64,000 nt of DNA from Rheinheimera sp. 4Y26. GTDB taxonomy: Bacteria; Pseudomonadota; Gammaproteobacteria; Enterobacterales; Alteromonadaceae. The position numbers were made by a program, and so were the translations under genes. The notes beneath the pieces were generated by a model. The model searched no databases. It was not told the origin of the DNA and was given only the letters and a program-made list of their open reading frames with translations. Shown here piece after piece: positions 1 through 64,000 of the stretch; position 1 is the stretch's first letter, and each line of letters opens with the position of its first letter. The stretch lies in NCBI RefSeq assembly GCF_025245835.1, contig NZ_JAOBWS010000008.1, forward strand, positions 1 through 64,000, in the 5' to 3' direction.

Positions 1-76
1 GACGCATAGCTCAGCTGGATAGAGTACTCGGCTACGAACCGAGCGGTCGGAGGTTCGAATCCTCCTGCGTCCGCCA
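1..76 (+). tRNA. tRNA-Arg (anticodon ACG), first base cut off by the window edge
   Basis: The cloverleaf is complete except for the first G, which lies one base outside the window (compare the identical copy at 133). The anticodon stem CTCGG/CCGAG holds the loop CTACGAA, so the anticodon is ACG, whose A34 is normally deaminated to inosine to read CGU, CGC and CGA. The 3' CCA is encoded at 74-76. Further copies may lie upstream of the window. Confidence 0.95.
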
Positions 77-132
77 TCTAAATCAACATAAGAAGTTACA
101 TTGCTGGGTGAAGTAAGAAAAAGTTGTACTAC

Positions 133-209
133 GGACGCATAGCTCAGCTGGATAGAGTACTCGGCTACGAACCGAGCGGTCGGAGGTTCGAATCCTCCTG
201 CGTCCGCCA
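133..209 (+). tRNA. tRNA-Arg (anticodon ACG), second identical copy
   Basis: This is a full 77-nt tRNA. The acceptor stem GGACGCA pairs with TGCGTCC, the anticodon loop is CTACGAA, the T-loop is TTCGAAT, and CCA is encoded at 207-209. It is identical to the preceding copy over everything visible. The 56-bp spacer contains no evident promoter, so the two are probably co-transcribed and processed from one precursor. Confidence 0.97.
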
Positions 210-211
210 TT

Positions 212-236
212 AAACCTGCCTCGAGCAGGTTTTTTT
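212..236 (+). terminator. Intrinsic terminator of the tRNA-Arg operon
   Basis: Arms AAACCTGC (212-219) and GCAGGTTT (225-232) close a five-base loop and run into a T tract ending at 236. It starts three bases after the tRNA CCA end. The same terminator, including the CCA bases in front of it, is repeated at 324-352. Confidence 0.85.
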
Positions 237-328
237 GCTTTCTGCGTCCCCCGGCCTTTTGCAGAGCAAAAGGCGTGAAAACGGCGCAAGCCAAATTGTT
301 GGCTTGCTTAGATCCGTTTTCACCCATT

Positions 329-353
329 AAACCTGCCTCGAGCAGGTTTTTTG
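329..353 (+). terminator. Second copy of the tRNA-Arg terminator
   Basis: Arms AAACCTGC (329-336) and GCAGGTTT (342-349) are followed by a T run to 352. Bases 324-352 are identical to 207-235. In the first copy that block begins with the CCA of the tRNA; here the tRNA body is missing and a long hairpin (275-323) stands in its place. Confidence 0.75.
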
Positions 354-543
354 TTTTTCACATCCATGTGAAAAATCCCTGCGGGACCAGCTTCGCTGTC
401 CAACAAGGTTCCAGACCTTGTTGTGTTTTCTGCATCCCTGTAGAAAATCCTTTGTGGACCAGCTTCGCTGTCCACAAAACGGCAGGATAGCCGTTTTGCA
501 CAACGAAGTTGCCGAAGGCGAGCTACATGGATGTGGCGAGTGT

Positions 544-563
544 AAAACGCTCCGGGCGTTTTT
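544..563 (+). terminator. Terminator-like hairpin within the array
   Basis: AAAACGC (544-550) and GCGTTTT (556-562) close a five-base loop, and the 3' arm leads into a run of five T. No gene ends just upstream, so it may be a decayed or duplicated terminator and not one serving a transcript. Confidence 0.5.
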
Positions 564-719
564 GTGTTTCTGCGTCCCCCGGCTTCTCGCAGAGCTCGTC
601 GTGTTCATTCTGCAAGACGCAAAACTGTTTGCCTCTTGAGAGCCCGAATTCTCCCCTGTAGAAAATTCTTTCAGAACCAGCTTCACAGTCCGCAAAAAGG
701 CAGAATAGCCGTTTTGCAT

Positions 720-984
720 ATGCCGGTTACCCTGCGACCTATCTTAAAAACTATGGCCATGGCTCAGTGCCGGACACCGCCGCTATTGGTCTGACCTTTT
801 TGTGACTTTGTCGCCATTTTAGCGGAGGGCCGTTTAAAGTTTTATACGGCTGTTGTGACAGGAGGGCGGCAGGGCGCGCTCCAAATCAAAACTGCTTATT
901 TTTTCTCCAGCGACTACAACCTTTGCCTATCTGGATTTCTTCAGAGCCTTGTGTTCTGATGAGGCGCTACTTTTTGGGGGTTGT
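720..984. other. Gene-free stretch between the hairpin array and the chemoreceptor
   Basis: Together with the array this makes a 775-bp interval without a gene. Bases 719-805 read as an open 28-codon tail ending in TGA whose peptide finishes in AAIGLTFL. That could be the 3' remnant of an outer-membrane-protein gene, but it is too short to be sure. From 806 on I see only the leader of the next gene. TAAAGTTT at 834-841 resembles a sigma-28 -35 box, but no matching -10 box follows at the right distance. Confidence 0.4.
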
Positions 985-3021
985 ATGTTGTACACAAAAA
1001 TAAAATCAATAAAACAAAAGATCTTACTGACAGTTGGCGGCTCAACCGCTGTGCTTTTTGTGCTGACTGCTATTTTTGTGGTCAGCCACCTGGCCAGTCT
1101 GACCCGGCAGCAGGTGGAGTCGGATGTCGATGCGCTGATGCAAAAAGAGGCGGTGTCGGTCGGTAAATTTTTTGCAGGTTATGCCCAGGTGGCACGCACT
1201 TTTTTGCATGCACCACAGTTTCAGCAGTGGTTTGTCAGTTATCCGGGCCGTGGCACCGAACTGAATGGTTTGGCTGGTTATGAACAGATTAACCAGACCT
1301 TTAAAACGGTTAGCGGCAGTGATGAAGCCATTTTGTCGGCATTTTTTGCGTTAACCCGCTCTGATGAATATTTCCGTGAAGATTCGCGCACCGGTGTAGA
1401 TAAAGAAGGCCCCAATGCCGGTGATGTCACTAAAGGTTATTTTGCCAGTCAGCGTCCCTGGTATCAGGAAACGATGAAACACAACGCCTTTTTTTTAGGC
1501 TCGCCTTCGGCCGACTTTACCACCGGCATAGTGTCGGCTGTGGTGGAAGGGCCGGTTTATCTGCCTGATGGTACGCTGCTCGGTGTTGGTGGTGTGGATC
1601 TTCACATTAATAAAGTCGGCGAGCAGGTTGATACCATTCGTTACCATGGCCAGGGTTTACCATTTTTACTGGATGACAAAGGCCAGATAGTGCATTTCCC
1701 GACCCAGCAGGGTATCGAGATTAAAACCAATGATGCCATTGCTGGTTTTGATCAGAAAATCACTGAAACCTCAGGTTTTACCGCAATTGCCGATGCCGCC
1801 AAAGCCGGTAAAGCCGGTTTTTTCCCGGTACGTTTTCAGGGAGAGCAATATTATGTCGCGCTGCAGCCGGTCAAACTCGATTTCCCGAAAATGGCCTGGT
1901 TAGTGGGCATGTTAGTGCCGGCAGAGCTGATTGATGGGCCTATTCAGAGGTCCATCAGCTGGGCTTTATTCGCCACGCTGCTGATGCTTGGCATTATTAC
2001 CCTGATGATTTTATTAAGTACCGGTCTGATTACCAAACCTCTGACTGATTTAACTGCCGCGATGCGCGACATTGCCAGTGGTGATGGCGACCTCACCCGC
2101 ACTATCAATATTGCCCAGCAGGATGAAGTAGGGGCTTTAGCAACACACTTTAATACCTTTGTTGGCAAGTTACGTCAGTCGCTGCAAATGACCCGGCAGC
2201 AGGCTCATCAGGTACAAAGCTCCAGCCAGCATTTAAATCAGGTAGCCGGTTTAACCAATCAGGAAATTCAGCAAAGCAAACAGCAGATTGATTCAGTATC
2301 GGCTGCTGTCACTGAAATGGCCGCCACTGTGCAGGAGATCAGTTTAAATGCTCAGTCCACCAGCGATGCTGCAGCCTATGCCCAGCAGCAAGGGCAGGAC
2401 GGTTTTAAACTGTCTGAACTGGCAGTGCAGGATATGAACGAGCTTGACAGCAGCATGCTCGAAGCGGTGCAGGTGGTGATGGGGCTTGCAAAAGAATCTG
2501 AAAATATCGGTACTGTGGTGGATGTAATTAAAGGTATTGCCGAACAAACCAACTTACTGGCTCTGAACGCCGCTATTGAAGCTGCCCGTGCCGGCGAGCA
2601 GGGCCGGGGTTTTGCTGTGGTAGCCGATGAAGTACGGTCCCTGGCAGGGCGCACCCGTGACAGCACAGACGATATCCGCCGTATGGTGGAAAAACTGCAG
2701 CAAATAGCCAAGCAGGCCGAAACTGTGATGCAGCGTGGGCGCAGCCAGACCGAAGTCAGCACAGAGCGGGCGCAGGCTATGCAGCAGGCGTTGTCGGCTA
2801 TCAGTCAGGCTATTGTGGTGGTGCAGCAGCAAAGTACCCAAATTGCCGTTGCCACTGAACAACAAACCATAGTGGCGGATGATATTAACCGTAATCTGCA
2901 TTCTATCACTGCTTTGGTGGATAACACTGCAGGCCATGCTACTGAACTGACCGCAGAAGCGGCGGCTCTGAATGGCTCGTCCAGTGAACTGCGTCAGGTA
3001 GTGGCACAATTTAAAATCTAA
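985..3021 (+). CDS. Methyl-accepting chemotaxis protein with periplasmic Cache-type sensor
   Basis: This is a 678-residue inner-membrane chemoreceptor that should relay ligand binding to CheW/CheA. A transmembrane helix at about residues 13-35 precedes a periplasmic region of roughly 280 residues. That region contains an RPWY..T motif typical of double-Cache (dCache_1) sensors, whose usual ligands are amino acids or other small organics. A second transmembrane helix (about 323-347), a HAMP linker and a long coiled-coil signalling domain follow. The hairpin tip shows the near-invariant [20 protein letters not shown] core. I chose ATG 985 because GGGGG lies just before it and it places the first helix correctly; the frame is open to a TTG at 949. 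The protein has no C-terminal CheR-tethering pentapeptide. The ligand is unknown. It stands alone, with cheV far away at the window end. Confidence 0.93.
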
Positions 3022-3143
3022 CTTGATGCGCTGAGCTCAGGGGCCAGCTATTGCTGTGTGCCCTGAGGTTCAGCGCAAAATCTGCAGCACGTTCTTATCC
3101 GATGGCCAGCCTTTGGCGCGGCTATGGATTATGGTAAAACCGC

Positions 3144-3905
3144 TTAGCGCTGTTGAATATAAAACATCAGTTTTTTATTGATGTTGTTTTGCTGGTGCTG
3201 GCGCGCCAGATATTGATTAAAACCACTGAGATAAGGCTGCCAGCTGGGGTGAAACGCTACCCGCAGTGCCACTTCGCCAAAATGTTCAGGTGACTGATAT
3301 AGTGCTGTATCGGCAAACTGGTGTTGTTGCAGCCAGCGCGCCACGTGCTCATTAATATAAGCGTAATCACAACGACCACTTTGTAACATTTTCATTTGCG
3401 CCAGTTCGCTGGAGGCATCCACCCTGGTGGTGTTGTGCTGAGAGAAAAAGGGTTCAAGTGCCTCATAAACGTAATATTGCCGGGTGCAGACGGTTTTTCC
3501 TGCCAGCCAGTCTTTGATGCTGCTGCCATTGGCAAAAGGTTTTAACGCAAATAAATAATCGCGGTGTTGTAACACGAGATCGGAAAAAATCAGCTGCTGT
3601 GGTTTTTTAGTCCATTCAGGCGCAAGCAGCATGGCATCCACATCACCACTGTATAACCTGTGCTCTGCGCCGCGTCTGTTATCAAGAACAAATTCCAGTT
3701 TTACTTTTTGCCCGGCAAAATGCTCTTCCAATAATTCAGGAACCAGACCAACCACTTTGTTGGTCTGCTGATCCACATACATATATGGTGGCACCTGCGG
3801 GTAATACAGCACAAAACGCAATTTGTCGGCTGCCAAAGTGCAGAAACTGATATGAAAACTCAGGCAACAGAGCACAGCTGTAGCTTGCCGGTGAAATCTG
3901 ACCAT
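3144..3905 (-). CDS. Periplasmic substrate-binding protein, SBP_bac_3 type
   Basis: The 253-residue product has an N-terminal signal peptide with a hydrophobic core ending near CTLA-ADK, followed by a two-lobed solute-binding fold of family 3. The opening KLRFVLYYPQVPPYMYVD and the segment GDVDAMLLAPEWT match the pattern of amino-acid-type binding proteins. No permease or ATPase gene is adjacent. Orphans of this kind are common in Alteromonadales and may feed a distant transporter or act as sensors. ATG 3905 is chosen because GGGAG precedes it and it gives a proper signal peptide; an in-frame ATG 13 codons upstream is less likely. It is divergent from the polysaccharide operon and shares a 250-bp regulatory interval with it. 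Confidence 0.8.
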   Translation of the reverse strand: MVRFHRQATAVLCCLSFHISFCTLAADKLRFVLYYPQVPPYMYVDQQTNKVVGLVPELLEEHFAGQKVKLEFVLDNRRGAEHRLYSGDVDAMLLAPEWTKKPQQLIFSDLVLQHRDYLFALKPFANGSSIKDWLAGKTVCTRQYYVYEALEPFFSQHNTTRVDASSELAQMKMLQSGRCDYAYINEHVARWLQQHQFADTALYQSPEHFGEVALRVAFHPSWQPYLSGFNQYLARQHQQNNINKKLMFYIQQR

Positions 3906-4048
3906 AGCGCTACTCCCTGTCACAGTGAACTGCGGCCCCTTCATTCTGCTTGATTATTCGCCGTTGTTGGCATAACAACAAGTCTATTTTTTTGCTGATA
4001 TTTTCAGCGTTTTTTGCTCTGGCCGCCGCTGAATAAAAGTTAAAAAAA

Positions 4049-4102
4049 TGAAAAATGTTAAAGTCTTTAATTTTTCACAGTTCTCCGTTACTATCGTAGT
4101 AA
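4049..4102. promoter_or_regulatory. Two palindromes in the control region of the polysaccharide export operon
   Basis: TTAAAG (4058-4063) and CTTTAA (4065-4070) flank a single T and are extended by TGAAAAA (4049-4055) and TTTTTCA (4071-4077), with a two-base bulge on the left. Eleven bases further, TTACTA (4088-4093) and TAGTAA (4097-4102) form a second perfect palindrome. Both lie between the divergent binding-protein gene and the barrel gene, so they are candidate operators. No regulator gene is nearby. Confidence 0.4.
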
Positions 4103-4155
4103 TGGAAAAATAAAAACAAAATAAGGATGTTTTACTTTTTTCAAGAGTCATTCCA

Positions 4156-5325
4156 ATGTTTAGGCAGTATCTTTTTGTATTTTCGACGCTTTTTTTAAGT
4201 GTGAACACCAGGGCCGCAACCAGTGACTGGGAGCAGGCTAAAAATGAACTGCGCACTGCGCTGCAATTTGTTCACAACTCTAATCTTTATTTTCAGCAAT
4301 CCCCTGTTGTCAGCGACCAAAAAGTGGCGGCTTCTGTGCAATACCATTGGCTTGGCTTGTTTGAAGGATATGCCTTAGCCCTGCCTGCCAGCATCACCTC
4401 CGGCCGTTATGCTGAGGAGTCGGCACTCAACAGCACTGATCACCAGATTGCGCCTGCGCTCAAGCTGTTTTTATCTGAAGCCGCCGATTTTACGGTGCAA
4501 ACCAGCTGGCAACGTGAGTTGTTACGTGCAGGTTTTGGCAAAGCAGAGTTTCTGCAACCGGGGGCCCAAAGCCTGACTGATGATCACAAGTTATTGCAGT
4601 TTGCATTACAGCTCGGGCGCTCGCCGGACAAACAACAGCTGACGCTGAGCGCCGGTCGTGACTTACGCCAGCAAACAATTCAGCAACAGCAAAATTCGCC
4701 GTTGTTATTCACTGAACAGGACACCGAGCTATTTACCAGGCAGCAGGCTAACTTTGTCAGTGCCAATTACGGTCACAAGCTGAGTGAAAATACCAGTCTG
4801 TTGCTGCAGAGCGAAATGCGCCATGAACAGCAAGGGACTATCCCGTCAAAGTTGTATCAGTTGGGCGCCGGCTGGTCGAGCCATTATGCCGGTAGTCAGC
4901 AGTTTCAGCTCGTCGCAGGTCAGTTCAGACGTGACACTGCAGGTCAACAAAGTAGCGGCAGTTATTGGCAGGCCAACAATCTGTGGCAGATCTCCAGACA
5001 ATGGCAGCTGGTGCTGTCCAGCAGCCGCAATTCAGTATTGTCTTATGCCACCGGCAGTGTCAGTCAGCTCGAAACCCGTTCTGCGCTGACTTTGGGCTAT
5101 CAGTGGAACGACGCTCATGTTACATCACTAACGGCATCTCACGGCAAAGCGCGGCTGGACGAGCAGCAGATTCAAAAAACCAGACAAGAGCTGGCGTTGA
5201 ACTGGCAATGGCAGCCAGGCAGCAACTGGCAACAGCAACTGCAGTTGCAACAGGCACGCATAGATCAGAGCGGGCAGGATAAAACAGCCACCGAATTGTT
5301 CTGGCAAGTGAGCTGGTTATGGTAA
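4156..5325 (+). CDS. Outer-membrane beta-barrel protein of the exopolysaccharide export operon
   Basis: The 389-residue product begins with a clear signal peptide (cleavage near VNTRA-ATS). After that it consists of alternating polar and aromatic segments rich in Gln, Ser, Trp and Tyr, ending in Trp (VSWLW), which is the layout of an outer-membrane beta-barrel. Its reading frame overlaps the Wza-like gene by seven bases, so the two are translationally coupled. In other Gram-negative exopolysaccharide loci a barrel protein in this position is thought to form or assist the outer-membrane exit. I do not recognise a named family; the role is inferred from topology and neighbours. Confidence 0.7.
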   Translation: MFRQYLFVFSTLFLSVNTRAATSDWEQAKNELRTALQFVHNSNLYFQQSPVVSDQKVAASVQYHWLGLFEGYALALPASITSGRYAEESALNSTDHQIAPALKLFLSEAADFTVQTSWQRELLRAGFGKAEFLQPGAQSLTDDHKLLQFALQLGRSPDKQQLTLSAGRDLRQQTIQQQQNSPLLFTEQDTELFTRQQANFVSANYGHKLSENTSLLLQSEMRHEQQGTIPSKLYQLGAGWSSHYAGSQQFQLVAGQFRRDTAGQQSSGSYWQANNLWQISRQWQLVLSSSRNSVLSYATGSVSQLETRSALTLGYQWNDAHVTSLTASHGKARLDEQQIQKTRQELALNWQWQPGSNWQQQLQLQQARIDQSGQDKTATELFWQVSWLW

Positions 5326-5849
5326 AGCTGCTGGCTCTGCTGCTGTTATTTGTAATCTATAGCCCGGTACTGCTGGCAGAGGCTGCGTTATCTTTGCAGG
5401 GGTATCAGTTTGGGCCTGGTGATACCATTAAAATTAGTGTGTATCAGGAACCGGACTTATCGGTCTCAGCCCAAATCAGCCAGCAGGGTTTTATTGATAT
5501 GCCGCTGCTCGGCAGCGTAAAAATGACCGGACTGACCCAGCAACAGGCCAAAGAAAAGCTTGAAGCACTGCTGCGGGACGGTTATCTGGTGTCGCCCAGT
5601 GTGTCTATTACCGTCGACAGTTACCGGCCATTTTTTATTTACGGTGAAGTGCGAAACCCTGGTTCTTATCCCTATCAGCCGGACATCACGCTGGAGCAGG
5701 CTATTGCTTTGTCCGGTGGCTTACAGGACAGAGCCTCCCGTAAAGCCTGGCATATTCAGCGTGGTGTTGACAAAACCACCTTTGTTGCCAGCTCAGACAC
5801 CATCATTCTGCCGGGTGATGTGATCAAAATAGACAAGAGTTTCTTTTAA
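5319..5849 (+). CDS. Polysaccharide export protein, short Wza-like (Poly_export + SLBB)
   Basis: The product has 176 residues. A signal peptide (cleavage around VLLAEA) is followed by a Poly_export domain with the typical YQFGPGDTIKISVYQEPDLS opening, then an SLBB-like segment (FIYGEVRNPGSYPYQPDITL) and a closing LPGDVIKI. E. coli Wza is about twice as long, has a lipidated Cys and ends in an outer-membrane alpha-helix. This protein has neither, so the outer-membrane channel may be provided by the barrel protein encoded just upstream. It overlaps the upstream gene by seven bases and the downstream Wzc-like gene by one base (TAATG). Confidence 0.88.
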   Translation: MVKLLALLLLFVIYSPVLLAEAALSLQGYQFGPGDTIKISVYQEPDLSVSAQISQQGFIDMPLLGSVKMTGLTQQQAKEKLEALLRDGYLVSPSVSITVDSYRPFFIYGEVRNPGSYPYQPDITLEQAIALSGGLQDRASRKAWHIQRGVDKTTFVASSDTIILPGDVIKIDKSFF

Positions 5850-7966
5850 TGGGCCAACAGCAGCCACAACGACAAGGTCAAAATAATGACGTGATTGAAC
5901 TCAGCGTCATTCTGGCTATTTTGTCGGCGCGGCGCTGGTTGATCATACTCATCACAGTATTGGTATTTGGTGTTGTGACGACGCTGGTGGCGCAGTTGCC
6001 TTCGATGTTCCGGGCCTCCACCACATTAATGGTCAAAGGTGTACTGGCGTCCAATCCACTGCAATCGTTATTACCTGGAGTGGGCAGCGACAATGATGGC
6101 CTGGACACCCAGATCAAACTTTTGACTTCAGCCCAGTTTGCCCGGGATGTGGTCAGTCAGTTGCCTGATGATTTGCAGCTGGGTTTGCCTGATGATTTAC
6201 GCCGTGATGATGCTCAGGCGCTGTTGGCTGGTTTAACGGTAATTTCAGTGCCTAAAACCACCTTGCTGGAAATTTCCTTTGTGCATTACAACCCTTATAT
6301 TGCCAGCGAAGTGGTGAACCTGGTGGCCAGCCGTTTTATGGCGTATCAGACAGGGTTGATGCAACAACACAGCCATCAGGCCAGCGATTTACTGCGCCAG
6401 CAACTGGAGCAGGCCAAAATACAGCTGGCTCAGTCCGAAGAGCGGCTGGCCAAGTTCCGGCAGCAACATCATATTATTGATATTAATAGTGATGTGGAGC
6501 TGGCCAGACAGGAAATCGTGCAGCTGGCATTGGAAAAACGTGAACTGAACCGTCAGTTGCGTGAGCTTGATGTACTGTTACAAAAAGTCAGTCAGGCGCA
6601 GGATTATCTGCAGCTGAGCAGTGTGCCGGAGCTGCGTTCTGTGCCTTCAATTGCCGGATTACAACAGCAGTTATCGATGTTACAGGCCGAGTTTGCCCAG
6701 CTTAAACTCAGTTATCTGGCCAAACATCCAAGATATATTGCCGCCGAGAAAAAAATTGAAGTGGCCACAGGCCAGTTAACAGCAGAAGTGGACAAACTGA
6801 CCGGTAACTTCAGCACCCGTCATAGTGAATTGCAACAGTTACTTCAACAAACCGAACAGCGCGCTATTGTTGCCAACCAGAAACTCGAATCTCTGGTGGA
6901 TGTGGCACAACATCATAAAAAGCATGAAGCCGATATTCAGGCCAGTCTGGCGCTGTTAACTACCCTGAGTGATAAACTCAAAGAAAGTCAGTTACTTAAA
7001 GATATTAATAAAAGCTCCAGCATTATTGTGGTGGATCCGGCCAACGTACCTAGTCAGCCGATAGGCCCAAAGCGGCTGTTGTTGTCGGTGGCGGCATTTT
7101 TAATCGGATTTATCGGCGCGGTTTTTCTGGTGTTATGTTTGCACTTTTTTGCCGATGTCACCGCCAAATACCGCCAGATTGCCGCCCGTTTTGGTTTTAA
7201 GCTGATTGGCGTTGTGCCGCAAATCCGGGTGAAGGGTATTGATAAAAACCTGCCGGTGGTGCAGCAGTCGGGCAAACAATACACGTTGTATCAGGAATAT
7301 ATCCGCTCTATCCGCACCAATATTTTGCTGGATAAAAAGTTGTGTCAGCAAAAGCTGCTGGCTTTTACGTCAATTGCACCCAATGAAGGAAAATCCAGCA
7401 TCTGTCTGCAGCTGGCCAAATCTTTTTCTGAGCTGGAGCGGGTGATAGTGATTGATGCCGATTTACGTTTTCCGGCGCTGGCTGAGGCGCTTGGCGAAAA
7501 CCCTCACAGGCCCGGGCTTACCAACTTACTGGCAAAAACTCATAGTTTTGAGCAATGTGTGTTTTACAGCAAAGAACTCAATGCCGACGTATTACCCTCT
7601 GGCATCAGACCAATGAATCCGTTGTTGTTTTTATCGATGCCAAGATTTGACGCCATTCTCAAAGTGCTGGCAAAAAAATACGATAGGGTCATTATTGAAT
7701 GCCCGCCAATTTTATCGGTCAGCGACGCTATGGTGGTGGCTAAGAGTGTCGGACAGCTGGAGCTGGTGGTGGATGTGAAAAAAACACCGCTGGTGGATTT
7801 TGCCCGTAAGCTGGAGCTACTGGAGCAATCCGGTGTGGCGCTGGGCGGTATTATTTTAAACAGGGTCAAAAACGACACGTCCAATTATTATGCGACGGCC
7901 GCTACCCGCGCCAAACAACCCTCGGCGCTGCAACTGATGCTGCAAAATAATCTAAAAAGAGCATAA
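5849..7966 (+). CDS. Wzc-like chain-length determinant fused to a BY-type tyrosine kinase
   Basis: This 705-residue inner-membrane co-polymerase contains a Wzz domain with transmembrane helices at about 30-50 and 409-431 and long coiled coils between (about 175-350). The Pro-rich motif PSQPIGP (401-407) precedes the second helix. The cytoplasmic half is a bacterial tyrosine kinase: P-loop SIAPNEGKSS (508-517), Walker A' IDADLR (535-540) and a Walker B-like IIECPP (615-620), where the usual Asp is Glu. The C-terminus has only one Tyr pair (680-681), not the usual Tyr cluster, so autophosphorylation may be reduced. Such proteins control polymer length and gate export through the Wza partner. 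It is the last gene of the operon. Confidence 0.9.
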   Translation: MGQQQPQRQGQNNDVIELSVILAILSARRWLIILITVLVFGVVTTLVAQLPSMFRASTTLMVKGVLASNPLQSLLPGVGSDNDGLDTQIKLLTSAQFARDVVSQLPDDLQLGLPDDLRRDDAQALLAGLTVISVPKTTLLEISFVHYNPYIASEVVNLVASRFMAYQTGLMQQHSHQASDLLRQQLEQAKIQLAQSEERLAKFRQQHHIIDINSDVELARQEIVQLALEKRELNRQLRELDVLLQKVSQAQDYLQLSSVPELRSVPSIAGLQQQLSMLQAEFAQLKLSYLAKHPRYIAAEKKIEVATGQLTAEVDKLTGNFSTRHSELQQLLQQTEQRAIVANQKLESLVDVAQHHKKHEADIQASLALLTTLSDKLKESQLLKDINKSSSIIVVDPANVPSQPIGPKRLLLSVAAFLIGFIGAVFLVLCLHFFADVTAKYRQIAARFGFKLIGVVPQIRVKGIDKNLPVVQQSGKQYTLYQEYIRSIRTNILLDKKLCQQKLLAFTSIAPNEGKSSICLQLAKSFSELERVIVIDADLRFPALAEALGENPHRPGLTNLLAKTHSFEQCVFYSKELNADVLPSGIRPMNPLLFLSMPRFDAILKVLAKKYDRVIIECPPILSVSDAMVVAKSVGQLELVVDVKKTPLVDFARKLELLEQSGVALGGIILNRVKNDTSNYYATAATRAKQPSALQLMLQNNLKRA

Positions 7967-8013
7967 CAGGCGCATCATCAGCCTTTTTAGTAATGCCGAA
8001 GCAAAACCAATAA

Positions 8014-8039
8014 AAAAGCCCATCTGTTGATGGGCTTTT
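8014..8039. terminator. Bidirectional terminator between the export operon and luxS
   Basis: AAAAGCCCATC (8014-8024) and GATGGGCTTTT (8029-8039) form an 11-bp stem with a four-base loop. A and T runs on either side allow it to stop both the plus-strand export operon and the minus-strand luxS transcript. Confidence 0.85.
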
Positions 8040-8083
8040 GCCAGAACACTTAATCTTGTGTGCCGGTGAATTCTAAACCTGCA

Positions 8084-8596
8084 TTAATGACCTTGTTTTA
8101 ATAAATCAGCTGACAAAGTTAACTCTTCGTTTTTATTGACGCCAACACCACGGTCAATCACGTTTTTAGCAATTTGTTTCGCCTCATCCAGCGAATGCAT
8201 TTGATAAGTACCACACTGGTACACGTTTAATTCCGGAATTTCAGATTGTTGCTGTACTTTTAATACATCAGCCATCGCCGCTTTCCAGCTGTCTGCTACC
8301 CGCTGTTCGTCCGGCGTGCCAATCAGGCTCATGTAAAAACCGGTGCGACAACCCATAGGGGAAATATCGATAATTTCCACACCATTGCCGTTTAAGTGAT
8401 CACGCATAAAACCGGCAAATAAATGCTCCAGGGTATGAATGCCTTTTTCTGACAGAATTTCCTGATTTGGCACACAAAAGCGCAAATCAAAAACAGTGAT
8501 GGCGTCGCCTTTTGGCGTGGTCATGGTTTTGGCAACCCGCACGGCAGGCGCTTTCATAATGGTATGGTCAACGGTAAAACTATCGAGTAATGGCAT
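8084..8596 (-). CDS. luxS: S-ribosylhomocysteine lyase LuxS
   Basis: The 170-residue enzyme cleaves S-ribosylhomocysteine to homocysteine and 4,5-dihydroxy-2,3-pentanedione, the precursor of autoinducer-2, in the activated methyl cycle. The metal ligands are visible as HTLEH (His54 and His58) and Cys128, and the catalytic Cys83 lies in MGCRTGFY. Length matches the family. It is a single-gene unit facing dnaK. Nothing in the window (no LuxPQ or Lsr genes) shows that AI-2 is used for signalling here, so a metabolic role is the safe reading. Confidence 0.98.
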
Positions 8597-8634
8597 CTTG
8601 GTCGTCCGGAAAAAATAAAAAAACAGATAACAGG

Positions 8635-8664
8635 ATTATACCCAGCTACGTGATGGCAAGCGAA
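8635..8664 (-). promoter_or_regulatory. Candidate luxS promoter
   Basis: Read on the minus strand, a perfect TATAAT (8635-8640) lies about 40 bases before the luxS ATG. A weak -35 (TTCGCT, 8659-8664) sits 18 bases upstream of it. The -10 is convincing and the -35 is not. Confidence 0.4.
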
Positions 8665-8764
8665 CTGGATTTATTGATTTTCTGTTGGCGCAGGTTTTTG
8701 TGACCGGGTAACGCTGAAAAAATCCGCTTTTATGTCAATTTCTGAAAAAATTTAGCTGAATAAC

Positions 8765-8793
8765 CTTGAATCGATCAGGGATTAACCCCATTA
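8765..8793 (+). promoter_or_regulatory. Sigma-32 heat-shock promoter of dnaK
   Basis: CTTGAAT (8765-8771) and CCCCATTA (8786-8793) are separated by 14 bases, an excellent match to the RpoH consensus CTTGAAA-N13-15-CCCCATNT. It lies 48 bases before the dnaK start codon. Confidence 0.9.
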
Positions 8794-8841
8794 ACCGGTC
8801 AACACAATTTTAATTGTTCGAATTTAAGAGCGGAGTACATC

Positions 8842-10743
8842 ATGGGTAGAATTATTGGTATTGACTTAGGTACAACAAACAGCTGTGTTGCCATTTTAGA
8901 TGGTGACCAACCTCGCGTCATTGAAAACGCTGAGGGTACCAGAACTACACCTTCTATCATTGCTTATGCTGAAGACGGTGAAGTGTTAGTGGGCCAGCCT
9001 GCTAAACGTCAGGCGGTGACCAACCCAAAAAATACTTTATTTGCTATCAAACGTTTAATCGGTCGTCGTTTTGAAGACGCTGAAGTACAACGTGACATCA
9101 AAATCATGCCATACCAGATTGTCAAAGCAGACAATGGGGACGCCTGGGTTGAAGTCAAAGGCAAAAAATTAGCTGCACCACAAATTTCAGCTGAAGTGCT
9201 GAAAAAAATGAAAAAAACCGCTGAAGATTATCTGGGTGAACCAGTGACTGAAGCAGTTATCACAGTACCGGCTTACTTTAACGATGCACAGCGTCAGGCC
9301 ACTAAAGACGCCGGCCGTATTGCTGGTTTAGAAGTAAAACGTATTATCAACGAGCCAACAGCTGCAGCATTAGCCTACGGCATGGACAAGAAAAAAGGCG
9401 ACACCAAAGTTGCGGTTTATGACTTGGGTGGTGGTACTTTTGATATCTCGATCATCGAAATTGACGACGTTGACGGCGAACAAACTTTTGAAGTGTTATC
9501 GACCAACGGTGACACTCACTTAGGTGGTGAAGACTTCGACTCACGTGTCATTAATTATTTAGTTGACGAGTTCAAAAAAGAGCAGGGCATTGACCTGCGT
9601 AACGACCCACTGGCGATGCAACGTTTAAAAGAAGCCGGAGAAAAAGCCAAAATTGAACTGTCATCAGCGTCACAAACTGAAGTAAACCTGCCATACATCA
9701 CAGCTGATGCGACAGGTCCAAAACACTTAAACATCAAAGTGACCCGCGCCAAGCTGGAATCTCTGGTGGAAGATTTAATTCAGCGCACTATTGAACCGCT
9801 GAAACAAGCGTTAAAAGACGCTGGTTTATCGGTAAGCGACATCAACGACATCATCCTGGTGGGCGGTCAGACGCGGATGCCAAAAGTACAGGAAGCAGTA
9901 ACAGCTTTCTTTGGCAAAGAGCCACGTAAAGACGTGAACCCGGACGAAGCTGTAGCTGTTGGTGCTGCTATTCAGGGTGCTGTACTGTCAGGTGACGTCA
10001 AAGACGTTCTGCTGCTGGACGTAACGCCATTGTCTTTAGGTATCGAGACTATGGGTAGCGTGATGACAGCACTGATTGAGAAAAACACCACTATTCCGAC
10101 TAAAAAGTCGCAAACTTTCTCAACAGCAGATGACAACCAGTCAGCGGTAACTATTCACGTACTGCAGGGTGAGCGTAAACAGGCTTCTGCCAACAAGTCA
10201 CTGGGTCAGTTTAACTTAGAAGGTATTCGCCCGGCCCGCCGTGGTGAACCACAAATTGAAGTGACTTTTGACTTAGACGCCGACGGTATTTTGCATGTGT
10301 CTGCCAAAGACAAAGACACCGGCAAAGAGCAAAAAATCACCATCAAAGCTTCTTCAGGCTTAACGGATGAAGAAGTGGAACGTATGGTACGTGATGCTGA
10401 ACTGAACGCTGAAGAAGACAAAAAGTTCGAAGAATTGGTGCAAACCCGCAACCAGGCTGACGCTTTAGTGCATGCAACCCGCAAGCAGATTGAAGAAGCC
10501 GGTGCCAACTTAGCCACCAATGACAAACAGGAAATTGAAGCCGCCATCAGCGCGCTGGAAGGCGTGATCAAAGGCAGCGACAAAGCTGAAATTGAAGCCA
10601 AAACTCAGGCGTTACTGCAGGCAGCACAAAAACTGCAAGCCGCAGCAGGGCAAGGTCAGGCCAATGCGGGTTCGGCAGACAATGCCAAAAACGCCGGCGA
10701 CGACGTGGTCGACGCTGAGTTTGAAGAAGTTAAAGACAAATAA
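8842..10743 (+). CDS. dnaK: Chaperone DnaK (Hsp70)
   Basis: This is a 633-residue cytoplasmic ATP-dependent chaperone. The nucleotide-binding domain carries IDLGTTNS (7-14) and DLGGGTFD (194-201). The substrate-binding domain and helical lid follow, and the C-terminus ends EEVKDK, close to the E. coli tail. A GGAG sequence lies eight bases before the ATG. It is expressed from the sigma-32 promoter just upstream and works with DnaJ, encoded 238 bp downstream. No grpE is present in the window. Confidence 0.99.
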
Positions 10744-10802
10744 TATTTGTCTGGTGAAGACCGCTGCTTTAAGCTGCGGTTTCTACTGGTTTGACACTAG
10801 AG

Positions 10803-10820
10803 CGACCGCCCAGGCGGTCG
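10803..10820 (+). terminator. Hairpin between dnaK and dnaJ
   Basis: CGACCGCC (10803-10810) and GGCGGTCG (10813-10820) form an 8-bp stem followed by only TTTGTC. A weaker hairpin (arms near 10760-10767 and 10773-10780) precedes it. These probably attenuate transcription, so that DnaJ is made in smaller amounts than DnaK, and are unlikely to stop it completely. Confidence 0.5.
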
Positions 10821-10826
10821 TTTGTC

Positions 10827-10953
10827 TATCCCCTAAATCATTGAAGTTGTAGCGCGGCGACAATATGAGCGAGTCCCCGGGAGCATAGTGAGCTACGTGA
10901 CCGGGGCGAGTGAATGCAGTCAACAAAGCTACAATTTCAAGGATAACGGGATA
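10827..10953. repeat. ERIC-like repetitive intergenic element
   Basis: The element is exactly 127 bp, the canonical ERIC length. Its ends are TATCCC (10827-10832) and GGGATA (10948-10953). Inside these lie inverted arms TTGAAGTTGTAGC (10841-10853) and GCTACAATTTCAA (10928-10940), and a central palindrome around CCCCGGGAGC...GTGACCGGGGCGAG. The central part strongly resembles the enterobacterial ERIC core (CCAGGAGC...GTGACTGGGG). It sits in the transcribed dnaK-dnaJ spacer and should fold into a long hairpin in the mRNA. This is the only copy I found in the window. Confidence 0.88.
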
Positions 10954-10981
10954 TCCGCTCACACAACCTTGAAGCAGCATT

Positions 10982-12112
10982 ATGTCAAAGCGTGATTATT
11001 ATGAAGTCCTGGGCGTTGCCAAAGGCGCCGACGACAAAGAAATCAAAAAGGCTTATAAGCGCCTCGCGATGAAATATCACCCTGATCGCACTCAGGGTGA
11101 TAAAGCGATGGAAGAGAAGTTTAAAGAAGTACAGGAAGCCTACGAAGTTCTGTCGGATGAGCAGAAAAAGGCGGCCTACGACCAGTATGGTCATGCCGGT
11201 GTGGATCCAAACCGCGGTGGTTTTGGCGGTGGCGGAGCTGATTTTGGCGACATTTTTGGCGACGTCTTTGGAGACATTTTTGGTGGTGGCCGTCGTGGTG
11301 GTCAGTCACGCGCTCAGCGTGGCTCCGACTTACGCTACAACCTGGAAATGAGCCTGGAAGACGCGGTACGCGGCAAATCGGTTGATATTAAAGTTCCGAC
11401 CTGGGTGAGCTGTGACAGTTGTGAAGGTTCAGGTGCGAAAAAAGGCACTCAGGCAAAGTCTTGTCCAACCTGTCATGGCGCAGGTCAGGTGACGATGCGT
11501 CAGGGCTTTTTTGCCGTGCAGCAAACCTGTCCAACCTGTAGCGGTCGCGGCAAAATTATCCCGGATCCATGTACTAAGTGTCATGGTGAAGGCCGGGTGG
11601 AAAAAACCAAAACTCTGGCCGTTAAAATTCCGGCCGGCGTGGACACAGGCGACCGCATCCGCTTAAGCGGTGAAGGGGAGGCCGGTATGCACGGCGCGCC
11701 TTCAGGCGATTTGTATGTACAGGTGCACGTCAAAGATCACCCGATTTTTGTCCGTGATGGCAATAACCTGTCCTGTGAAGTGCCAATCAGTTTTAGCATT
11801 GCCGCTTTAGGTGGTGAAATTGATGTGCCAACACTGGATGGTCGTGTGAAGCTGAAAATCCCTGCTGAAACCCAAACTGATAAAATGTTCCGTTTGCGTG
11901 GCAAAGGGGTGCAGTCGGTGCGCGGTGGTGGTGTTGGCGATTTAGTCTGTAAAGTGGTGGTGGAAACGCCGGTGAACTTATCAGACAAACAAAAAGACTT
12001 GCTGCGTCAGCTGGATGAAAGCTGGGCCGGTGAGAGTGAAGCGCGACACAGGCCTAAATCCAAAGGCTTTTTTGATGGTGTGAAAAAGTTTTTTGATGAT
12101 TTAACAGGGTAA
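10982..12112 (+). CDS. dnaJ: Co-chaperone DnaJ (Hsp40, class I)
   Basis: The 376-residue protein stimulates DnaK ATPase activity and delivers unfolded clients. Domains in order: J domain with HPD at 33-35; Gly/Phe-rich linker (about 74-112); zinc-binding region with four CxxCxGxG motifs at Cys144, Cys161, Cys183 and Cys197; C-terminal substrate-binding domains. All eight zinc ligands are present. It probably depends on read-through from dnaK across the ERIC-like element. Confidence 0.99.
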
Positions 12113-12121
12113 GTTATGTAT

Positions 12122-12152
12122 CACCGCCAGCTTCTGCTGGCGGTGTTGTTTT
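12122..12152 (+). terminator. Terminator of the dnaK-dnaJ operon
   Basis: CACCGCCAG (12122-12130) and CTGGCGGTG (12137-12145) form a 9-bp GC-rich stem with a six-base loop, followed by TTGTTTT. Confidence 0.8.
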
Positions 12153-12370
12153 AAACTATTGTTTATAAATGTTGTTTTCGGAATTTGCTAACAACAGTTT
12201 CAGTTGCCGTTCATCGGGCAAGAGTTAAAAACAGCCTTGAATCCGGCGCAGTTGGCATGACACTGAACTCGGCAGCATCGCAGCAGTTTTTTCCTGCTTT
12301 ATATTCAATACTCTGATCATCACCGGATCTATATTTTTAACCCGAATCATAGAACACAGAAGGGAGGCCC

Positions 12371-13192
12371 ATGTTCACATTGCCCAAATTAAGCTTAAAA
12401 CAACTGTCTGTCAGCGCTCTGGCGGTGATGCTGCTGGGCTCTTGTGCCGAGTCGCCAACAGGCCGGCCGCAGCTGATGTTGTTTGACAACAGCCAGGTCA
12501 GCAAACTTGGTATTCAGACTTTTGAAGAGTTAAAAACCAAAACTGCGATTAATAAAGATAAAAAAACCAATCAGTATGTGCAGTGTGTGGCGCAGGCGGT
12601 GCTCAAAGTGACCCCACAAAAATACCAGGCCAACCCCTGGGAAATTGTGGTGTTCGAAAGTGATCAGGTCAACGCCTTTGCCCTGCCTGGCGGCAAAATT
12701 GGTGTCTACACAGGTTTATTGCTGGTGGCAGAAAACCAGCATCAGCTGGCTGCGGTGATAGGCCACGAAATCGCCCACGTGATGGCCGGCCATTCGAATG
12801 AGCGGTTGTCCAGCAATCAGGCGGTACAAGCTACTTTAGGTGTGGCCGACGTAGCGCTCAGTGCCATGAACACCCGTTATAAAGCTGAGCTGTCCAGTGC
12901 CTTTGGTTTAGGCGCTCAGGTGGGCATAGTGCTGCCATTTAGCCGGGTCCATGAAACTGAAGCCGATGTCATCGGCCTGGATTTGATGGCCAAAGCCGGT
13001 TTCCAACCGGAAGAGTCAGTGAAGCTGTGGCAAAATATGGCCAAACAGGGCAGTGGTGGCACACCACAAATTTTATCCAGCCACCCGGTGCCGGAAAACC
13101 GCATTAAAAAATTGCAGAAGGACATGCCAGCTGCGTTAAGCGCTTATCAAAGCAGGCAGGCGCAGGGCAACCTGCCACGTTGTAATAAATAA
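12371..13192 (+). CDS. M48-family metalloprotease lipoprotein (LoiP/YggG-like)
   Basis: The 273-residue protein carries a lipobox LLGSC (Cys25), so it should be a membrane-anchored periplasmic lipoprotein. The zinc site HEIAH (His132, Glu133, His136) and a downstream ETEAD segment (Glu197 as probable third ligand) identify an M48 peptidase. Size and architecture fit E. coli LoiP/YggG, implicated in envelope protein quality control. GGGAGG precedes the ATG. It is monocistronic and lies directly after the chaperone operon. The identification as LoiP itself, as opposed to another M48 lipoprotein, is less certain. Confidence 0.88.
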   Translation: MFTLPKLSLKQLSVSALAVMLLGSCAESPTGRPQLMLFDNSQVSKLGIQTFEELKTKTAINKDKKTNQYVQCVAQAVLKVTPQKYQANPWEIVVFESDQVNAFALPGGKIGVYTGLLLVAENQHQLAAVIGHEIAHVMAGHSNERLSSNQAVQATLGVADVALSAMNTRYKAELSSAFGLGAQVGIVLPFSRVHETEADVIGLDLMAKAGFQPEESVKLWQNMAKQGSGGTPQILSSHPVPENRIKKLQKDMPAALSAYQSRQAQGNLPRCNK

Positions 13193-13217
13193 CAACAGCC
13201 ACATCTGTTTGGCGTCA

Positions 13218-13252
13218 CCATAAAAAAACCGGCAATGCCGGTTTTTTTATGG
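13218..13252. terminator. Bidirectional terminator between the M48 protease and the antiporter
   Basis: A perfect palindrome centred on CCGGC-AAT-GCCGG is flanked by seven A on the left and seven T on the right and closed by CCATA/TATGG. It serves both convergent genes. Confidence 0.9.
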
Positions 13253-13267
13253 GTTCGATAGCGTGTT

Positions 13268-14599
13268 CTAGCTGGTGGCTGTGACCGCTTTGGCCTGATG
13301 TTTACTGAAGGCAATTGCAATCAGGGCGGTAGCGGCCAGGATCAAACAATAATAACTCTGAGTGACCACTTCCCAGGGCGACAGCGAAAAGCTGGCGCCT
13401 AATAACAAAGCCTGGGCACCATAAGGCACCAAACCCTGACTGATGCAGGAGAATATATCCAGCAAGCTGGCGCTGCGTTTTGGGCTGATATTATTGTGTT
13501 CGGCCAGGTCTTTACTGACATCGGCTGCAATAACAATGGCCACAGTGTTATTGGCAATACACAAGTTGCTGATAAACACCAAAGCGGCAATCGCCAGCTG
13601 CTGTGCTTTATTGCCGGCCAGCGCCAGCTTACCGGCCAGATAGGCGATATGGCCTGCTATCCAGGAAAGGCCACCTTGCTGCTTCACAAATTCTCCCAGC
13701 GCGCCGACAAACATCGATAACAGGAAAATCTCCTGCATATTGGCAAAACCTTTAAAAATATCTTTGCCAAGGTTAGCCAGCTGATAATCGGCAAAAAACG
13801 CGCCCTGTAAGGCTGCTAACACAATGCCCAGCAGCAGTACCACAAATACATTCACGCCGGCAATGGCAAGTACCAGAATGGCGGCATAAGGCAAAACGCC
13901 AGTCCAGTTAAATTCTTTCACTGTCACAGCGCTTTCAGAGCTTGTCAGGCCTGCAAACAGCAGCAGTGTTATTAGTGCTGCCGGCATGGCAATTTTAAAG
14001 TTTTCGCGGAATTTATCTTTCATTTCAGCACCCTGAGTGCGGGTTGCTGCAATGGTGGTGTCGGAAATAATTGACAGATTGTCACCAAACATAGCGCCGC
14101 TTAATAAAGCGCCGGCCACCAACGCCGGTTCTAATCCGGCTTGTTGTGATAAACCCAGGGCAATAGGGGCTAATGCACCGATAGTGCCCATTGAAGTGCC
14201 CATGGCAGTAGCCACAATAGCCGAAATCACAAATAAACCGGGTAACAATAAAGTGGCAGGAACAAGGCTTAAACCTGCATTTACTACTGCGTCTACACCG
14301 CCACTGGCCTGAGCCACAGCAGCAAAAGCACCGGCCAGCAGGTAGATAATACACATGGTAATAATGTTGTTATTGCCGGCACCTTTAACCAGCACATCAA
14401 TGCCCTGGGCTATCGGCGCGCGGTTTAGCCATACGGCCAGCACCAAAGCCGGAATAATAGCAACAGGCCCGGGTAACTGATAAAACGCATAAGCAACACC
14501 CTGACTCTGCAGGTACAGGCCTGTGCCTAAAAATAAAAATACAAACAACAGCAAAGGCAATAACGACAATTTTGCCTGCTGTCGGCTGGCTGCATTCAT
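13268..14599 (-). CDS. NhaC-family Na+/H+ antiporter
   Basis: The 443-residue protein is almost entirely hydrophobic, with roughly a dozen predicted transmembrane helices. The segment GDNLSIISDTTIAATRTQG is characteristic of the NhaC antiporter family. The likely role is electrogenic or electroneutral Na+/H+ exchange, but substrate specificity within the family varies and some members exchange organic acids. ATG 14599 is preferred because GGAG lies seven bases before it; the frame is open to a TTG and an ATG a few codons upstream. It is divergent from yqhD, with a palindromic interval between them. Confidence 0.82.
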   Translation of the reverse strand: MNAASRQQAKLSLLPLLLFVFLFLGTGLYLQSQGVAYAFYQLPGPVAIIPALVLAVWLNRAPIAQGIDVLVKGAGNNNIITMCIIYLLAGAFAAVAQASGGVDAVVNAGLSLVPATLLLPGLFVISAIVATAMGTSMGTIGALAPIALGLSQQAGLEPALVAGALLSGAMFGDNLSIISDTTIAATRTQGAEMKDKFRENFKIAMPAALITLLLFAGLTSSESAVTVKEFNWTGVLPYAAILVLAIAGVNVFVVLLLGIVLAALQGAFFADYQLANLGKDIFKGFANMQEIFLLSMFVGALGEFVKQQGGLSWIAGHIAYLAGKLALAGNKAQQLAIAALVFISNLCIANNTVAIVIAADVSKDLAEHNNISPKRSASLLDIFSCISQGLVPYGAQALLLGASFSLSPWEVVTQSYYCLILAATALIAIAFSKHQAKAVTATS

Positions 14600-14704
14600 G
14601 AGGGTCTCCATCAAAATCTGGCATACGTCTTGTAATCGCTAAAACAGCGATTATCCGAATTGCATATAACGCTGCGGAATATAAAGACGTCCAGAAGGCC
14701 TGTC

Positions 14705-14750
14705 AAATAACTTTATGTTATGACTTAAAGTATCTTTAATTTAGTTATTT
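14705..14750. promoter_or_regulatory. Nested palindrome between the antiporter gene and yqhD
   Basis: AAATAACT (14705-14712) and AGTTATTT (14743-14750) enclose TTAAAG (14725-14730), TAT, and CTTTAA (14734-14739). The structure sits in the divergent control region, so it is a candidate operator for one or both genes. The inner half-sites match those before the export operon (4058-4070), although the spacing differs. Confidence 0.4.
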
Positions 14751-14889
14751 CTGAATAAAGGCAATAAACAGGTTGAATTTACCCAATAAGCCGCCATATC
14801 CAGAATCCAGCTGCTACTTTTCTGCGTATACAAAGCAGTTTTTCATAAGCCTGAAGGCTTTTACCTGTTGCTTAGCACACGGAGTTTTT

Positions 14890-16044
14890 ATGTTTAATTT
14901 TTCTTATCAAAACCCAACCCGGATAGTGTTTGGCGAAGGCCAAATTAGTCAGCTTGCTACTTTAGTGCCCAAAGGCAGCAAAATCTTGCTGACGTACGGT
15001 GGGGGTTCAATTAAACACAATGGCGTGTATCAGCAAGTGATGCAAGCATTAGATGGTTTTGAAGTTGTTGAATTTTCAGGCATTGAACCTAATCCGTCTT
15101 TTGAAACTTTATTAAAGGCTGTGGATATCGTTAAAACCCAGGGCATCAATTATTTATTGCCTGTGGGTGGCGGCAGTGTTATCGACGGCACCAAGTTTAT
15201 TGCCGCTGCAGCGCTGTTCCAGGGAGACCCATGGGATATCCTTGCCAAGCGGGCGCCAATCAGTGCAGCTTTGCCACTTGGCTGTGTGCTTACTTTGCCG
15301 GCAACAGGTACAGAGAGTAACGGCAACTCTGTGGTCACCCGTTACAGCACCCAGCAAAAGTTGTCTTTTGCCAGTCCGCTGGTGTATCCGAAGTTTGCGG
15401 TGCTGGACCCAACAGTTACTTACAGTTTGCCGCCAAAACAAGTGGCAAATGGTGTGGTGGATGCTTTTGTGCATGTGATGGAACAATACATGACCTATCC
15501 GGTCAATGCCGCTGTGCAGGACAGATTTGCCGAAGGTTTATTATTGACCTTATTGGAGCAGGGGCCTTTGGCACTAAAAGACCCGCACAATTACGACGTG
15601 CGCGCCAATGTAATGTGGGCAGCCACTATGGCACTCAATGGACTGATAGGTCAGGGCGTGCCACAAGACTGGGCCACCCATATGATTGGCCATGAGTTGA
15701 CCGCTTTATATGGGCTGGATCACGCTCAGACATTGGCGATTGTGTTGCCAGCGTTGTTACAGCAGCAGCGCAGCCAAAAACGCGAAAAACTAATTCAGTA
15801 CGGTAAGCGGGTATTTAATCTGCAACACACAGACGAAGAACGTCTGATTGATGAAACCATAGCGCACACCAGGGCCTTTTTTGAACAAATGGGTGTGCCA
15901 ACCCGGCTGGCGGACTATGGTGTGACTGCCGACGCTGTGGACGCTGTGATTGCCAAACTGGAGCATCATAAAATGCTGAAGCTGGGTGAACATGGCGATA
16001 TTACTCTTGAGGTGTCCCGCAAAATCTTAACTGCGGCTTTGTAA
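14890..16044 (+). CDS. yqhD: NADPH-dependent aldehyde reductase YqhD, iron-containing alcohol dehydrogenase family
   Basis: This 384-residue cytosolic enzyme reduces short-chain aldehydes, including lipid-peroxidation and glyoxal-type products, to alcohols. It aligns closely with E. coli YqhD along its whole length: PTRIVFGEGQ near the start, YGGGS and GGGSVIDGTKFIAAAA for cofactor binding, LPATGTESN, and the metal-binding segments VDAFVHVMEQY and HELTALYGLDHAQTLAI. ATG 14890 is chosen because GGAG lies five bases before it and it reproduces the YqhD N-terminus; the frame continues open upstream. A YqhC-type regulator gene is not adjacent, in contrast to E. coli. Confidence 0.95.
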   Translation: MFNFSYQNPTRIVFGEGQISQLATLVPKGSKILLTYGGGSIKHNGVYQQVMQALDGFEVVEFSGIEPNPSFETLLKAVDIVKTQGINYLLPVGGGSVIDGTKFIAAAALFQGDPWDILAKRAPISAALPLGCVLTLPATGTESNGNSVVTRYSTQQKLSFASPLVYPKFAVLDPTVTYSLPPKQVANGVVDAFVHVMEQYMTYPVNAAVQDRFAEGLLLTLLEQGPLALKDPHNYDVRANVMWAATMALNGLIGQGVPQDWATHMIGHELTALYGLDHAQTLAIVLPALLQQQRSQKREKLIQYGKRVFNLQHTDEERLIDETIAHTRAFFEQMGVPTRLADYGVTADAVDAVIAKLEHHKMLKLGEHGDITLEVSRKILTAAL

Positions 16045-16095
16045 GTACAGCCTGCTGCGGTTTTGAGATAAACAACGCAGTGAATAGCAAACCAG

Positions 16096-16127
16096 ACAAA
16101 GGGCAGCGCAGCTGCCCTTTGTTTTTT
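16096..16127 (+). terminator. Terminator after yqhD
   Basis: ACAAAGGGCAGC (16096-16107) and GCTGCCCTTTGT (16111-16122) form a 12-bp stem with a three-base loop and a following T run. Confidence 0.88.
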
Positions 16128-16253
16128 CTCTGTTTTTTGACTGTGGCCACCATAGGCACAACAGATTCAGCGCATTTTGCTTTTTGGCTGGTCAGGCGGG
16201 GAGTTCAGACGTTATGATAACGCCCTTGTTTCAGAAGGCCGGACATCCTGTTA

Positions 16254-17162
16254 ATGACTTTAGCTGCAGTGCCCTGTTTAGTTGTGCTTGCCGCCGGTAT
16301 GGGCAGCCGTTTTGGTGGTGATAAACAACTGGCGCAACTTGGCAGCACAGGCCGCACTTTATTGCATTTTAGTGTGATGGACGCTTACAACGCCGGAGTG
16401 CGGCATGTGATACTGGTGATCCGCGCTGAGCTGACTTCAGCCCTAGAGCATCAGGTGTTACCGCATTTTCCCGCTGATTTAACAGTGCAGCTGGTACTGC
16501 AGCAAGGCGATGATCTGCCCGCTGCAGTGCTGGTGCCACCACGGGACAAACCCTGGGGCACAGCCCATGCGCTTTGGTGTGCCCGCGATGCAGTGCAAAA
16601 TTCGCCGATGATAGTGATCAATGCCGATGATTATTATGGCAGTGATGCCATGCAGCTGTTGGTACAACATTTTAGCGCAGAAAAACATACATCTGCCGGC
16701 TCATCTGATGCTGAACTCAATGGCGAATGGGCGATGGTGGCCTTTGAACTCTCGCACACTTTGTCAGCGCATGGTGGTGTGAACAGAGGTCTTTGTGTGG
16801 TTCAGCAGCACTATCTGCAGTCGGTCACTGAATGTTGTGATATCAGGCAACAAGGTGCACAGCTTTGTGGCCAGGATGCTGCCGGCCAGTTGTTGCCACT
16901 GGATGCGGCTCAGGCGGTATCAATGAATATCTGGGGCTTCAGTGCCGCTATCATGCCCAAACTGGAGCAGGCGCTGACTGAGTTTTTTCAGCAGATGCCA
17001 CAGCCAAAAGCAGAATGTTATTTGCCCGCCGTAGTGAATAATGCCTTGCAACAAGGGCAAAAATTAAAAGTGTATCTGTCGCATCAGCGTTGGTTTGGTG
17101 TTACTTATCCTGCTGATTTGGCAGAAATTGTAGATTATTTTCAGACAAAAAATACGGCGTAA
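16254..17162 (+). CDS. Sugar-1-phosphate nucleotidyltransferase (NTP transferase domain)
   Basis: The 302-residue protein opens with LAAGMGSRFGGDKQL, the nucleotide-binding signature of sugar-phosphate nucleotidyltransferases. NADDYYG (about residues 124-130) carries the expected metal-binding Asp. It lies 24 bp before a sugar-kinase-like gene. The pair suggests a salvage route in which the kinase makes a sugar-1-phosphate and this enzyme converts it to an NDP-sugar. The sugar and nucleotide are unknown. The signature differs from that of MurU, so this is not the classical AmgK/MurU cell-wall recycling pair, although the logic may be the same. Confidence 0.75.
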   Translation: MTLAAVPCLVVLAAGMGSRFGGDKQLAQLGSTGRTLLHFSVMDAYNAGVRHVILVIRAELTSALEHQVLPHFPADLTVQLVLQQGDDLPAAVLVPPRDKPWGTAHALWCARDAVQNSPMIVINADDYYGSDAMQLLVQHFSAEKHTSAGSSDAELNGEWAMVAFELSHTLSAHGGVNRGLCVVQQHYLQSVTECCDIRQQGAQLCGQDAAGQLLPLDAAQAVSMNIWGFSAAIMPKLEQALTEFFQQMPQPKAECYLPAVVNNALQQGQKLKVYLSHQRWFGVTYPADLAEIVDYFQTKNTA

Positions 17163-17186
17163 TGCCGCTGCTGTGGAACTTATTGC

Positions 17187-18320
17187 ATGACATCCAGTGT
17201 TGTATCGCAAACAAAAGCCGCCGGGGCACAGCCCGCTGTAAAGTCACATCCGCTGGTCACAGCTGAGGTGCTGGCTGCTTATCAGCTGTCGGCAACAACT
17301 GACATTGTGCCTTTTGGCAATGGCCATATTAATCAGACTTTTTTATTAAAAGATGGCGATAAGAAACTGATATTACAAAAAATTAATACCGCTATTTTTC
17401 CGTCAGCCCGGGATCTGGTGCAAAACGCGCTGAAAATTGAACAACATTTGCTGGCAAAAAAACAACAAGGTTTGTATCAGCTTGAAGTGCTGCGCCAGCA
17501 GGCAAGGGCTGATGGCAGTTATCTGGCAGGCGCAGCACAGGATTTACGTGCTTTGCAGTTTATTGACAATGGCAGCAGCATCGAAGTGGTGGACAATCCG
17601 GCTCAGGCATATGCCGCAGCCCTGACATTTGGCCAGTTTGCTGCTGCGCTGGCCGATTTTGATGCGTCGCAGTTGGTCACAGTGATCCCGGATTTTCATA
17701 ACCTTGGTATGCGCTTTTTGCAGCTCAAAGATGCCATTGATAACAACAAAGCCGGCCGGTTAAGCCAGTGCCAGGCGCTGGTGGATTATTGCCTGTCGCA
17801 ACAAGCGTTGGTGACTGAACTTACCCAGGTCTGTGCAGCTTTACCGCTGCGGGTTTGTCATAACGACACCAAAATCAATAACATGCTGTATTCAGCCCAA
17901 TTGCAGCGTGGCATTGCCGCGATAGATTTGGATACCTGCATGCCGGGTTATTGGTTATTTGATTTTGGCGATATGGTGCGCACCTGCTGCTCGCCTGAGC
18001 CGGAAGATTCATTAAATACCGAAGCGGTCAGAGTGCGGCCGGAGATTTTTAAGGCTTTGGCCGAAGGTTATTTAACTGGCCTTGCCGGTGTGATCAGCGA
18101 AGCAGAAAAACAAAGTTTATTACTGGGCGCCAAAGTGATGTGTTTGATGATTGGCATCCGCTTTTTGGCCGATCACCTCAATGGTGACAGTTATTTTGCC
18201 ATTAAAAGGCCAAATCATAATTTACAAAGGGCGCAGAACCAAATCCGTTTATATCAGGATTTATTGCAGCAACAACCAACACTGGCCGCCTGTTTTAGCG
18301 AACAGCAACCGGTTTTTTAA
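17187..18320 (+). CDS. APH-fold phosphotransferase, N-acetylhexosamine 1-kinase-like (NahK-like)
   Basis: The product has 377 residues. GNGHINQTF (about 44-52) and the catalytic loop CHNDTKINNMLY are the pattern of NahK-type anomeric sugar kinases of the aminoglycoside-phosphotransferase fold. IDLDTCMPG supplies the DFG-like metal site. NahK phosphorylates GlcNAc and GalNAc at C1. This fits the adjacent nucleotidyltransferase, and together they could regenerate UDP-HexNAc or a related nucleotide sugar. The start ATG has GGAA upstream; the first 20 residues look disordered. Specificity is inferred, and an aminoglycoside-resistance role is unlikely given the motif set. Confidence 0.75.
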   Translation: MTSSVVSQTKAAGAQPAVKSHPLVTAEVLAAYQLSATTDIVPFGNGHINQTFLLKDGDKKLILQKINTAIFPSARDLVQNALKIEQHLLAKKQQGLYQLEVLRQQARADGSYLAGAAQDLRALQFIDNGSSIEVVDNPAQAYAAALTFGQFAAALADFDASQLVTVIPDFHNLGMRFLQLKDAIDNNKAGRLSQCQALVDYCLSQQALVTELTQVCAALPLRVCHNDTKINNMLYSAQLQRGIAAIDLDTCMPGYWLFDFGDMVRTCCSPEPEDSLNTEAVRVRPEIFKALAEGYLTGLAGVISEAEKQSLLLGAKVMCLMIGIRFLADHLNGDSYFAIKRPNHNLQRAQNQIRLYQDLLQQQPTLAACFSEQQPVF

Positions 18321-18382
18321 TGATCCAGCGGTGATGCCAGCTGAAAAATCAATGACAGTCAGCACAATAGATAGGTAAGTTC

Positions 18383-19192
18383 ATGACAACAATAGGTATT
18401 TTTGGTGCCAATGGCCGGATGGGGCGAGCTCTGGTGTCAGTGGCTGCTGAGCAAAAACTCAAGCTGACTCAGGCGACAGTGCGTCAGGGGTCAGCTCTGG
18501 TTGGCGTAGACGCAGGCGAGTTGGCCGGTTGTGGCAAACTAGGCTTGATGCTGAGCGAAACCTGTTTGAATTCAGTGCAACAAGCCGATGTTTGGGTCGA
18601 TTTCACTATGCCAGAAGCCATGCTGGCGCAACTTGAATTGGCAGTGCAGGCCAAAAAAGCCATGGTGATTGGGGTGACGGGGTTGTCCGATGAACAATAC
18701 GCCAAAGTAAAAGCCGCCAGTGAGCTGATTCCTGTGGTGTGGGCGCCCAATATGAGTGTGGGTGTGAATTTGCTGCTGCATCTGGTACAAACTGCCGCCA
18801 AAGTGATGGGGCAAAGTGCCGATATTGAAATTATTGAAGCCCATCATCGCTTTAAAAAAGACGCGCCCAGCGGTACGGCGTTAGCTATTGGTAATAGCAT
18901 TGCCAAGGCCTTAGGTCGTGATTTAAGCCAGTGTGCTGTGTATGGCCGTGAAGGTATTACCGGTGAGCGCGACCAGCAAACCATAGGTTTTGCTACAGTG
19001 CGGGGGGGCGACATTATTGGCGACCATACTGCACTTTTTGCCGACCTGGGCGAAAGGTTAGAAATTACCCATAAAGCATCCAGTCGCAGCACTTTTGCCC
19101 AAGGTGCGCTGCGTGCCGCGCTTTGGTTGCAAAATAAACAGCCCGGACTTTATTCTATGCAGCAAGTGCTGGGTTTGGCCGACTTAGCTTAG
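18383..19192 (+). CDS. dapB: 4-hydroxy-tetrahydrodipicolinate reductase DapB
   Basis: The 269-residue enzyme catalyses the NAD(P)H-dependent reduction leading to tetrahydrodipicolinate in lysine and meso-diaminopimelate synthesis, and so supplies peptidoglycan. The N-terminal Rossmann motif is GANGRMGR (9-16). The substrate-binding and catalytic signature [15 protein letters not shown] lies in the second half. Length is normal. AGGTAAG precedes the ATG. dapB next to carAB is a frequent gammaproteobacterial arrangement. Confidence 0.98.
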
Positions 19193-19257
19193 GTTTTTGA
19201 GCTATTCTTCGCAAAATTGCTACAAAACCGTTATTTTTATAATTTTTCAAAAAAGGA

Positions 19258-19287
19258 TTAGACCAAATCCAGCAAATAGCCTAAAAT
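19258..19287 (+). promoter_or_regulatory. Candidate carAB promoter
   Basis: TTAGAC (19258-19263) and TAAAAT (19282-19287) are separated by 18 bases. An alternative is TTGCTA (19217-19222) with a perfect TATAAT (19238-19243) at the short spacing of 15. Either would leave a leader of roughly 160-210 nt before carA. Confidence 0.35.
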
Positions 19288-19324
19288 ACTGCGGTTTGCC
19301 TGAAGGGTCTGTTAGCCGCTGTTG

Positions 19325-19346
19325 ATTGGTGAATACATTCATCAAT
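19325..19346. promoter_or_regulatory. Imperfect palindrome in the carA leader
   Basis: ATTGGTGAAT (19325-19334), AC, ATTCATCAAT (19337-19346): arms differ at one position. The core TGAAT-N2-ATTCA resembles an ArgR half-site pair, but the standard ARG box has four bases between the half-sites, so ArgR binding is only a possibility. Confidence 0.3.
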
Positions 19347-19398
19347 AAGCAGAATACAACAGCCAAAGCGCAATAAAGAGTACACAATTTTGGGTCAG

Positions 19399-19437
19399 AA
19401 CGGGTTGTAAAACATTGTCAGTTTTCGCCCGTTTTTT
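19399..19437 (+). terminator. Terminator or attenuator hairpin immediately before carA
   Basis: AACGGG (19399-19404) pairs with CCCGTT (19428-19433). An inner helix AAAAC/GTTTT (19409-19413/19421-19425) sits inside, and a run of six T ends at 19437, eight bases before the carA Shine-Dalgarno. It lies about 200 bp past the end of dapB and inside the presumed carA leader, so it may attenuate carAB and not simply end dapB. Confidence 0.55.
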
Positions 19438-19454
19438 GCTGTTTGGAGGTTACC

Positions 19455-20585
19455 TTGACTAAGTCCGCCCTGCTCGTACTGGAAGACGGCACCGTATTTC
19501 GCGGTACAGCCATTGGCGCTGAAGGTGTTTCTGTTGGTGAAGTAGTGTTTAACACTTCGATGACAGGATATCAGGAAATTTTGACCGATCCTTCGTATGC
19601 TGAGCAAATGGTCACGCTGACCTATCCCCACATTGGTAATACCGGCACCAATGATGAAGATGAAGAATCCGGTAAAGTTTGGGCCAAGGGCCTGATTATT
19701 CGTGACCTTCCTCTTCTTGCCAGCAATTTCCGCAATCAACGTTCTCTTAGTCAATATCTTCAAGACCACAACATTCTCGGCATCGCCGACATCGACACCC
19801 GTAAGTTAACCCGCATCCTGCGTGAAAAAGGCGCTCAAAACGGCTGTTTAATGGCGGGCGACATCGACGAAGCCAAAGCTTTAGAGCTGGCTCGCAGCTT
19901 CCCTGGCCTGTCGGGTATGGATTTAGCCAAAGAAGTCACAGTAAAAGAAGCTTACCAGTGGACTGAAGGCAGCTGGAAATTAGGCCTTGGTCATCAAAAA
20001 GCACCTGAGTCTAAGTTTCACGTCGTTGCGTATGATTTTGGGGTGAAACGCAATATTTTACGTATGTTGGTAGACCGCGGTTGTAAATTAACTGTAGTTC
20101 CGGCCAAAACCACAGCGGCCGAAGTGCTGGCGATGAACCCGGATGGCATCTTTTTATCGAACGGCCCTGGCGACCCGGCACCTTGTGATTACGCTATCAA
20201 GGCTATCGAAGAATTCCTGAAAACTGACATTCCGGTATTTGGTATTTGTTTAGGCCACCAGTTATTAGCGCTGGCGAGCGGTGCCAAAACCTTAAAAATG
20301 AAATTTGGCCACCATGGTGGTAACCACCCGGTGCAGAATCTGGATAGCAAAAAGGTGCTTATCACAGCGCAAAACCACGGTTTTGCTGTAGATGAAGCCA
20401 CTTTGCCAGCCAATCTGCGTGCCACCCATAAATCTTTGTTTGACGGTTCGCTGCAGGGCATTCACCGCACTGACAAACCGGCGTTCAGCTTCCAGGGCCA
20501 CCCTGAAGCCAGCCCGGGGCCGCATGAAGCCTCTGAACTGTTTGACCACTTTATTGATTTAATGACCCAAGCCAAAGCCAAATAA
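19455..20585 (+). CDS. carA: Carbamoyl-phosphate synthase small subunit (glutaminase)
   Basis: The 376-residue subunit hydrolyses glutamine and passes ammonia to CarB for carbamoyl phosphate, the entry to pyrimidines and arginine. The class I amidotransferase domain has the nucleophile Cys265 in FGICLGHQ and the His349/Glu351 pair in [10 protein letters not shown]. The start is TTG 19455: GGAGG lies five bases before it and the product then begins [13 protein letters not shown], matching E. coli CarA, which also uses TTG. It forms an operon with carB (20-bp gap). Confidence 0.97.
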
Positions 20586-20605
20586 GCCAGGAAAAGAGAC
20601 GAGAC

Positions 20606-23600
20606 ATGCCAAAACGTACCGACCTTAAAAGTATTCTGATCCTCGGCGCTGGTCCTATTGTTATCGGCCAGGCCTGTGAATTTGACTATTCAGGCGCTCA
20701 GGCCTGTAAAGCCCTTCGTGAAGAAGGCTACCGCGTGATTCTGGTGAACTCGAACCCGGCCACCATTATGACCGACCCTGAGATGGCGGATGCCACCTAT
20801 ATCGAGCCAATTCACTGGCAGGTGGTGGAGAAAATTATTGAAAAAGAGCGTCCATGTGCAGTGTTGCCAACCATGGGCGGTCAGACAGCATTAAACTGTG
20901 CGCTGGATTTAGAGCGCCACGGTGTGCTGGCGAAATACAATGTGGAAATGATTGGTGCCACAGCTGACGCCATCGACAAAGCTGAAGATCGCAGCCGTTT
21001 TGACAAAGCCATGCGCTCTATTGGTCTGGCTTGTCCACGCGCAGGTCTGGCTCATTCGATGGAAGAAGCATACGAAGTGCTGGAAAAAATCGGTTTCCCA
21101 TGCATTATCCGTCCTTCTTTTACCATGGGCGGTTCAGGCGGTGGTATTGCTTATAACCGCGAAGAATTTGAAGAAATTTGTACCCGTGGCCTGGATTTAT
21201 CGCCCACCAAAGAGCTGTTAATCGATGAATCGCTGATTGGCTGGAAAGAGTACGAGATGGAAGTGGTGCGGGATAAAAACGACAACTGCATCATCGTTTG
21301 TTCTATCGAAAACTTCGACCCTATGGGCGTGCACACCGGTGACTCTATTACAGTAGCGCCGGCGCAAACCCTGACCGACAAAGAATACCAAATTATGCGC
21401 AACGCCTCTTTGGCTGTTTTGCGTGAAATTGGTGTGGAAACCGGCGGTTCAAACGTGCAGTTTGGTATCAACCCTGTGGATGGCCGTATGGTAATCATTG
21501 AGATGAACCCGCGGGTATCGCGCTCATCGGCCTTAGCATCTAAAGCAACGGGTTTCCCTATTGCCAAAGTGGCAGCCAAACTGGCGGTCGGTTATACCCT
21601 GGACGAACTGGCCAATGACATCACCGGTGGCCGCACGCCGGCTTCTTTTGAGCCGAGCATCGACTATGTAGTCACCAAGGTGCCACGTTTTAACTTCGAA
21701 AAATTTGTTGGTGCTAATGATCGTTTAACCACCCAGATGAAATCTGTCGGTGAAGTGATGGCGATTGGCCGTAATCAGCAGGAATCTTTGCAAAAAGCGC
21801 TGCGTGGTCTTGAAATTGGTGTTTGTGGTCTGGATCCGATCATTGACATTCATGCCCCTGAAGCCAAAGAAAAAATCACCCGCGAACTGCGTGAGCCAGG
21901 CTCTCACCGTATTTGGTACATCGCCGATGCCTTCCGTTTTGGCATGAGCATGGACGAAATCTTTAAGCTGACCAATATTGATCCCTGGTTCCTGGTGCAG
22001 ATTGAAGATCTGATCAAAGAAGAAGCTGCGGTTAAAGCCGGCGGTTTTGCCGGTTTGGACCAGGCGCGTTTAACCGTATTAAAACGCAAAGGTTTTGCTG
22101 ACAAACGTATTGCCGACATCTTAGGTGTGGCTGAAGCTGAAGTACGCAAAAAACGTCATGGTTTTGGCTTGCACCCGGTTTACAAGCGGGTGGATACCTG
22201 TGCTGCTGAATTTGCATCAGACACAGCTTATATGTACAGCACTTACGATGAAGAGTGTGAAGCCACACCAAGCAACCGCGATAAAATTATGATTATCGGT
22301 GGTGGCCCGAACCGTATCGGTCAGGGTATCGAGTTTGACTACTGCTGTGTACATGCCGCTTTAGCGCTGCGTGAAGACGGTTATGAAACCATTATGGTGA
22401 ACTGTAACCCTGAAACAGTTTCAACCGACTACGACACCTCAGATCGTTTGTACTTTGAACCTATTACGCTGGAAGACGTGCTGGAAATTGTGCGCAAAGA
22501 ACAGCCTAAAGGGGTGATAGTGCAATATGGTGGTCAGACCCCACTGAAATTAGCCCGTGCTTTAGAAGCGAATGGAGTGCCAATTATCGGCACTTCACCG
22601 GACGCTATTGACCGTGCGGAAGACCGGGAGCGTTTCCAGCAAGCCGTAGAGCGTTTAGGCCTGAAACAGCCAAAAAATGCCACTGTCACAAGCCTTGAAG
22701 AAGCCATTAACAAAGCGCCGGAGATCGGTTATCCGATGGTGGTCCGTCCTTCTTATGTACTGGGCGGCCGCGCCATGGAAATTGTGTACGACGACAATGA
22801 CCTGCGCCGTTATATGACTGAAGCCGTGAGCGTTTCGAATGACTCACCGGTGTTGTTAGACCGTTTCCTTGATGATGCAATTGAAGTGGACATCGACGCC
22901 ATTTGTGATGGCTCCGATGTGATTATCGGCGGCATCATGGAACACATTGAACAAGCCGGTGTGCACTCTGGCGACTCAGCCTGTTCCTTGCCACCACACA
23001 GCCTGAGCCAGGATATTCAGGATGTAATGCGCGAGCAGGTGAAAAAGCTGGCGTTGGAGCTGGGTGTGGTTGGTTTAATGAACACTCAGTTTGCGGTGAA
23101 AGACAACGAAGTGTACCTGATTGAAGTGAACCCGCGTGCTGCCCGTACTGTGCCTTTTGTCTCTAAAGCAACTGGTGTTGCAGTTGCTAAAGTAGGCGCC
23201 CGTTGTATGGCTGGCCGTTCGCTGAAAGAGCAGGGCGTCACCAAAGAAATTATCCCACCTTATTTCTCAGTGAAAGAAGTGGTGATCCCATTTAACAAAT
23301 TCCCTGGTGTTGACCCGCTGTTAGGCCCTGAAATGCGCTCAACAGGTGAAGTCATGGGCGTAGGTGAAACCTTTGCCGAAGCTTTTGCCAAAGGCGAGTT
23401 AGGTGCAGGTACGCTGATCCCAACAGGGGGCCGTGCTTTACTTTCGGTGCGTGATAGCGATAAAGTGCGCGTGGTCGAGCTGGCAAGAACCATGGTTGCG
23501 CTTGGTTTTGAACTGGATGCAACTGGTGGTACCCATGCAGCCCTGGCTGCAGCCGGTATTCCATGCCGCGCCGTAAACAAAGTGTTTGAAGGCCGCCCGC

Positions 23601-23827
23601 ACATTCTGGATCGGATCAAAAACGGTGAGTACAGTTACATCGTCAACACCACCGAAGGCCGTCAGGCCATTGAAGACTCCAAAGTGTTACGCCGTGGCGC
23701 GCTGCAGCACAAAGCAAATTACACCACGACACTGAACGCAGCTTTTGCAACCTGTAAAGCAAATGCAGCCAATGCTTTTGCCACGGTCAATTCAGTGCAG
23801 GAGTTACACAAGAGAGTAAACGGATGA
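20606..23827 (+). CDS. carB: Carbamoyl-phosphate synthase large subunit
   Basis: The 1073-residue protein has two homologous ATP-grasp halves: a carboxyphosphate domain from residue 1 and a carbamoyl-phosphate domain from about 555 (compare [22 protein letters not shown] with [19 protein letters not shown]). A C-terminal MGS-like allosteric domain (from about residue 935, with [17 protein letters not shown]) binds effectors such as UMP and ornithine in characterised homologues. Length equals E. coli CarB. Its stop overlaps the greA start by four bases (ATGA). Confidence 0.99.
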
Positions 23828-24300
23828 GTCAAATCCCGATGACAGTGGAAGGCGCGCAGGCTCTGCGCGACGAACTGCATGAGTTAAAAAGTGTGAAGCG
23901 CCCGGCTATTATCGAAGCGATAGCCGAAGCGCGTGAGCACGGCGATCTGAAAGAAAACGCTGAGTATCACGCTGCGCGTGAAGCCCAGGGTTTTTGTGAA
24001 GGCCGTATCCAGGACATTGAGGCCAAGTTGTCCAATGCCCAGATCATCGATGTCACTAAACTGCCAAACACCGGCAAGGTTATTTTTGGTACCACAGTCA
24101 CTATTCTGAATCTGGAAACCGACGAAGAAGTGACCTACCGCATTGTCGGTGACGACGAAGCGGATATCAAAAACAACCGTATTTCAGTCAATTCACCGAT
24201 AGCGCGTGGCCTGATTGGCAAAGAGCTGGATGATGTGGTCAATATCAACACCCCAAATGGTATGGTTGAGTTTGAAATCACTAATGTTGAATATCGTTGA
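23824..24300 (+). CDS. greA: Transcript cleavage factor GreA
   Basis: The 158-residue factor rescues backtracked RNA polymerase by stimulating transcript cleavage. The N-terminal coiled coil ends in an acidic tip, with Asp and Glu of [13 protein letters not shown] around residues 40-52. The C-terminal FKBP-like domain includes [12 protein letters not shown]-type sequence and ends FEITNVEYR. The four-base overlap with carB indicates translational coupling. Confidence 0.98.
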
Positions 24301-24314
24301 TATTTCAATAAATT

Positions 24315-24340
24315 AAAAAAGCGGCTTCGGCCGCTTTTTT
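24315..24340 (+). terminator. Terminator of the carAB-greA operon
   Basis: AAAAAAGCGGC, TTCG tetraloop, GCCGCTTTTTT: an 11-bp palindromic stem with A and T runs at either end. Confidence 0.92.
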
Positions 24341-24461
24341 GTTATCTATCCAAATCACTTTTTTCGCTTCTGGCCTTACAGCATTTTTAATTGATGTAGC
24401 CATTTGCAATCAGATTGCGGTGTAATGCGGTTTTTTTGCTCTGATTGCGACCAAGGTTGCA

Positions 24462-24490
24462 TTGACAATCACTTGAATGGCTGGTGTAAC
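24462..24490 (+). promoter_or_regulatory. Candidate promoter of the hypothetical gene at 24587
   Basis: TTGACA (24462-24467) is a perfect -35 box, followed after 17 bases by TGTAAC (24485-24490), a weaker -10. It lies about 100 bp before the gene. Just upstream, GCAATCAG near 24409 and CTGATTGC at 24441-24448 are inverted with respect to each other. Confidence 0.5.
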
Positions 24491-24586
24491 ATGATGGTGC
24501 CAAACATTTTTAACAAAACGCCAGACTGTCGATAGCACGGGCTGACAAAGCAAAGGCTCGTATTGTGGGTGAGGCGGTTGGATTTA

Positions 24587-24991
24587 ATGAAACAAACAAA
24601 AGCTTATCAGTTACAGGTGCAACAACGAACCTTGTGGGTGCGCGCCAATGGCGTATCCACTTTGTTGGTGGCAGCTGATTATCAAAAAGACTTTAAAGCC
24701 GCCGCAAAAGCTTTATTAGGCGATGATTGGGCTGTAGTGGTTGATATGAGGTTGTGGCAAGTGAGCCCGCAGCAAGTATTTGATTTATTTAAAGCTGTGG
24801 TGAGCTGGAGTTATGCCAACGGCTTAAAGCAAGTGGAAGTGATTAAACCTGCCGATCCTTTATTGCTGTGGCAATATTTAAAAGCGACTGATGTACAGCA
24901 GCCTGGGGATGTGGTGCGGAATTTTGTCGATGATGAAGTAACTGCCCGCCTGCATTTACAGGCGGCCGGTTATCTGACAGAAAAAACTTAA
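24587..24991 (+). CDS. Conserved hypothetical protein
   Basis: The product has 134 residues, with no signal peptide or membrane segment. The central part (VVVDMRLWQVSPQQVFDLFKAVVSWSYANGLKQVEVI) alternates strand and helix in the manner of STAS/SpoIIAA-like single-domain proteins, but I cannot assign a family. ATG 24587 is preferred; the frame also has a TTG eight codons upstream. Its stop overlaps the stop of the convergent yhbY gene, so the two 3' ends are antisense to one another. Confidence 0.65.
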   Translation: MKQTKAYQLQVQQRTLWVRANGVSTLLVAADYQKDFKAAAKALLGDDWAVVVDMRLWQVSPQQVFDLFKAVVSWSYANGLKQVEVIKPADPLLLWQYLKATDVQQPGDVVRNFVDDEVTARLHLQAAGYLTEKT

Positions 24992-25284
24992 CCGCGTGGC
25001 AGTACTAATTTTTTCTCTTTGGCTGCGCGGTATAAAACCAGAATGTGACCAATCACCTGCACTTTTTCAGCTTTGGATTCGCGGACAATAGCGTCCATCA
25101 CTGCAACTTTTTCGTCACGGTCAATACTTGGCACTTTGACTTTGATCAGCTCGTGGTGTTCAAGCGCCAGATCAATTTCAGCCATCACACCTTCGGTCAG
25201 ACCGTTGCCGCCAAGCAGAATAATTGGCTTTAATTCGTGCGCTTTGGCTTTTAAAAACTGTTTTTGTTTGTTTGATAAACTCAT
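24988..25284 (-). CDS. yhbY: Ribosome-assembly RNA-binding protein YhbY (CRM domain)
   Basis: The 98-residue protein consists of one CRM domain: basic N-terminal helix (SNKQKQFLKAKAHELKP), GxxG loop in LLGGNGLTEGV, and the LIKVKV strand. E. coli YhbY associates with pre-50S particles. ATG 25284 gives the standard N-terminus. It is divergent from rlmE, another 50S factor, in the usual gammaproteobacterial arrangement. Confidence 0.95.
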   Translation of the reverse strand: MSLSNKQKQFLKAKAHELKPIILLGGNGLTEGVMAEIDLALEHHELIKVKVPSIDRDEKVAVMDAIVRESKAEKVQVIGHILVLYRAAKEKKLVLPRG

Positions 25285-25367
25285 AAGTAGACTTTTTCCA
25301 TTGGGAAAGCTTGAAATTACGCTATTGTACCGCCATCTTGCAGGGAAGACCAATTAAGAGTAGTTCC

Positions 25368-25997
25368 ATGACCAAGAAAAAGCGTTCTGCCAGCTCATCC
25401 AGATGGCTGCAGGAACATGTATCAGACCCTTTTGTGCATAAAGCGCAAAAATTAGGCTTACGTTCACGGGCTTCATTTAAGCTCGAAGAGATTCAGCAAA
25501 AAGACAAACTGATTAAACCCGGCAACACTGTGGTGGATCTGGGTTCAGCCCCAGGCAGCTGGTCGCAATTAGCGGCTGAGCTGGTAGGGCCTTCAGGCTG
25601 TGTCATTGCCTGTGACATTTTGCCGATGGATCCATTGGCCGGAGTTGCTTTTTTGCAGGGCGATTTTCGTGAAGATGCAGTGCTCAATGCGCTGCTTGAC
25701 CGTATTGGTGGCCGTAATGTTGATGTAGTGTTGTCCGATATGGCACCCAATATGAGCGGTAATGCCACAGTTGATCAGAGCCGCAGTATGTATCTGGTAG
25801 AACTGGCGCTGGATATGTGCAGTAAAGTACTGAAACAGAACGGCAGTTTTGTGGTCAAAGTATTTCATGGTGATGGTTTTGAACAATATGTGCAGAACAT
25901 CCGTAATGTATTTGGCACTGTACGGATCCGAAAGCCCGATTCGTCGCGTTCACGTTCGAGCGAGACTTATATCGTGGCGACAGGCTTCAAACTCTAG
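25368..25997 (+). CDS. rlmE: 23S rRNA 2'-O-ribose U2552 methyltransferase RlmE (FtsJ/RrmJ)
   Basis: The 209-residue SAM-dependent enzyme methylates U2552 in the A-loop of 23S rRNA. The SAM-binding motif is [11 protein letters not shown]. The K-D-K-E tetrad is consistent with the Lys in the ASFKLEEI segment, the Asp of LSDMAPN, the Lys of VVKVFHG and the Glu of SSETYIVA. The start at ATG 25368 gives the family N-terminus [13 protein letters not shown]. It precedes ftsH by 45 bp, as in E. coli. Confidence 0.97.
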
Positions 25998-26042
25998 TAA
26001 AGTAGCAACAGAAGCATTTTCTGGTAACAAGAGGTTATAACC

Positions 26043-27971
26043 TTGAGCGATATGGCAAAGAATTTAATGGTATGGCTGGTGATCGCCGTCATTTTAATGA
26101 CGATGTTCAACAGTTTCAGTCCAACCGACCGTAGCGAGCGGCAAACCAGTTACACCCAGTTTATTAACGACGTGAAACAAGGCCAGGTCCGTGAAGTGAA
26201 AGTGGACCGCACTGGTGTAGTCACAGGTGTGAAGCGGGATGGTCAGCGTTTTGAAACCGTGATCCCTGGCGGTTATGACGATGGTTTGCTCAAAGACCTG
26301 ATTGAAAACGGTGTAGATGGTACTGGTGTGCAGCCGGAAGAAGGCAGTCTGCTCGGTCAGATTTTCATTTCCTGGTTCCCAATGTTACTGCTGATTGGCG
26401 TCTGGATTTTCTTTATGCGCCAGATGCAGGGCGGAGGTGGTAAAGGTGCCATGTCTTTTGGTAAAAGCCGTGCCCGTTTAATGGGCGAAGACCAAATCAA
26501 AACTACTTTTGCTGATGTTGCAGGTTGTGACGAAGCCAAAGAAGAAGTATCTGAGCTGGTGGATTACTTAAAAGACCCATCACGTTTCCAGAAACTGGGT
26601 GGTCGTATTCCAAAAGGCGTTTTAATGGTTGGCCCACCAGGCACAGGTAAAACGTTATTGGCTAAAGCTATTGCCGGCGAAGCCAAAGTACCGTTTTTTA
26701 CCATTTCAGGCTCTGACTTTGTTGAAATGTTTGTTGGTGTGGGCGCGTCCCGTGTACGCGACATGTTCGAACAAGCGAAAAAAGCCGCACCTTGCATTAT
26801 TTTTATCGATGAAATTGATGCTGTCGGTCGTCAGCGTGGTGCCGGTTTAGGTGGTGGTCATGACGAACGTGAACAAACCTTAAACCAGATGCTGGTTGAG
26901 ATGGATGGTTTTGATGGTAATGAAGGTATTATCGTGATTGCTGCCACCAACAGACCAGATGTATTAGACCCTGCATTATTACGTCCGGGCCGTTTTGACC
27001 GTCAGGTTACTGTTGGTTTACCTGATGTACGTGGCCGTGAACAAATTCTGAAAGTGCATATGCGTAAAGTACCATTAGGCGATGGTGTGGATGCATCATT
27101 AATTGCCCGTGGTACTCCAGGTTTTTCAGGTGCTGATTTAGCAAACTTAGTGAATGAAGCCGCACTTTTTGCAGCCCGTAATAACCGTCGTGTGGTGTCG
27201 ATGGATGAGTTTGAAAAAGCCAAAGACAAAATCCTGATGGGTACTGAGCGTCGTTCTATGGTGATGACGGAAAAAGAAAAAGAAATGACGGCTTATCACG
27301 AAGCAGGGCATGCTATTGTCGGTCGTCTGGTGCCTGAACATGATCCGGTTTACAAAGTCAGTATTATTCCTCGTGGCCGGGCCCTGGGTGTGACTATGTA
27401 TTTACCTGAGCGCGACAGAGTCAGTCATTCCAAACGTTATCTGGAAAGTATGATCAGCTCGTTGTTTGGTGGCCGTATTGCCGAGCAAATCATTTATGGT
27501 GATGAAGCTGTCAGCACTGGTGCATCCAATGACATTGAACGCGCCACCAACCTGGCACGCAAAATGGTTACTCAATGGGGCTTCTCCGAAAAATTAGGCC
27601 CATTGTTGTATGCAGAAGAAGAGGGTGAAGTGTTTTTAGGCCGTACTGTGACTAAAAACAAGAGTATGTCTGAAGACACAGTGAAGCTGATTGATGCAGA
27701 GATCCGCGACTTTATCGACCGTAACTATGCGCGCTCGAAAAAGCTGATTGAAGAAAATATGGATATTCTGCACGCGATGAAAGATTGTCTGATGCAATAC
27801 GAAACCATCGATGCAAAACAAATTGATGATTTGATGGCGCGTCGTGAAGTGCGTCCACCAGAGCACTGGGAGCCAAAAGACAAAAAGCCTGATCAAACAT
27901 CAGGTGGTGACAGTGCTGCTGTAGCAGACGTCAAAGTTGACGACAAACCAGCAGAGAACCCATTGCACTAA
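26043..27971 (+). CDS. ftsH: ATP-dependent zinc metalloprotease FtsH
   Basis: This 642-residue inner-membrane AAA+ protease degrades sigma-32, LpxC and misassembled membrane proteins. Two transmembrane helices (about 7-24 and 105-125) flank a periplasmic domain. AAA motifs are GPPGTGKT (197-204), FIDEID (254-259) and the second region of homology [19 protein letters not shown]. The M41 zinc site is HEAGH (419-423). The start is read as TTG 26043 because AGAGG lies nine bases before it; an in-frame ATG follows three codons later, where E. coli FtsH is annotated to start. Confidence 0.98.
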
Positions 27972-28038
27972 AAGGGTTCACCAAGAGCAAAGCTAAAGCT
28001 TAGACCGAGCCGGTGCTGTCGTACGTTAAAGTAATTGA

Positions 28039-28067
28039 AAACCCCGACTTGTTCGGGGTTTGTATTT
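28039..28067 (+). terminator. Terminator after ftsH
   Basis: AAACCCCGA (28039-28047) and TCGGGGTTT (28053-28061) form a 9-bp stem with a five-base loop, then GTATTTTT. Confidence 0.85.
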
Positions 28068-28269
28068 TTCAGCTGGATAAAAAGTGGTGGGCTTGGGCGG
28101 TAACTGCAATTCGCAAACACAAGCCCTAACCAGACTGCTTTCACTTGCGAAGTTACTCCAAAGCCAGTGGTTTGCCGGGCGCATTTTAGTAAAGGCGCAG
28201 CAAACTTCTTATTACGCCTGTAAGGCCGAACTTATGTTTTGCCGTGAAATTGTATCAACGAGGTGTTTG

Positions 28270-29109
28270 ATGTTGTTGAGGTTACCCCGTAATCGACAAT
28301 TGTTGTTAGATAAATGCAAACTGATGGCCATTTTAAATGTCACGCCGGATTCATTTTCAGATGGTGGCAAATTTGTCGGCCATGATGCTGCGTTGCGTCA
28401 GGTTGAACAAATGCTTAAAGACGGCGCTGACATTATAGATATTGGCGGTGAGTCCACCCGTCCTGGTGCCGCAGAAGTGTCTATCAGTGAAGAGCTGGAT
28501 AGAGTTATTCCTGTGATCGAACTTGTCCGTCGTGAATTTGATACTGTCATTTCTATTGATACCTATAAAACTGCAGTGATGAAAGCGGCGATAGCTGCCG
28601 GTGCTGACATTATTAATGACGTGCGGGCGTTACAGGACGAAGGTGCGGTAGAAGTTGCTGTTCAGACTCAGGTGCCGGTTTGTCTGATGCATATGCGTGG
28701 TATGCCGGGTTCTATGCAACAACTGACAGACTATCAGCAGGTTACTGACGAAGTGCTGACTTTTTTAACAGAAAGAGCAAGTTTTTGTATAAAAGCCGGT
28801 ATAGCACCGGGTCAAATCATTCTGGATCCCGGTTTTGGATTTGCCAAAACGCTGGCGCAAAATTACCAGCTGCTGTCTGGGCTGAGTAAGTTTCAGCAGT
28901 CTGGTTTTGCCGTTCTGGCTGGTATGTCGCGTAAATCGATGATAGGCCAATTACTGAACAGGCCGGTATCAGAACGTTTGGCAGGCAGTATTGCCTGTGC
29001 CACAATAGCCGTCATGCATGGCGCGCGCATTATCCGCACGCATGACGTCAGAGAAACAGCCGATGCAATAGCCGTGGCTGAAGCGACAATGTCTGGAGAA
29101 TTAGAATGA
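28270..29109 (+). CDS. folP: Dihydropteroate synthase FolP
   Basis: The 280-residue enzyme condenses the dihydropterin pyrophosphate with p-aminobenzoate in folate synthesis and is the sulfonamide target. Signatures are [11 protein letters not shown] (23-33), [16 protein letters not shown] and [12 protein letters not shown] 28270 with GAGG upstream gives the normal length. The frame stays open for 62 more codons upstream to 28084, but that extension has no folate-enzyme features and is probably not translated as part of this protein. The four-base overlap with glmM indicates coupling. Confidence 0.95.
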
Positions 29110-30440
29110 GCAGGAAGTATTTTGGTACCGATGGGGTGCGTGGCCGGGTGGGTGAGTTTCCTATTACCCCTGAATTTGCCATGAAATTAGGCTGGGCCGC
29201 TGGCCGTGTGTTATCACAACGTGGTACCCGTAAGGTGTTGATTGGTAAAGATACCCGTATTTCCGGTTATTTACTGGAAACCGCGTTGGAAGCAGGCCTC
29301 ATTGCTGCCGGTATCGATGTTCGGTTATTAGGCCCTATGCCAACGCCTGCAGTGTCTTATCTGACTCATACTTTCCGTGCCGAAGCAGGTATTGTCATTA
29401 GTGCTTCACACAATCCTTATTATGATAACGGCATTAAATTTTTCTCGGCCGATGGCTCGAAGTTAGACGATGACATTGAGCTGGCAATCGAAGCTGAACT
29501 CGAGCAGCCGATGGTGTGTGAGCCATCAGAAAAACTCGGTAAAGCGCAACGTATTGACGATGCTTCAGGTCGTTATATCGAATTTTGCAAAAGCCACTTG
29601 CCTAAACATATGTCGTTAAGTGGCTTTACCATAGTGCTGGATTGTGCCAATGGAGCTACTTATCACATTGCTCCTAATGTGTTTAAAGAGCTTGGCGCAG
29701 AAGTGCATACCATCGCCTGCAGCCCCAATGGTTTAAATATCAACGAAAAATGTGGTGCAACTCATACCGAAGCGCTGCAACAGGCTGTGGTTGACTTAAA
29801 GGCTGATCTGGGTATTGCCTATGACGGTGATGGTGACCGCGTGATGATGGTGGATCACACAGGCCGCCAGATTGATGGTGACGAAATTATTTATATGATT
29901 GCCCGTTCTGCCAAAGAGCGTGGTCGGTTACAGGGTGGTGTGGTTGGCACTTTAATGAGCAACATGGGCCTGGAGTTGGCACTTGCTGAGCTGGACATTC
30001 CCTTTGCCCGCAGCAAGGTAGGCGACCGTTATGTGATGGAGCTGCTGCAGGAAAAAGGCTGGCGTATTGGCGGCGAAAACTCAGGCCATGTGCTGAACCT
30101 TGATCACACAGGCACCGGTGACGGTATTATTGCATCGTTGCAGGTATTGGCTTCAATGATCGATACCAAATTATCACTGGCAGAACTCAGCCAGGGCATG
30201 ACCAAGTTGCCTCAGGTGCTGGTGAATGTGAAGTTTGAAAAAGGTACTGCGCCTTTAGAGAATTTACATGTCAAAGAAGTGATTGCGCAAGTAGAGCAAG
30301 AGTTATCCGGTCAGGGGCGTGTACTTATTCGTAAATCGGGTACAGAGCCGCTGATCCGTGTAATGGTTGAAGGAAGAGAACAACAGCAGGTACGGGAATA
30401 TGCCGAAAAAATTGCTGCTGCTGTGAAAATCGCGAGTTAG
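29106..30440 (+). CDS. glmM: Phosphoglucosamine mutase GlmM
   Basis: The 444-residue enzyme interconverts glucosamine-6-phosphate and glucosamine-1-phosphate for UDP-GlcNAc, hence peptidoglycan and LPS. The phosphoserine loop is ISASHNP, with Ser101 as the phosphorylated residue. The metal loop is DGDGDR, the sugar-binding segment is GGENSGH, and the phosphate-binding segment is [12 protein letters not shown]. It follows folP as in most gammaproteobacteria. Confidence 0.98.
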
Positions 30441-30506
30441 ATAAAGACTTTTGCTAAGCTGATACTGCGGCTGATTTTGCAGTTTCAGTCTGACAACACA
30501 GCAGAT

Positions 30507-30533
30507 AAAAAAAGCGCCAATGGCGCTTTTTTT
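30507..30533 (+). terminator. Terminator after folP-glmM
   Basis: Seven A, GCGCC, AAT, GGCGC, seven T: a short GC-rich stem with strong flanking runs. Its symmetry would let it work in both directions. Confidence 0.88.
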
Positions 30534-30601
30534 ATAAAGCATAGCTTGTGCCTCAGTGCCATGTTCGTTAATATCTCGCGCGCTAAAACACCGGAGCTCT
30601 C

Positions 30602-31345
30602 ATGACACAACGCAGACCATTAATTGCCGCTAATTGGAAGATGAATGGCAGTGTTGAACTGGTGGAACAAGCCAGTGCAAGCCTTAATAGTTTGGCGGTT
30701 TCAGCCGCTGAAATTCTGATCTGTCCGCCTGTAATATTTCTAAGTCAATTTCCGAAAAGCGACAAATATAAGCTGGGTGGTCAAAATGTCAGCAGTGAGC
30801 GCAGTGGAGCCTTCACAGGGGAGATCAGTGCTGATATGCTTCGCGCCGCTGGTGCTGAGTATGTGATTATTGGTCACTCTGAACGCCGTGCGCTTTTTGC
30901 AGAAACTGACGCTGTAGTTTTAGCAAAAACCAAGCAGGCAATTTCGGCGAAATTAACGCCAATTGTTTGTTTTGGCGAAACTTTAATCGAAAGACAGCAA
31001 GAAAAAACTATGCAGGTTCTTGCACAGCATTTGGATGCAGTGTATGCTGCGCACCCTGAATTGCTGAGGCATTCAGTCATCGCTTATGAGCCGGTTTGGG
31101 CCATAGGAACAGGTGAGACGGCGACGCCGGAACAGGCTCAGCAAGTGCATGCTTTTATCCGGTCTCACTTGAGCCAGTATGATAAAGAAGCGGCACTACA
31201 AGTAAGAATTATTTACGGTGGTAGCGTCAACGCAGAAAATTGCGCTGCCCTGTTCGCACAGCCTGATATAGACGGTGGTCTGGTCGGTGGTGCAAGTTTA
31301 AAACCTGCAGAATTTGCTGCAATTTGCCTAAGTGCACAGGATTAA
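30602..31345 (+). CDS. tpiA: Triosephosphate isomerase TpiA
   Basis: The 247-residue glycolytic enzyme interconverts dihydroxyacetone phosphate and glyceraldehyde-3-phosphate. Catalytic residues are visible: Asn11 and Lys13 in AANWKMNG, His92 in IIGHSERR, and Glu163 in AYEPVWAIGTG. The mobile loop follows the Glu motif. CCGGAG lies just before the ATG. tpiA between glmM and secG is the arrangement seen in Pseudomonas and relatives, not that of E. coli. Confidence 0.98.
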   Translation: MTQRRPLIAANWKMNGSVELVEQASASLNSLAVSAAEILICPPVIFLSQFPKSDKYKLGGQNVSSERSGAFTGEISADMLRAAGAEYVIIGHSERRALFAETDAVVLAKTKQAISAKLTPIVCFGETLIERQQEKTMQVLAQHLDAVYAAHPELLRHSVIAYEPVWAIGTGETATPEQAQQVHAFIRSHLSQYDKEAALQVRIIYGGSVNAENCAALFAQPDIDGGLVGGASLKPAEFAAICLSAQD

Positions 31346-31347
31346 CC

Positions 31348-31686
31348 ATGTACGAAATTGTAATTGTATTATACGTAATAGTTTCGCTGGCAATTATCGG
31401 TCTGGTGTTGATCCAGCACGGTAAAGGTGCAGATATGGGCGCTTCTTTTGGTGCCGGTGCGTCTGCAACTATTTTCGGTTCTTCAGGCACAGGTAACTTT
31501 TTGACAAAATCAACGTCAATTCTTGCGGTAGTGTTTTTTGCGTTGAGTCTGGTATTAGGTAATTACAATACCAGCCATATCGAGAAAAATTCTGAATTTG
31601 AAAATCTTACAGCTCCTGTTGTTGAAAAAGCACCGACTGCCGAAGAAAAGAAAGACACAACTAAAGATATTCCGGTTGGTAACTAA
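31348..31686 (+). CDS. secG: Preprotein translocase subunit SecG
   Basis: This is a 112-residue inner-membrane protein of the SecYEG channel. Two hydrophobic helices (about 2-22 and 53-73) surround the conserved LIQHGKGADMGASFGAG segment. The C-terminal tail (74-112) is charged and probably disordered. It starts two bases after the tpiA stop, so the two genes form an operon that reads on into the tRNA-Leu gene. Confidence 0.97.
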   Translation: MYEIVIVLYVIVSLAIIGLVLIQHGKGADMGASFGAGASATIFGSSGTGNFLTKSTSILAVVFFALSLVLGNYNTSHIEKNSEFENLTAPVVEKAPTAEEKKDTTKDIPVGN

Positions 31687-31719
31687 GTTAGCAACCACTG
31701 CAACGCAGCAACGTTTTTA

Positions 31720-31803
31720 GCCGAGATGGTGAAATTGGTATACACGCTACCTTGAGGTGGTAGTGCCCTAGGCATGCGGGTTCGAGTCCCGCTCTCGGCA
31801 CCA
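31720..31803 (+). tRNA. tRNA-Leu (anticodon GAG)
   Basis: The acceptor stem GCCGAGA pairs with TCTCGGC, A is the discriminator and CCA is encoded. The anticodon loop TTGAGGT sits within CTACC/GGTAG, giving anticodon GAG. The long variable arm (TGCCC TA GGCA) is that of a class II tRNA. It lies 33 bp after secG and is probably co-transcribed with it, as in E. coli. Confidence 0.96.
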
Positions 31804-31896
31804 TTCTTTCAACTGTTCCTTTGTATTTAGTCATTCGCAGCGAGTTAAAACACCGCTGCAAAAAGCAAACTAAGTCAGTGACAGTTAAAACAAATC

Positions 31897-31925
31897 TTGC
31901 GATACAGTGCTCAGCACTATATAAT
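31897..31925 (+). promoter_or_regulatory. Promoter of the tRNA-fMet-rimP-nusA-infB operon
   Basis: TTGCGA (31897-31902) and a perfect TATAAT (31920-31925) are separated by 17 bases. The tRNA begins 16 bases after the -10 box. Confidence 0.85.
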
Positions 31926-31941
31926 GCACGCCAGTTACGGA

Positions 31942-32018
<77 letters not shown>

Positions 32019-32161
32019 ACTTTTGAAAATCCTGTTTTGATGTGCTTAAGGCACAAGATAATTACAAAACAGCTTTGCGGCACTCAACTAAGAGTTAGTG
32101 CAAGATGTTTATCACATGACCGCAATCAATGGCGGAACTTCGATAAACAGACCAGATTTAT

Positions 32162-32189
32162 AAACAAGATTGGCGATATCTTGTTTTTT
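32162..32189 (+). terminator. First of three terminator-like hairpins between tRNA-fMet and rimP
   Basis: AAACAAGAT (32162-32170) and ATCTTGTTT (32178-32186) form a 9-bp stem with a seven-base loop; the T run extends to 32189. Confidence 0.65.
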
Positions 32190-32201
32190 CAGATTTAACT
32201 T

Positions 32202-32225
32202 CGCCCCGTTCTTCGGGGCGTTTTT
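32202..32225 (+). terminator. Second terminator between tRNA-fMet and rimP
   Basis: CGCCCCG (32202-32208) and CGGGGCG (32214-32220) form a 7-bp all-GC stem followed by five T. This is the strongest of the three. Confidence 0.85.
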
Positions 32226-32255
32226 ATATCTGAAGTATTGATGTACTAAAATTCT

Positions 32256-32275
32256 GGGCTATATGCCCTTTTTTT
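32256..32275 (+). terminator. Third, weak terminator-like hairpin before rimP
   Basis: GGGC, TATAT, GCCC followed by seven T, seven bases before the rimP Shine-Dalgarno. The stem is only 4 bp. The same bases could also be the -10 region (TATATG, 32260-32265) of a promoter with TTGATG (32238-32243) as its -35, so the call is uncertain. Confidence 0.4.
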
Positions 32276-32291
32276 ATTTCTGGAGGTCTCT

Positions 32292-32747
32292 TTGACTAAA
32301 CAAGAACAGCGCTTAACCGAGCTGTTAGGTCCAACAGTAGAAGCTGCGGGCTTTGAGTTGTTGGGCTGCGAGTTCGTGCCTGCTGGGCGTCATTCCACTC
32401 TGCGGCTTTTTATTGATCATCCGGACGGAGTGACAGTTGATCACTGTGCGCTGGTCAGTCGTGAAGTGGGCGCCATCCTTGATGTTGAAGACCCAATCCC
32501 TAACGAATACAACCTCGAAGTTTCTTCTCCTGGTCTGGACCGTCCGTTATTTACACCTGCTCATTTTGCCAAAGTTGTTGGTCAGAAAGTGGAAGTAAAG
32601 CTGGCGATCCCACAGGACGGCCGCCGTCGTTTTAAAGGGCAGCTGCTGGAAATTGTCGATGACATGCTGGTAATTGAAGTGGATGGCAAACCTTATCGTT
32701 TGCTTATGGATAACGTAGATAAAGCAAACGTAGTTCCGGTTTTTTAA
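32292..32747 (+). CDS. rimP: Ribosome maturation factor RimP
   Basis: The 151-residue protein is needed for 30S assembly. It shows the family pattern: N-terminal alpha/beta domain (GFELLGCEFVPAGRHSTLRLFID), DVEDPIPNEYNLEVSSPGLDRPL in the middle, and an SH3-like C-terminal domain. The start is TTG 32292, with GGAGG five bases before it; no ATG is in a suitable place. It is the first protein gene of the nusA operon. Confidence 0.95.
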   Translation: MTKQEQRLTELLGPTVEAAGFELLGCEFVPAGRHSTLRLFIDHPDGVTVDHCALVSREVGAILDVEDPIPNEYNLEVSSPGLDRPLFTPAHFAKVVGQKVEVKLAIPQDGRRRFKGQLLEIVDDMLVIEVDGKPYRLLMDNVDKANVVPVF

Positions 32748-32776
32748 GTTAACCGGCTCTTAGTGAGGCAGAAAAC

Positions 32777-34273
32777 ATGGCAAAAGAAATTTTATTAGTA
32801 GTTGATGCGGTCTCGAACGAAAAGTCAGTGCCGCGTGAAAAGATTTTCCAGGCATTAGAATATGCACTGGCCGCCGCTACCAAAAAGAAAAATGAAAGCG
32901 ACATCGAAGTTCGTGTTTCTATCGACCGTAAAACCGGTGCTTATGAGACTTTCCGGCGCTGGCTGGTGGTTGCTGATGACCATGTGATGGAGCATCCAAC
33001 CCGCGAAATGACTTTGTCAGCAGCACAATATGACGAGCCAGGTCTGCAAATCGGCGATTATGTTGAAGAGCAAATTGAATCTGTAGTATTTGACCGTATT
33101 ACCACTCAGATGGCCAAGCAGGTCATTGTGCAAAAAGTTCGTGAAGCTGAACGTTCACAAGTGGTTGAAGCTTATATCGATCAGGTTGGTGAGCTGGTAA
33201 CAGGTGTGGTGAAAAAAGTAAACCGTGACAGCGTTATTGTGGATCTAGGCAACAATGCTGAAGCCATGCTGGCCCGTGAAGAGATGATCCCACGCGAAAC
33301 TTTCCGTCCGGGTGACCGTATCCGCGCTTTATTATATGCAGTCAATCCGGAAGCACGTGGTGCTCAACTGTTTTTAAGCCGCACCCGTCCTGAGATGCTG
33401 ATTGAGTTGTTCCGCATTGAAGTGCCGGAAATCGGCGAAGAAATGATTGAAATTCGTGGTGCTGCCCGCGACCCGGGTTCACGTGCCAAAATTGCCGTGA
33501 AGACCAACGACCGTCGTATCGACCCGGTTGGTGCCTGTGTGGGTATGCGTGGTTCAAGGGTACAGGCCGTTTCCGGTGAATTAGGTGGCGAGCGTGTAGA
33601 TATTGTGCTGTACGACGACAATCCGGCTCAGTTTGTGATTAATGCGATGGCTCCGGCTGAAGTGGCTTCTATCATCGTAGATGAAGAACGTCATGCGATG
33701 GATATCGCCGTTGAAGATGCCAACTTGCCAATGGCGATTGGCCGTGCCGGTCAGAACGTGCGTTTAGCCAGCCAGTTAACGGCGTGGGAGCTGAACGTGA
33801 TGTCAGTGTCTGATATGAAGAAAAAACACCAGGAAGAAAATTCCAAAGTGCTTGAGCTCTTTATGTCGTCACTGGAAATCGATGAAGATTTTGCCGGTAT
33901 TCTGGTTGATGAAGGTTTCTCGTCGCTGGAAGAAATCGCTTATGTACCTGTCAGTGAATTACTGGCAATTGACGGTCTGGACGAAGACACAGTTGAAGAG
34001 CTGCGTAAACGTGCCAAGGCTGTATTGACCACTCGTGCGCTGGCCAGTGAAGAATCACTGGAAGGTGCAACACCGAGTGAAGCGCTGTTGAACCTGCCTG
34101 GTTTAGAAACGCACACCGCCTACGTGCTGGCAAGCAAAGGTGTGGTGACGCTCGACGATCTGGCTGAATTAGGTGTCGATGATTTGCTCGAAATTGAAAA
34201 AATGAACGAAGAAAAAGCTGCCGCGCTGATTATGGCTGCACGCAATATTGTTTGGTTTAGCGAAGAAAACTGA
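32777..34273 (+). CDS. nusA: Transcription termination/antitermination protein NusA
   Basis: The 498-residue protein binds RNA polymerase and nascent RNA to modulate pausing, termination and rRNA antitermination. Domains in order: N-terminal polymerase-binding domain (1-about 125), S1 domain ([21 protein letters not shown] onward), KH1 and KH2 ([12 protein letters not shown] and [12 protein letters not shown]), then two acidic C-terminal repeats (about 365-425 and 440-498), the proteobacterial form. Length is close to E. coli NusA (495). The hairpins before rimP would be natural sites for its own feedback control. Confidence 0.98.
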
Positions 34274-34297
34274 TAGGTCAACGGAGGTAACATTGAC

Positions 34298-36970
34298 ATG
34301 GCAGAAGTAACGATTGAAAAACTAGCCAGTGATGTGGGAACGACTGTTGATCGGTTAGTCCAACAATTTGCTGATGCAGGCATCTCGAAAAAAGCCGGTC
34401 AGGTGGTTTCAGAAGAAGAGAAAAAGTCTTTACTGGAACATCTGAGTAAACAACATGGTGGTGCCAGCACTGAACCATCGCGTTTAACTTTAAAACGCAA
34501 AGAAACTACAACCCTGAGTGTCAGCGGTGGCGCAGGCCGTAACCGTGAAATTCAGGTGCAGGTATTAAAGCAAAAAACTTACGTTAAACGTCCTCTGGTG
34601 GATGACGCTGCGGCGCAGGCAGCTGAAGAAGCCCGCTTAGCTGAAGAAGCTAAAAAAGCGGAAGAAGCACGTCAGGCTGCGGAAAAAGCGGCTGCAGAAC
34701 GTAAAGCCAAAGAAGAAGCCGATAAAAAGGCTGAAGCTGAACGTAAAGCATTAGAAGCGAAAAAACAGGCGGAAGCCCGTGCTCAATTGCTCAAAGATGA
34801 TCCGGAAGAAGCGGCCCGTCGCCAGGCTAAAGAAGATGCCAAACGTGAGGCGGACCGCATTATTGCTCAGCAAGATGCTGAACGTCTGCGTAAGCTGGAA
34901 TTAGAAGCACAACGTCAGGCAGAAGAAGCCCGTAAACTGGCTGAAGAAAACGCTGAACGTTGGGCGAAAGAAGAAAAATCACCGGTTGAAATTGGTGATT
35001 ACCACCTGACGTCTAACGTTTATGCCAAACAGGCAGAAGACGAAGTTGACGCGCGCGATGAGCGTGGCGGCCGCCGTCATGGCAAAAAAGCCCCTGTTGG
35101 CAAAGCCAAGAAAAAAGATGATGACGATAAAGACGCATTTAACCGCGCCAATCGCCATAAGAAAAAGAAAACGCCAACCAGCATGCAGCACGGTTTTAAT
35201 AAACCAGCCCAGCCTGTTGAACGTGAAGTAAAAATTGGTGAAACCATCACTGTGGCTGAACTCGCCGCTAAAATGGCAGTAAAAGCATCAGAAGTGATTA
35301 AAGTGATGATGAAGATGGGCGCTATGGCGACTATCAACCAGGTGATTGATCAGGAAACTGCGGCCATTGTCTGTGAAGAAATGGGCCACAAATTTACCCT
35401 GACCAAAGAAAACGAGCTGGAAGAAGCAGTGATGTCTGACCGTGAAGGTCAGGGTGAACTGGAGCCGCGTGCACCAGTTGTGACTGTGATGGGCCACGTT
35501 GACCATGGTAAAACTTCAACACTGGATTATATCCGTAAAGCCAAAGTTGCGGCCGGCGAAGCCGGTGGTATTACCCAGCATATCGGTGCTTACCACGTTG
35601 AAACTGAACGCGGTATGGTTACTTTCCTCGACACCCCAGGTCACGCCGCCTTTACCTCAATGCGTGCCCGTGGTGCTAAGGCCACAGATATCGTTGTGCT
35701 GGTGGTTGCTGCTGACGATGGTGTGATGCCACAAACCAAAGAAGCCATTCAGCACGCAAAAGCGGCTGGTGTACCTTTAGTGGTTGCAGTGAACAAAATG
35801 GATAAACCGGATGCAGATCCGGATCGTGTTCGTAACGAATTATCCCAGTACGATGTTATTTCGGAAGAATGGGGTGGTGACACTCAATTTGTGCCAATTT
35901 CTGCCAAAACCGGTATGGGTATCGACGATTTACTCGAAGCCATTCTGAACCAGGCTGAACTGCTTGAATTAAAAGCAGTGAAAAAAGGTCTGGCTCGTGG
36001 TGTTGTAATCGAATCCCGTCTGGACAAAGGCCGTGGTCCTGTTGCTTCTATCCTGGTGCAGGAAGGTACTCTGCAACAAGGCGAAATTGTGCTTTGTGGT
36101 TTTGAATACGGCCGTGTTCGTGCAATGCGCGATGAAAACGGTAAAGAAGTAAAATCAGCCGGTCCTTCTATTCCGGTAGAGATTTTAGGTTTATCTGGTG
36201 TGCCACAAGCTGGTGATGAAGTCACAGTGGTGAAAGACGAGCGTAAAGCCCGTGAAGTTGCCCTGTATCGTCAAGGCAAGTTCCGTGATGTGAAACTGGC
36301 CCGTCAGCAAAAAGCCAACCTGGAAAACATGTTTGCCAACATGACAGACGGTGATGTGTCTGAACTGAACATCGTCCTGAAAGCTGACGTACAGGGTTCA
36401 GTGGAAGCCATCAGCGAGTCACTGCAGAAACTGTCGACCGACGAAGTGAAAGTGAAGATTGTAGGCAGTGGTGTTGGTGGTATTACCGAAACCGACGTGA
36501 CACTGGCAGCAGCTTCATCCGCTATCGTCATCGGCTTTAACGTTCGTGCCGATGCTTCTGCCCGCAAACTGGTGGAAGAAGAAGGTCTGGACTTACGTTA
36601 TTACAGCATCATTTATGAGCTGATTGACGAAGTAAAAGCGGCGATGACAGGTATGCTGGCACCAGAGTTTAAACAGCAGATCATCGGTCTGGCTCAGGTT
36701 CGTGATGTGTTCCGCTCACCGAAGTTCGGCGCTGTTGCCGGCTGTATGGTTACCGAAGGTGTGGTTAAACGTAATGCGCCAATCCGCGTACTGCGTGACA
36801 ACGTGGTGATCTACGAAGGTGAACTGGAATCACTGCGTCGCTTCAAAGACGACGTATCTGAAGTCCGTAACGGTTTCGAGTGTGGTATCGGTGTGAAGAA
36901 CTACAACGACGTCCGTGAAGGCGACCAGATTGAAGTGTTTGAAGTGATTCAGGTTGTGCGTACACTGTAA
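34298..36970 (+). CDS. infB: Translation initiation factor IF-2
   Basis: The 890-residue GTPase places fMet-tRNA on the 30S subunit. An N-terminal IF2_N domain (1-about 55) is followed by a long Ala/Glu/Lys-rich helical region (about 100-225), a second IF2_N domain (about 312-362) and the G domain with GHVDHGKT (399-406), DTPGH and NKMD, then domains II-IV. Length matches E. coli IF-2 alpha (890). Shorter isoforms from internal starts, as in E. coli, cannot be judged from sequence alone. Confidence 0.99.
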
Positions 36971-37051
36971 CGCAAGTGCCTGATTAAACACTGTAAATAT
37001 TAAAGCAGGGGCCGGGTGCCCCTGTTTGTTTCTATTGAAGCAGGACATTTT

Positions 37052-37480
37052 ATGGCTAAAGAGTTCAGCCGGGTTGACCGGTTATCCCAACAGATGCAGC
37101 AGGAAATTGCCGTGATACTGCAGCGCGAAATTAAAGACCCGCGCCTGCACAGCATGATCACAGTGTCAGCGGTGGACGTATCGCGCGATTTATCTCACTG
37201 CAAAATTCATGTGACTTTTTTAGGCCTGGCGCCGGAAAAAGTTCAGGAAAACCTGAATATTTTAAATGACGCTTCGGGTTTTATCCGCAGTTTAATCGCC
37301 AAGCGTATTCAGGCGCGTATTGTGCCGACCATCCGTTTTTATTTTGATAAGTCGCTGGATGAAGGCATCCGCATGGCAAATCTGGTAGAAACTGTGCGCA
37401 AGTCGGACGAGAAAAAACGTCTTGATGCAGGTCAGGAATTAGACACGCCAGCGGCCAAACACGCAGACGAAGAAGAATAA
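37052..37480 (+). CDS. rbfA: Ribosome-binding factor RbfA
   Basis: The 142-residue factor acts late in 16S processing and 30S assembly. The KH-type fold is recognisable in RVDRLSQQMQQEIAVILQREIKDPRL, SAVDVSRDLSHCKIHVTFLG and VPTIRFYFDKSLDEG. ATG 37052 is chosen because AGGA precedes it and it gives the family N-terminus MAKEFSR; the frame opens 12 codons earlier. truB begins four bases after its stop. Confidence 0.97.
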   Translation: MAKEFSRVDRLSQQMQQEIAVILQREIKDPRLHSMITVSAVDVSRDLSHCKIHVTFLGLAPEKVQENLNILNDASGFIRSLIAKRIQARIVPTIRFYFDKSLDEGIRMANLVETVRKSDEKKRLDAGQELDTPAAKHADEEE

Positions 37481-37484
37481 GCCA

Positions 37485-38423
37485 ATGGCACGTCGTCCCG
37501 TGAATGGCATTTTGTTACTGGATAAGCCATTAGAAGTGTCCAGTAACGGTATTTTGCAGCGCATCCGCTGGTTGTATCAGGCGGAAAAAGCCGGCCACAC
37601 CGGCGCGCTGGATCCGTTAGCTTCAGGTTTATTGCCGATTTGTTTTGGTGAGGCCACCAAGTTTTGTCAGTTTTTATTGGATACCGACAAAACCTACGAA
37701 GTAACAGCCAGATTTGGCGTTCGTACCGACACCAGCGATGCGGCCGGCGAAGTGATCAGCCAAAAGCCAATTGCTTTTAGCCAGAGCGAACTTGAGGCGG
37801 CTGTAGTGCGGGCGCGCGGGCCACAACTTCAGGTGCCCACCATGTATTCGGCGCTGAAGTATCAGGGCCAGCCGCTGTATAAATACGCCCGTCAGGGTAT
37901 TACTGTGCCGCGTGAAGCCAGACCAATAGAGATTTTTAAATTTGATTTATTGTCTTTTGATGGTCAGGACGCCCGTTTTGTCGTGCATTGCAGTAAAGGC
38001 ACTTATATCCGCACTCTGATCGACGATTTAGGTGAAACTTTAGGTTGTGGTGCTTATGTCACGGCGCTGCGCCGTATTCACGTCGGGCCTTTTAACGCCA
38101 GCCAGATGCGTACTGAAGCTGATTTAGTGCCGCTGAATGAGCGTCAGGACTGGGCTGGTCTTGACGCTTTGTTATTGCCGATGGACCAGGCCCTGCTTGG
38201 CCTGCCAGAGCTTATCATCACGCCCATACAGCATCAGCGACTGGTTCATGGCCAGACAGTTGTGCTGAGCGATACTGAATTTGATAGCCTGCAAGCTGCG
38301 GCTACCCTTGATGCGGTAAAACTTTACACCCAAACCGGTCAGTTTATTGGTATTGGCGCTGTGGCAGAGCAGGTGTTATCTGTGCGCAGGCTGCTGAACA
38401 CCAGTCAGTTTCAGCTCAGCTGA
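37485..38423 (+). CDS. truB: tRNA pseudouridine-55 synthase TruB
   Basis: The 312-residue enzyme makes pseudouridine 55 in the T-loop of tRNAs. Motif II GHTGALDPLASGLL carries the catalytic Asp43. GILLLDKPLEVSSN near the start and the KGTYIRTLIDDLGETLGCGAY block are typical. The C-terminal extension beyond about residue 250 is the usual PUA-like domain. It sits between rbfA and rpsO as in E. coli. Confidence 0.97.
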   Translation: MARRPVNGILLLDKPLEVSSNGILQRIRWLYQAEKAGHTGALDPLASGLLPICFGEATKFCQFLLDTDKTYEVTARFGVRTDTSDAAGEVISQKPIAFSQSELEAAVVRARGPQLQVPTMYSALKYQGQPLYKYARQGITVPREARPIEIFKFDLLSFDGQDARFVVHCSKGTYIRTLIDDLGETLGCGAYVTALRRIHVGPFNASQMRTEADLVPLNERQDWAGLDALLLPMDQALLGLPELIITPIQHQRLVHGQTVVLSDTEFDSLQAAATLDAVKLYTQTGQFIGIGAVAEQVLSVRRLLNTSQFQLS

Positions 38424-38431
38424 AATATAGG

Positions 38432-38459
38432 TTGTAATCAATGGCGGGCATGCTAGAAT
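38432..38459 (+). promoter_or_regulatory. Promoter of rpsO
   Basis: TTGTAA (38432-38437) and TAGAAT (38454-38459) are separated by 16 bases, about 70 bp before the rpsO start, leaving a leader long enough for the translational autocontrol known for S15. Confidence 0.6.
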
Positions 38460-38531
38460 GCGCGCTGTTTTTTGGCTGTATGCTGGATTAGTGCCTGGCT
38501 GCAGCAACATTCAATAATCCTGGAGGATTTT

Positions 38532-38801
38532 ATGTCACTAACTACTGCTGAAAAAGCAAAAATTCTGGCCGATTTCGGCGTTGTTGCTAACGACACTGGC
38601 TCACCAGAAGTACAGGTAGCTCTGTTAACTGCTTCTATCAACAAACTGCAACCACACTTCGCTGATCACAAGCATGACTTCCACTCACGTCGTGGTCTGC
38701 TGCGTATGGTTTCTCAGCGTCGTAAGCTGCTGGACTATTTAAAGCGTAAAGACCAGGCTCGTTACGCTACTCTGATCGAGCGTTTAGGTCTGCGTCGTTA
38801 A
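38532..38801 (+). CDS. rpsO: 30S ribosomal protein S15
   Basis: The 89-residue protein is one of the primary binders of 16S rRNA. GDVVAN-type variation aside, the family core [22 protein letters not shown] and [24 protein letters not shown] is intact and the length equals E. coli S15. GGAGG precedes ATG 38532. It has its own promoter and terminator inside the larger cluster. Confidence 0.99.
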
Positions 38802-38828
38802 TCGACCGCTAAACCCGGTAAGAACAAT

Positions 38829-38851
38829 AAAGGAGCTTCGGCTCCTTTTTT
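38829..38851 (+). terminator. Terminator after rpsO
   Basis: AAAGGAGC, TTCG tetraloop, GCTCC and six T. It separates rpsO from pnp, with some read-through expected as in E. coli. Confidence 0.88.
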
Positions 38852-39107
38852 GTTGACCAAAATTCAGCATTGCAGCACAAAAGACCGTTGATTTTTGTCC
38901 GGATTTCTCTTTAAAAGTCTTGTCTGGTAATCATTGGCAAATAGCCTATCGCAAAGTGCTGATTTTTCTTAAGTGCCATGCTTTGGTGGCTATCTTTTGT
39001 CGGTGCTTACAAGCTATACTGTCGGGCGAAAAATCGACCCCAAATATAGCGCGTTTAAGGCTCAGCAGAGCCCCGGTCCACGCGCACATCAGAAAGGAAA
39101 TTACCAC
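38852..39107 (+). promoter_or_regulatory. pnp leader region
   Basis: The rpsO-pnp interval is 306 bp. TATACT (39015-39020) is a plausible -10 box, but only a poor -35 (ATCTTT at 38992-38997, spacing 17) goes with it. The presumed leader contains a small hairpin, GGCTC/GAGCC (39059-39063/39068-39072), and AAGGAAA about eight bases before the GTG start. In E. coli the pnp leader is cut by RNase III in an autocontrol loop. I do not see a long duplex here that would clearly serve that purpose. Confidence 0.4.
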
Positions 39108-41237
39108 GTGAATCCCATTGTAAAATCATTCCAGTTTGGTCAACACACTGTTACTTTAGAAACCGGCGTTATTGCCCGTCAGGCAGACGGTGCCGTGTTG
39201 GCCAGCATGGGCGACACTTCAGTTTTAGTGACAGTTGTTGGTAAAAGAGCACCAAAACCGGGCCAGGACTTTTTCCCGTTAACAGTGAACTATCAGGAAA
39301 AAATGTATGCTGCCGGCCGTATCCCAGGTGGTTTTTTTAAACGTGAAGGTCGCCCTTCAGAAGGCGAAACATTAATCTCCCGTCTGATCGACCGTCCAAT
39401 CCGCCCTTTATTCCCTGAAGGTTTCACCAACGAAGTTCAGGTGATTGCCACTGTCGTTTCAGTACAACCTGAAATTCAGCCTGATATCGTAGCAATTCTG
39501 GGTACTTCTGCCGCTTTAGCTATTTCAGGAATCCCGTTCAGCGGTCCATTAGGTGCAGCCCGTGTGGGTTATATTGACGGTCAGTACGTATTAAACCCAT
39601 CAGAAACCGAATTAAAAACCAGTAAGTTAGATTTAGTGGTTGCCGGTACTGCTAACGCGGTATTGATGGTTGAATCAGAAGCTGGCGTATTGTCAGAAGA
39701 AGTGATGTTAGGTGCTGTGGTATATGGCCACGACCAGATGCAAACGGCCATTAAAGCCATTGCTGAATTTGCCGCTGAAGGTGGCAAACCTGCCTGGGAA
39801 TGGGTTGCTCCTGCCAAGAACGAGCCACTGATCGCAAAAATTGAAGCCTTATCTACCGCAGCCTTAGGCGAAGCTTACCGTATCACAGAAAAAGCCAAAC
39901 GTTACGAGCGTATCGGTGCCATCAAAGCTGAAGTATTTGCCCAAATTAAAGCTGAATTGGCTGAAGGCGAAAGCTTTAACGAAACTGAAGCCGGTGAAAT
40001 TTTCCATAACCTGGAATCAAAAATTGTTCGTAGCCGTATCATCAAAGGCGAACCGCGTATTGATGGCCGTGACAACGAAATGATCCGCGCTCTGTCAGTG
40101 ATGACCGGCCTGCTGCCACGTACCCACGGTTCTGCTTTATTCACCCGAGGTGAAACTCAGGCGCTGGTGACCTGTACTTTAGGTACAGCCCGTGATGCAC
40201 AAACTGTGGATGATCTGCTGTCAGACAAAACTGACCATTTCCTGTTCCACTACAACTTCCCTCCGTTCTCAGTAGGCGAGACCGGCATGGTAGGTTCACC
40301 AAAACGCCGCGAAATCGGCCATGGTCGTTTAGCTAAACGTGGTGTTGCTGCTGTAATGCCAGATTTTGAAACTTTCCCGTACACAGTTCGGATGGTGTCT
40401 GAAATCACTGAATCAAACGGTTCAAGCTCAATGGCTTCTGTTTGTGGTTCTTCATTAGCTCTGATGGACGCTGGTGTACCAATCAAAGCTTCTGTTGCCG
40501 GTATCGCTATGGGTCTGGTAAAAGAAGGCGACGACTTTGTTGTACTGTCTGACATCCTGGGTGACGAAGACCATTTAGGTGATATGGATTTTAAAGTGGC
40601 GGGTACCACAGCCGGTATCACTGCACTGCAGATGGATATCAAAATTGAAGGTATCACCAAAGAAATCATGCAGATCGCGCTGAAACAAGCCAAAGCGGCA
40701 CGTATCCACATTCTGAATGTGATGGATCAGGCAATCAGCACCCACCGTTCAGAACTGTCTGAGCACGCGCCACGCATTTACACCTTAAAAATCAACCCGG
40801 AAAAAATCCGTGATGTGATTGGTAAAGGTGGTGCTGTAATTCGTCAAATCACTGAAGAATCAGGCACAACCATCGAGATCGAAGATGACGGTACGGTAAA
40901 AATTGCCGCCACCAACTCTCAGGCTGCTGCTATTGCCATCGCAAAAATTGAAGCTATCACCGCTGAAATTGAAGTGGGCGCAGTGTATTCAGGTGAAGTT
41001 GTTCGTATCGTTGATTTTGGTGCCTTTGTAAACGTGTTACCAGGTAAAGATGGTCTGGTACATATTTCACAAATCTCTGACGAGCGCGTCAGCAATGTTG
41101 CTGATCACTTATCTGTTGGCCAGAAAGTACAGGTAAAAGTACTGGAAGTTGACAAGCAAGGCCGTGTCCGTCTGAGCATCAAAGAAGCGGGTGAAAAATC
41201 ATCTGCTGAAGCTGCTCATGCTGAAGCAACAAACTAA
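39108..41237 (+). CDS. pnp: Polyribonucleotide nucleotidyltransferase (PNPase)
   Basis: This 709-residue 3'-5' phosphorolytic exoribonuclease belongs to the degradosome and mRNA decay machinery. It contains two RNase PH-like domains ([32 protein letters not shown] in the first; [17 protein letters not shown] in the second), a KH domain ([17 protein letters not shown]) and an S1 domain ([21 protein letters not shown]). The start is GTG 39108, giving [19 protein letters not shown] in line with E. coli Pnp. The frame is open 45 codons further, but that part is leader. Confidence 0.98.
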
Positions 41238-42192
41238 GGTTAACACCTTCAGGCAAAGCAGGCTGGTACTTGCCGGTCTGCTGTCACTGCTGCTTGGCAG
41301 TGGCATTGCCGGTTGTGCCGCCACTGCGCCAGCACCTGCTGGTGTGTTGGTGGAACAACCCTTAACCCCCGAGCCGATGGTGGTGCCTTACCGCACTGAA
41401 ATTGCGATAGCCCGTCTGAACGAAATTCTGCAATCTGCCGAACTAACCGAACCACAACGAGCCCGTTTGTACTATGACCGTGGTGTCATGTACGACAGCG
41501 TCGGTTTGGCGGCTTTAGCCCGTTTTGATTTTATGCGTGCGCTCAGGCTTAAACCTGATATGGCAGATGCCTACAATTTTATCGGCATTCACCATACCTT
41601 AAACGGTGATTTTGACTCTGCTTATGAAGCATTTGACTCGGCACTGGAGTTGGAGCCGGACTATCAGTACGTCTATCTGAACCGGGCTATTGCTCTGCAG
41701 TATGACGACAAGCTGGAACTGGCACTGCGTGACTTTAAACAGTTCCAGAGTATTCAGCCTTCCGATCCATACCGCGCTTTATGGTTGTATCTGGCGCAGG
41801 TAGAGCAGTCAGAGCAAGCTGCACAGGCTGAGCTCAGAGCCCAGTTTGTTAAGCTGGATAAAAAACAGTGGGCCAGCCAGATAGCCGCTTTTTATCTGGG
41901 TGATATCAGCGAGCAACAACTGCTGAATATTGCCAGCAGCAATGCGCTGGAGCCCAAACAGCTGGCAGAGCAACTTTGTGAGGTGTATTTTTATCTGGCG
42001 AAGTGGCATGCCCTGCAGAAGAACCCAACACAAGCCATTGAATACTACAAAAAAACTCTGGCAACCAATGTGTATGAGTTTGTTGAGCATCGTTATGCCA
42101 GGCTGGAAATGGCCAGATTACGCCAGCTGGTTGTGGCCGAAGGTGCTGCGGCTGAGGATGCGGCAGCTGAAGATGAAGAGCATGCGCATTAA
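41218..42192 (+). CDS. nlpI: Lipoprotein NlpI (TPR)
   Basis: The 324-residue outer-membrane lipoprotein has signal and lipobox GIAGC (Cys33). The mature part consists of TPR helices, clearest at [76 protein letters not shown]. In E. coli NlpI is an adaptor for Prc-mediated turnover of MepS and a scaffold for peptidoglycan hydrolases. The start ATG 41218 overlaps the pnp end by 20 bases; a GTG nine codons upstream is possible. pnp-nlpI order is conserved. The C-terminus has an acidic Ala/Glu tail. Confidence 0.93.
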
Positions 42193-43384
42193 CCCTTTAA
42201 TCAGAATGAAAAGAAGCCGGCTTGCTGGCTTTTTTTTATGCTTGCTGCTCACTGGCTGCAGTCCGGCAGAGTCTGAACAGAGTGCGTTGCAGCATGCAGC
42301 ACAAAGGGTCATGCAGCAGGCAGAAAAAGCCGAACAACAAAGGTTAATCAGTCAGGCCTTGCCCTTATACCAGCAGGCTGCAGCTTTAGGTCATACCGCA
42401 GCTGTGGCCGCGGTATTCCGGTTACAACAGCACAGCAGCAAAGTGCTGCTGGGGCAGTGGCTGGCTGAGCTTCCTGCTGACGCCAGTGCACTGGCGCCAT
42501 ATTGGGCTGAACTGGGCCATTGGCAAAGACTAACACCAGATCAGCAACAGCAATTTCAACGGCCTTTTGCCGCTATTACTCTGCAGACAGAGGCCTGCCG
42601 CTTGTCGGTACTGCCGGTAGTGACTGGCCTGGCCGAGGCCAGGCAGTGGCAATTGTTATTGCACAATTGGCAGCAGGATCCGCAACTGGGCTCGTTACCC
42701 ATATGCTGGTTGCCGCCGCGCTTTATCGACAGCATGCTGCTGCAATGTTCAGAGCAGCCAACACAAAGAATTCAATGTGATTTACCGGCACTGCAACAGC
42801 AGATGCGCGATGTGGATTTCCATCAGTTGCTGGTATTGGCCGGGCGGGGTGGCGCCAGTTATAACAATGGTGTGCTACAACTGCCGGAACAAAGCGACCT
42901 GGCGTTATTGCGCCATGAATTCAGTCATGCCTTTGGTTTTCTTGACGAATATGCCTTGATGCCAAAAGTTGCCAAAGATGAATGCAAACCCGGACGGCTG
43001 ACAGCGAATCTGCTGTTCCATAAAGCGGATTTAGCCGCTTATCAGCAGCACTGGCAACTTGATGCCAATGAACTTGAATTAACGCCGGTAGCAAGCTGCC
43101 ATCACGCCGGACTGCAGGCGTACCGGCTGGTGGCGGCAGATACCCATATGCAACATTATGAACTTGCCATGCCGGCGCTCTACCTGAAATTGCTGCACAA
43201 GCAGCTGGCAAGGCCTGAGCAGCTGATGCCGGCTGCTTATTATTTTGCTTATCTTGCCAGACAGCAACAGGACTGGCCGGCATGGCAGCACTGGATGCAA
43301 CAAGCAGCAAAGCTTGGATACAGGCCTGCACAGCAGGCATTAGTGATACAAAATGCCGGGCAACAGGCTGCTGTGGCGCCTTAA
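42182..43384 (+). CDS. Lipoprotein with a HExxH zinc-protease motif, function unknown
   Basis: The product has about 400 residues. The signal sequence ends in lipobox LLTGC (Cys26 from ATG 42182). An N-terminal Sel1/TPR-like repeat (ALPLYQQAAALGHTAAVAAVF) is matched by another at the end (WQHWMQQAAKLGYRPAQQAL). Between them lies HEFSHAFGFLDEY (His245, Glu246, His249, Gly252, Asp255), a HExxHxxG zinc-binding pattern resembling M64-type peptidases. The gene overlaps nlpI by 11 bases, so it is coupled to a known adaptor of periplasmic proteolysis. A start at ATG 42206 is also possible. I cannot name it; a periplasmic or outer-membrane metallopeptidase is the best inference. Confidence 0.7.
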   Translation: MRINPLIRMKRSRLAGFFLCLLLTGCSPAESEQSALQHAAQRVMQQAEKAEQQRLISQALPLYQQAAALGHTAAVAAVFRLQQHSSKVLLGQWLAELPADASALAPYWAELGHWQRLTPDQQQQFQRPFAAITLQTEACRLSVLPVVTGLAEARQWQLLLHNWQQDPQLGSLPICWLPPRFIDSMLLQCSEQPTQRIQCDLPALQQQMRDVDFHQLLVLAGRGGASYNNGVLQLPEQSDLALLRHEFSHAFGFLDEYALMPKVAKDECKPGRLTANLLFHKADLAAYQQHWQLDANELELTPVASCHHAGLQAYRLVAADTHMQHYELAMPALYLKLLHKQLARPEQLMPAAYYFAYLARQQQDWPAWQHWMQQAAKLGYRPAQQALVIQNAGQQAAVAP

Positions 43385-43496
43385 GCCAGCTGGTTCATCT
43401 ATTGACGGAGTTTTGAGCTGACTGGCTACAAAGACAGTTTTAGATGCTTGTGATGCCCTGGAGTCATTGCCGGCGACTTTTGATGCTGTGATGCAA

Positions 43497-43523
43497 ATAA
43501 AAAAACGGCTTGGGTAAGCCGTT
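43497..43523 (-). terminator. Terminator of the PilZ gene (minus strand)
   Basis: AACGGCTT (43504-43511) and AAGCCGTT (43516-43523) form an 8-bp stem with loop GGGT. The A run at 43497-43503 becomes the U tract of the minus-strand transcript. Confidence 0.8.
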
Positions 43524-43551
43524 GTTCGTGGTAAGGAAAACAGGACAGCCT

Positions 43552-43905
43552 TTAGTTGGAGAGTTCGCTCAGTTCGCGGCTTAATAAATCGGCGTCACCA
43601 ATATTCAGTTCCAGCAGACGGCGCAAATGGCCGGCGCTTTCAATATCAATCCGCTCACAATATAAACCTAAAGTATCCTGATGGCTGTGCGCCACCCGGG
43701 TTTCCATTTCCAGCACCAGCTCAGAGTCATTCAGCTGAAACTGCAGCATCAGTTCAGCGCCGTCTGTCAGATCCCAGTCTTTCGGTTTTTTCACCAAGGC
43801 ACCGCGTAATGATAAATCCAACACCTCGGTGGCAAACTCTCTGCCGGCACAAATTAACTTGGCGTTGCTACTAAACAGAATGCGGCTAAAACGTCTGTGA
43901 TCCAT
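43552..43905 (-). CDS. PilZ-domain protein (probable cyclic di-GMP receptor)
   Basis: The 117-residue protein has both PilZ signatures: RRFSR near the N-terminus (RxxxR, Arg4-Arg8) and DLSLRGAL (Asp30, Ser32, Gly35), the D/NxSxxG motif. These bind cyclic di-GMP in characterised members. It is a stand-alone single-domain PilZ and the output is unknown. ATG 43905 with GGAG five bases upstream is well supported. It follows lipA but is separated from it by a terminator, so it is probably expressed independently or by read-through. Confidence 0.9.
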   Translation of the reverse strand: MDHRRFSRILFSSNAKLICAGREFATEVLDLSLRGALVKKPKDWDLTDGAELMLQFQLNDSELVLEMETRVAHSHQDTLGLYCERIDIESAGHLRRLLELNIGDADLLSRELSELSN

Positions 43906-43948
43906 ATCGACTCCTGCGTAAGTGATTACAGCATAGCGTTTTTTTACT

Positions 43949-43975
43949 AAAAAAACAGGCTGCAATTGCAGCCTG
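43949..43975 (-). terminator. Terminator after lipA (minus strand)
   Basis: A perfect 20-bp palindrome, CAGGCTGCAA/TTGCAGCCTG (43956-43975), is followed on the minus strand by a run of seven T. Confidence 0.85.
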
Positions 43976-43986
43976 ATTTGCCGTTT

Positions 43987-44961
43987 TTAGCTGATATCTT
44001 CACCAGCAGCCTGACGATCGGCATGATAACTGGAACGCACAAAGGGGCCTGAGGCAACATGTTTAAAACCCAGTTCGTAACCAATACGTTTGATTTCATC
44101 AAATTCGCTTGGTGACACATAACGTTTCACCGGTAAATGGTGTTTGCTTGGCTGTAAATACTGACCCACAGTCAGCATATCCACGTTGTGAGCACGCAAG
44201 TCGCGCATGACTTCAATAATTTCTTCGGTCGTTTCACCTAAACCCACCATCAGGCCAGATTTGGTGGAAACTTCAGGATGCGCTTCTTTATAACGGCGCA
44301 GCAATTCCAGCGACCATTTATAGTCGGCGCCCGGCCGGGCCAGCTTGTACAGGCGTGGTGCTGTTTCCAGATTGTGGTTAAACACATCAGGAGGTGTTTG
44401 CGTCAGAATATTCAGTGCAGTGTCCATGCGGCCACGAAAATCCGGCACCAATACTTCAATTTTAATGGCTGGGGTTTCGCGGCGGATAGCACTGATGCAG
44501 TCGGCAAAATGCTGAGCACCACCGTCGCGTAAGTCGTCGCGGTCAACGGAGGTGATCACCACATACTTCAGCTTCATGTCTTTAATGGTTAACGCCAGTT
44601 TTTCCGGCTCTTCAGCGCTCGGTGGTAATGGCCGGCCATGAGCCACGTCACAGAATGGACAGCGGCGGGTACAAATAGCGCCCAAAATCATAAAAGTGGC
44701 GGTGCCGTGATTAAAACACTCGGTCAGGTTAGGGCAGGACGCTTCTTCACAAACCGAATGCAGACCGTGTTTACGTAATGCACCTTTAATTTCATCAATG
44801 CGCTCAGAGCTTTTTGGCAGTTTGATCTTCAGCCATTCTGGCTTACGCAACATTTCAGCTGGTTCTGTTGGCAGAACTTTTACCGGGATCAGTGCCATTT
44901 TTTCGGCGTCACGTAACTTGACTCCAGGCTCCATCCGGGCTGTTTTTGGCATATTAGTCAT
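43987..44961 (-). CDS. lipA: Lipoyl synthase LipA
   Basis: This 324-residue radical-SAM enzyme inserts two sulfurs into octanoyl groups on the lipoyl domains. Cys97, Cys101 and Cys104 (CTRRCPFC) hold the SAM cluster; Cys71, Cys76 and Cys82 hold the auxiliary cluster. The conserved RSSYHA segment near the C-terminus contributes the serine ligand. Its start overlaps the lipB stop by eight bases. Confidence 0.98.
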
Positions 44962-45607
44962 AAAACCCTGTCTTTGTTGTAAGCTCTGTCACTGCCAGCT
45001 GGCTGACAAACTGACGGCTGATTTGTGCTTTGGCCACTGCCATGGTCAGAGGGCCACCTAAATCTTTGCTTTGCACCATTTGCATACCGGCATAACCACA
45101 AGGATTAATGCGGCCAAAAGGTGATAAATCCATATCGACATTCAGTGCCAGGCCGTGAAAAGTGCAGCCTTTACGCACTCTTAAACCCAAAGAGGCCACT
45201 TTTTTCTCATCCACATAAACACCTGGTGCGTCGCTTTTGGCATAAGCCTGCACGCCATTTTCTGCCAGGGTTTGAATAATGACCTGTTCAATCAGTGTGA
45301 CCAAGGCCCGTACACCAATATTGCGTCTTTTGATATTCAACAGCACATAAGCCACCAGCTGGCCCGGGCCGTGGTAAGTCACCTGGCCACCGCGGTCTAC
45401 CTGCACCACAGGAATATCCCCCGGCATTAATAAATGCTCGGCTTTGCCGGCCTGGCCCTGGGTAAATACCGGCGGATGCTCCAGCAGCCAGATTTCATCG
45501 GGCGTGTTGTTGTCACGGTTATCGGTAAATTGTTGCATCCGTTGCCAGGTGTCGGTGTAATCCACCAGGCCTAAATCCCGGATCACTAAAGCATCAGCGA
45601 CAGGCAC
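44954..45607 (-). CDS. lipB: Octanoyl-[acyl-carrier protein]-protein N-octanoyltransferase LipB
   Basis: The 217-residue enzyme transfers octanoate from ACP to lipoyl domains, the step before LipA. The catalytic pair is Lys136 ([10 protein letters not shown]) and Cys170 (INPCGYAG). The [15 protein letters not shown] motif is also intact. The start is GTG 45607, with GGAG eight bases before it. It is coupled to lipA. Confidence 0.97.
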
Positions 45608-45679
45608 TACAATGGCTCCTGCGTAAAAAATGGCTGCATTATAAAGGGCAGGGCTGAAAAATCGAGCTTTTGCAGCCAG

Positions 45680-45961
45680 TTACATAACATAACGGACCAG
45701 TTCAAGTTTACCCAGTTCAGTGTATAAAAGTTCAATATGCGCTTTGCTGGTGACTGTCACCACCACAGTCACTGAATGATATGTGCCTTTGCTGCTCGGT
45801 TTTACGCTTGGTGAGTAGTCGTTTGCCTCTGCATGGCGCTGCAAAGTGGCAATCACCTGTGGCACTAAATCATCATGGGCTAAGCCCACAACTTTAAAGT
45901 TAAAAGCGCAGGGAAATTCAAGAAATTCATCAAATCTGGTGTCTTTTACTTCAACGGCCAT
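45680..45961 (-). CDS. ybeD: YbeD family protein (DUF493)
   Basis: The 93-residue protein has a small alpha/beta fold, with [29 protein letters not shown] matching E. coli YbeD. It lies between dacA and lipB as in E. coli. The biochemical role is not established; an ACT-like regulatory fold has been noted for the family. ATG 45961 with GAGG upstream gives the standard length. Confidence 0.93.
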
Positions 45962-46033
45962 CGGATCCTCACTTACCACATTGGATACTGTTGACTGGGT
46001 TGTGCCTGTGCACAAATTGGCGGCTATTCTAAC

Positions 46034-46060
46034 AAAAAGTCCCGGCCTGTGCCGGGACTT
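46034..46060 (-). terminator. Terminator after dacA (minus strand)
   Basis: AAGTCCCGGC/GCCGGGACTT (46037-46046/46051-46060) form a 10-bp stem with loop CTGT. The A run at 46034-46038 gives the U tract on the minus strand. It divides dacA from ybeD-lipB-lipA. Confidence 0.8.
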
Positions 46061-46091
46061 CTTCAACATCTTTTAGAGGTAATGCGGCTTG

Positions 46092-47273
46092 TTACTGTAA
46101 CTGCATTTTGACGTAATCAACCAACCGGCTGAAAATGCCGCCTTCAGCAATATCTTCTAAAGCCACCAGCGGGAATTCGGCAATATCTTCTTCATTGAGT
46201 TTCAGATACACAGTGCCAACCACCTGGCCTTTAGCAATAGGCGCTACCAGCTGCTGTGACAGTTTAAAATCGGCTTTGAGGTGTTTACGCTGGCCACGCT
46301 GCAGCGTAATAGGGGTTTCACTCATCACACCCAGGCTGATATTTTCTTTATCACCTTGCCAGACGCGCTGTTCAGCAAATACTTCGCCGGCTTTATAAGG
46401 TGAAAAAGTTTCGAAAAAACGAAATCCATAAGTCAGTAATTTTTTGTTTTCCGCTTCACGGATCTTGGCGCTGTCGGTGCCCATCACCACTGAAATTAAC
46501 CGCATGCCATCTTTGGTGGCAGAAGTGATCAGGCTGTAACCTGCTTCTGAGGTGTGACCGGTTTTAATACCGTCCACATTTAAGCTTTTATCCCACAGCA
46601 GGCCGTTGCGGTTGTATTGTTTGATGCCGTTAAAGACGTATTCTTTTTCCGAATAAATTTTATATTCTTCCGGCACATCACGGATCAGCGCAACCGACAA
46701 CTTGGCCATATCGCGTGCTGTGGTGCGCTGCTGTTCAGCCGGTAAACCGTGGCTGTTGACATAAGTAGTGCTGGTCATGCCCAAACGTTTGGCATGGGCA
46801 TTCATCAGCTCGGCAAAGGCACTTTCGGTGCCGGCAATGTGCTCAGCTAAAGCCACACAAGCATCGTTACCTGACTGGATAATGATGCCGCGGTTCAGCT
46901 CTTCCACTGAAATGGTTGCGCCTACTTCAATAAACATTTTCGACGAATCGCTGTATTGTTTGGCCCAGGCGTTTTCGCTGATGGTGACCTGATCGCTTGG
47001 CTTGATATTGCCATTTTTAATTTCAGTGCCCACCACATAACTGGTCATCATTTTGGTCAGACTGGCTGGTGCCAATAACTCGTCAGCATTGCCTTCGGCC
47101 AGCACCTTGCCGGTATGGTAATCAATCAGAATATAACCTTTGGCATTTACTTCAGGTGCTTGCGGCGTCAGCTGCATATCGGCAGCGGTCTGGCTTTGTG
47201 CAAAAAAACTCAGGCAGCTAAAACTGGTGGCTAAAAAAATGCGACGGTATTGATTTTTCAGGCGGTAATTCAT
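46092..47273 (-). CDS. dacA: D-alanyl-D-alanine carboxypeptidase DacA (PBP5/6 type)
   Basis: The 393-residue periplasmic enzyme trims the terminal D-Ala of peptidoglycan pentapeptides. Active-site motifs: Ser71-xx-Lys74 (ASLTK), Ser134-Gly-Asn136 (SGN) and Lys237-Thr-Gly (KTG). A signal peptide covers about residues 1-29. The C-terminal PBP5 domain and the final amphipathic segment (RLVDYVKMQLQ) anchor it to the membrane. Gene order with rlpA, rodA and mrdA is the classical elongasome cluster. Confidence 0.97.
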   Translation of the reverse strand: MNYRLKNQYRRIFLATSFSCLSFFAQSQTAADMQLTPQAPEVNAKGYILIDYHTGKVLAEGNADELLAPASLTKMMTSYVVGTEIKNGNIKPSDQVTISENAWAKQYSDSSKMFIEVGATISVEELNRGIIIQSGNDACVALAEHIAGTESAFAELMNAHAKRLGMTSTTYVNSHGLPAEQQRTTARDMAKLSVALIRDVPEEYKIYSEKEYVFNGIKQYNRNGLLWDKSLNVDGIKTGHTSEAGYSLITSATKDGMRLISVVMGTDSAKIREAENKKLLTYGFRFFETFSPYKAGEVFAEQRVWQGDKENISLGVMSETPITLQRGQRKHLKADFKLSQQLVAPIAKGQVVGTVYLKLNEEDIAEFPLVALEDIAEGGIFSRLVDYVKMQLQ

Positions 47274-47326
47274 GAGACTCTTTCTTATTAGTGAACAGCA
47301 ACAGCACGGTTAACAAAACAAACAGG

Positions 47327-48373
47327 TTAACCACATAATTTTTTATTGGTGACATAAGCGTCCGGATAATTACCTGAACGCAGCTTGTCCAGCCAGTCGG
47401 CGGCCACTGCGGCCCCCTGTAACGGGCCTGCCAGCAGCTTATAAATGCCATTGGCATTTTCAATGGTTGTGGGTACAGACCATTGTTGTTGTAATTCGTT
47501 CCCAAGTCGTTGCACTTTTGCCGGATCACTGCTTGCAATCAGCTGAATAAAACAGCCGTTTTGTCCTGCCGGTTGACTTGCGCTGACCACCGGACTTGTA
47601 GCTGTAGTGGCGTTTGGGTTGTTATTCGTGGCCAACCTGTCAGTTTCCTGAAACTGCACCGGCTGACTGACCCTGTTTTGCGAAGACGGCCGCTGTACTG
47701 GCGTGACCGGCTCATAAGGGATAGTCGGTTCCTCCGCTATCGGGGTTGCAAAGCTGTTTTGGTTTTCCATGGCGGGGGAGGCTATCAGCTCTACTTTCAC
47801 CCGACCTGTGCCGGTTTGGAAAATCCCGAGTTTATAAGCGGCGGAGTAAGATAAATCAATGACACGACCATCGTGGAAAGGACCACGGTCGTTCACCCGC
47901 ACTATAGCGCTACGGTAATTGTCGAGGTTGGTCACGCGCACATAAGAGGGCAGAGGCAGAGTTTTATGCGCTGCTGTCATTGAAAATACATCGTAGGTTT
48001 CGCCATTAGAGGTTAAATGGCCATGAAACTTGCTGCCATACCAGGACGCAGTACCGGTTTCGCTGTGTTCGGTGATGGTGGTTTTTGGAAAATAATCCAC
48101 ACCGTAAATATTATAAGGTTTATTGCCGCCGCGGCTTAATGGCTCGACCACAGGTTCAGGGTCAATCATTTCTTCCTGGGTTGGAAAACGCAGTGGAATA
48201 CTGTCTTTAGACTGGGAATAACGGCCGGCATTTGGATCCGGATAGCCAGCTGCAGTGGTGCCGCTTGATGAAGAGTCCGGCGCACTGGAACAGGCGGCCA
48301 GTACCACAACAGAAAAAGAACACAACAACAACGTCTGGCGCAGAGGCCGCAAAGCACGGGGACAAGTTTTCAT
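47327..48373 (-). CDS. rlpA: Rare lipoprotein A, septal-ring lytic transglycosylase
   Basis: The 348-residue outer-membrane lipoprotein has lipobox VLAAC (Cys28). The double-psi beta-barrel segment GTASWYGSKFHGHLTSNGETYD...RVNDRGPFHDGRVIDLS carries the family's catalytic Asp and His region. A C-terminal SPOR domain (about 272-348) binds denuded glycan at the septum. P. aeruginosa RlpA cleaves denuded glycans. Its start shares one base with the rodA stop. Confidence 0.96.
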   Translation of the reverse strand: MKTCPRALRPLRQTLLLCSFSVVVLAACSSAPDSSSSGTTAAGYPDPNAGRYSQSKDSIPLRFPTQEEMIDPEPVVEPLSRGGNKPYNIYGVDYFPKTTITEHSETGTASWYGSKFHGHLTSNGETYDVFSMTAAHKTLPLPSYVRVTNLDNYRSAIVRVNDRGPFHDGRVIDLSYSAAYKLGIFQTGTGRVKVELIASPAMENQNSFATPIAEEPTIPYEPVTPVQRPSSQNRVSQPVQFQETDRLATNNNPNATTATSPVVSASQPAGQNGCFIQLIASSDPAKVQRLGNELQQQWSVPTTIENANGIYKLLAGPLQGAAVAADWLDKLRSGNYPDAYVTNKKLCG

Positions 48374-49479
48374 TATTGTTTCGCTAACATCCGTTTGTGA
48401 GTGCTGACCGACATCAGAATGCCAAAACCGGCCAGTAAAGTCACGAAAGAAGTTCCGCCAAAACTGACCAGTGGCAGCGGAACACCAACGACCGGCAGAA
48501 TACCAGATACCATGCCGATGTTCACAAAAACATAGACAAAAAATGTCAGAGTGATACTACCGGCGAGAAAACGACTGTAGTTATCCTGAGCACGGCTGGC
48601 AATCACCAGGCCACGGCCAATAATAAACAGATAAAGCAGAAACAAACCACAGACGCCCATCAAGCCCATTTCTTCGGCAAACACAGCAAAAATAAAGTCG
48701 GTATGGCGCTCCGGCAAAAACTCCAGTTGCGACTGAGTGCCCTGCATCCAGCCTTTGCCTTCAATACCGCCTGAACCAATGGCTATCATCGACTGAATAG
48801 TTTGATAACCAGCGCCTAACGGATCCCGCTCCGGGTCAAACAAGGTCAGCACCCGGCGTTTTTGATAGTCATACATCAGAAAGTGCCACAGAATAGGTAA
48901 AAATGCCGCCAGCAGCGCAGCGACAAAACCGATAATACGCCAGCTCATGCCACTGAAAAACAACACAAAAACACCAGACATCGCGATAAGGATAGAGGTA
49001 CCGAGATCGGGTTGTTTGGCTATCAGTAAGGTAGGGGCAGCACAAATTAAAAAGCCGGCCAGCACGTCACGGGTGCGTGGTGGCATCGGATGTTTTGCCA
49101 TATACCAGGCAACGGCCATCGGCACCGCCAGTTTCATCATTTCAGAGGGCTGAAACTTGGTAAAACCTAAATCAATCCAGCGGGTTGAGCCTTTGGCTGT
49201 GTAGCCAAAAAACTCCACTATCAGCAGAAAAAACAAACCACTGATATACATAGGTAAAGACCAGCGCCGGTAACTTTGTGGATTAATCTGCGCCAGCATC
49301 GTCATAATGCCCATGGCAAAGGTAACTTTCAGTGCCTGGCCTTCCACCTTGGCTAAATCATGGCCGTCGGCGCTGTATAAGGTAAATAAACCTATCACAA
49401 TCAGCAGCAACAAGGCTCCGAATAGCGGGCCGTCAATATGCCAGCGCATCAGGCGGGATTGGTTTTCCTGCTCAGTCAT
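48373..49479 (-). CDS. rodA: Peptidoglycan glycosyltransferase RodA (MrdB, SEDS family)
   Basis: The 368-residue membrane protein polymerises glycan strands during elongation together with PBP2. It has about ten transmembrane helices. SEDS motifs include KGSTRWIDLGFTKFQPSEMMKLA, AKQPDLGTS and GLPLVSFGGTS-type sequence (VPLPLVSFGGTS). ATG 49479 is chosen to give the family N-terminus; it overlaps the mrdA stop by eight bases. Confidence 0.97.
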   Translation of the reverse strand: MTEQENQSRLMRWHIDGPLFGALLLLIVIGLFTLYSADGHDLAKVEGQALKVTFAMGIMTMLAQINPQSYRRWSLPMYISGLFFLLIVEFFGYTAKGSTRWIDLGFTKFQPSEMMKLAVPMAVAWYMAKHPMPPRTRDVLAGFLICAAPTLLIAKQPDLGTSILIAMSGVFVLFFSGMSWRIIGFVAALLAAFLPILWHFLMYDYQKRRVLTLFDPERDPLGAGYQTIQSMIAIGSGGIEGKGWMQGTQSQLEFLPERHTDFIFAVFAEEMGLMGVCGLFLLYLFIIGRGLVIASRAQDNYSRFLAGSITLTFFVYVFVNIGMVSGILPVVGVPLPLVSFGGTSFVTLLAGFGILMSVSTHKRMLAKQ

Positions 49480-51715
49480 CGATGGGGTTATCCTCAGTTG
49501 GAGCCTGGCTGACAGCGCTATTGGTGTTAGGGGATCCTTCGGCGGGCGCCGCAGCGTCAGGCTGTTGTGCCGTGCCTGCTTCAGTGCCGGAACCAGTGCC
49601 ATTGGCTTGCGGTTGCGGCCGGTTTTGCGTTATTGGCGGCTGTTCTGCTGTCGTGACCGGAGCGGTAGCAGGTTCAATTGTGGCCGGAACTGCGCCGCCC
49701 GGCACGGCTGATGGTTCATGCTGTTGCTGCTGACGTTTGAGTTTGCGCGCTTCCTCGGCAGCTTTTTCTTCGGCATAACGTTGTTCGCGCGCCAGCATCT
49801 GTGCTGCTCTTTGTTCCTGCATCAGTGCTATTTCCGCCAGAGTTGGCAGTGCCGGTTTTTCGGCGGCCGGCGTAAAATAATGATCCATCATAACGCGGGC
49901 AACAGGGGCTGCATTACTGCCGCCGCCGCCGGCGTTTTCCACCACCACAGCCACCACCACTTCCGGATTATGATGGGGGGCGTAACCGACAAACATGGCG
50001 TTGTCACGGTGGCGCTCGTTAATGGCTTTGGCATTGTATTTTTGCCCGGCGGCGATGTTGATCACCTGTTGGGTTCCGGTTTTACCGGCCGGGTCGTAAG
50101 TTGCGCCCAAAAAGGCGCCGCGTGCTGTGCCACCTTCCTGTTGGGCGGTACGGCGCATGGCTTCACGTGAAATAGCCCAGTTATTTGGGTCGACGACGGT
50201 AATGGCCTGCTCGGGTGCCAATAATAAACTTTGATCTTGTTGTTGATTATGAAAATTACGCGCCAGTCTTGGTGTAATGCGGGCGCCGGTATTAATTAAG
50301 GTGGCTGTGGTGAGCGCCATTTGTAGCGGAGTGGCCTGCCAGTAACCCTGGCCTATGCCGATATTAATGGTATCCCCCGGACCCCAGTTTTGTTTATGTT
50401 TGATTTTTTTCCATTCACGGGTGGGCATATTGCCTTCATTTTCTTCGTGAATATCAATACCGCTGGGGCGGCCAAAACCTGCTTTGGTCATAAAGTCGGC
50501 AATTTTGTCGATGCCCATTTTATAAGCCAGGTCGTAAAAGTAGGTATCACAACTTTTGATAATGCCGGTATAAATATCAACATAACCATGGCCGTATTTT
50601 GAGTGATCACGCCATGGCCGGCTGACGTTGGGCAAACGATACAAACCAGGGTCCGGAATACGGGTTTGTTCAGTGACAGTGCCATTTTCCAGACCCGCTA
50701 CGCCGAGCAAAGGTTTAATAGTGGAGGCGGGCGGGAATAACCCCTGTGTAATACGGTTCACCAGTGGTCTGTCCGGCGAATTTAATAACATACGGTAGTT
50801 TTTACCGCTGATACCATGCACAAATAAGTTCGGGTTGTAACTTGGGTTGCTGTAAAACGCCAGTACGGCACCATCTCTTGGATCCAGCATCACTACTGAA
50901 CCGCGGTTTTCGCCCAGTGCTTCCTGAGCTTTAAGTTGCAAGCCTAAATCCAGTGACAGGTATAAATCATCACCTGAGATGGCAGGTTGTTCGCGCAGGG
51001 TGCGGATGACCCGGCCGCGGCTGTTCACTTCAACTTCCTGATAACCCACAGTGCCGTGCAGCTGCCTTTCGTAAAACTTTTCCAGGCCCACTTTACCAAT
51101 ATCTCGGCTGGCGGCGTAATTGGCGCTTTGCTGGCTTTCTTCCAGTTGTTTGTATTCTTTTTCGTTAATTTTGCCGATGTAACCCAGCGCATGGGTAAAT
51201 AAATCGCCATAAGGATAATTGCGGGTCAGGCGGGCTTCGAGCGTGACCCCACTAAACTGGTGCAGATGCACCGCCAGAATAGCCACTTCCTGTTCGGTCA
51301 GATGTTCTTTCAGCGCAATACTTTTAAAGCGGCGCTGTTGTTTCACTTCTTTAAAAAAGGCCTGTTGCTGTTCTTCGTCGATAGCGATGAGTTTGGCAAG
51401 GGCCTGAACGGTTTGGGTTAAATCTTTGACTTGCTCCGGCACCAGCTCCAGCGAATGCACAGGGCGGTTTTCTGCCAGCAATACACCATTACGGTCATAA
51501 ATCATGCCGCGGTTGGGAGAAAGTGGCACCAGTTTAATGCGGTTACCGTCAGCTCTGGTGGAATACTCTTCGTACTTCACTACCTGTAGCTGGTATAAAT
51601 TCAGCAGCAAGACGCCAAATAACAGTACCACCATGACAAAAGCCACCAGCAGCCTTCTGTTAAACAGCAGAGCTTCGGCAACATGATCGGCAATGGCGAT
51701 ACGGCTTTTGCGCAT
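49472..51715 (-). CDS. mrdA: Penicillin-binding protein 2 (MrdA) with a long low-complexity C-terminal tail
   Basis: This transpeptidase of the elongation complex has 747 residues, whereas E. coli PBP2 has 633. A single transmembrane helix (about 20-43) and a pedestal domain precede the transpeptidase domain with Ser331-xx-Lys334 (STIK), Ser388-Cys-Asp (SCD) and Lys545-Thr-Gly (KTG). After the catalytic domain ends near 613, the tail has a charged helix rich in Glu, Ala and Arg (about 625-663) and then about 80 residues rich in Ala, Pro, Gln and Thr. The reading frame and codon use do not change there, so the tail is real. It is coupled to rodA. Confidence 0.97.
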   Translation of the reverse strand: MRKSRIAIADHVAEALLFNRRLLVAFVMVVLLFGVLLLNLYQLQVVKYEEYSTRADGNRIKLVPLSPNRGMIYDRNGVLLAENRPVHSLELVPEQVKDLTQTVQALAKLIAIDEEQQQAFFKEVKQQRRFKSIALKEHLTEQEVAILAVHLHQFSGVTLEARLTRNYPYGDLFTHALGYIGKINEKEYKQLEESQQSANYAASRDIGKVGLEKFYERQLHGTVGYQEVEVNSRGRVIRTLREQPAISGDDLYLSLDLGLQLKAQEALGENRGSVVMLDPRDGAVLAFYSNPSYNPNLFVHGISGKNYRMLLNSPDRPLVNRITQGLFPPASTIKPLLGVAGLENGTVTEQTRIPDPGLYRLPNVSRPWRDHSKYGHGYVDIYTGIIKSCDTYFYDLAYKMGIDKIADFMTKAGFGRPSGIDIHEENEGNMPTREWKKIKHKQNWGPGDTINIGIGQGYWQATPLQMALTTATLINTGARITPRLARNFHNQQQDQSLLLAPEQAITVVDPNNWAISREAMRRTAQQEGGTARGAFLGATYDPAGKTGTQQVINIAAGQKYNAKAINERHRDNAMFVGYAPHHNPEVVVAVVVENAGGGGSNAAPVARVMMDHYFTPAAEKPALPTLAEIALMQEQRAAQMLAREQRYAEEKAAEEARKLKRQQQQHEPSAVPGGAVPATIEPATAPVTTAEQPPITQNRPQPQANGTGSGTEAGTAQQPDAAAPAEGSPNTNSAVSQAPTEDNPIDD

Positions 51716-51717
51716 AA

Positions 51718-52188
51718 CTACTCGCGATGATAAGGATGGTTAGTACTGATACTCCAGGCGCGGTACAGGCTTTCAGCGAGCACCACCCGCACCAGCGGAT
51801 GGGGCATGGTGAGTGCAGACAAAGACCATTTGGCTTCGCTGGCGGCGATACAGGCAGGTGCTAAACCCTCAGGGCCGCCTACCAGTAAACAAACATCACG
51901 GCCGTCCATTTGCCATTGTTCCAGCTTCTGTGCCAGTTGTGGGCTGCTCCAGTTGGCACCTTCCACTTCCAGCGTGACAATGCGGCTGCCTTTAGGTACT
52001 GCAGCCAGCATTTTTTCGCCTTCCTGCTCCAGAATACGTTTAATGTCGGCGTTTTTGCCCCTTTTACCGGCCGGAATTTCAACAAGTTCCAGTGGTAAAT
52101 CCCGCGGGAAACGCCTGGCGTATTCTTCGTAGGCCGTGGTGACCCAGGCTGGCATTTTTTGCCCAACGGCAATCAGCATTAACTTCAT
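51718..52188 (-). CDS. rlmH: 23S rRNA pseudouridine-1915 N3-methyltransferase RlmH
   Basis: The 156-residue SPOUT methyltransferase modifies pseudouridine 1915 of 23S r[12 protein letters not shown] and the C-terminal [26 protein letters not shown] knot region ending HPYHRE are diagnostic. ATG 52188 gives the standard N-terminus MKLMLIAVG. It lies between rsfS and mrdA as in E. coli. Confidence 0.97.
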
Positions 52189-52192
52189 GAAC

Positions 52193-52513
52193 TCAGGCGG
52201 CCCAGAGTTTTTCCAACTGATAAAAACCACGGCTTTCATCAAGCATCACGTGAACCACCACTTCGCCTAAATCAACCAGTACCCAGTCACCGGATTTTTC
52301 GCCTTCCACACCCAGAATATGTAAACCGGCTTTTTTGGCTTCCTGAATCAGGTATGCCGCCACCGAACGAGTGTGACGGTTGGAAGTGCCTGAACACACC
52401 ACCATACATTCGGTTTCGGTTGATTTGCCTTTGACGTCGAGCTGAACAATATCTTTGGCTTTCATGTCGTCGATTTTATCAACCACAAAAGCAATTAATT
52501 CCTGAGTCTGCAC
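52193..52513 (-). CDS. rsfS: Ribosomal silencing factor RsfS
   Basis: The 106-residue protein binds L14 on the 50S subunit and blocks subunit joining in starvation. [25 protein letters not shown] and [21 protein letters not shown] are family hallmarks. The start is GTG 52513, with GGGG upstream. Four bases separate its stop from the rlmH start. Confidence 0.96.
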
Positions 52514-52573
52514 TTGGTATACCCCATAGCTGTGCGCTGTAAACGCGGCATTTTAACAGCTTTTTATGCGCAG

Positions 52574-53215
52574 TTATACCTGATACAGCCCATGCTGTTG
52601 GATATAAGCCATTACCGCAGGAATTTGTAGCGCAGGTGAGGGACCTTGTTGTGGTTCGTTTTGCTGCAGGCCAGCACGGATTTGACTTGCCGAGATATCA
52701 AACAAAGGGTTTTGCAGCAGCAGAATTTTACCGGCACGGTGGTTTTGAAGTTCATTGATACTCTGTGCGCCATAATTTTGCAGCAGCATAGTTGCTTCGG
52801 CATTTTCTGCATAACCCGGGCGCTGGCACACCAATAAATGACAAAGGCTTAAGATGTCCTGGTATCGATGCCAGCGGGTGAAAGCACAAAGAGAATCCAT
52901 GCCAATGACAAAACACAAAGTGTCGTTTGGGTATTGCCGGCGCAGGATTTCCAGCGTTTCAACTGTATAAGAAGGACTGTGTTTGCCAAGCTCCAGCTTG
53001 TTCAGTTGAAGCGCCGGGTATGGCGCAATGGCCAGCTCCACCATGGCCGCTCTGTGTTCGCTGCTCACCCCAGGATGTGCTCTGTGCGGCGGCAAGTGGC
53101 AAGGCAGCAGCTGCAGTTGTTCAAGCTGACAATGTTGCCGGACATAAAGTGCCAGCCGTAAATGACCCTGATGAATAGGGTCAAAGGTGCCCCCATAAAA
53201 ACCCAACATGGCCAT
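52574..53215 (-). CDS. nadD: Nicotinate-nucleotide adenylyltransferase NadD
   Basis: The 213-residue enzyme adenylylates nicotinate mononucleotide in NAD synthesis. The nucleotidyltransferase signature GGTFDPIHQGHL is near the start; IGMDSL and ISASQIR complete the active site. ATG 53215 is one base before the holA stop codon region, so translation is probably coupled. Confidence 0.96.
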   Translation of the reverse strand: MAMLGFYGGTFDPIHQGHLRLALYVRQHCQLEQLQLLPCHLPPHRAHPGVSSEHRAAMVELAIAPYPALQLNKLELGKHSPSYTVETLEILRRQYPNDTLCFVIGMDSLCAFTRWHRYQDILSLCHLLVCQRPGYAENAEATMLLQNYGAQSINELQNHRAGKILLLQNPLFDISASQIRAGLQQNEPQQGPSPALQIPAVMAYIQQHGLYQV

Positions 53216-53216
53216 G

Positions 53217-54263
53217 TTAATCAGCCAGCTGCTGTTGCAGCGAAAATAATTTGGGCACAGGGTTGATAAACAAGGTCACCAGATGGGCCAGCGCCACTTC
53301 AGGGTGGCTCAGTTGACCCGATTTAAGCGCCCGGTCAAAACAGGCCAGTTCCTGCAGCAGATGTTGCAGCCAGTTGCCGGATAACCTGAGCAATGCCTGT
53401 TGATACAAAGGCTGACGTTTAGGCCAGATACTGAATTTTTTAAAATAGTCCTGGGCCAGAACCCCTTGTTGCTCCAAAGTTTTTAACTGTAACAACAGCA
53501 ACGCTTCTTTTTGTAATTGCCAGGCGATCATCACAGGTTCCTGATCTTGCGCTAATAACCGGTCGAGCCGGTGCAGCGCTTCTTCCCCCTGACCTGCGAG
53601 CACAGAATCAACCAGCTGAAACACACTAAAGTGGGACTGGTCCGCCAGATATTGCTGCAAAAATGCCGCATCCAGCCACTGGCCATGCTGGGTTAACGCC
53701 AGTTTTTCCAACTCCTGTTTGGCGGCCAGTAAGTTGCCGGCGGCGTGGTGTTGTAGTAGCTGCAGCGCGTCGGTCTGCAATTTGACACCAAGGCTGGCGG
53801 CACGCTCTTTTAGCCAGCGCATAAACTGATAATCGTCCAGCGGATAAAACTGTACCTGCACGCCAATCTCAGCCAGTGCTTTAAACCAGCTTTGTTTGGC
53901 AAATTCGGTGGCGTTTTTGGCGGCATGCAGCACTAAAATCAGGTCAGGGTGTAACAGAGCAGGGATTTTTTTCAGAGCATCCTGCGCCGCCGGGCTTAAT
54001 TTGGCAGTGCCTAAATCCAGCTCCAGCAGCTGACGGGGGTTAAACAGCGACATGCTGTTCATTTCATTAAAAAAATCGGCCCAGTCAAACTGGGCTTCAT
54101 TGATAAAACTTTGTCTGTCGTCAAAACCTGCGGATTTGGCGGCGCTGCGAATATCGTCCAGCGCTTCCATTTTTTGCAAAGGTTCTTCGCCAAACACCAG
54201 ATAAACCGGCGCCAGGCCTTTTTTCAGCTGAGCCAGTAACTGGTTGCTGAACAGTTTCAGCAT
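53217..54263 (-). CDS. holA: DNA polymerase III delta subunit HolA
   Basis: The 348-residue clamp-loader subunit opens the beta clamp. The N-terminal segment APVYLVFGEEPLQKMEALDDIR and the middle QFMRWLKERAASLGVKL match the delta family. MSLFNPRQLLELDL resembles the clamp-opening element. Length is close to E. coli HolA (343). It sits between lptE and nadD as in E. coli. Confidence 0.95.
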   Translation of the reverse strand: MLKLFSNQLLAQLKKGLAPVYLVFGEEPLQKMEALDDIRSAAKSAGFDDRQSFINEAQFDWADFFNEMNSMSLFNPRQLLELDLGTAKLSPAAQDALKKIPALLHPDLILVLHAAKNATEFAKQSWFKALAEIGVQVQFYPLDDYQFMRWLKERAASLGVKLQTDALQLLQHHAAGNLLAAKQELEKLALTQHGQWLDAAFLQQYLADQSHFSVFQLVDSVLAGQGEEALHRLDRLLAQDQEPVMIAWQLQKEALLLLQLKTLEQQGVLAQDYFKKFSIWPKRQPLYQQALLRLSGNWLQHLLQELACFDRALKSGQLSHPEVALAHLVTLFINPVPKLFSLQQQLAD

Positions 54264-54266
54264 AAC

Positions 54267-54748
54267 TCAGAGCCGGCCGAGCTGACGGATGATACGTGAC
54301 ACCGCCTGGGTGCGCAGTTCATCCAATAACAAATCCAGTTCCCGCGCTTTGGCCAGTGCCCTTGATGGGTCGTCCTGATAGTCCCGGGTTAATTCAATTT
54401 TGTGGCTGGTTGCTTCAGAGCCCGGCATCAGCAGCTGATATTCCACTGTGTAAATCAGCTCATATTCTGCCACCTGACCGTTAGGAAACAACGACAGGGT
54501 GCGCCGCTGCAGACCATCGGTCTGCAGCTGAATATGGGGCAGTTTGGCATCTGCGCCCGGCAGCAGTTTTACATTATTGCGTTGCAGCTGCTCCGACAGT
54601 TTGGCTAAAAGCTCCGAGTGGCGATCCCCTTCGAGGTAAATCGCCGGATATTTGGCCAGCGGCAGCTCACCACGCAACTGAAAACCACAGCCGCTCAGGA
54701 GCAAAGCGCCAAGCAGCAGACAGAGCCAGTGGCGTGACAACTTCAGCA

Positions 54749-54749
<1 letters not shown>
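54267..54749 (-). CDS. lptE: LPS-assembly lipoprotein LptE
   Basis: This 160-residue outer-membrane lipoprotein plugs the LptD barrel and helps insert LPS. The lipobox is LLSGC (Cys21), followed by GFQLRGELPL, the conserved start of the mature protein. Its ATG shares one base with the leuS stop (TAATG). Confidence 0.93.
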
Positions 54750-57466
<2,717 letters not shown>

Positions 57467-57552
57467 TCAGCTATGTCTGACTTCGCTGAAAAGTTCACCT
57501 TGTGCCGGACTGGCTATACTCAAGCTACTAAAGGTTCTTCGGGAGTCTGTAA

Positions 57553-58005
57553 ATGCAGGACTTTACCCATAAGTATCAGCAATGGTTAAACCAACTGTCG
57601 GATGCGGTGCGACAAGCCAAAGAGCAGCAGGTCAGCCAGTTATTTAAGCTTGGCGAAACCATCAAAGCCTATCTGAAAGCGGGTTCTGATTTAACCGCTT
57701 ATGAGACCACACTGTTTCTGGAAACCTTCAAACGGCAGTCGGCTGAAGAGGATTTGCCGTCGTTATGGCCTGAAGCTTTATGGTATGAATTGTCGCAGGT
57801 GACCGACAAAACCCAGCTGGAGTGGCAGGAGCTCAGCAGCGATTTTGCCCATCAGGGGCATTACCAGGCTGGCGAAGAAGTGGGCATGGGCTTGTATTGT
57901 TGTGACGCCTGCAGCGCAACTTTGCCTTATTATCACCCCGCTGAGCTGGTGGTTTGCCCTGATTGTGGCGGCCATTTATTTCACCGTCGTGGCTTACCGG
58001 TCTGA
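57553..58005 (+). CDS. YbeL-type zinc-ribbon protein (DUF1451)
   Basis: The 150-residue protein has a helical N-terminal part and a C-terminal zinc ribbon with Cys117/Cys120 and Cys135/Cys138 (CDAC, CPDCGG). The family is defined by E. coli YbeL, which also lies near leuS. The function is unknown. GGGAG precedes the ATG. Confidence 0.9.
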   Translation: MQDFTHKYQQWLNQLSDAVRQAKEQQVSQLFKLGETIKAYLKAGSDLTAYETTLFLETFKRQSAEEDLPSLWPEALWYELSQVTDKTQLEWQELSSDFAHQGHYQAGEEVGMGLYCCDACSATLPYYHPAELVVCPDCGGHLFHRRGLPV

Positions 58006-58116
58006 AATTCGGCTGATGGTTCTGATATTTAGCTTGCTTTGGTGCACTTTAGCCACTTTCGCCCACAGTAGTTTTTGTTACTATAGGCATTCGTTTTTTA
58101 TCCGGGAATTTTCTGC

Positions 58117-60537
58117 ATGACGCATCCGGCAGTACATAAAGCCGCTCTATCTCATTTGCAAAGCATGGCTTTGCCCGTTTCTCAACTTGGCCCGCAGCTT
58201 GACGACAAGCTGATTGCAGAGGCACTGGATGTGGCCGGTTTTAGCAGCACTTTTATCGGGCAGGAGCGTGCCAAAGCGGCGCTTTCATTTGCCATTGGCA
58301 TGGACATGCCGGGCTACAACCTTTATGTGATGGGTGAACCTGCACTTGGTCGTTACACTCTGGTGCAGGATATTCTGCAAAGTGCCGCCAGTGAAAAAGA
58401 AACACCGGACGACTGGTGTTATATCAATAATTTTGAAGACGAGCGGGTGCCACAAACTTTAAGGCTGCTGCCTGGCGAAGGCCGGGTGCTGGTGAAAAAG
58501 ATTGAAGCCTTAATTGACGAGCTGCTCGACACCTTCCCGGCCGCTTTTGATAACCCGGGTTATCAGCGCAAGAAAAAAGCCATTCACGCCACTTTTGATA
58601 ATAAATACGAAGCGGCCATCGCCCTTGTTGAGCGTAAAGCGCTGGAAAAACAAGTGGTTTTGTATGAAGACAATGGCGCTGTCAGTTTTTCGCCTGTGAT
58701 CGACGGTAAACCGCTGGATGATGCCGAGTTTGCCAATTTACCCGACGATAAACGGCAGTTTTTTTATGGGTTGGTGACTGAACTTGAAACCATTTTAAAC
58801 GAGCAGTTGCTGGAATTGCCGCAGTGGAAACGCGAGCTGTCGGAAAACCTGCGTACTTTACGCCGCGAAACCATTGAAGTTGCGCTCAAACCTTTGCACA
58901 AAGCACTGGAGCATGACTATTCCAATGAATTGGGTGTATTGCGTTATTTGCGCGAAATGCGCCCTGAGCTGGTAAAAGCCGTGCTGGAGCTGCTGCCGGA
59001 AGAGCTGGAAAGCGACAAACTGGAAGAGCTGGATATCCGCAGTTTGTTTGTTGGTGATTTTGTGCCTAACGTATTGGTTCATCACGAATTAATGTCGGGC
59101 GCCCCTATTGTATTCGAAGCCAACCCAAGTTATGGCAACTTATTCGGCCGGGTGGAATACAGCTCAGATCAGGGCGCTTTATATACCAATTACCGGATGA
59201 TCCGTGCCGGCGCTTTGCATAAAGCCAACGGTGGTTATCTGATTCTGGATGCCGACCGTTTATTGTCACAACCTGCGGTGTGGGATGCGCTCAAGCTGGC
59301 GCTAAAAAGCGGCGAAATTAATATCGACACTTTGTCAGACCATGCTGTCACCAACTCCACCATTATTACGCCCAAAGCGATACCGCTGAATGTGAAGATT
59401 GTGCTGCTCGGTTCGCGTGATTTGTATTATCTGGTGCAGGACGTAGATGATGAATTTAATGAACTGTTCCGGGTGCTGGCCGATTTTGAACATTACCTGC
59501 CGTTTAATCCGCTGACAGTCAAATATATGTCGCTGCAGCTGCAGGACCAAATTCAGGCGCTGGACGCCGGGCCTTTAACAGCCTGTGGTTTAAAGCAGTT
59601 GTTAACTTTCAGTTTCCGTCAGGCCGAACATCAGCGTAAGTTGTCAGCCCGTTTTGCTGATGTGCTGGAGCTGGTACGCGAAGCCTGTTATTACGCCAAC
59701 CAGGCCGGTGATACTGAACTCAGCGCTTTGCATATTCAGCAGGCGTTGCAGGGTAAACAATACCGCACCGGCCGCATCAGCGAGTCTTTCCTGGAAGATA
59801 TTCAGGAAGGACAAATTTTGATTGATACCGATGGGGTGGCCGTCGGCAAAGTGAATGGTCTGACAGTGCTGGAAATTGGCGATACCGCCTTTGGTACACC
59901 GGCCCGTATCAGTGCTACTGTGTATCCTGGCTCCAATGGTGTTATTGATATTGAACGCGAAGTAGAGCTTGGCAAAGCCATTCACTCCAAAGGGGTGATG
60001 CTGCTGACCGGTTACCTCGGTGCTAAATATGCCCAGAACTTCCCGCTAACCTTATCCGCCAATATCGCCATGGAGCAGTCTTATGGCCTGGTGGACGGTG
60101 ACAGTGCGTCACTGGCCGAAGTCTGTGCGCTGATTTCCGCTATAACCAATGTGCCTATCCGCCAGGATTTAGCGGTGACAGGCTCCATCAACCAGCATGG
60201 TCAGGTGCAGGCCATTGGTGGTGTCAACGAAAAAATTGAAGGGTATTTCCGCTTATGTCAGTCCCGTGGTTTAACCGGCGCTCAGGGCGTGGTGATCCCG
60301 GCCAGCAATCAGCTGAATCTGGTGCTCAATGACGAAGTGGTGAATGCGGTGGCCTCGGGCCAGTTCCATATTTATGTGGTAAAAACCGTCGATGAAGCGC
60401 TGGAAATGCTGACCGGTTGTGAGGCTGGCGTTAAAACCGCCAAAGGCCAGTACCCGAAAAAATCACTGAATGCACTGACCATGACACGCCTGGCCGCTAT
60501 TGCCGAGCTGGTGAATGGCTCATCAGACGACGAATAA
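58117..60537 (+). CDS. Lon-family ATP-dependent protease (YcbZ/LonB-like, S16)
   Basis: The 806-residue protein has an N-terminal AAA_32-type ATPase region and a C-terminal S16 proteolytic domain. The catalytic Ser663 (DGDSAS) and Lys706 (VNEKIEGYF) are 43 residues apart, the same spacing as Ser679/Lys722 in E. coli Lon. The P-loop position reads GEPALGRYT (73-81), with Arg where canonical Walker A has Lys. The substrate-recognition domain of classical Lon is absent. Related putative proteases are widespread, and E. coli YcbZ is a shorter member. Substrates are unknown. It is followed by the DUF2959 gene after nine bases. Confidence 0.9.
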   Translation: MTHPAVHKAALSHLQSMALPVSQLGPQLDDKLIAEALDVAGFSSTFIGQERAKAALSFAIGMDMPGYNLYVMGEPALGRYTLVQDILQSAASEKETPDDWCYINNFEDERVPQTLRLLPGEGRVLVKKIEALIDELLDTFPAAFDNPGYQRKKKAIHATFDNKYEAAIALVERKALEKQVVLYEDNGAVSFSPVIDGKPLDDAEFANLPDDKRQFFYGLVTELETILNEQLLELPQWKRELSENLRTLRRETIEVALKPLHKALEHDYSNELGVLRYLREMRPELVKAVLELLPEELESDKLEELDIRSLFVGDFVPNVLVHHELMSGAPIVFEANPSYGNLFGRVEYSSDQGALYTNYRMIRAGALHKANGGYLILDADRLLSQPAVWDALKLALKSGEINIDTLSDHAVTNSTIITPKAIPLNVKIVLLGSRDLYYLVQDVDDEFNELFRVLADFEHYLPFNPLTVKYMSLQLQDQIQALDAGPLTACGLKQLLTFSFRQAEHQRKLSARFADVLELVREACYYANQAGDTELSALHIQQALQGKQYRTGRISESFLEDIQEGQILIDTDGVAVGKVNGLTVLEIGDTAFGTPARISATVYPGSNGVIDIEREVELGKAIHSKGVMLLTGYLGAKYAQNFPLTLSANIAMEQSYGLVDGDSASLAEVCALISAITNVPIRQDLAVTGSINQHGQVQAIGGVNEKIEGYFRLCQSRGLTGAQGVVIPASNQLNLVLNDEVVNAVASGQFHIYVVKTVDEALEMLTGCEAGVKTAKGQYPKKSLNALTMTRLAAIAELVNGSSDDE

Positions 60538-60546
60538 GGATAAAAG

Positions 60547-61206
60547 ATGTTATTTAAAATCAAACATATATTGCAGTTTGTTGCGCTGTCTGGCGCCTTG
60601 CTCGCTGGGGGGTGCAGCACAGCTTATTACGCCGCCATGGAAAAAGTCGGGGTGCATAAACGCGATATTCTGATTGATCGTGTGGAAGAAGCGCGGGATG
60701 CTCAGGCAGTCAGTCAGCAGGAGTTTAAAGACGCGCTGGATCAACTCAGTCAGCTGATTAACTTTCACGGTGGCAATTTGCAGGACAGATACGAAGCCTT
60801 GCAGGCGCAGTATGACGACAGCAAAAAAGCTGCTGAGGAAGTGACGGCCCGTATTAACAAAGTGGAATTGGTGGCTTTTGACTTATTTGATGAATGGGAA
60901 GCTGAGCTGTCGCAGTATCAGAATAAAAAACTTAAAGCCGACAGCAAAAAGAAACTGCTGGACACCAAACGCCAGTTTGATGCTTTGGTGAAAGTGATGC
61001 GCCGTGCCGAGAGTAAAATGCCCCCAGTGCTTAGGGTATTAAACGACAACGTGCTGTATTTAAAACACAATCTAAATGCCAAAGCGGTAGGCGCTATTCA
61101 GGGGGAGTTTGGTGTGCTACAGCAGGATGTCAACAATCTGCTGGCGGAAATGAACAGAGCCATTGCCGATTCCAACCAGTTTATTGCCACTATGAATCAA
61201 AACTAA
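60547..61206 (+). CDS. DUF2959 lipoprotein
   Basis: The 219-residue protein has signal and lipobox LAGGC (Cys23). The mature part is mostly long charged helices, probably coiled coil, with the conserved start STAYYAAMEKVGVHKRDILIDRVEEARDAQ typical of DUF2959. The function is unknown. It starts nine bases after the Lon-like gene, so the two form an operon. Confidence 0.88.
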   Translation: MLFKIKHILQFVALSGALLAGGCSTAYYAAMEKVGVHKRDILIDRVEEARDAQAVSQQEFKDALDQLSQLINFHGGNLQDRYEALQAQYDDSKKAAEEVTARINKVELVAFDLFDEWEAELSQYQNKKLKADSKKKLLDTKRQFDALVKVMRRAESKMPPVLRVLNDNVLYLKHNLNAKAVGAIQGEFGVLQQDVNNLLAEMNRAIADSNQFIATMNQN

Positions 61207-61365
61207 AGTTGTTAAAGGCTGCGCCCCGTCATCACGAGGGCGCGGCTTGTGTTCCTTCAACGTCTTTTCAGCCTTCAAACAACCGCTCTGATAAATCTGT
61301 TTTCTGTTCACGGTAGCTTCTGCTAAGGTAACTCTCTGAAGCTAAAGCCGAAAGCCGGAAAACCT

Positions 61366-61692
61366 ATGAACAGTAACAAGCCTGTGTTAGAAGTGATTTA
61401 TCGGGTAGAACCCGGTTGCCTCGGCCCACAGGGCAAAGATTATATTGAAGATTTTTGCAATTTTTCCCAGCCACTGGTGACGGCCCATACTGCAGGTTTT
61501 ATGCGCTGGATTTTAGTGCCACGTTTTGACAAGTCGCTACCCGAAATGCAGTGCACACTGTCAGGCCGCACTTTAACGGCTGAGCAGGCCAAAAGGTATT
61601 TTGCCTTGTTTCAGGCCGATGCTGATGAGCTTGAGGCTGAACTGAACGAGCAGCTGACTTTACTGATTGATCAATATTTTGGCCGCTGGTAG
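61366..61692 (+). CDS. Conserved hypothetical protein
   Basis: The 108-residue soluble protein has no signal peptide. It is acidic at the C-terminus with a helix (AKRYFALFQADADELEAELNEQLTLLIDQYF) and strand-rich before that. I do not recognise a family. Coding potential looks real: normal codon use, ATG with a GGAA element shortly upstream, and a terminal FGRW. It is flanked by gene-free stretches of about 160 bp on both sides, so it is probably monocistronic. Confidence 0.65.
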   Translation: MNSNKPVLEVIYRVEPGCLGPQGKDYIEDFCNFSQPLVTAHTAGFMRWILVPRFDKSLPEMQCTLSGRTLTAEQAKRYFALFQADADELEAELNEQLTLLIDQYFGRW

Positions 61693-61863
61693 CAGCCTGT
61701 TTAGCCAGTGGTAGATCTGTTGTTTATGTCAGACAGACCTCTGTGATTTTGCGGCAACAACCCAACTTTAAGCAGTTTTATTGCGCTGGATCCGGTTTGG
61801 TTATTTCAGTTTGTCTTAAGCTCGTCCTATTAGTCTTGGCTGAGTCGCTATGAGAAGGAAAAG

Positions 61864-62409
61864 ATGATGTCACAGGATCAGAATAATGTTCGTTTCAGTC
61901 AACTGACGGTGCTGCTGCACTGGTTGATTGTGCTGCTGTTTATTGGCGTGTATTGCAGTATGGAGTTTCGCGATATTTTTGAGCGCGGCACCGAGGGCCG
62001 GGAGCTGATGAAAACGGCTCATTATTGGTTTGGCTTGAGTATTCTGTTGTTGTTATTGCCGCGTGTGCTGGCCCGTTTTAGTCAGCACACACCACCAATT
62101 ACACCACCACAACCCCATTGGCAACATAAGCTGGCAATAGCTGTACATCTGGCATTTTATGCCCTGATGCTTGTGATGCCGCTTATGGGGTGGTTACTGA
62201 TGTCGGCAGAGGGCAAAGAACTCAGTTATTTTGGCCTGCAATTACCCGCTTTGATGGGGCCGGATGAAGTCTGGGCTGAGCGGTTGGAAGAGCTGCACGA
62301 AATTGGCTCTAAACTCGGTTATGCGCTGATTTTAATTCATGTGGGTGCAGCGCTGTTTCACCATTATCTGTTAAAAGACAATACGATAAAACGTATGATG
62401 TTCAAATAA
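61864..62409 (+). CDS. Cytochrome b561
   Basis: The 181-residue protein has four transmembrane helices. Candidate haem-ligating histidines are His19 (LLHWL), His53, and those in the third and fourth helices (VHLAFY and LIHVGAALFHHYL). This is the bacterial CybB-type b561, a di-haem quinol oxidase acting at the inner membrane; the E. coli enzyme can pass electrons to superoxide. Two adjacent ATG codons occur; the first, with AAGGA upstream, is taken. Confidence 0.92.
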   Translation: MMSQDQNNVRFSQLTVLLHWLIVLLFIGVYCSMEFRDIFERGTEGRELMKTAHYWFGLSILLLLLPRVLARFSQHTPPITPPQPHWQHKLAIAVHLAFYALMLVMPLMGWLLMSAEGKELSYFGLQLPALMGPDEVWAERLEELHEIGSKLGYALILIHVGAALFHHYLLKDNTIKRMMFK

Positions 62410-62413
62410 AAGG

Positions 62414-62439
62414 AAAAAGCCGGGAATTCCCGGCTTTTT
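62414..62439. terminator. Terminator after cytochrome b561
   Basis: A perfect palindrome: five A, GCCGGGA, then TCCCGGC and five T around an AT centre. It is symmetric, so it could work on both strands. Confidence 0.9.
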
Positions 62440-62559
62440 ATTCAGTGGCACTGCTTAGTTAAAAGCAAACTCAGGCACAGGGCATCATTTTAAGTAAGTT
62501 GGGCCACTGTGCCACACTGGGAGGCTACAACCAGTGCTAAGGAGCTACTGCGTCAGACC

Positions 62560-63111
62560 TTAGTTGCCTGTGGTCTGAGGGGCAACACCAGCCAACACCT
62601 GTCCATCCTGGATCAGGATTTTTTCGCCCGGTGCCTGGTCCATCCGCACCGTTTTTAATTCACCATTGAGTAAATAACGCACGTCATAACCCACAACTTT
62701 TTCCTGGGATTTTTGCACGGTTTTACACACGCGTTGGGTGTAACTTTCTACATCTTTATTTTGCATATCCTGCTGCACTTGTTTACCGGCATAACCACCG
62801 GCAGCTGCAGCGGCAACTGTGGCCACTTTTTTACCTGAACCACCGCCAATCTGGTTACCCAAAACACCACCCACCACAGCACCAATCACAGTGCCGGCAA
62901 TCTGATTTTCGTCTTTGACGGCTTTTTTCTGTTGCACGACCACGTCTTTGCACTGCTCAACAGGTTCGCTAAAACGTTCAATCACAGCTTTACTGCTTAC
63001 CACTTCAGCATATTGCGGGCCTTTGTCCAGGTAGCTGTAGCCGGCTACTGAACCTAAAGCGGTCACGGCGATAGCGCCAACAATTGAACCAATCAGCATT
63101 GAGTTATTCAT
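62560..63111 (-). CDS. Glycine-zipper 2TM domain protein
   Basis: The 183-residue protein has an N-terminal hydrophobic segment (about 4-28, uncleaved anchor or signal). A glycine-zipper stretch, GTVIGAVVGGVLGNQIGGGSG...AAAAAGGYAGKQ (about 73-110), resembles the SlyB/17-kDa surface antigen family. Two cysteines (54 and 129) could form a disulfide. The role is probably envelope-related, but it is not defined. It is separate from its neighbours. Confidence 0.82.
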   Translation of the reverse strand: MNNSMLIGSIVGAIAVTALGSVAGYSYLDKGPQYAEVVSSKAVIERFSEPVEQCKDVVVQQKKAVKDENQIAGTVIGAVVGGVLGNQIGGGSGKKVATVAAAAAGGYAGKQVQQDMQNKDVESYTQRVCKTVQKSQEKVVGYDVRYLLNGELKTVRMDQAPGEKILIQDGQVLAGVAPQTTGN

Positions 63112-63379
63112 TTGGATGTCCTTGTGTAGGTCGAATTTTTATAAAGTGGACTATACAAAGCTGTTGCTGTATTTAAGCTGAATGAAATATACAAAAACGC
63201 TGATGTTTATTGTGCTTGATGTTAACCTTGCGGATAGCGGCACATTAAGACTTGGATCTTATTGCTAAGACTCAGTTTTTTCGCAAAATGACAGGGCACA
63301 GCAGCAGTTTTACGCCTATCTTTTTAAGACTAATTTGTGTCTGCCATACAGTGGTATTGCGTGTTTTTCCGGGGGCATC

Positions 63380-64000
63380 ATGAGCAGCTTACTTTCCAAT
63401 ATCGACCAAAAAACTAACATAGTCGGGCAAAACCGGCTGGAGTTGTTGTTGTTCCGGCTGAACAGCATGCAACCTTTTGGCATTAATGTGTTTAAAGTGC
63501 GTGAAGTGTTACAGTGCCCTGAGCTCAGTGCCTTACCAGGAGCGCATCCGAATGTGCGTGGTATTGCCCATCTGCGGGGGGAGCCTGTCACTGTCATTGA
63601 TTTAAGTATGGCGACAGGCGGTCAGCCTATCACCGATCTGAGCACAGCTTATGTGCTGGTCACAGAGTACAACCGTCACACTCAGGGATTTCTGGTAGCA
63701 GGTGTGGACCGTATTATCAGCAGTAACTGGGAACAAATTATGCCGGCGCCACAGGGCGCGGGCAAAGCCCATTATGTAACAGCTGTGACCAAGGTGGATA
63801 ATAAGCTGGTGCAAATTCTGGATGTCGAAAAAGTATTTTCAGAAATTTCACCTGTGGATGAAACGGTCAGCGAGTCGGTCAAAGAAAAAAGCAAAACACT
63901 GGATTTTAAAAATCTGGTAGTGCTGGTGGCTGATGACTCCGCTGTTGCCCGCAATCAGGTAAAAAGAGCGCTTGGTGCCATTGGCGTGGAAATTCAGACG
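63380..64000 (+). CDS. cheV: Chemotaxis coupling protein CheV (CheW + receiver), 3' end outside the window
   Basis: The first 207 codons are present with no stop. A CheW-like domain (about 1-170: LFRLNSMQPFGINVFKVREVLQCP, VRGIAHLRGEPVTVIDL) leads into a response-regulator receiver domain beginning LVVLVADDSAVARNQVKRAL. The phosphoacceptor Asp lies beyond the window. CheV couples receptors to CheA and is itself phosphorylated. GGGGG precedes the ATG. No promoter with a clear sigma-28 pattern is visible. Confidence 0.95.
   Translation, partial: MSSLLSNIDQKTNIVGQNRLELLLFRLNSMQPFGINVFKVREVLQCPELSALPGAHPNVRGIAHLRGEPVTVIDLSMATGGQPITDLSTAYVLVTEYNRHTQGFLVAGVDRIISSNWEQIMPAPQGAGKAHYVTAVTKVDNKLVQILDVEKVFSEISPVDETVSESVKEKSKTLDFKNLVVLVADDSAVARNQVKRALGAIGVEIQT

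Follow-up and report, generated by a model that had tools for sequence, protein, structure and literature searches.

A nest of small four-hairpin repeats behind tRNA-Arg genes of Rheinheimera, probably copies of a non-autonomous mobile DNA element

Results

The window analysed here, a stretch of 64,000 nucleotides, is the start of contig C32 in the 4.08-Mb genome of Rheinheimera sp. 4Y26. At the contig start a tRNA-Arg(ACG) gene is cut (1-76, plus strand), and an identical repeat follows 133 bp further on in a second tRNA-Arg(ACG) gene (133-209, plus strand), the stretches 1-77 and 134-210 being identical over 77 nt. Since the contig opens in a repeated tRNA-Arg gene, a longer tandem tRNA array may have been broken or collapsed in the assembly. 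At this position relatives carry tRNA-Ser(GCT) and then copies of tRNA-Arg. An ordinary ribosomal S15 leader (RF00114) lies far downstream, at 38475-38588.

Behind the second tRNA gene stands an array of hairpins, whose parts are on the plus strand unless stated otherwise. It starts with an intrinsic terminator, T1 (207-238; AAACCTGC-CTCGA-GCAGGTTT and a T run), followed by module C1 (239-323; fold z -6.3), which begins in tRNA-Arg 3'-end sequence (CTGCGTCC) and comprises a short hairpin (254-274) and a two-part stem (275-323). A terminator copy, T2 (324-352), shares 92% identity with T1 across 36 nt, and its T run is abutted by copy A1 of a four-hairpin unit (353-424, UCC orientation; H1 353-376, H2, H3, and H4 401-423). 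The next unit, A2, is interrupted: its 5' part (425-473; H1 425-448, H2 and H3) and its 3' part (544-566; H4, AAAACGCTCCGGGCGTTTTT) are separated by copy D (474-543, minus strand), an inverted copy nested at GTCC^AAAA with GGA loops on the plus strand. The boundary of A2 was defined from relatives without the nested copy, and its 3' part from alignment and a partial match (544-562, E 0.24 for this part alone). The array ends with C2 (567-650; fold z -1.4), a decayed copy of C1, and a duplicate, likewise decayed, of the A2/D junction (651-719; fold z -2.5), which is 86% identical to 436-500 (aligned with 654-718); between 436-500 and 364-428 identity is 60%. An earlier, sequence-only reading had listed a series of module copies here. 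These are real repeats, and the module at 649-718 is decayed as proposed, but 474-543 turned out to be an inverted copy nested in the copy at 425-566.

Module C (239-323 and 567-650) constitutes a second family with varying arms, its covariation having been judged by eye; the inner loop of its two-part stem is near-constant (AAAyTGTT) and the arms are variable. By eye, C-like stems also lie between repeated fragments resembling 5S 3' ends where contig C2 of this genome begins (L074, 1-1000).

The array (207-730, 524 nt) folded at -207.3 kcal/mol, against -149.8 (sd 6.9) in 100 shuffles (z -8.3), an extreme value that bears out the description of 207-719 as a dense hairpin array. Counting stems that do not overlap and reach 6 bp or more, with G.T pairs admitted, gave 12 in 200-760; this is only modestly above the window mean of 8.3 (sd 2.1) per 561 nt, and the highest count, 16, belongs to the tile 1-561, tRNA genes included. 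At gathering thresholds, Rfam matched tRNA and the S15 leader alone in the window; the array, for which the earlier reading could name no repeat family, matched none at these thresholds. With matches up to E 10 considered over 1-1000, all those to families other than tRNA were under the family cut-offs, among them a weak one to RsmY (minus strand, 329-452; 14.9 bits, cut-off 57). A plasmid origin was rejected, no plasmid having matched; four Vibrio phage matches spanned only 12-46 or 12-44 of the query, the terminator.

We then counted paired changes in the arms. In MAFFT alignments made from sequence only, module A (18 sequences) had 52 double-changed cells against 14.3 (sd 3.2) after shuffling, and module D (13 sequences) 38 against 11.6 (sd 2.7); the signal was lost when the pairing was slid by 1-3 columns. 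The arms therefore covary as had been claimed, and on this evidence together with the folding shuffles chance and plain tandem duplication were rejected. Larger alignments, which are structure-fitted and in which cells count sequences and not events, gave 566 double-changed cells against 139 for 121 model matches in three Rheinheimera genomes (alignment A4) and 540 against 154 for 117 matches from other genera (alignment A5). The H1 arms carry little information (0.26-0.8 bit in the seven outer columns of one arm, 0.39-1.12 in the other; most stem columns 0.3-0.8), compared with 1.78-2.0 bits in the columns of the H1 UCC loop. At one orthologous copy the H1 stem reads GCTCGTGGC/GCCACGAGC in G021 (L086) and GCAAGTGGC/GCCACTTGC in G002 (L013), a difference of two paired changes.

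The element defined by these copies measures about 65-80 bp and has four hairpins; its end loops, NGGA/UCCN, are constant, while its stems vary freely and remain self-complementary. On the GGA strand it runs A, H4 (CAAAAtCG-cNGGA-CGaTTTTG), H3 (cAGCnnnnGCTg), H2 (CCCgaaGGG), H1 (nnnCA-NGGA-TGnnn) and C/T. Its sites were read with flanks for 86 of 117 matches in the class Gammaproteobacteria, giving 80 distinct sites, 66 of them with a scorable H1. GGA is present in the 10-nt H4 window of 79 of the 80 and in the 24-nt H1 window of 78, as compared with 95 of 720 ten-nt windows of flanking sequence, although this conservation is partly built in because the copies were selected by model searches. 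In the GGA orientation 79 of the 80 sites begin with AC, the preceding base being G in 61 and C in 18. The motif [CT]AA occurs within 8 nt after H1 at 42 of the 66 scorable sites (60 of 462 background windows) and is missing from the other 24. At the sites read by eye, neither a clear target site duplication nor clear terminal inverted repeats were seen, so the element is not classed as a classical MITE. Its orientation seems to depend on the strand of the target and not on that of the transcript.

To follow the module into relatives, as had been proposed, we built a covariance model of it, R1. Used as a DNA query, the array matched 26 of 60 near genomes, whereas R1 matched 36 of 60 (own genome included in both), and the compensatory changes described above were found among its matches. 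This partial escape from sequence search follows from pairing and loops being kept more than the stems. R1 matched 10 times in the genome of the window (G000) and 48 times in each of two complete sister genomes (G016, G021); among named records, seven contigs of Rheinheimera and one of Arsukibacterium carry the module. A further model, R3, was built solely from copies outside Rheinheimera, although it is not fully independent, its rows having been gathered by R1. In the window, and with E-values that are rough for both models, A1 scored 88.6 bits with R1 (E 4e-20; A1 is itself one of R1's 18 rows) and 73.0 bits with R3 (E 3e-15), the 5' part of A2 52.2 and 38.7 bits (E 4e-7 with R3), and D 44.7 bits with R3 (E 1e-8; minus strand, 474-540).

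The copies of the sister genomes lie in varied surroundings. Among 59 five-kb loci, all of them scanned for tRNA genes, 6 contain such a gene and 53 do not; 23S and 5S rRNA were found in 8 of the 59, the rRNA scan being limited to 8. Stable-RNA genes, present in at least 14 of the 59, are thus the context of a notable minority: the module does stand behind other stable-RNA genes, but the tRNA association does not hold as a defining trait. An intrinsic terminator directly precedes the unit, on the H1 side, in 26 of 54 locus-by-strand clusters of G016 and G021 and follows on the far side in 1 of 54; some matches were omitted from this set, mostly weak ones or repeats within a locus, and the finder accepts only perfect stems of 5 bp or more, so that imperfect terminators are missed. 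Rough ORF calling (90 aa or longer) sorted 57 loci into 32 codirectional, 16 convergent, 6 divergent and 3 undefined. Units also occur head to tail, three each in L113 and L071, and L055 has seven matches in series at a spacing of about 150 bp.

Beyond the genus, R1 had matches in 81 of the 276 class genomes, the window's own among them, and R3 in 78 of 397 from the phylum, of which 31 lie outside the class; the layout of the element was recognised by eye in all eleven out-of-class loci that were read. Named carriers are Rheinheimera, Arsukibacterium, Escherichia, Klebsiella and Salmonella, the last two by one R3 match each. In L121, L125 and L131 the copies lie in tRNA 3'-end fragments whose T-arm is split (GGTTCG^AATCC), and intact tRNA genes adjoin copies at these loci and at L119 and L124; the L124 copy is, by eye, within a copy of a tRNA-Ser D-arm. 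Copies at L118 and L163 stand at 5S-like 3' ends (by eye), with an intact 5S gene close by at L163 and none above cut-off near L118. Coding genes are also occupied: a Transposase_mut gene contains a copy without interruption of its 529-aa frame (L127), and in L117, behind a resolvase gene, a 75-nt copy lies in frame where an open frame begins.

Copies are also found inside other repeats of class loci. In L151 (281-500) one copy sits inside the H4 arm of a partly deleted copy at CG^AATTT, and L116 and L117 carry the host copy alone. Six copies in L123, L153, L170, L185 and L187 follow ..AAAG, several of them within palindromic repeats of the CTTTGG type, which may form a further dispersed family. 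The element is in or beside yet another repeat (GGGAGCATAGATNACTATGTGACNGGGGTGA) in a Klebsiella phage record (L196) and an E. coli genome (L194). In G164, six identical copies, or seven near-identical ones (L134-L140), have common flanks, so some copies may ride in larger repeats. An inverted tRNA 3' end with GAGAACC..GGTTCG is often seen by eye to the left of the copy (L131, L204, L086 and L200, the last being rttR), with which the tRNA 3' end could form a fold-back.

Filled and empty versions of a site were compared in a few pairs, from genomes that are related and not identical and, for E. coli, with flanks that are homologous only. Behind the tRNA-Arg genes, G007 (L024) has the terminator without a unit, G003 (L022) one incomplete unit, G020 and G014 (L009, L031) two units, and other genomes more. 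Downstream of tRNA-Arg in G021, one copy splits a tRNA-like GGTTCG^AATCC (L086); its counterpart in G002 (L013) holds an inverted second copy at GTCC^AAAATC that L086 lacks, the same nesting as that of D within A2 in the window. In E. coli, a prophage gene that neighbours a DUF3486 gene (L195) carries an in-frame copy of 75 nt directly after its ATG, and RefSeq annotates the gene start inside this copy; the homologues L198 and L199, the latter annotated as frameshifted, are without the copy. At least 80% of the L195 stretch is matched in 516 of 5426 E. coli genomes. No target duplication was evident in the cases L013/L086, L024 and L195.

No mobilising enzyme was found. The Y1 transposase of the RAYT type (PF01797, E up to 1e-5), rejected as the mobiliser, does not track the copies, being unmatched in the copy-bearing genomes G000, G003, G010, G014, G019, G026 and G027. 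A group II intron (RF02005) was noticed about 100 nt from a copy in L122 (1676-1984); a link with it was rejected, such introns being found in only 2 of the 14 genomes searched.

In an RNA, G.U wobbles are expected to outnumber A.C mismatches on the transcribed strand, and in our control, the acceptor and T stems of 34 tRNAs, G.T exceeded A.C by 13 to 3. Wobbles are rare in the element (63 of 2434 cells in A4, 37 of 2456 in A5), and those of H2-H4 show no clear strand bias (G.T 13 against A.C 19 in A4, 12 against 10 in A5). In H1 they lean to the UCC strand (50 against 12 in A4, 25 against 13 in A5), which is counter-evidence in the direction of RNA; 44 of the 50 H1 wobbles of A4 fall in three column pairs, a concentration that may be inherited within one subfamily. 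We read the scarcity of wobbles, and their lack of bias outside H1, as a sign that the pairing is maintained chiefly in the DNA, or through template switching, and not as the mark of an RNA gene.

Discussion

The dispersal of non-coding copies over many loci and genomes, and their presence or absence at orthologous sites, lead us to conclude that the array probably consists of nested and tandem copies of a mobile DNA element that is small and non-autonomous. Insertion would occur after G (or C), often just before AA, without clear target duplication and with the target strand setting the orientation. Many copies are near or in palindromes, such as the A-tract side of terminators, copies of tRNA T-arms, other repeats and the element's own copies; there may be a preference for palindromes, for which terminators served as the test. 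In the window, a first copy would have landed behind the tRNA-Arg terminator, with a second in tandem and a third inserted in inverse orientation inside the second, and the rest of the array would have come from tandem duplication of tRNA-3'-end and terminator pieces followed by decay. Transfer could proceed via a folded DNA strand recognised by the order of its hairpins and by its NGGA loops. Such recognition would leave the stem sequence free to change as long as it stays paired.

The sequence-only reading had left the choice between an undescribed tRNA-associated element and an RNA; an element, though not one defined by tRNA genes, is now the better reading. On the RNA reading, copies would be transcribed as a structured regulatory RNA, either binding CsrA/RsmA through their GGA hairpins as a sponge or acting as a tRNA-linked sRNA like RtT. 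GGA is in both end loops of nearly all copies, these hairpins resemble a CsrA site, and CANGGATG resembles RUACARGGAUGU, which we take to be the CsrA SELEX consensus. The H1 wobble asymmetry points the same way, as does the status of RtT and AaHKsRNA22 as RNAs in Rfam and of rttR as an annotated small RNA in MG1655. Against this, orientation to transcription varies between contexts: in the Rheinheimera clusters UCC loops are on the strand continuing from the terminator, while GGA loops are on the sense strand at L117, at L195 and beside tRNA genes, and at L127 that strand has UCC. As orientation varies, copies lie in frame in coding genes and wobbles in H2-H4 are scarce and unbiased, unlike those of the tRNA control, we regard an RNA gene as quite unlikely, even if single copies might possibly serve in an RNA role or, judging by their loops, as a CsrA sponge. 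It is likewise unlikely, in our estimate, that the units are 3'-end modules, terminator-like hairpins in series that reinforce termination or shield the 3' ends of mRNAs and stable RNAs and are kept for their benefit to host genes. That explanation gains from the terminators abutting the H1 side in nearly half of the clusters, from the A-tract/T-run form of H4 and from the tandem units and the series of seven, and it meets its difficulty in copies within tRNA fragments, a transposase gene and gene starts, which cannot serve 3' ends, and in copies antisense to the nearest gene.

The covariation could also be mutational in origin, if template switching at quasi-palindromes rewrote one arm from the other and left the loops untouched. 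One-sided intermediates are indeed few in the alignment labelled A1 (2 of 453 cells), with more in alignments A2 and A4, and wobbles are scarce; mismatched intermediates do exist, as in H4 of the second copy of L151, and template switching alone leaves the constant NGGA loops, the hairpin order, the placement and the dispersal unexplained. We find it doubtful as the explanation, although it can act together with the mobile-element explanation. A target origin of the H1 stems, each copied when the element inserts and thus specific to the locus, is highly improbable. The stem and the target of L127 both hold TGGGCTT, and over 66 sites the summed longest common word was 302 against 288.8 with permuted flanks (10 of 300 permutations as high), but this effect is small and explicable by base composition, and at the orthologous site of G021 and G002 the stem changes in place.

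The mobile-element reading may be taken further, to a proteobacteria-wide class of DNA whose shape is recognised by a recombinase reading hairpin order and NGGA loops on a folded single strand, the stem sequence being free to drift by paired changes, with RtT and AaHKsRNA22 as resident copies mistaken for RNA genes; we put this forward tentatively, as a conjecture with somewhat more against it than for it. Small palindromic repeats are usually found and classed by their sequence, and this one partly escapes such searches. The element links two Rfam RNAs and the tRNA-associated repeats with hairpin strings that follow terminators and with in-frame gene inserts. It is also a test case for telling pairing at the DNA level from selection at the RNA level, which bears on any claim of a new RNA that is based on covariation. 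A search of the open-access literature (PMC) found no description of the element.

Among known systems, REP/BIME sequences with their TnpA-REP (RAYT) are short dispersed palindromes, often behind genes and without a transposase of their own. The element is likewise short, dispersed, palindromic and often 3' of genes, but differs in its free stems, four hairpins and NGGA end loops and in its occurrence in genes and tRNA fragments as well; of the features of REP/RAYT, one conserved hairpin sequence is missing, and a Y1 gene was unmatched in the seven copy-bearing genomes named above. MITEs have terminal inverted repeats and target duplications, and Rickettsia palindromic elements, ERIC and RU are sequence families, whereas in the present element structure and loops are kept more than stems and no clear duplication is seen. 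Recombination sites of the attC type also keep their structure with free stems. According to two papers, Rickettsia palindromic elements and ERIC/RU-type MITEs are small non-autonomous palindromes found between genes and in frame within them (PMC2229807, PMC10969869).

The closest likenesses are to two Rfam families, of which the window copies are not members by Rfam cut-offs. The copy of L125 (1993-2064, in a tRNA 3'-end fragment) aligns with the full length of the RtT model (RF00391) at 35.1 bits, followed by L121 (30.8) and L131 (28.9), all below the cut-off of 45. By eye, the split tRNA 3' end GGTTCG^AATCC and the string of hairpins are shared by L121, L125, L131, L017, L086 and L013, an insertion layout unlike that of window copies A1 and A2, which stand behind terminators. 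Descriptions of RtT present it as a tyrT operon product and not as a dispersed element, and in the MG1655 annotation rttR is a small RNA beside tyrV. The K-12 rttR (GGTTCG-ACTCGAGCG...CCCGAAGGG...GAGT-AATCC) has, by eye, the insertion point and the H2 and H3 form of the element and end hairpins without GGA loops, and it scores only 15.5 bits with R3 (E 0.09). The model of AaHKsRNA22 (RF02902, Aggregatibacter sRNA 22) has the order ACAAAACGC/GCGUUUUGAACG, hairpin, GGCCCC/GGGGCGAG, hairpin, CGAGU, as in the element. At E 1e-4 it matched 4 of 276 class genomes, one of them above the cut-off, and none of these matches was in G000. Three of the four RF02902 loci fetched (L202, L203, L204) coincide with R3 matches, while the best copy, L201 (in G042, which has 13 RF02902 matches), is missed by R3; conversely, the scanned class copies score 28-31 bits with RF02902 (28.0 for that of L125; cut-off 39.8). 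Both families are filed in Rfam as RNAs, the architecture of the element is common to both, and RtT and AaHKsRNA22 probably belong to its family.
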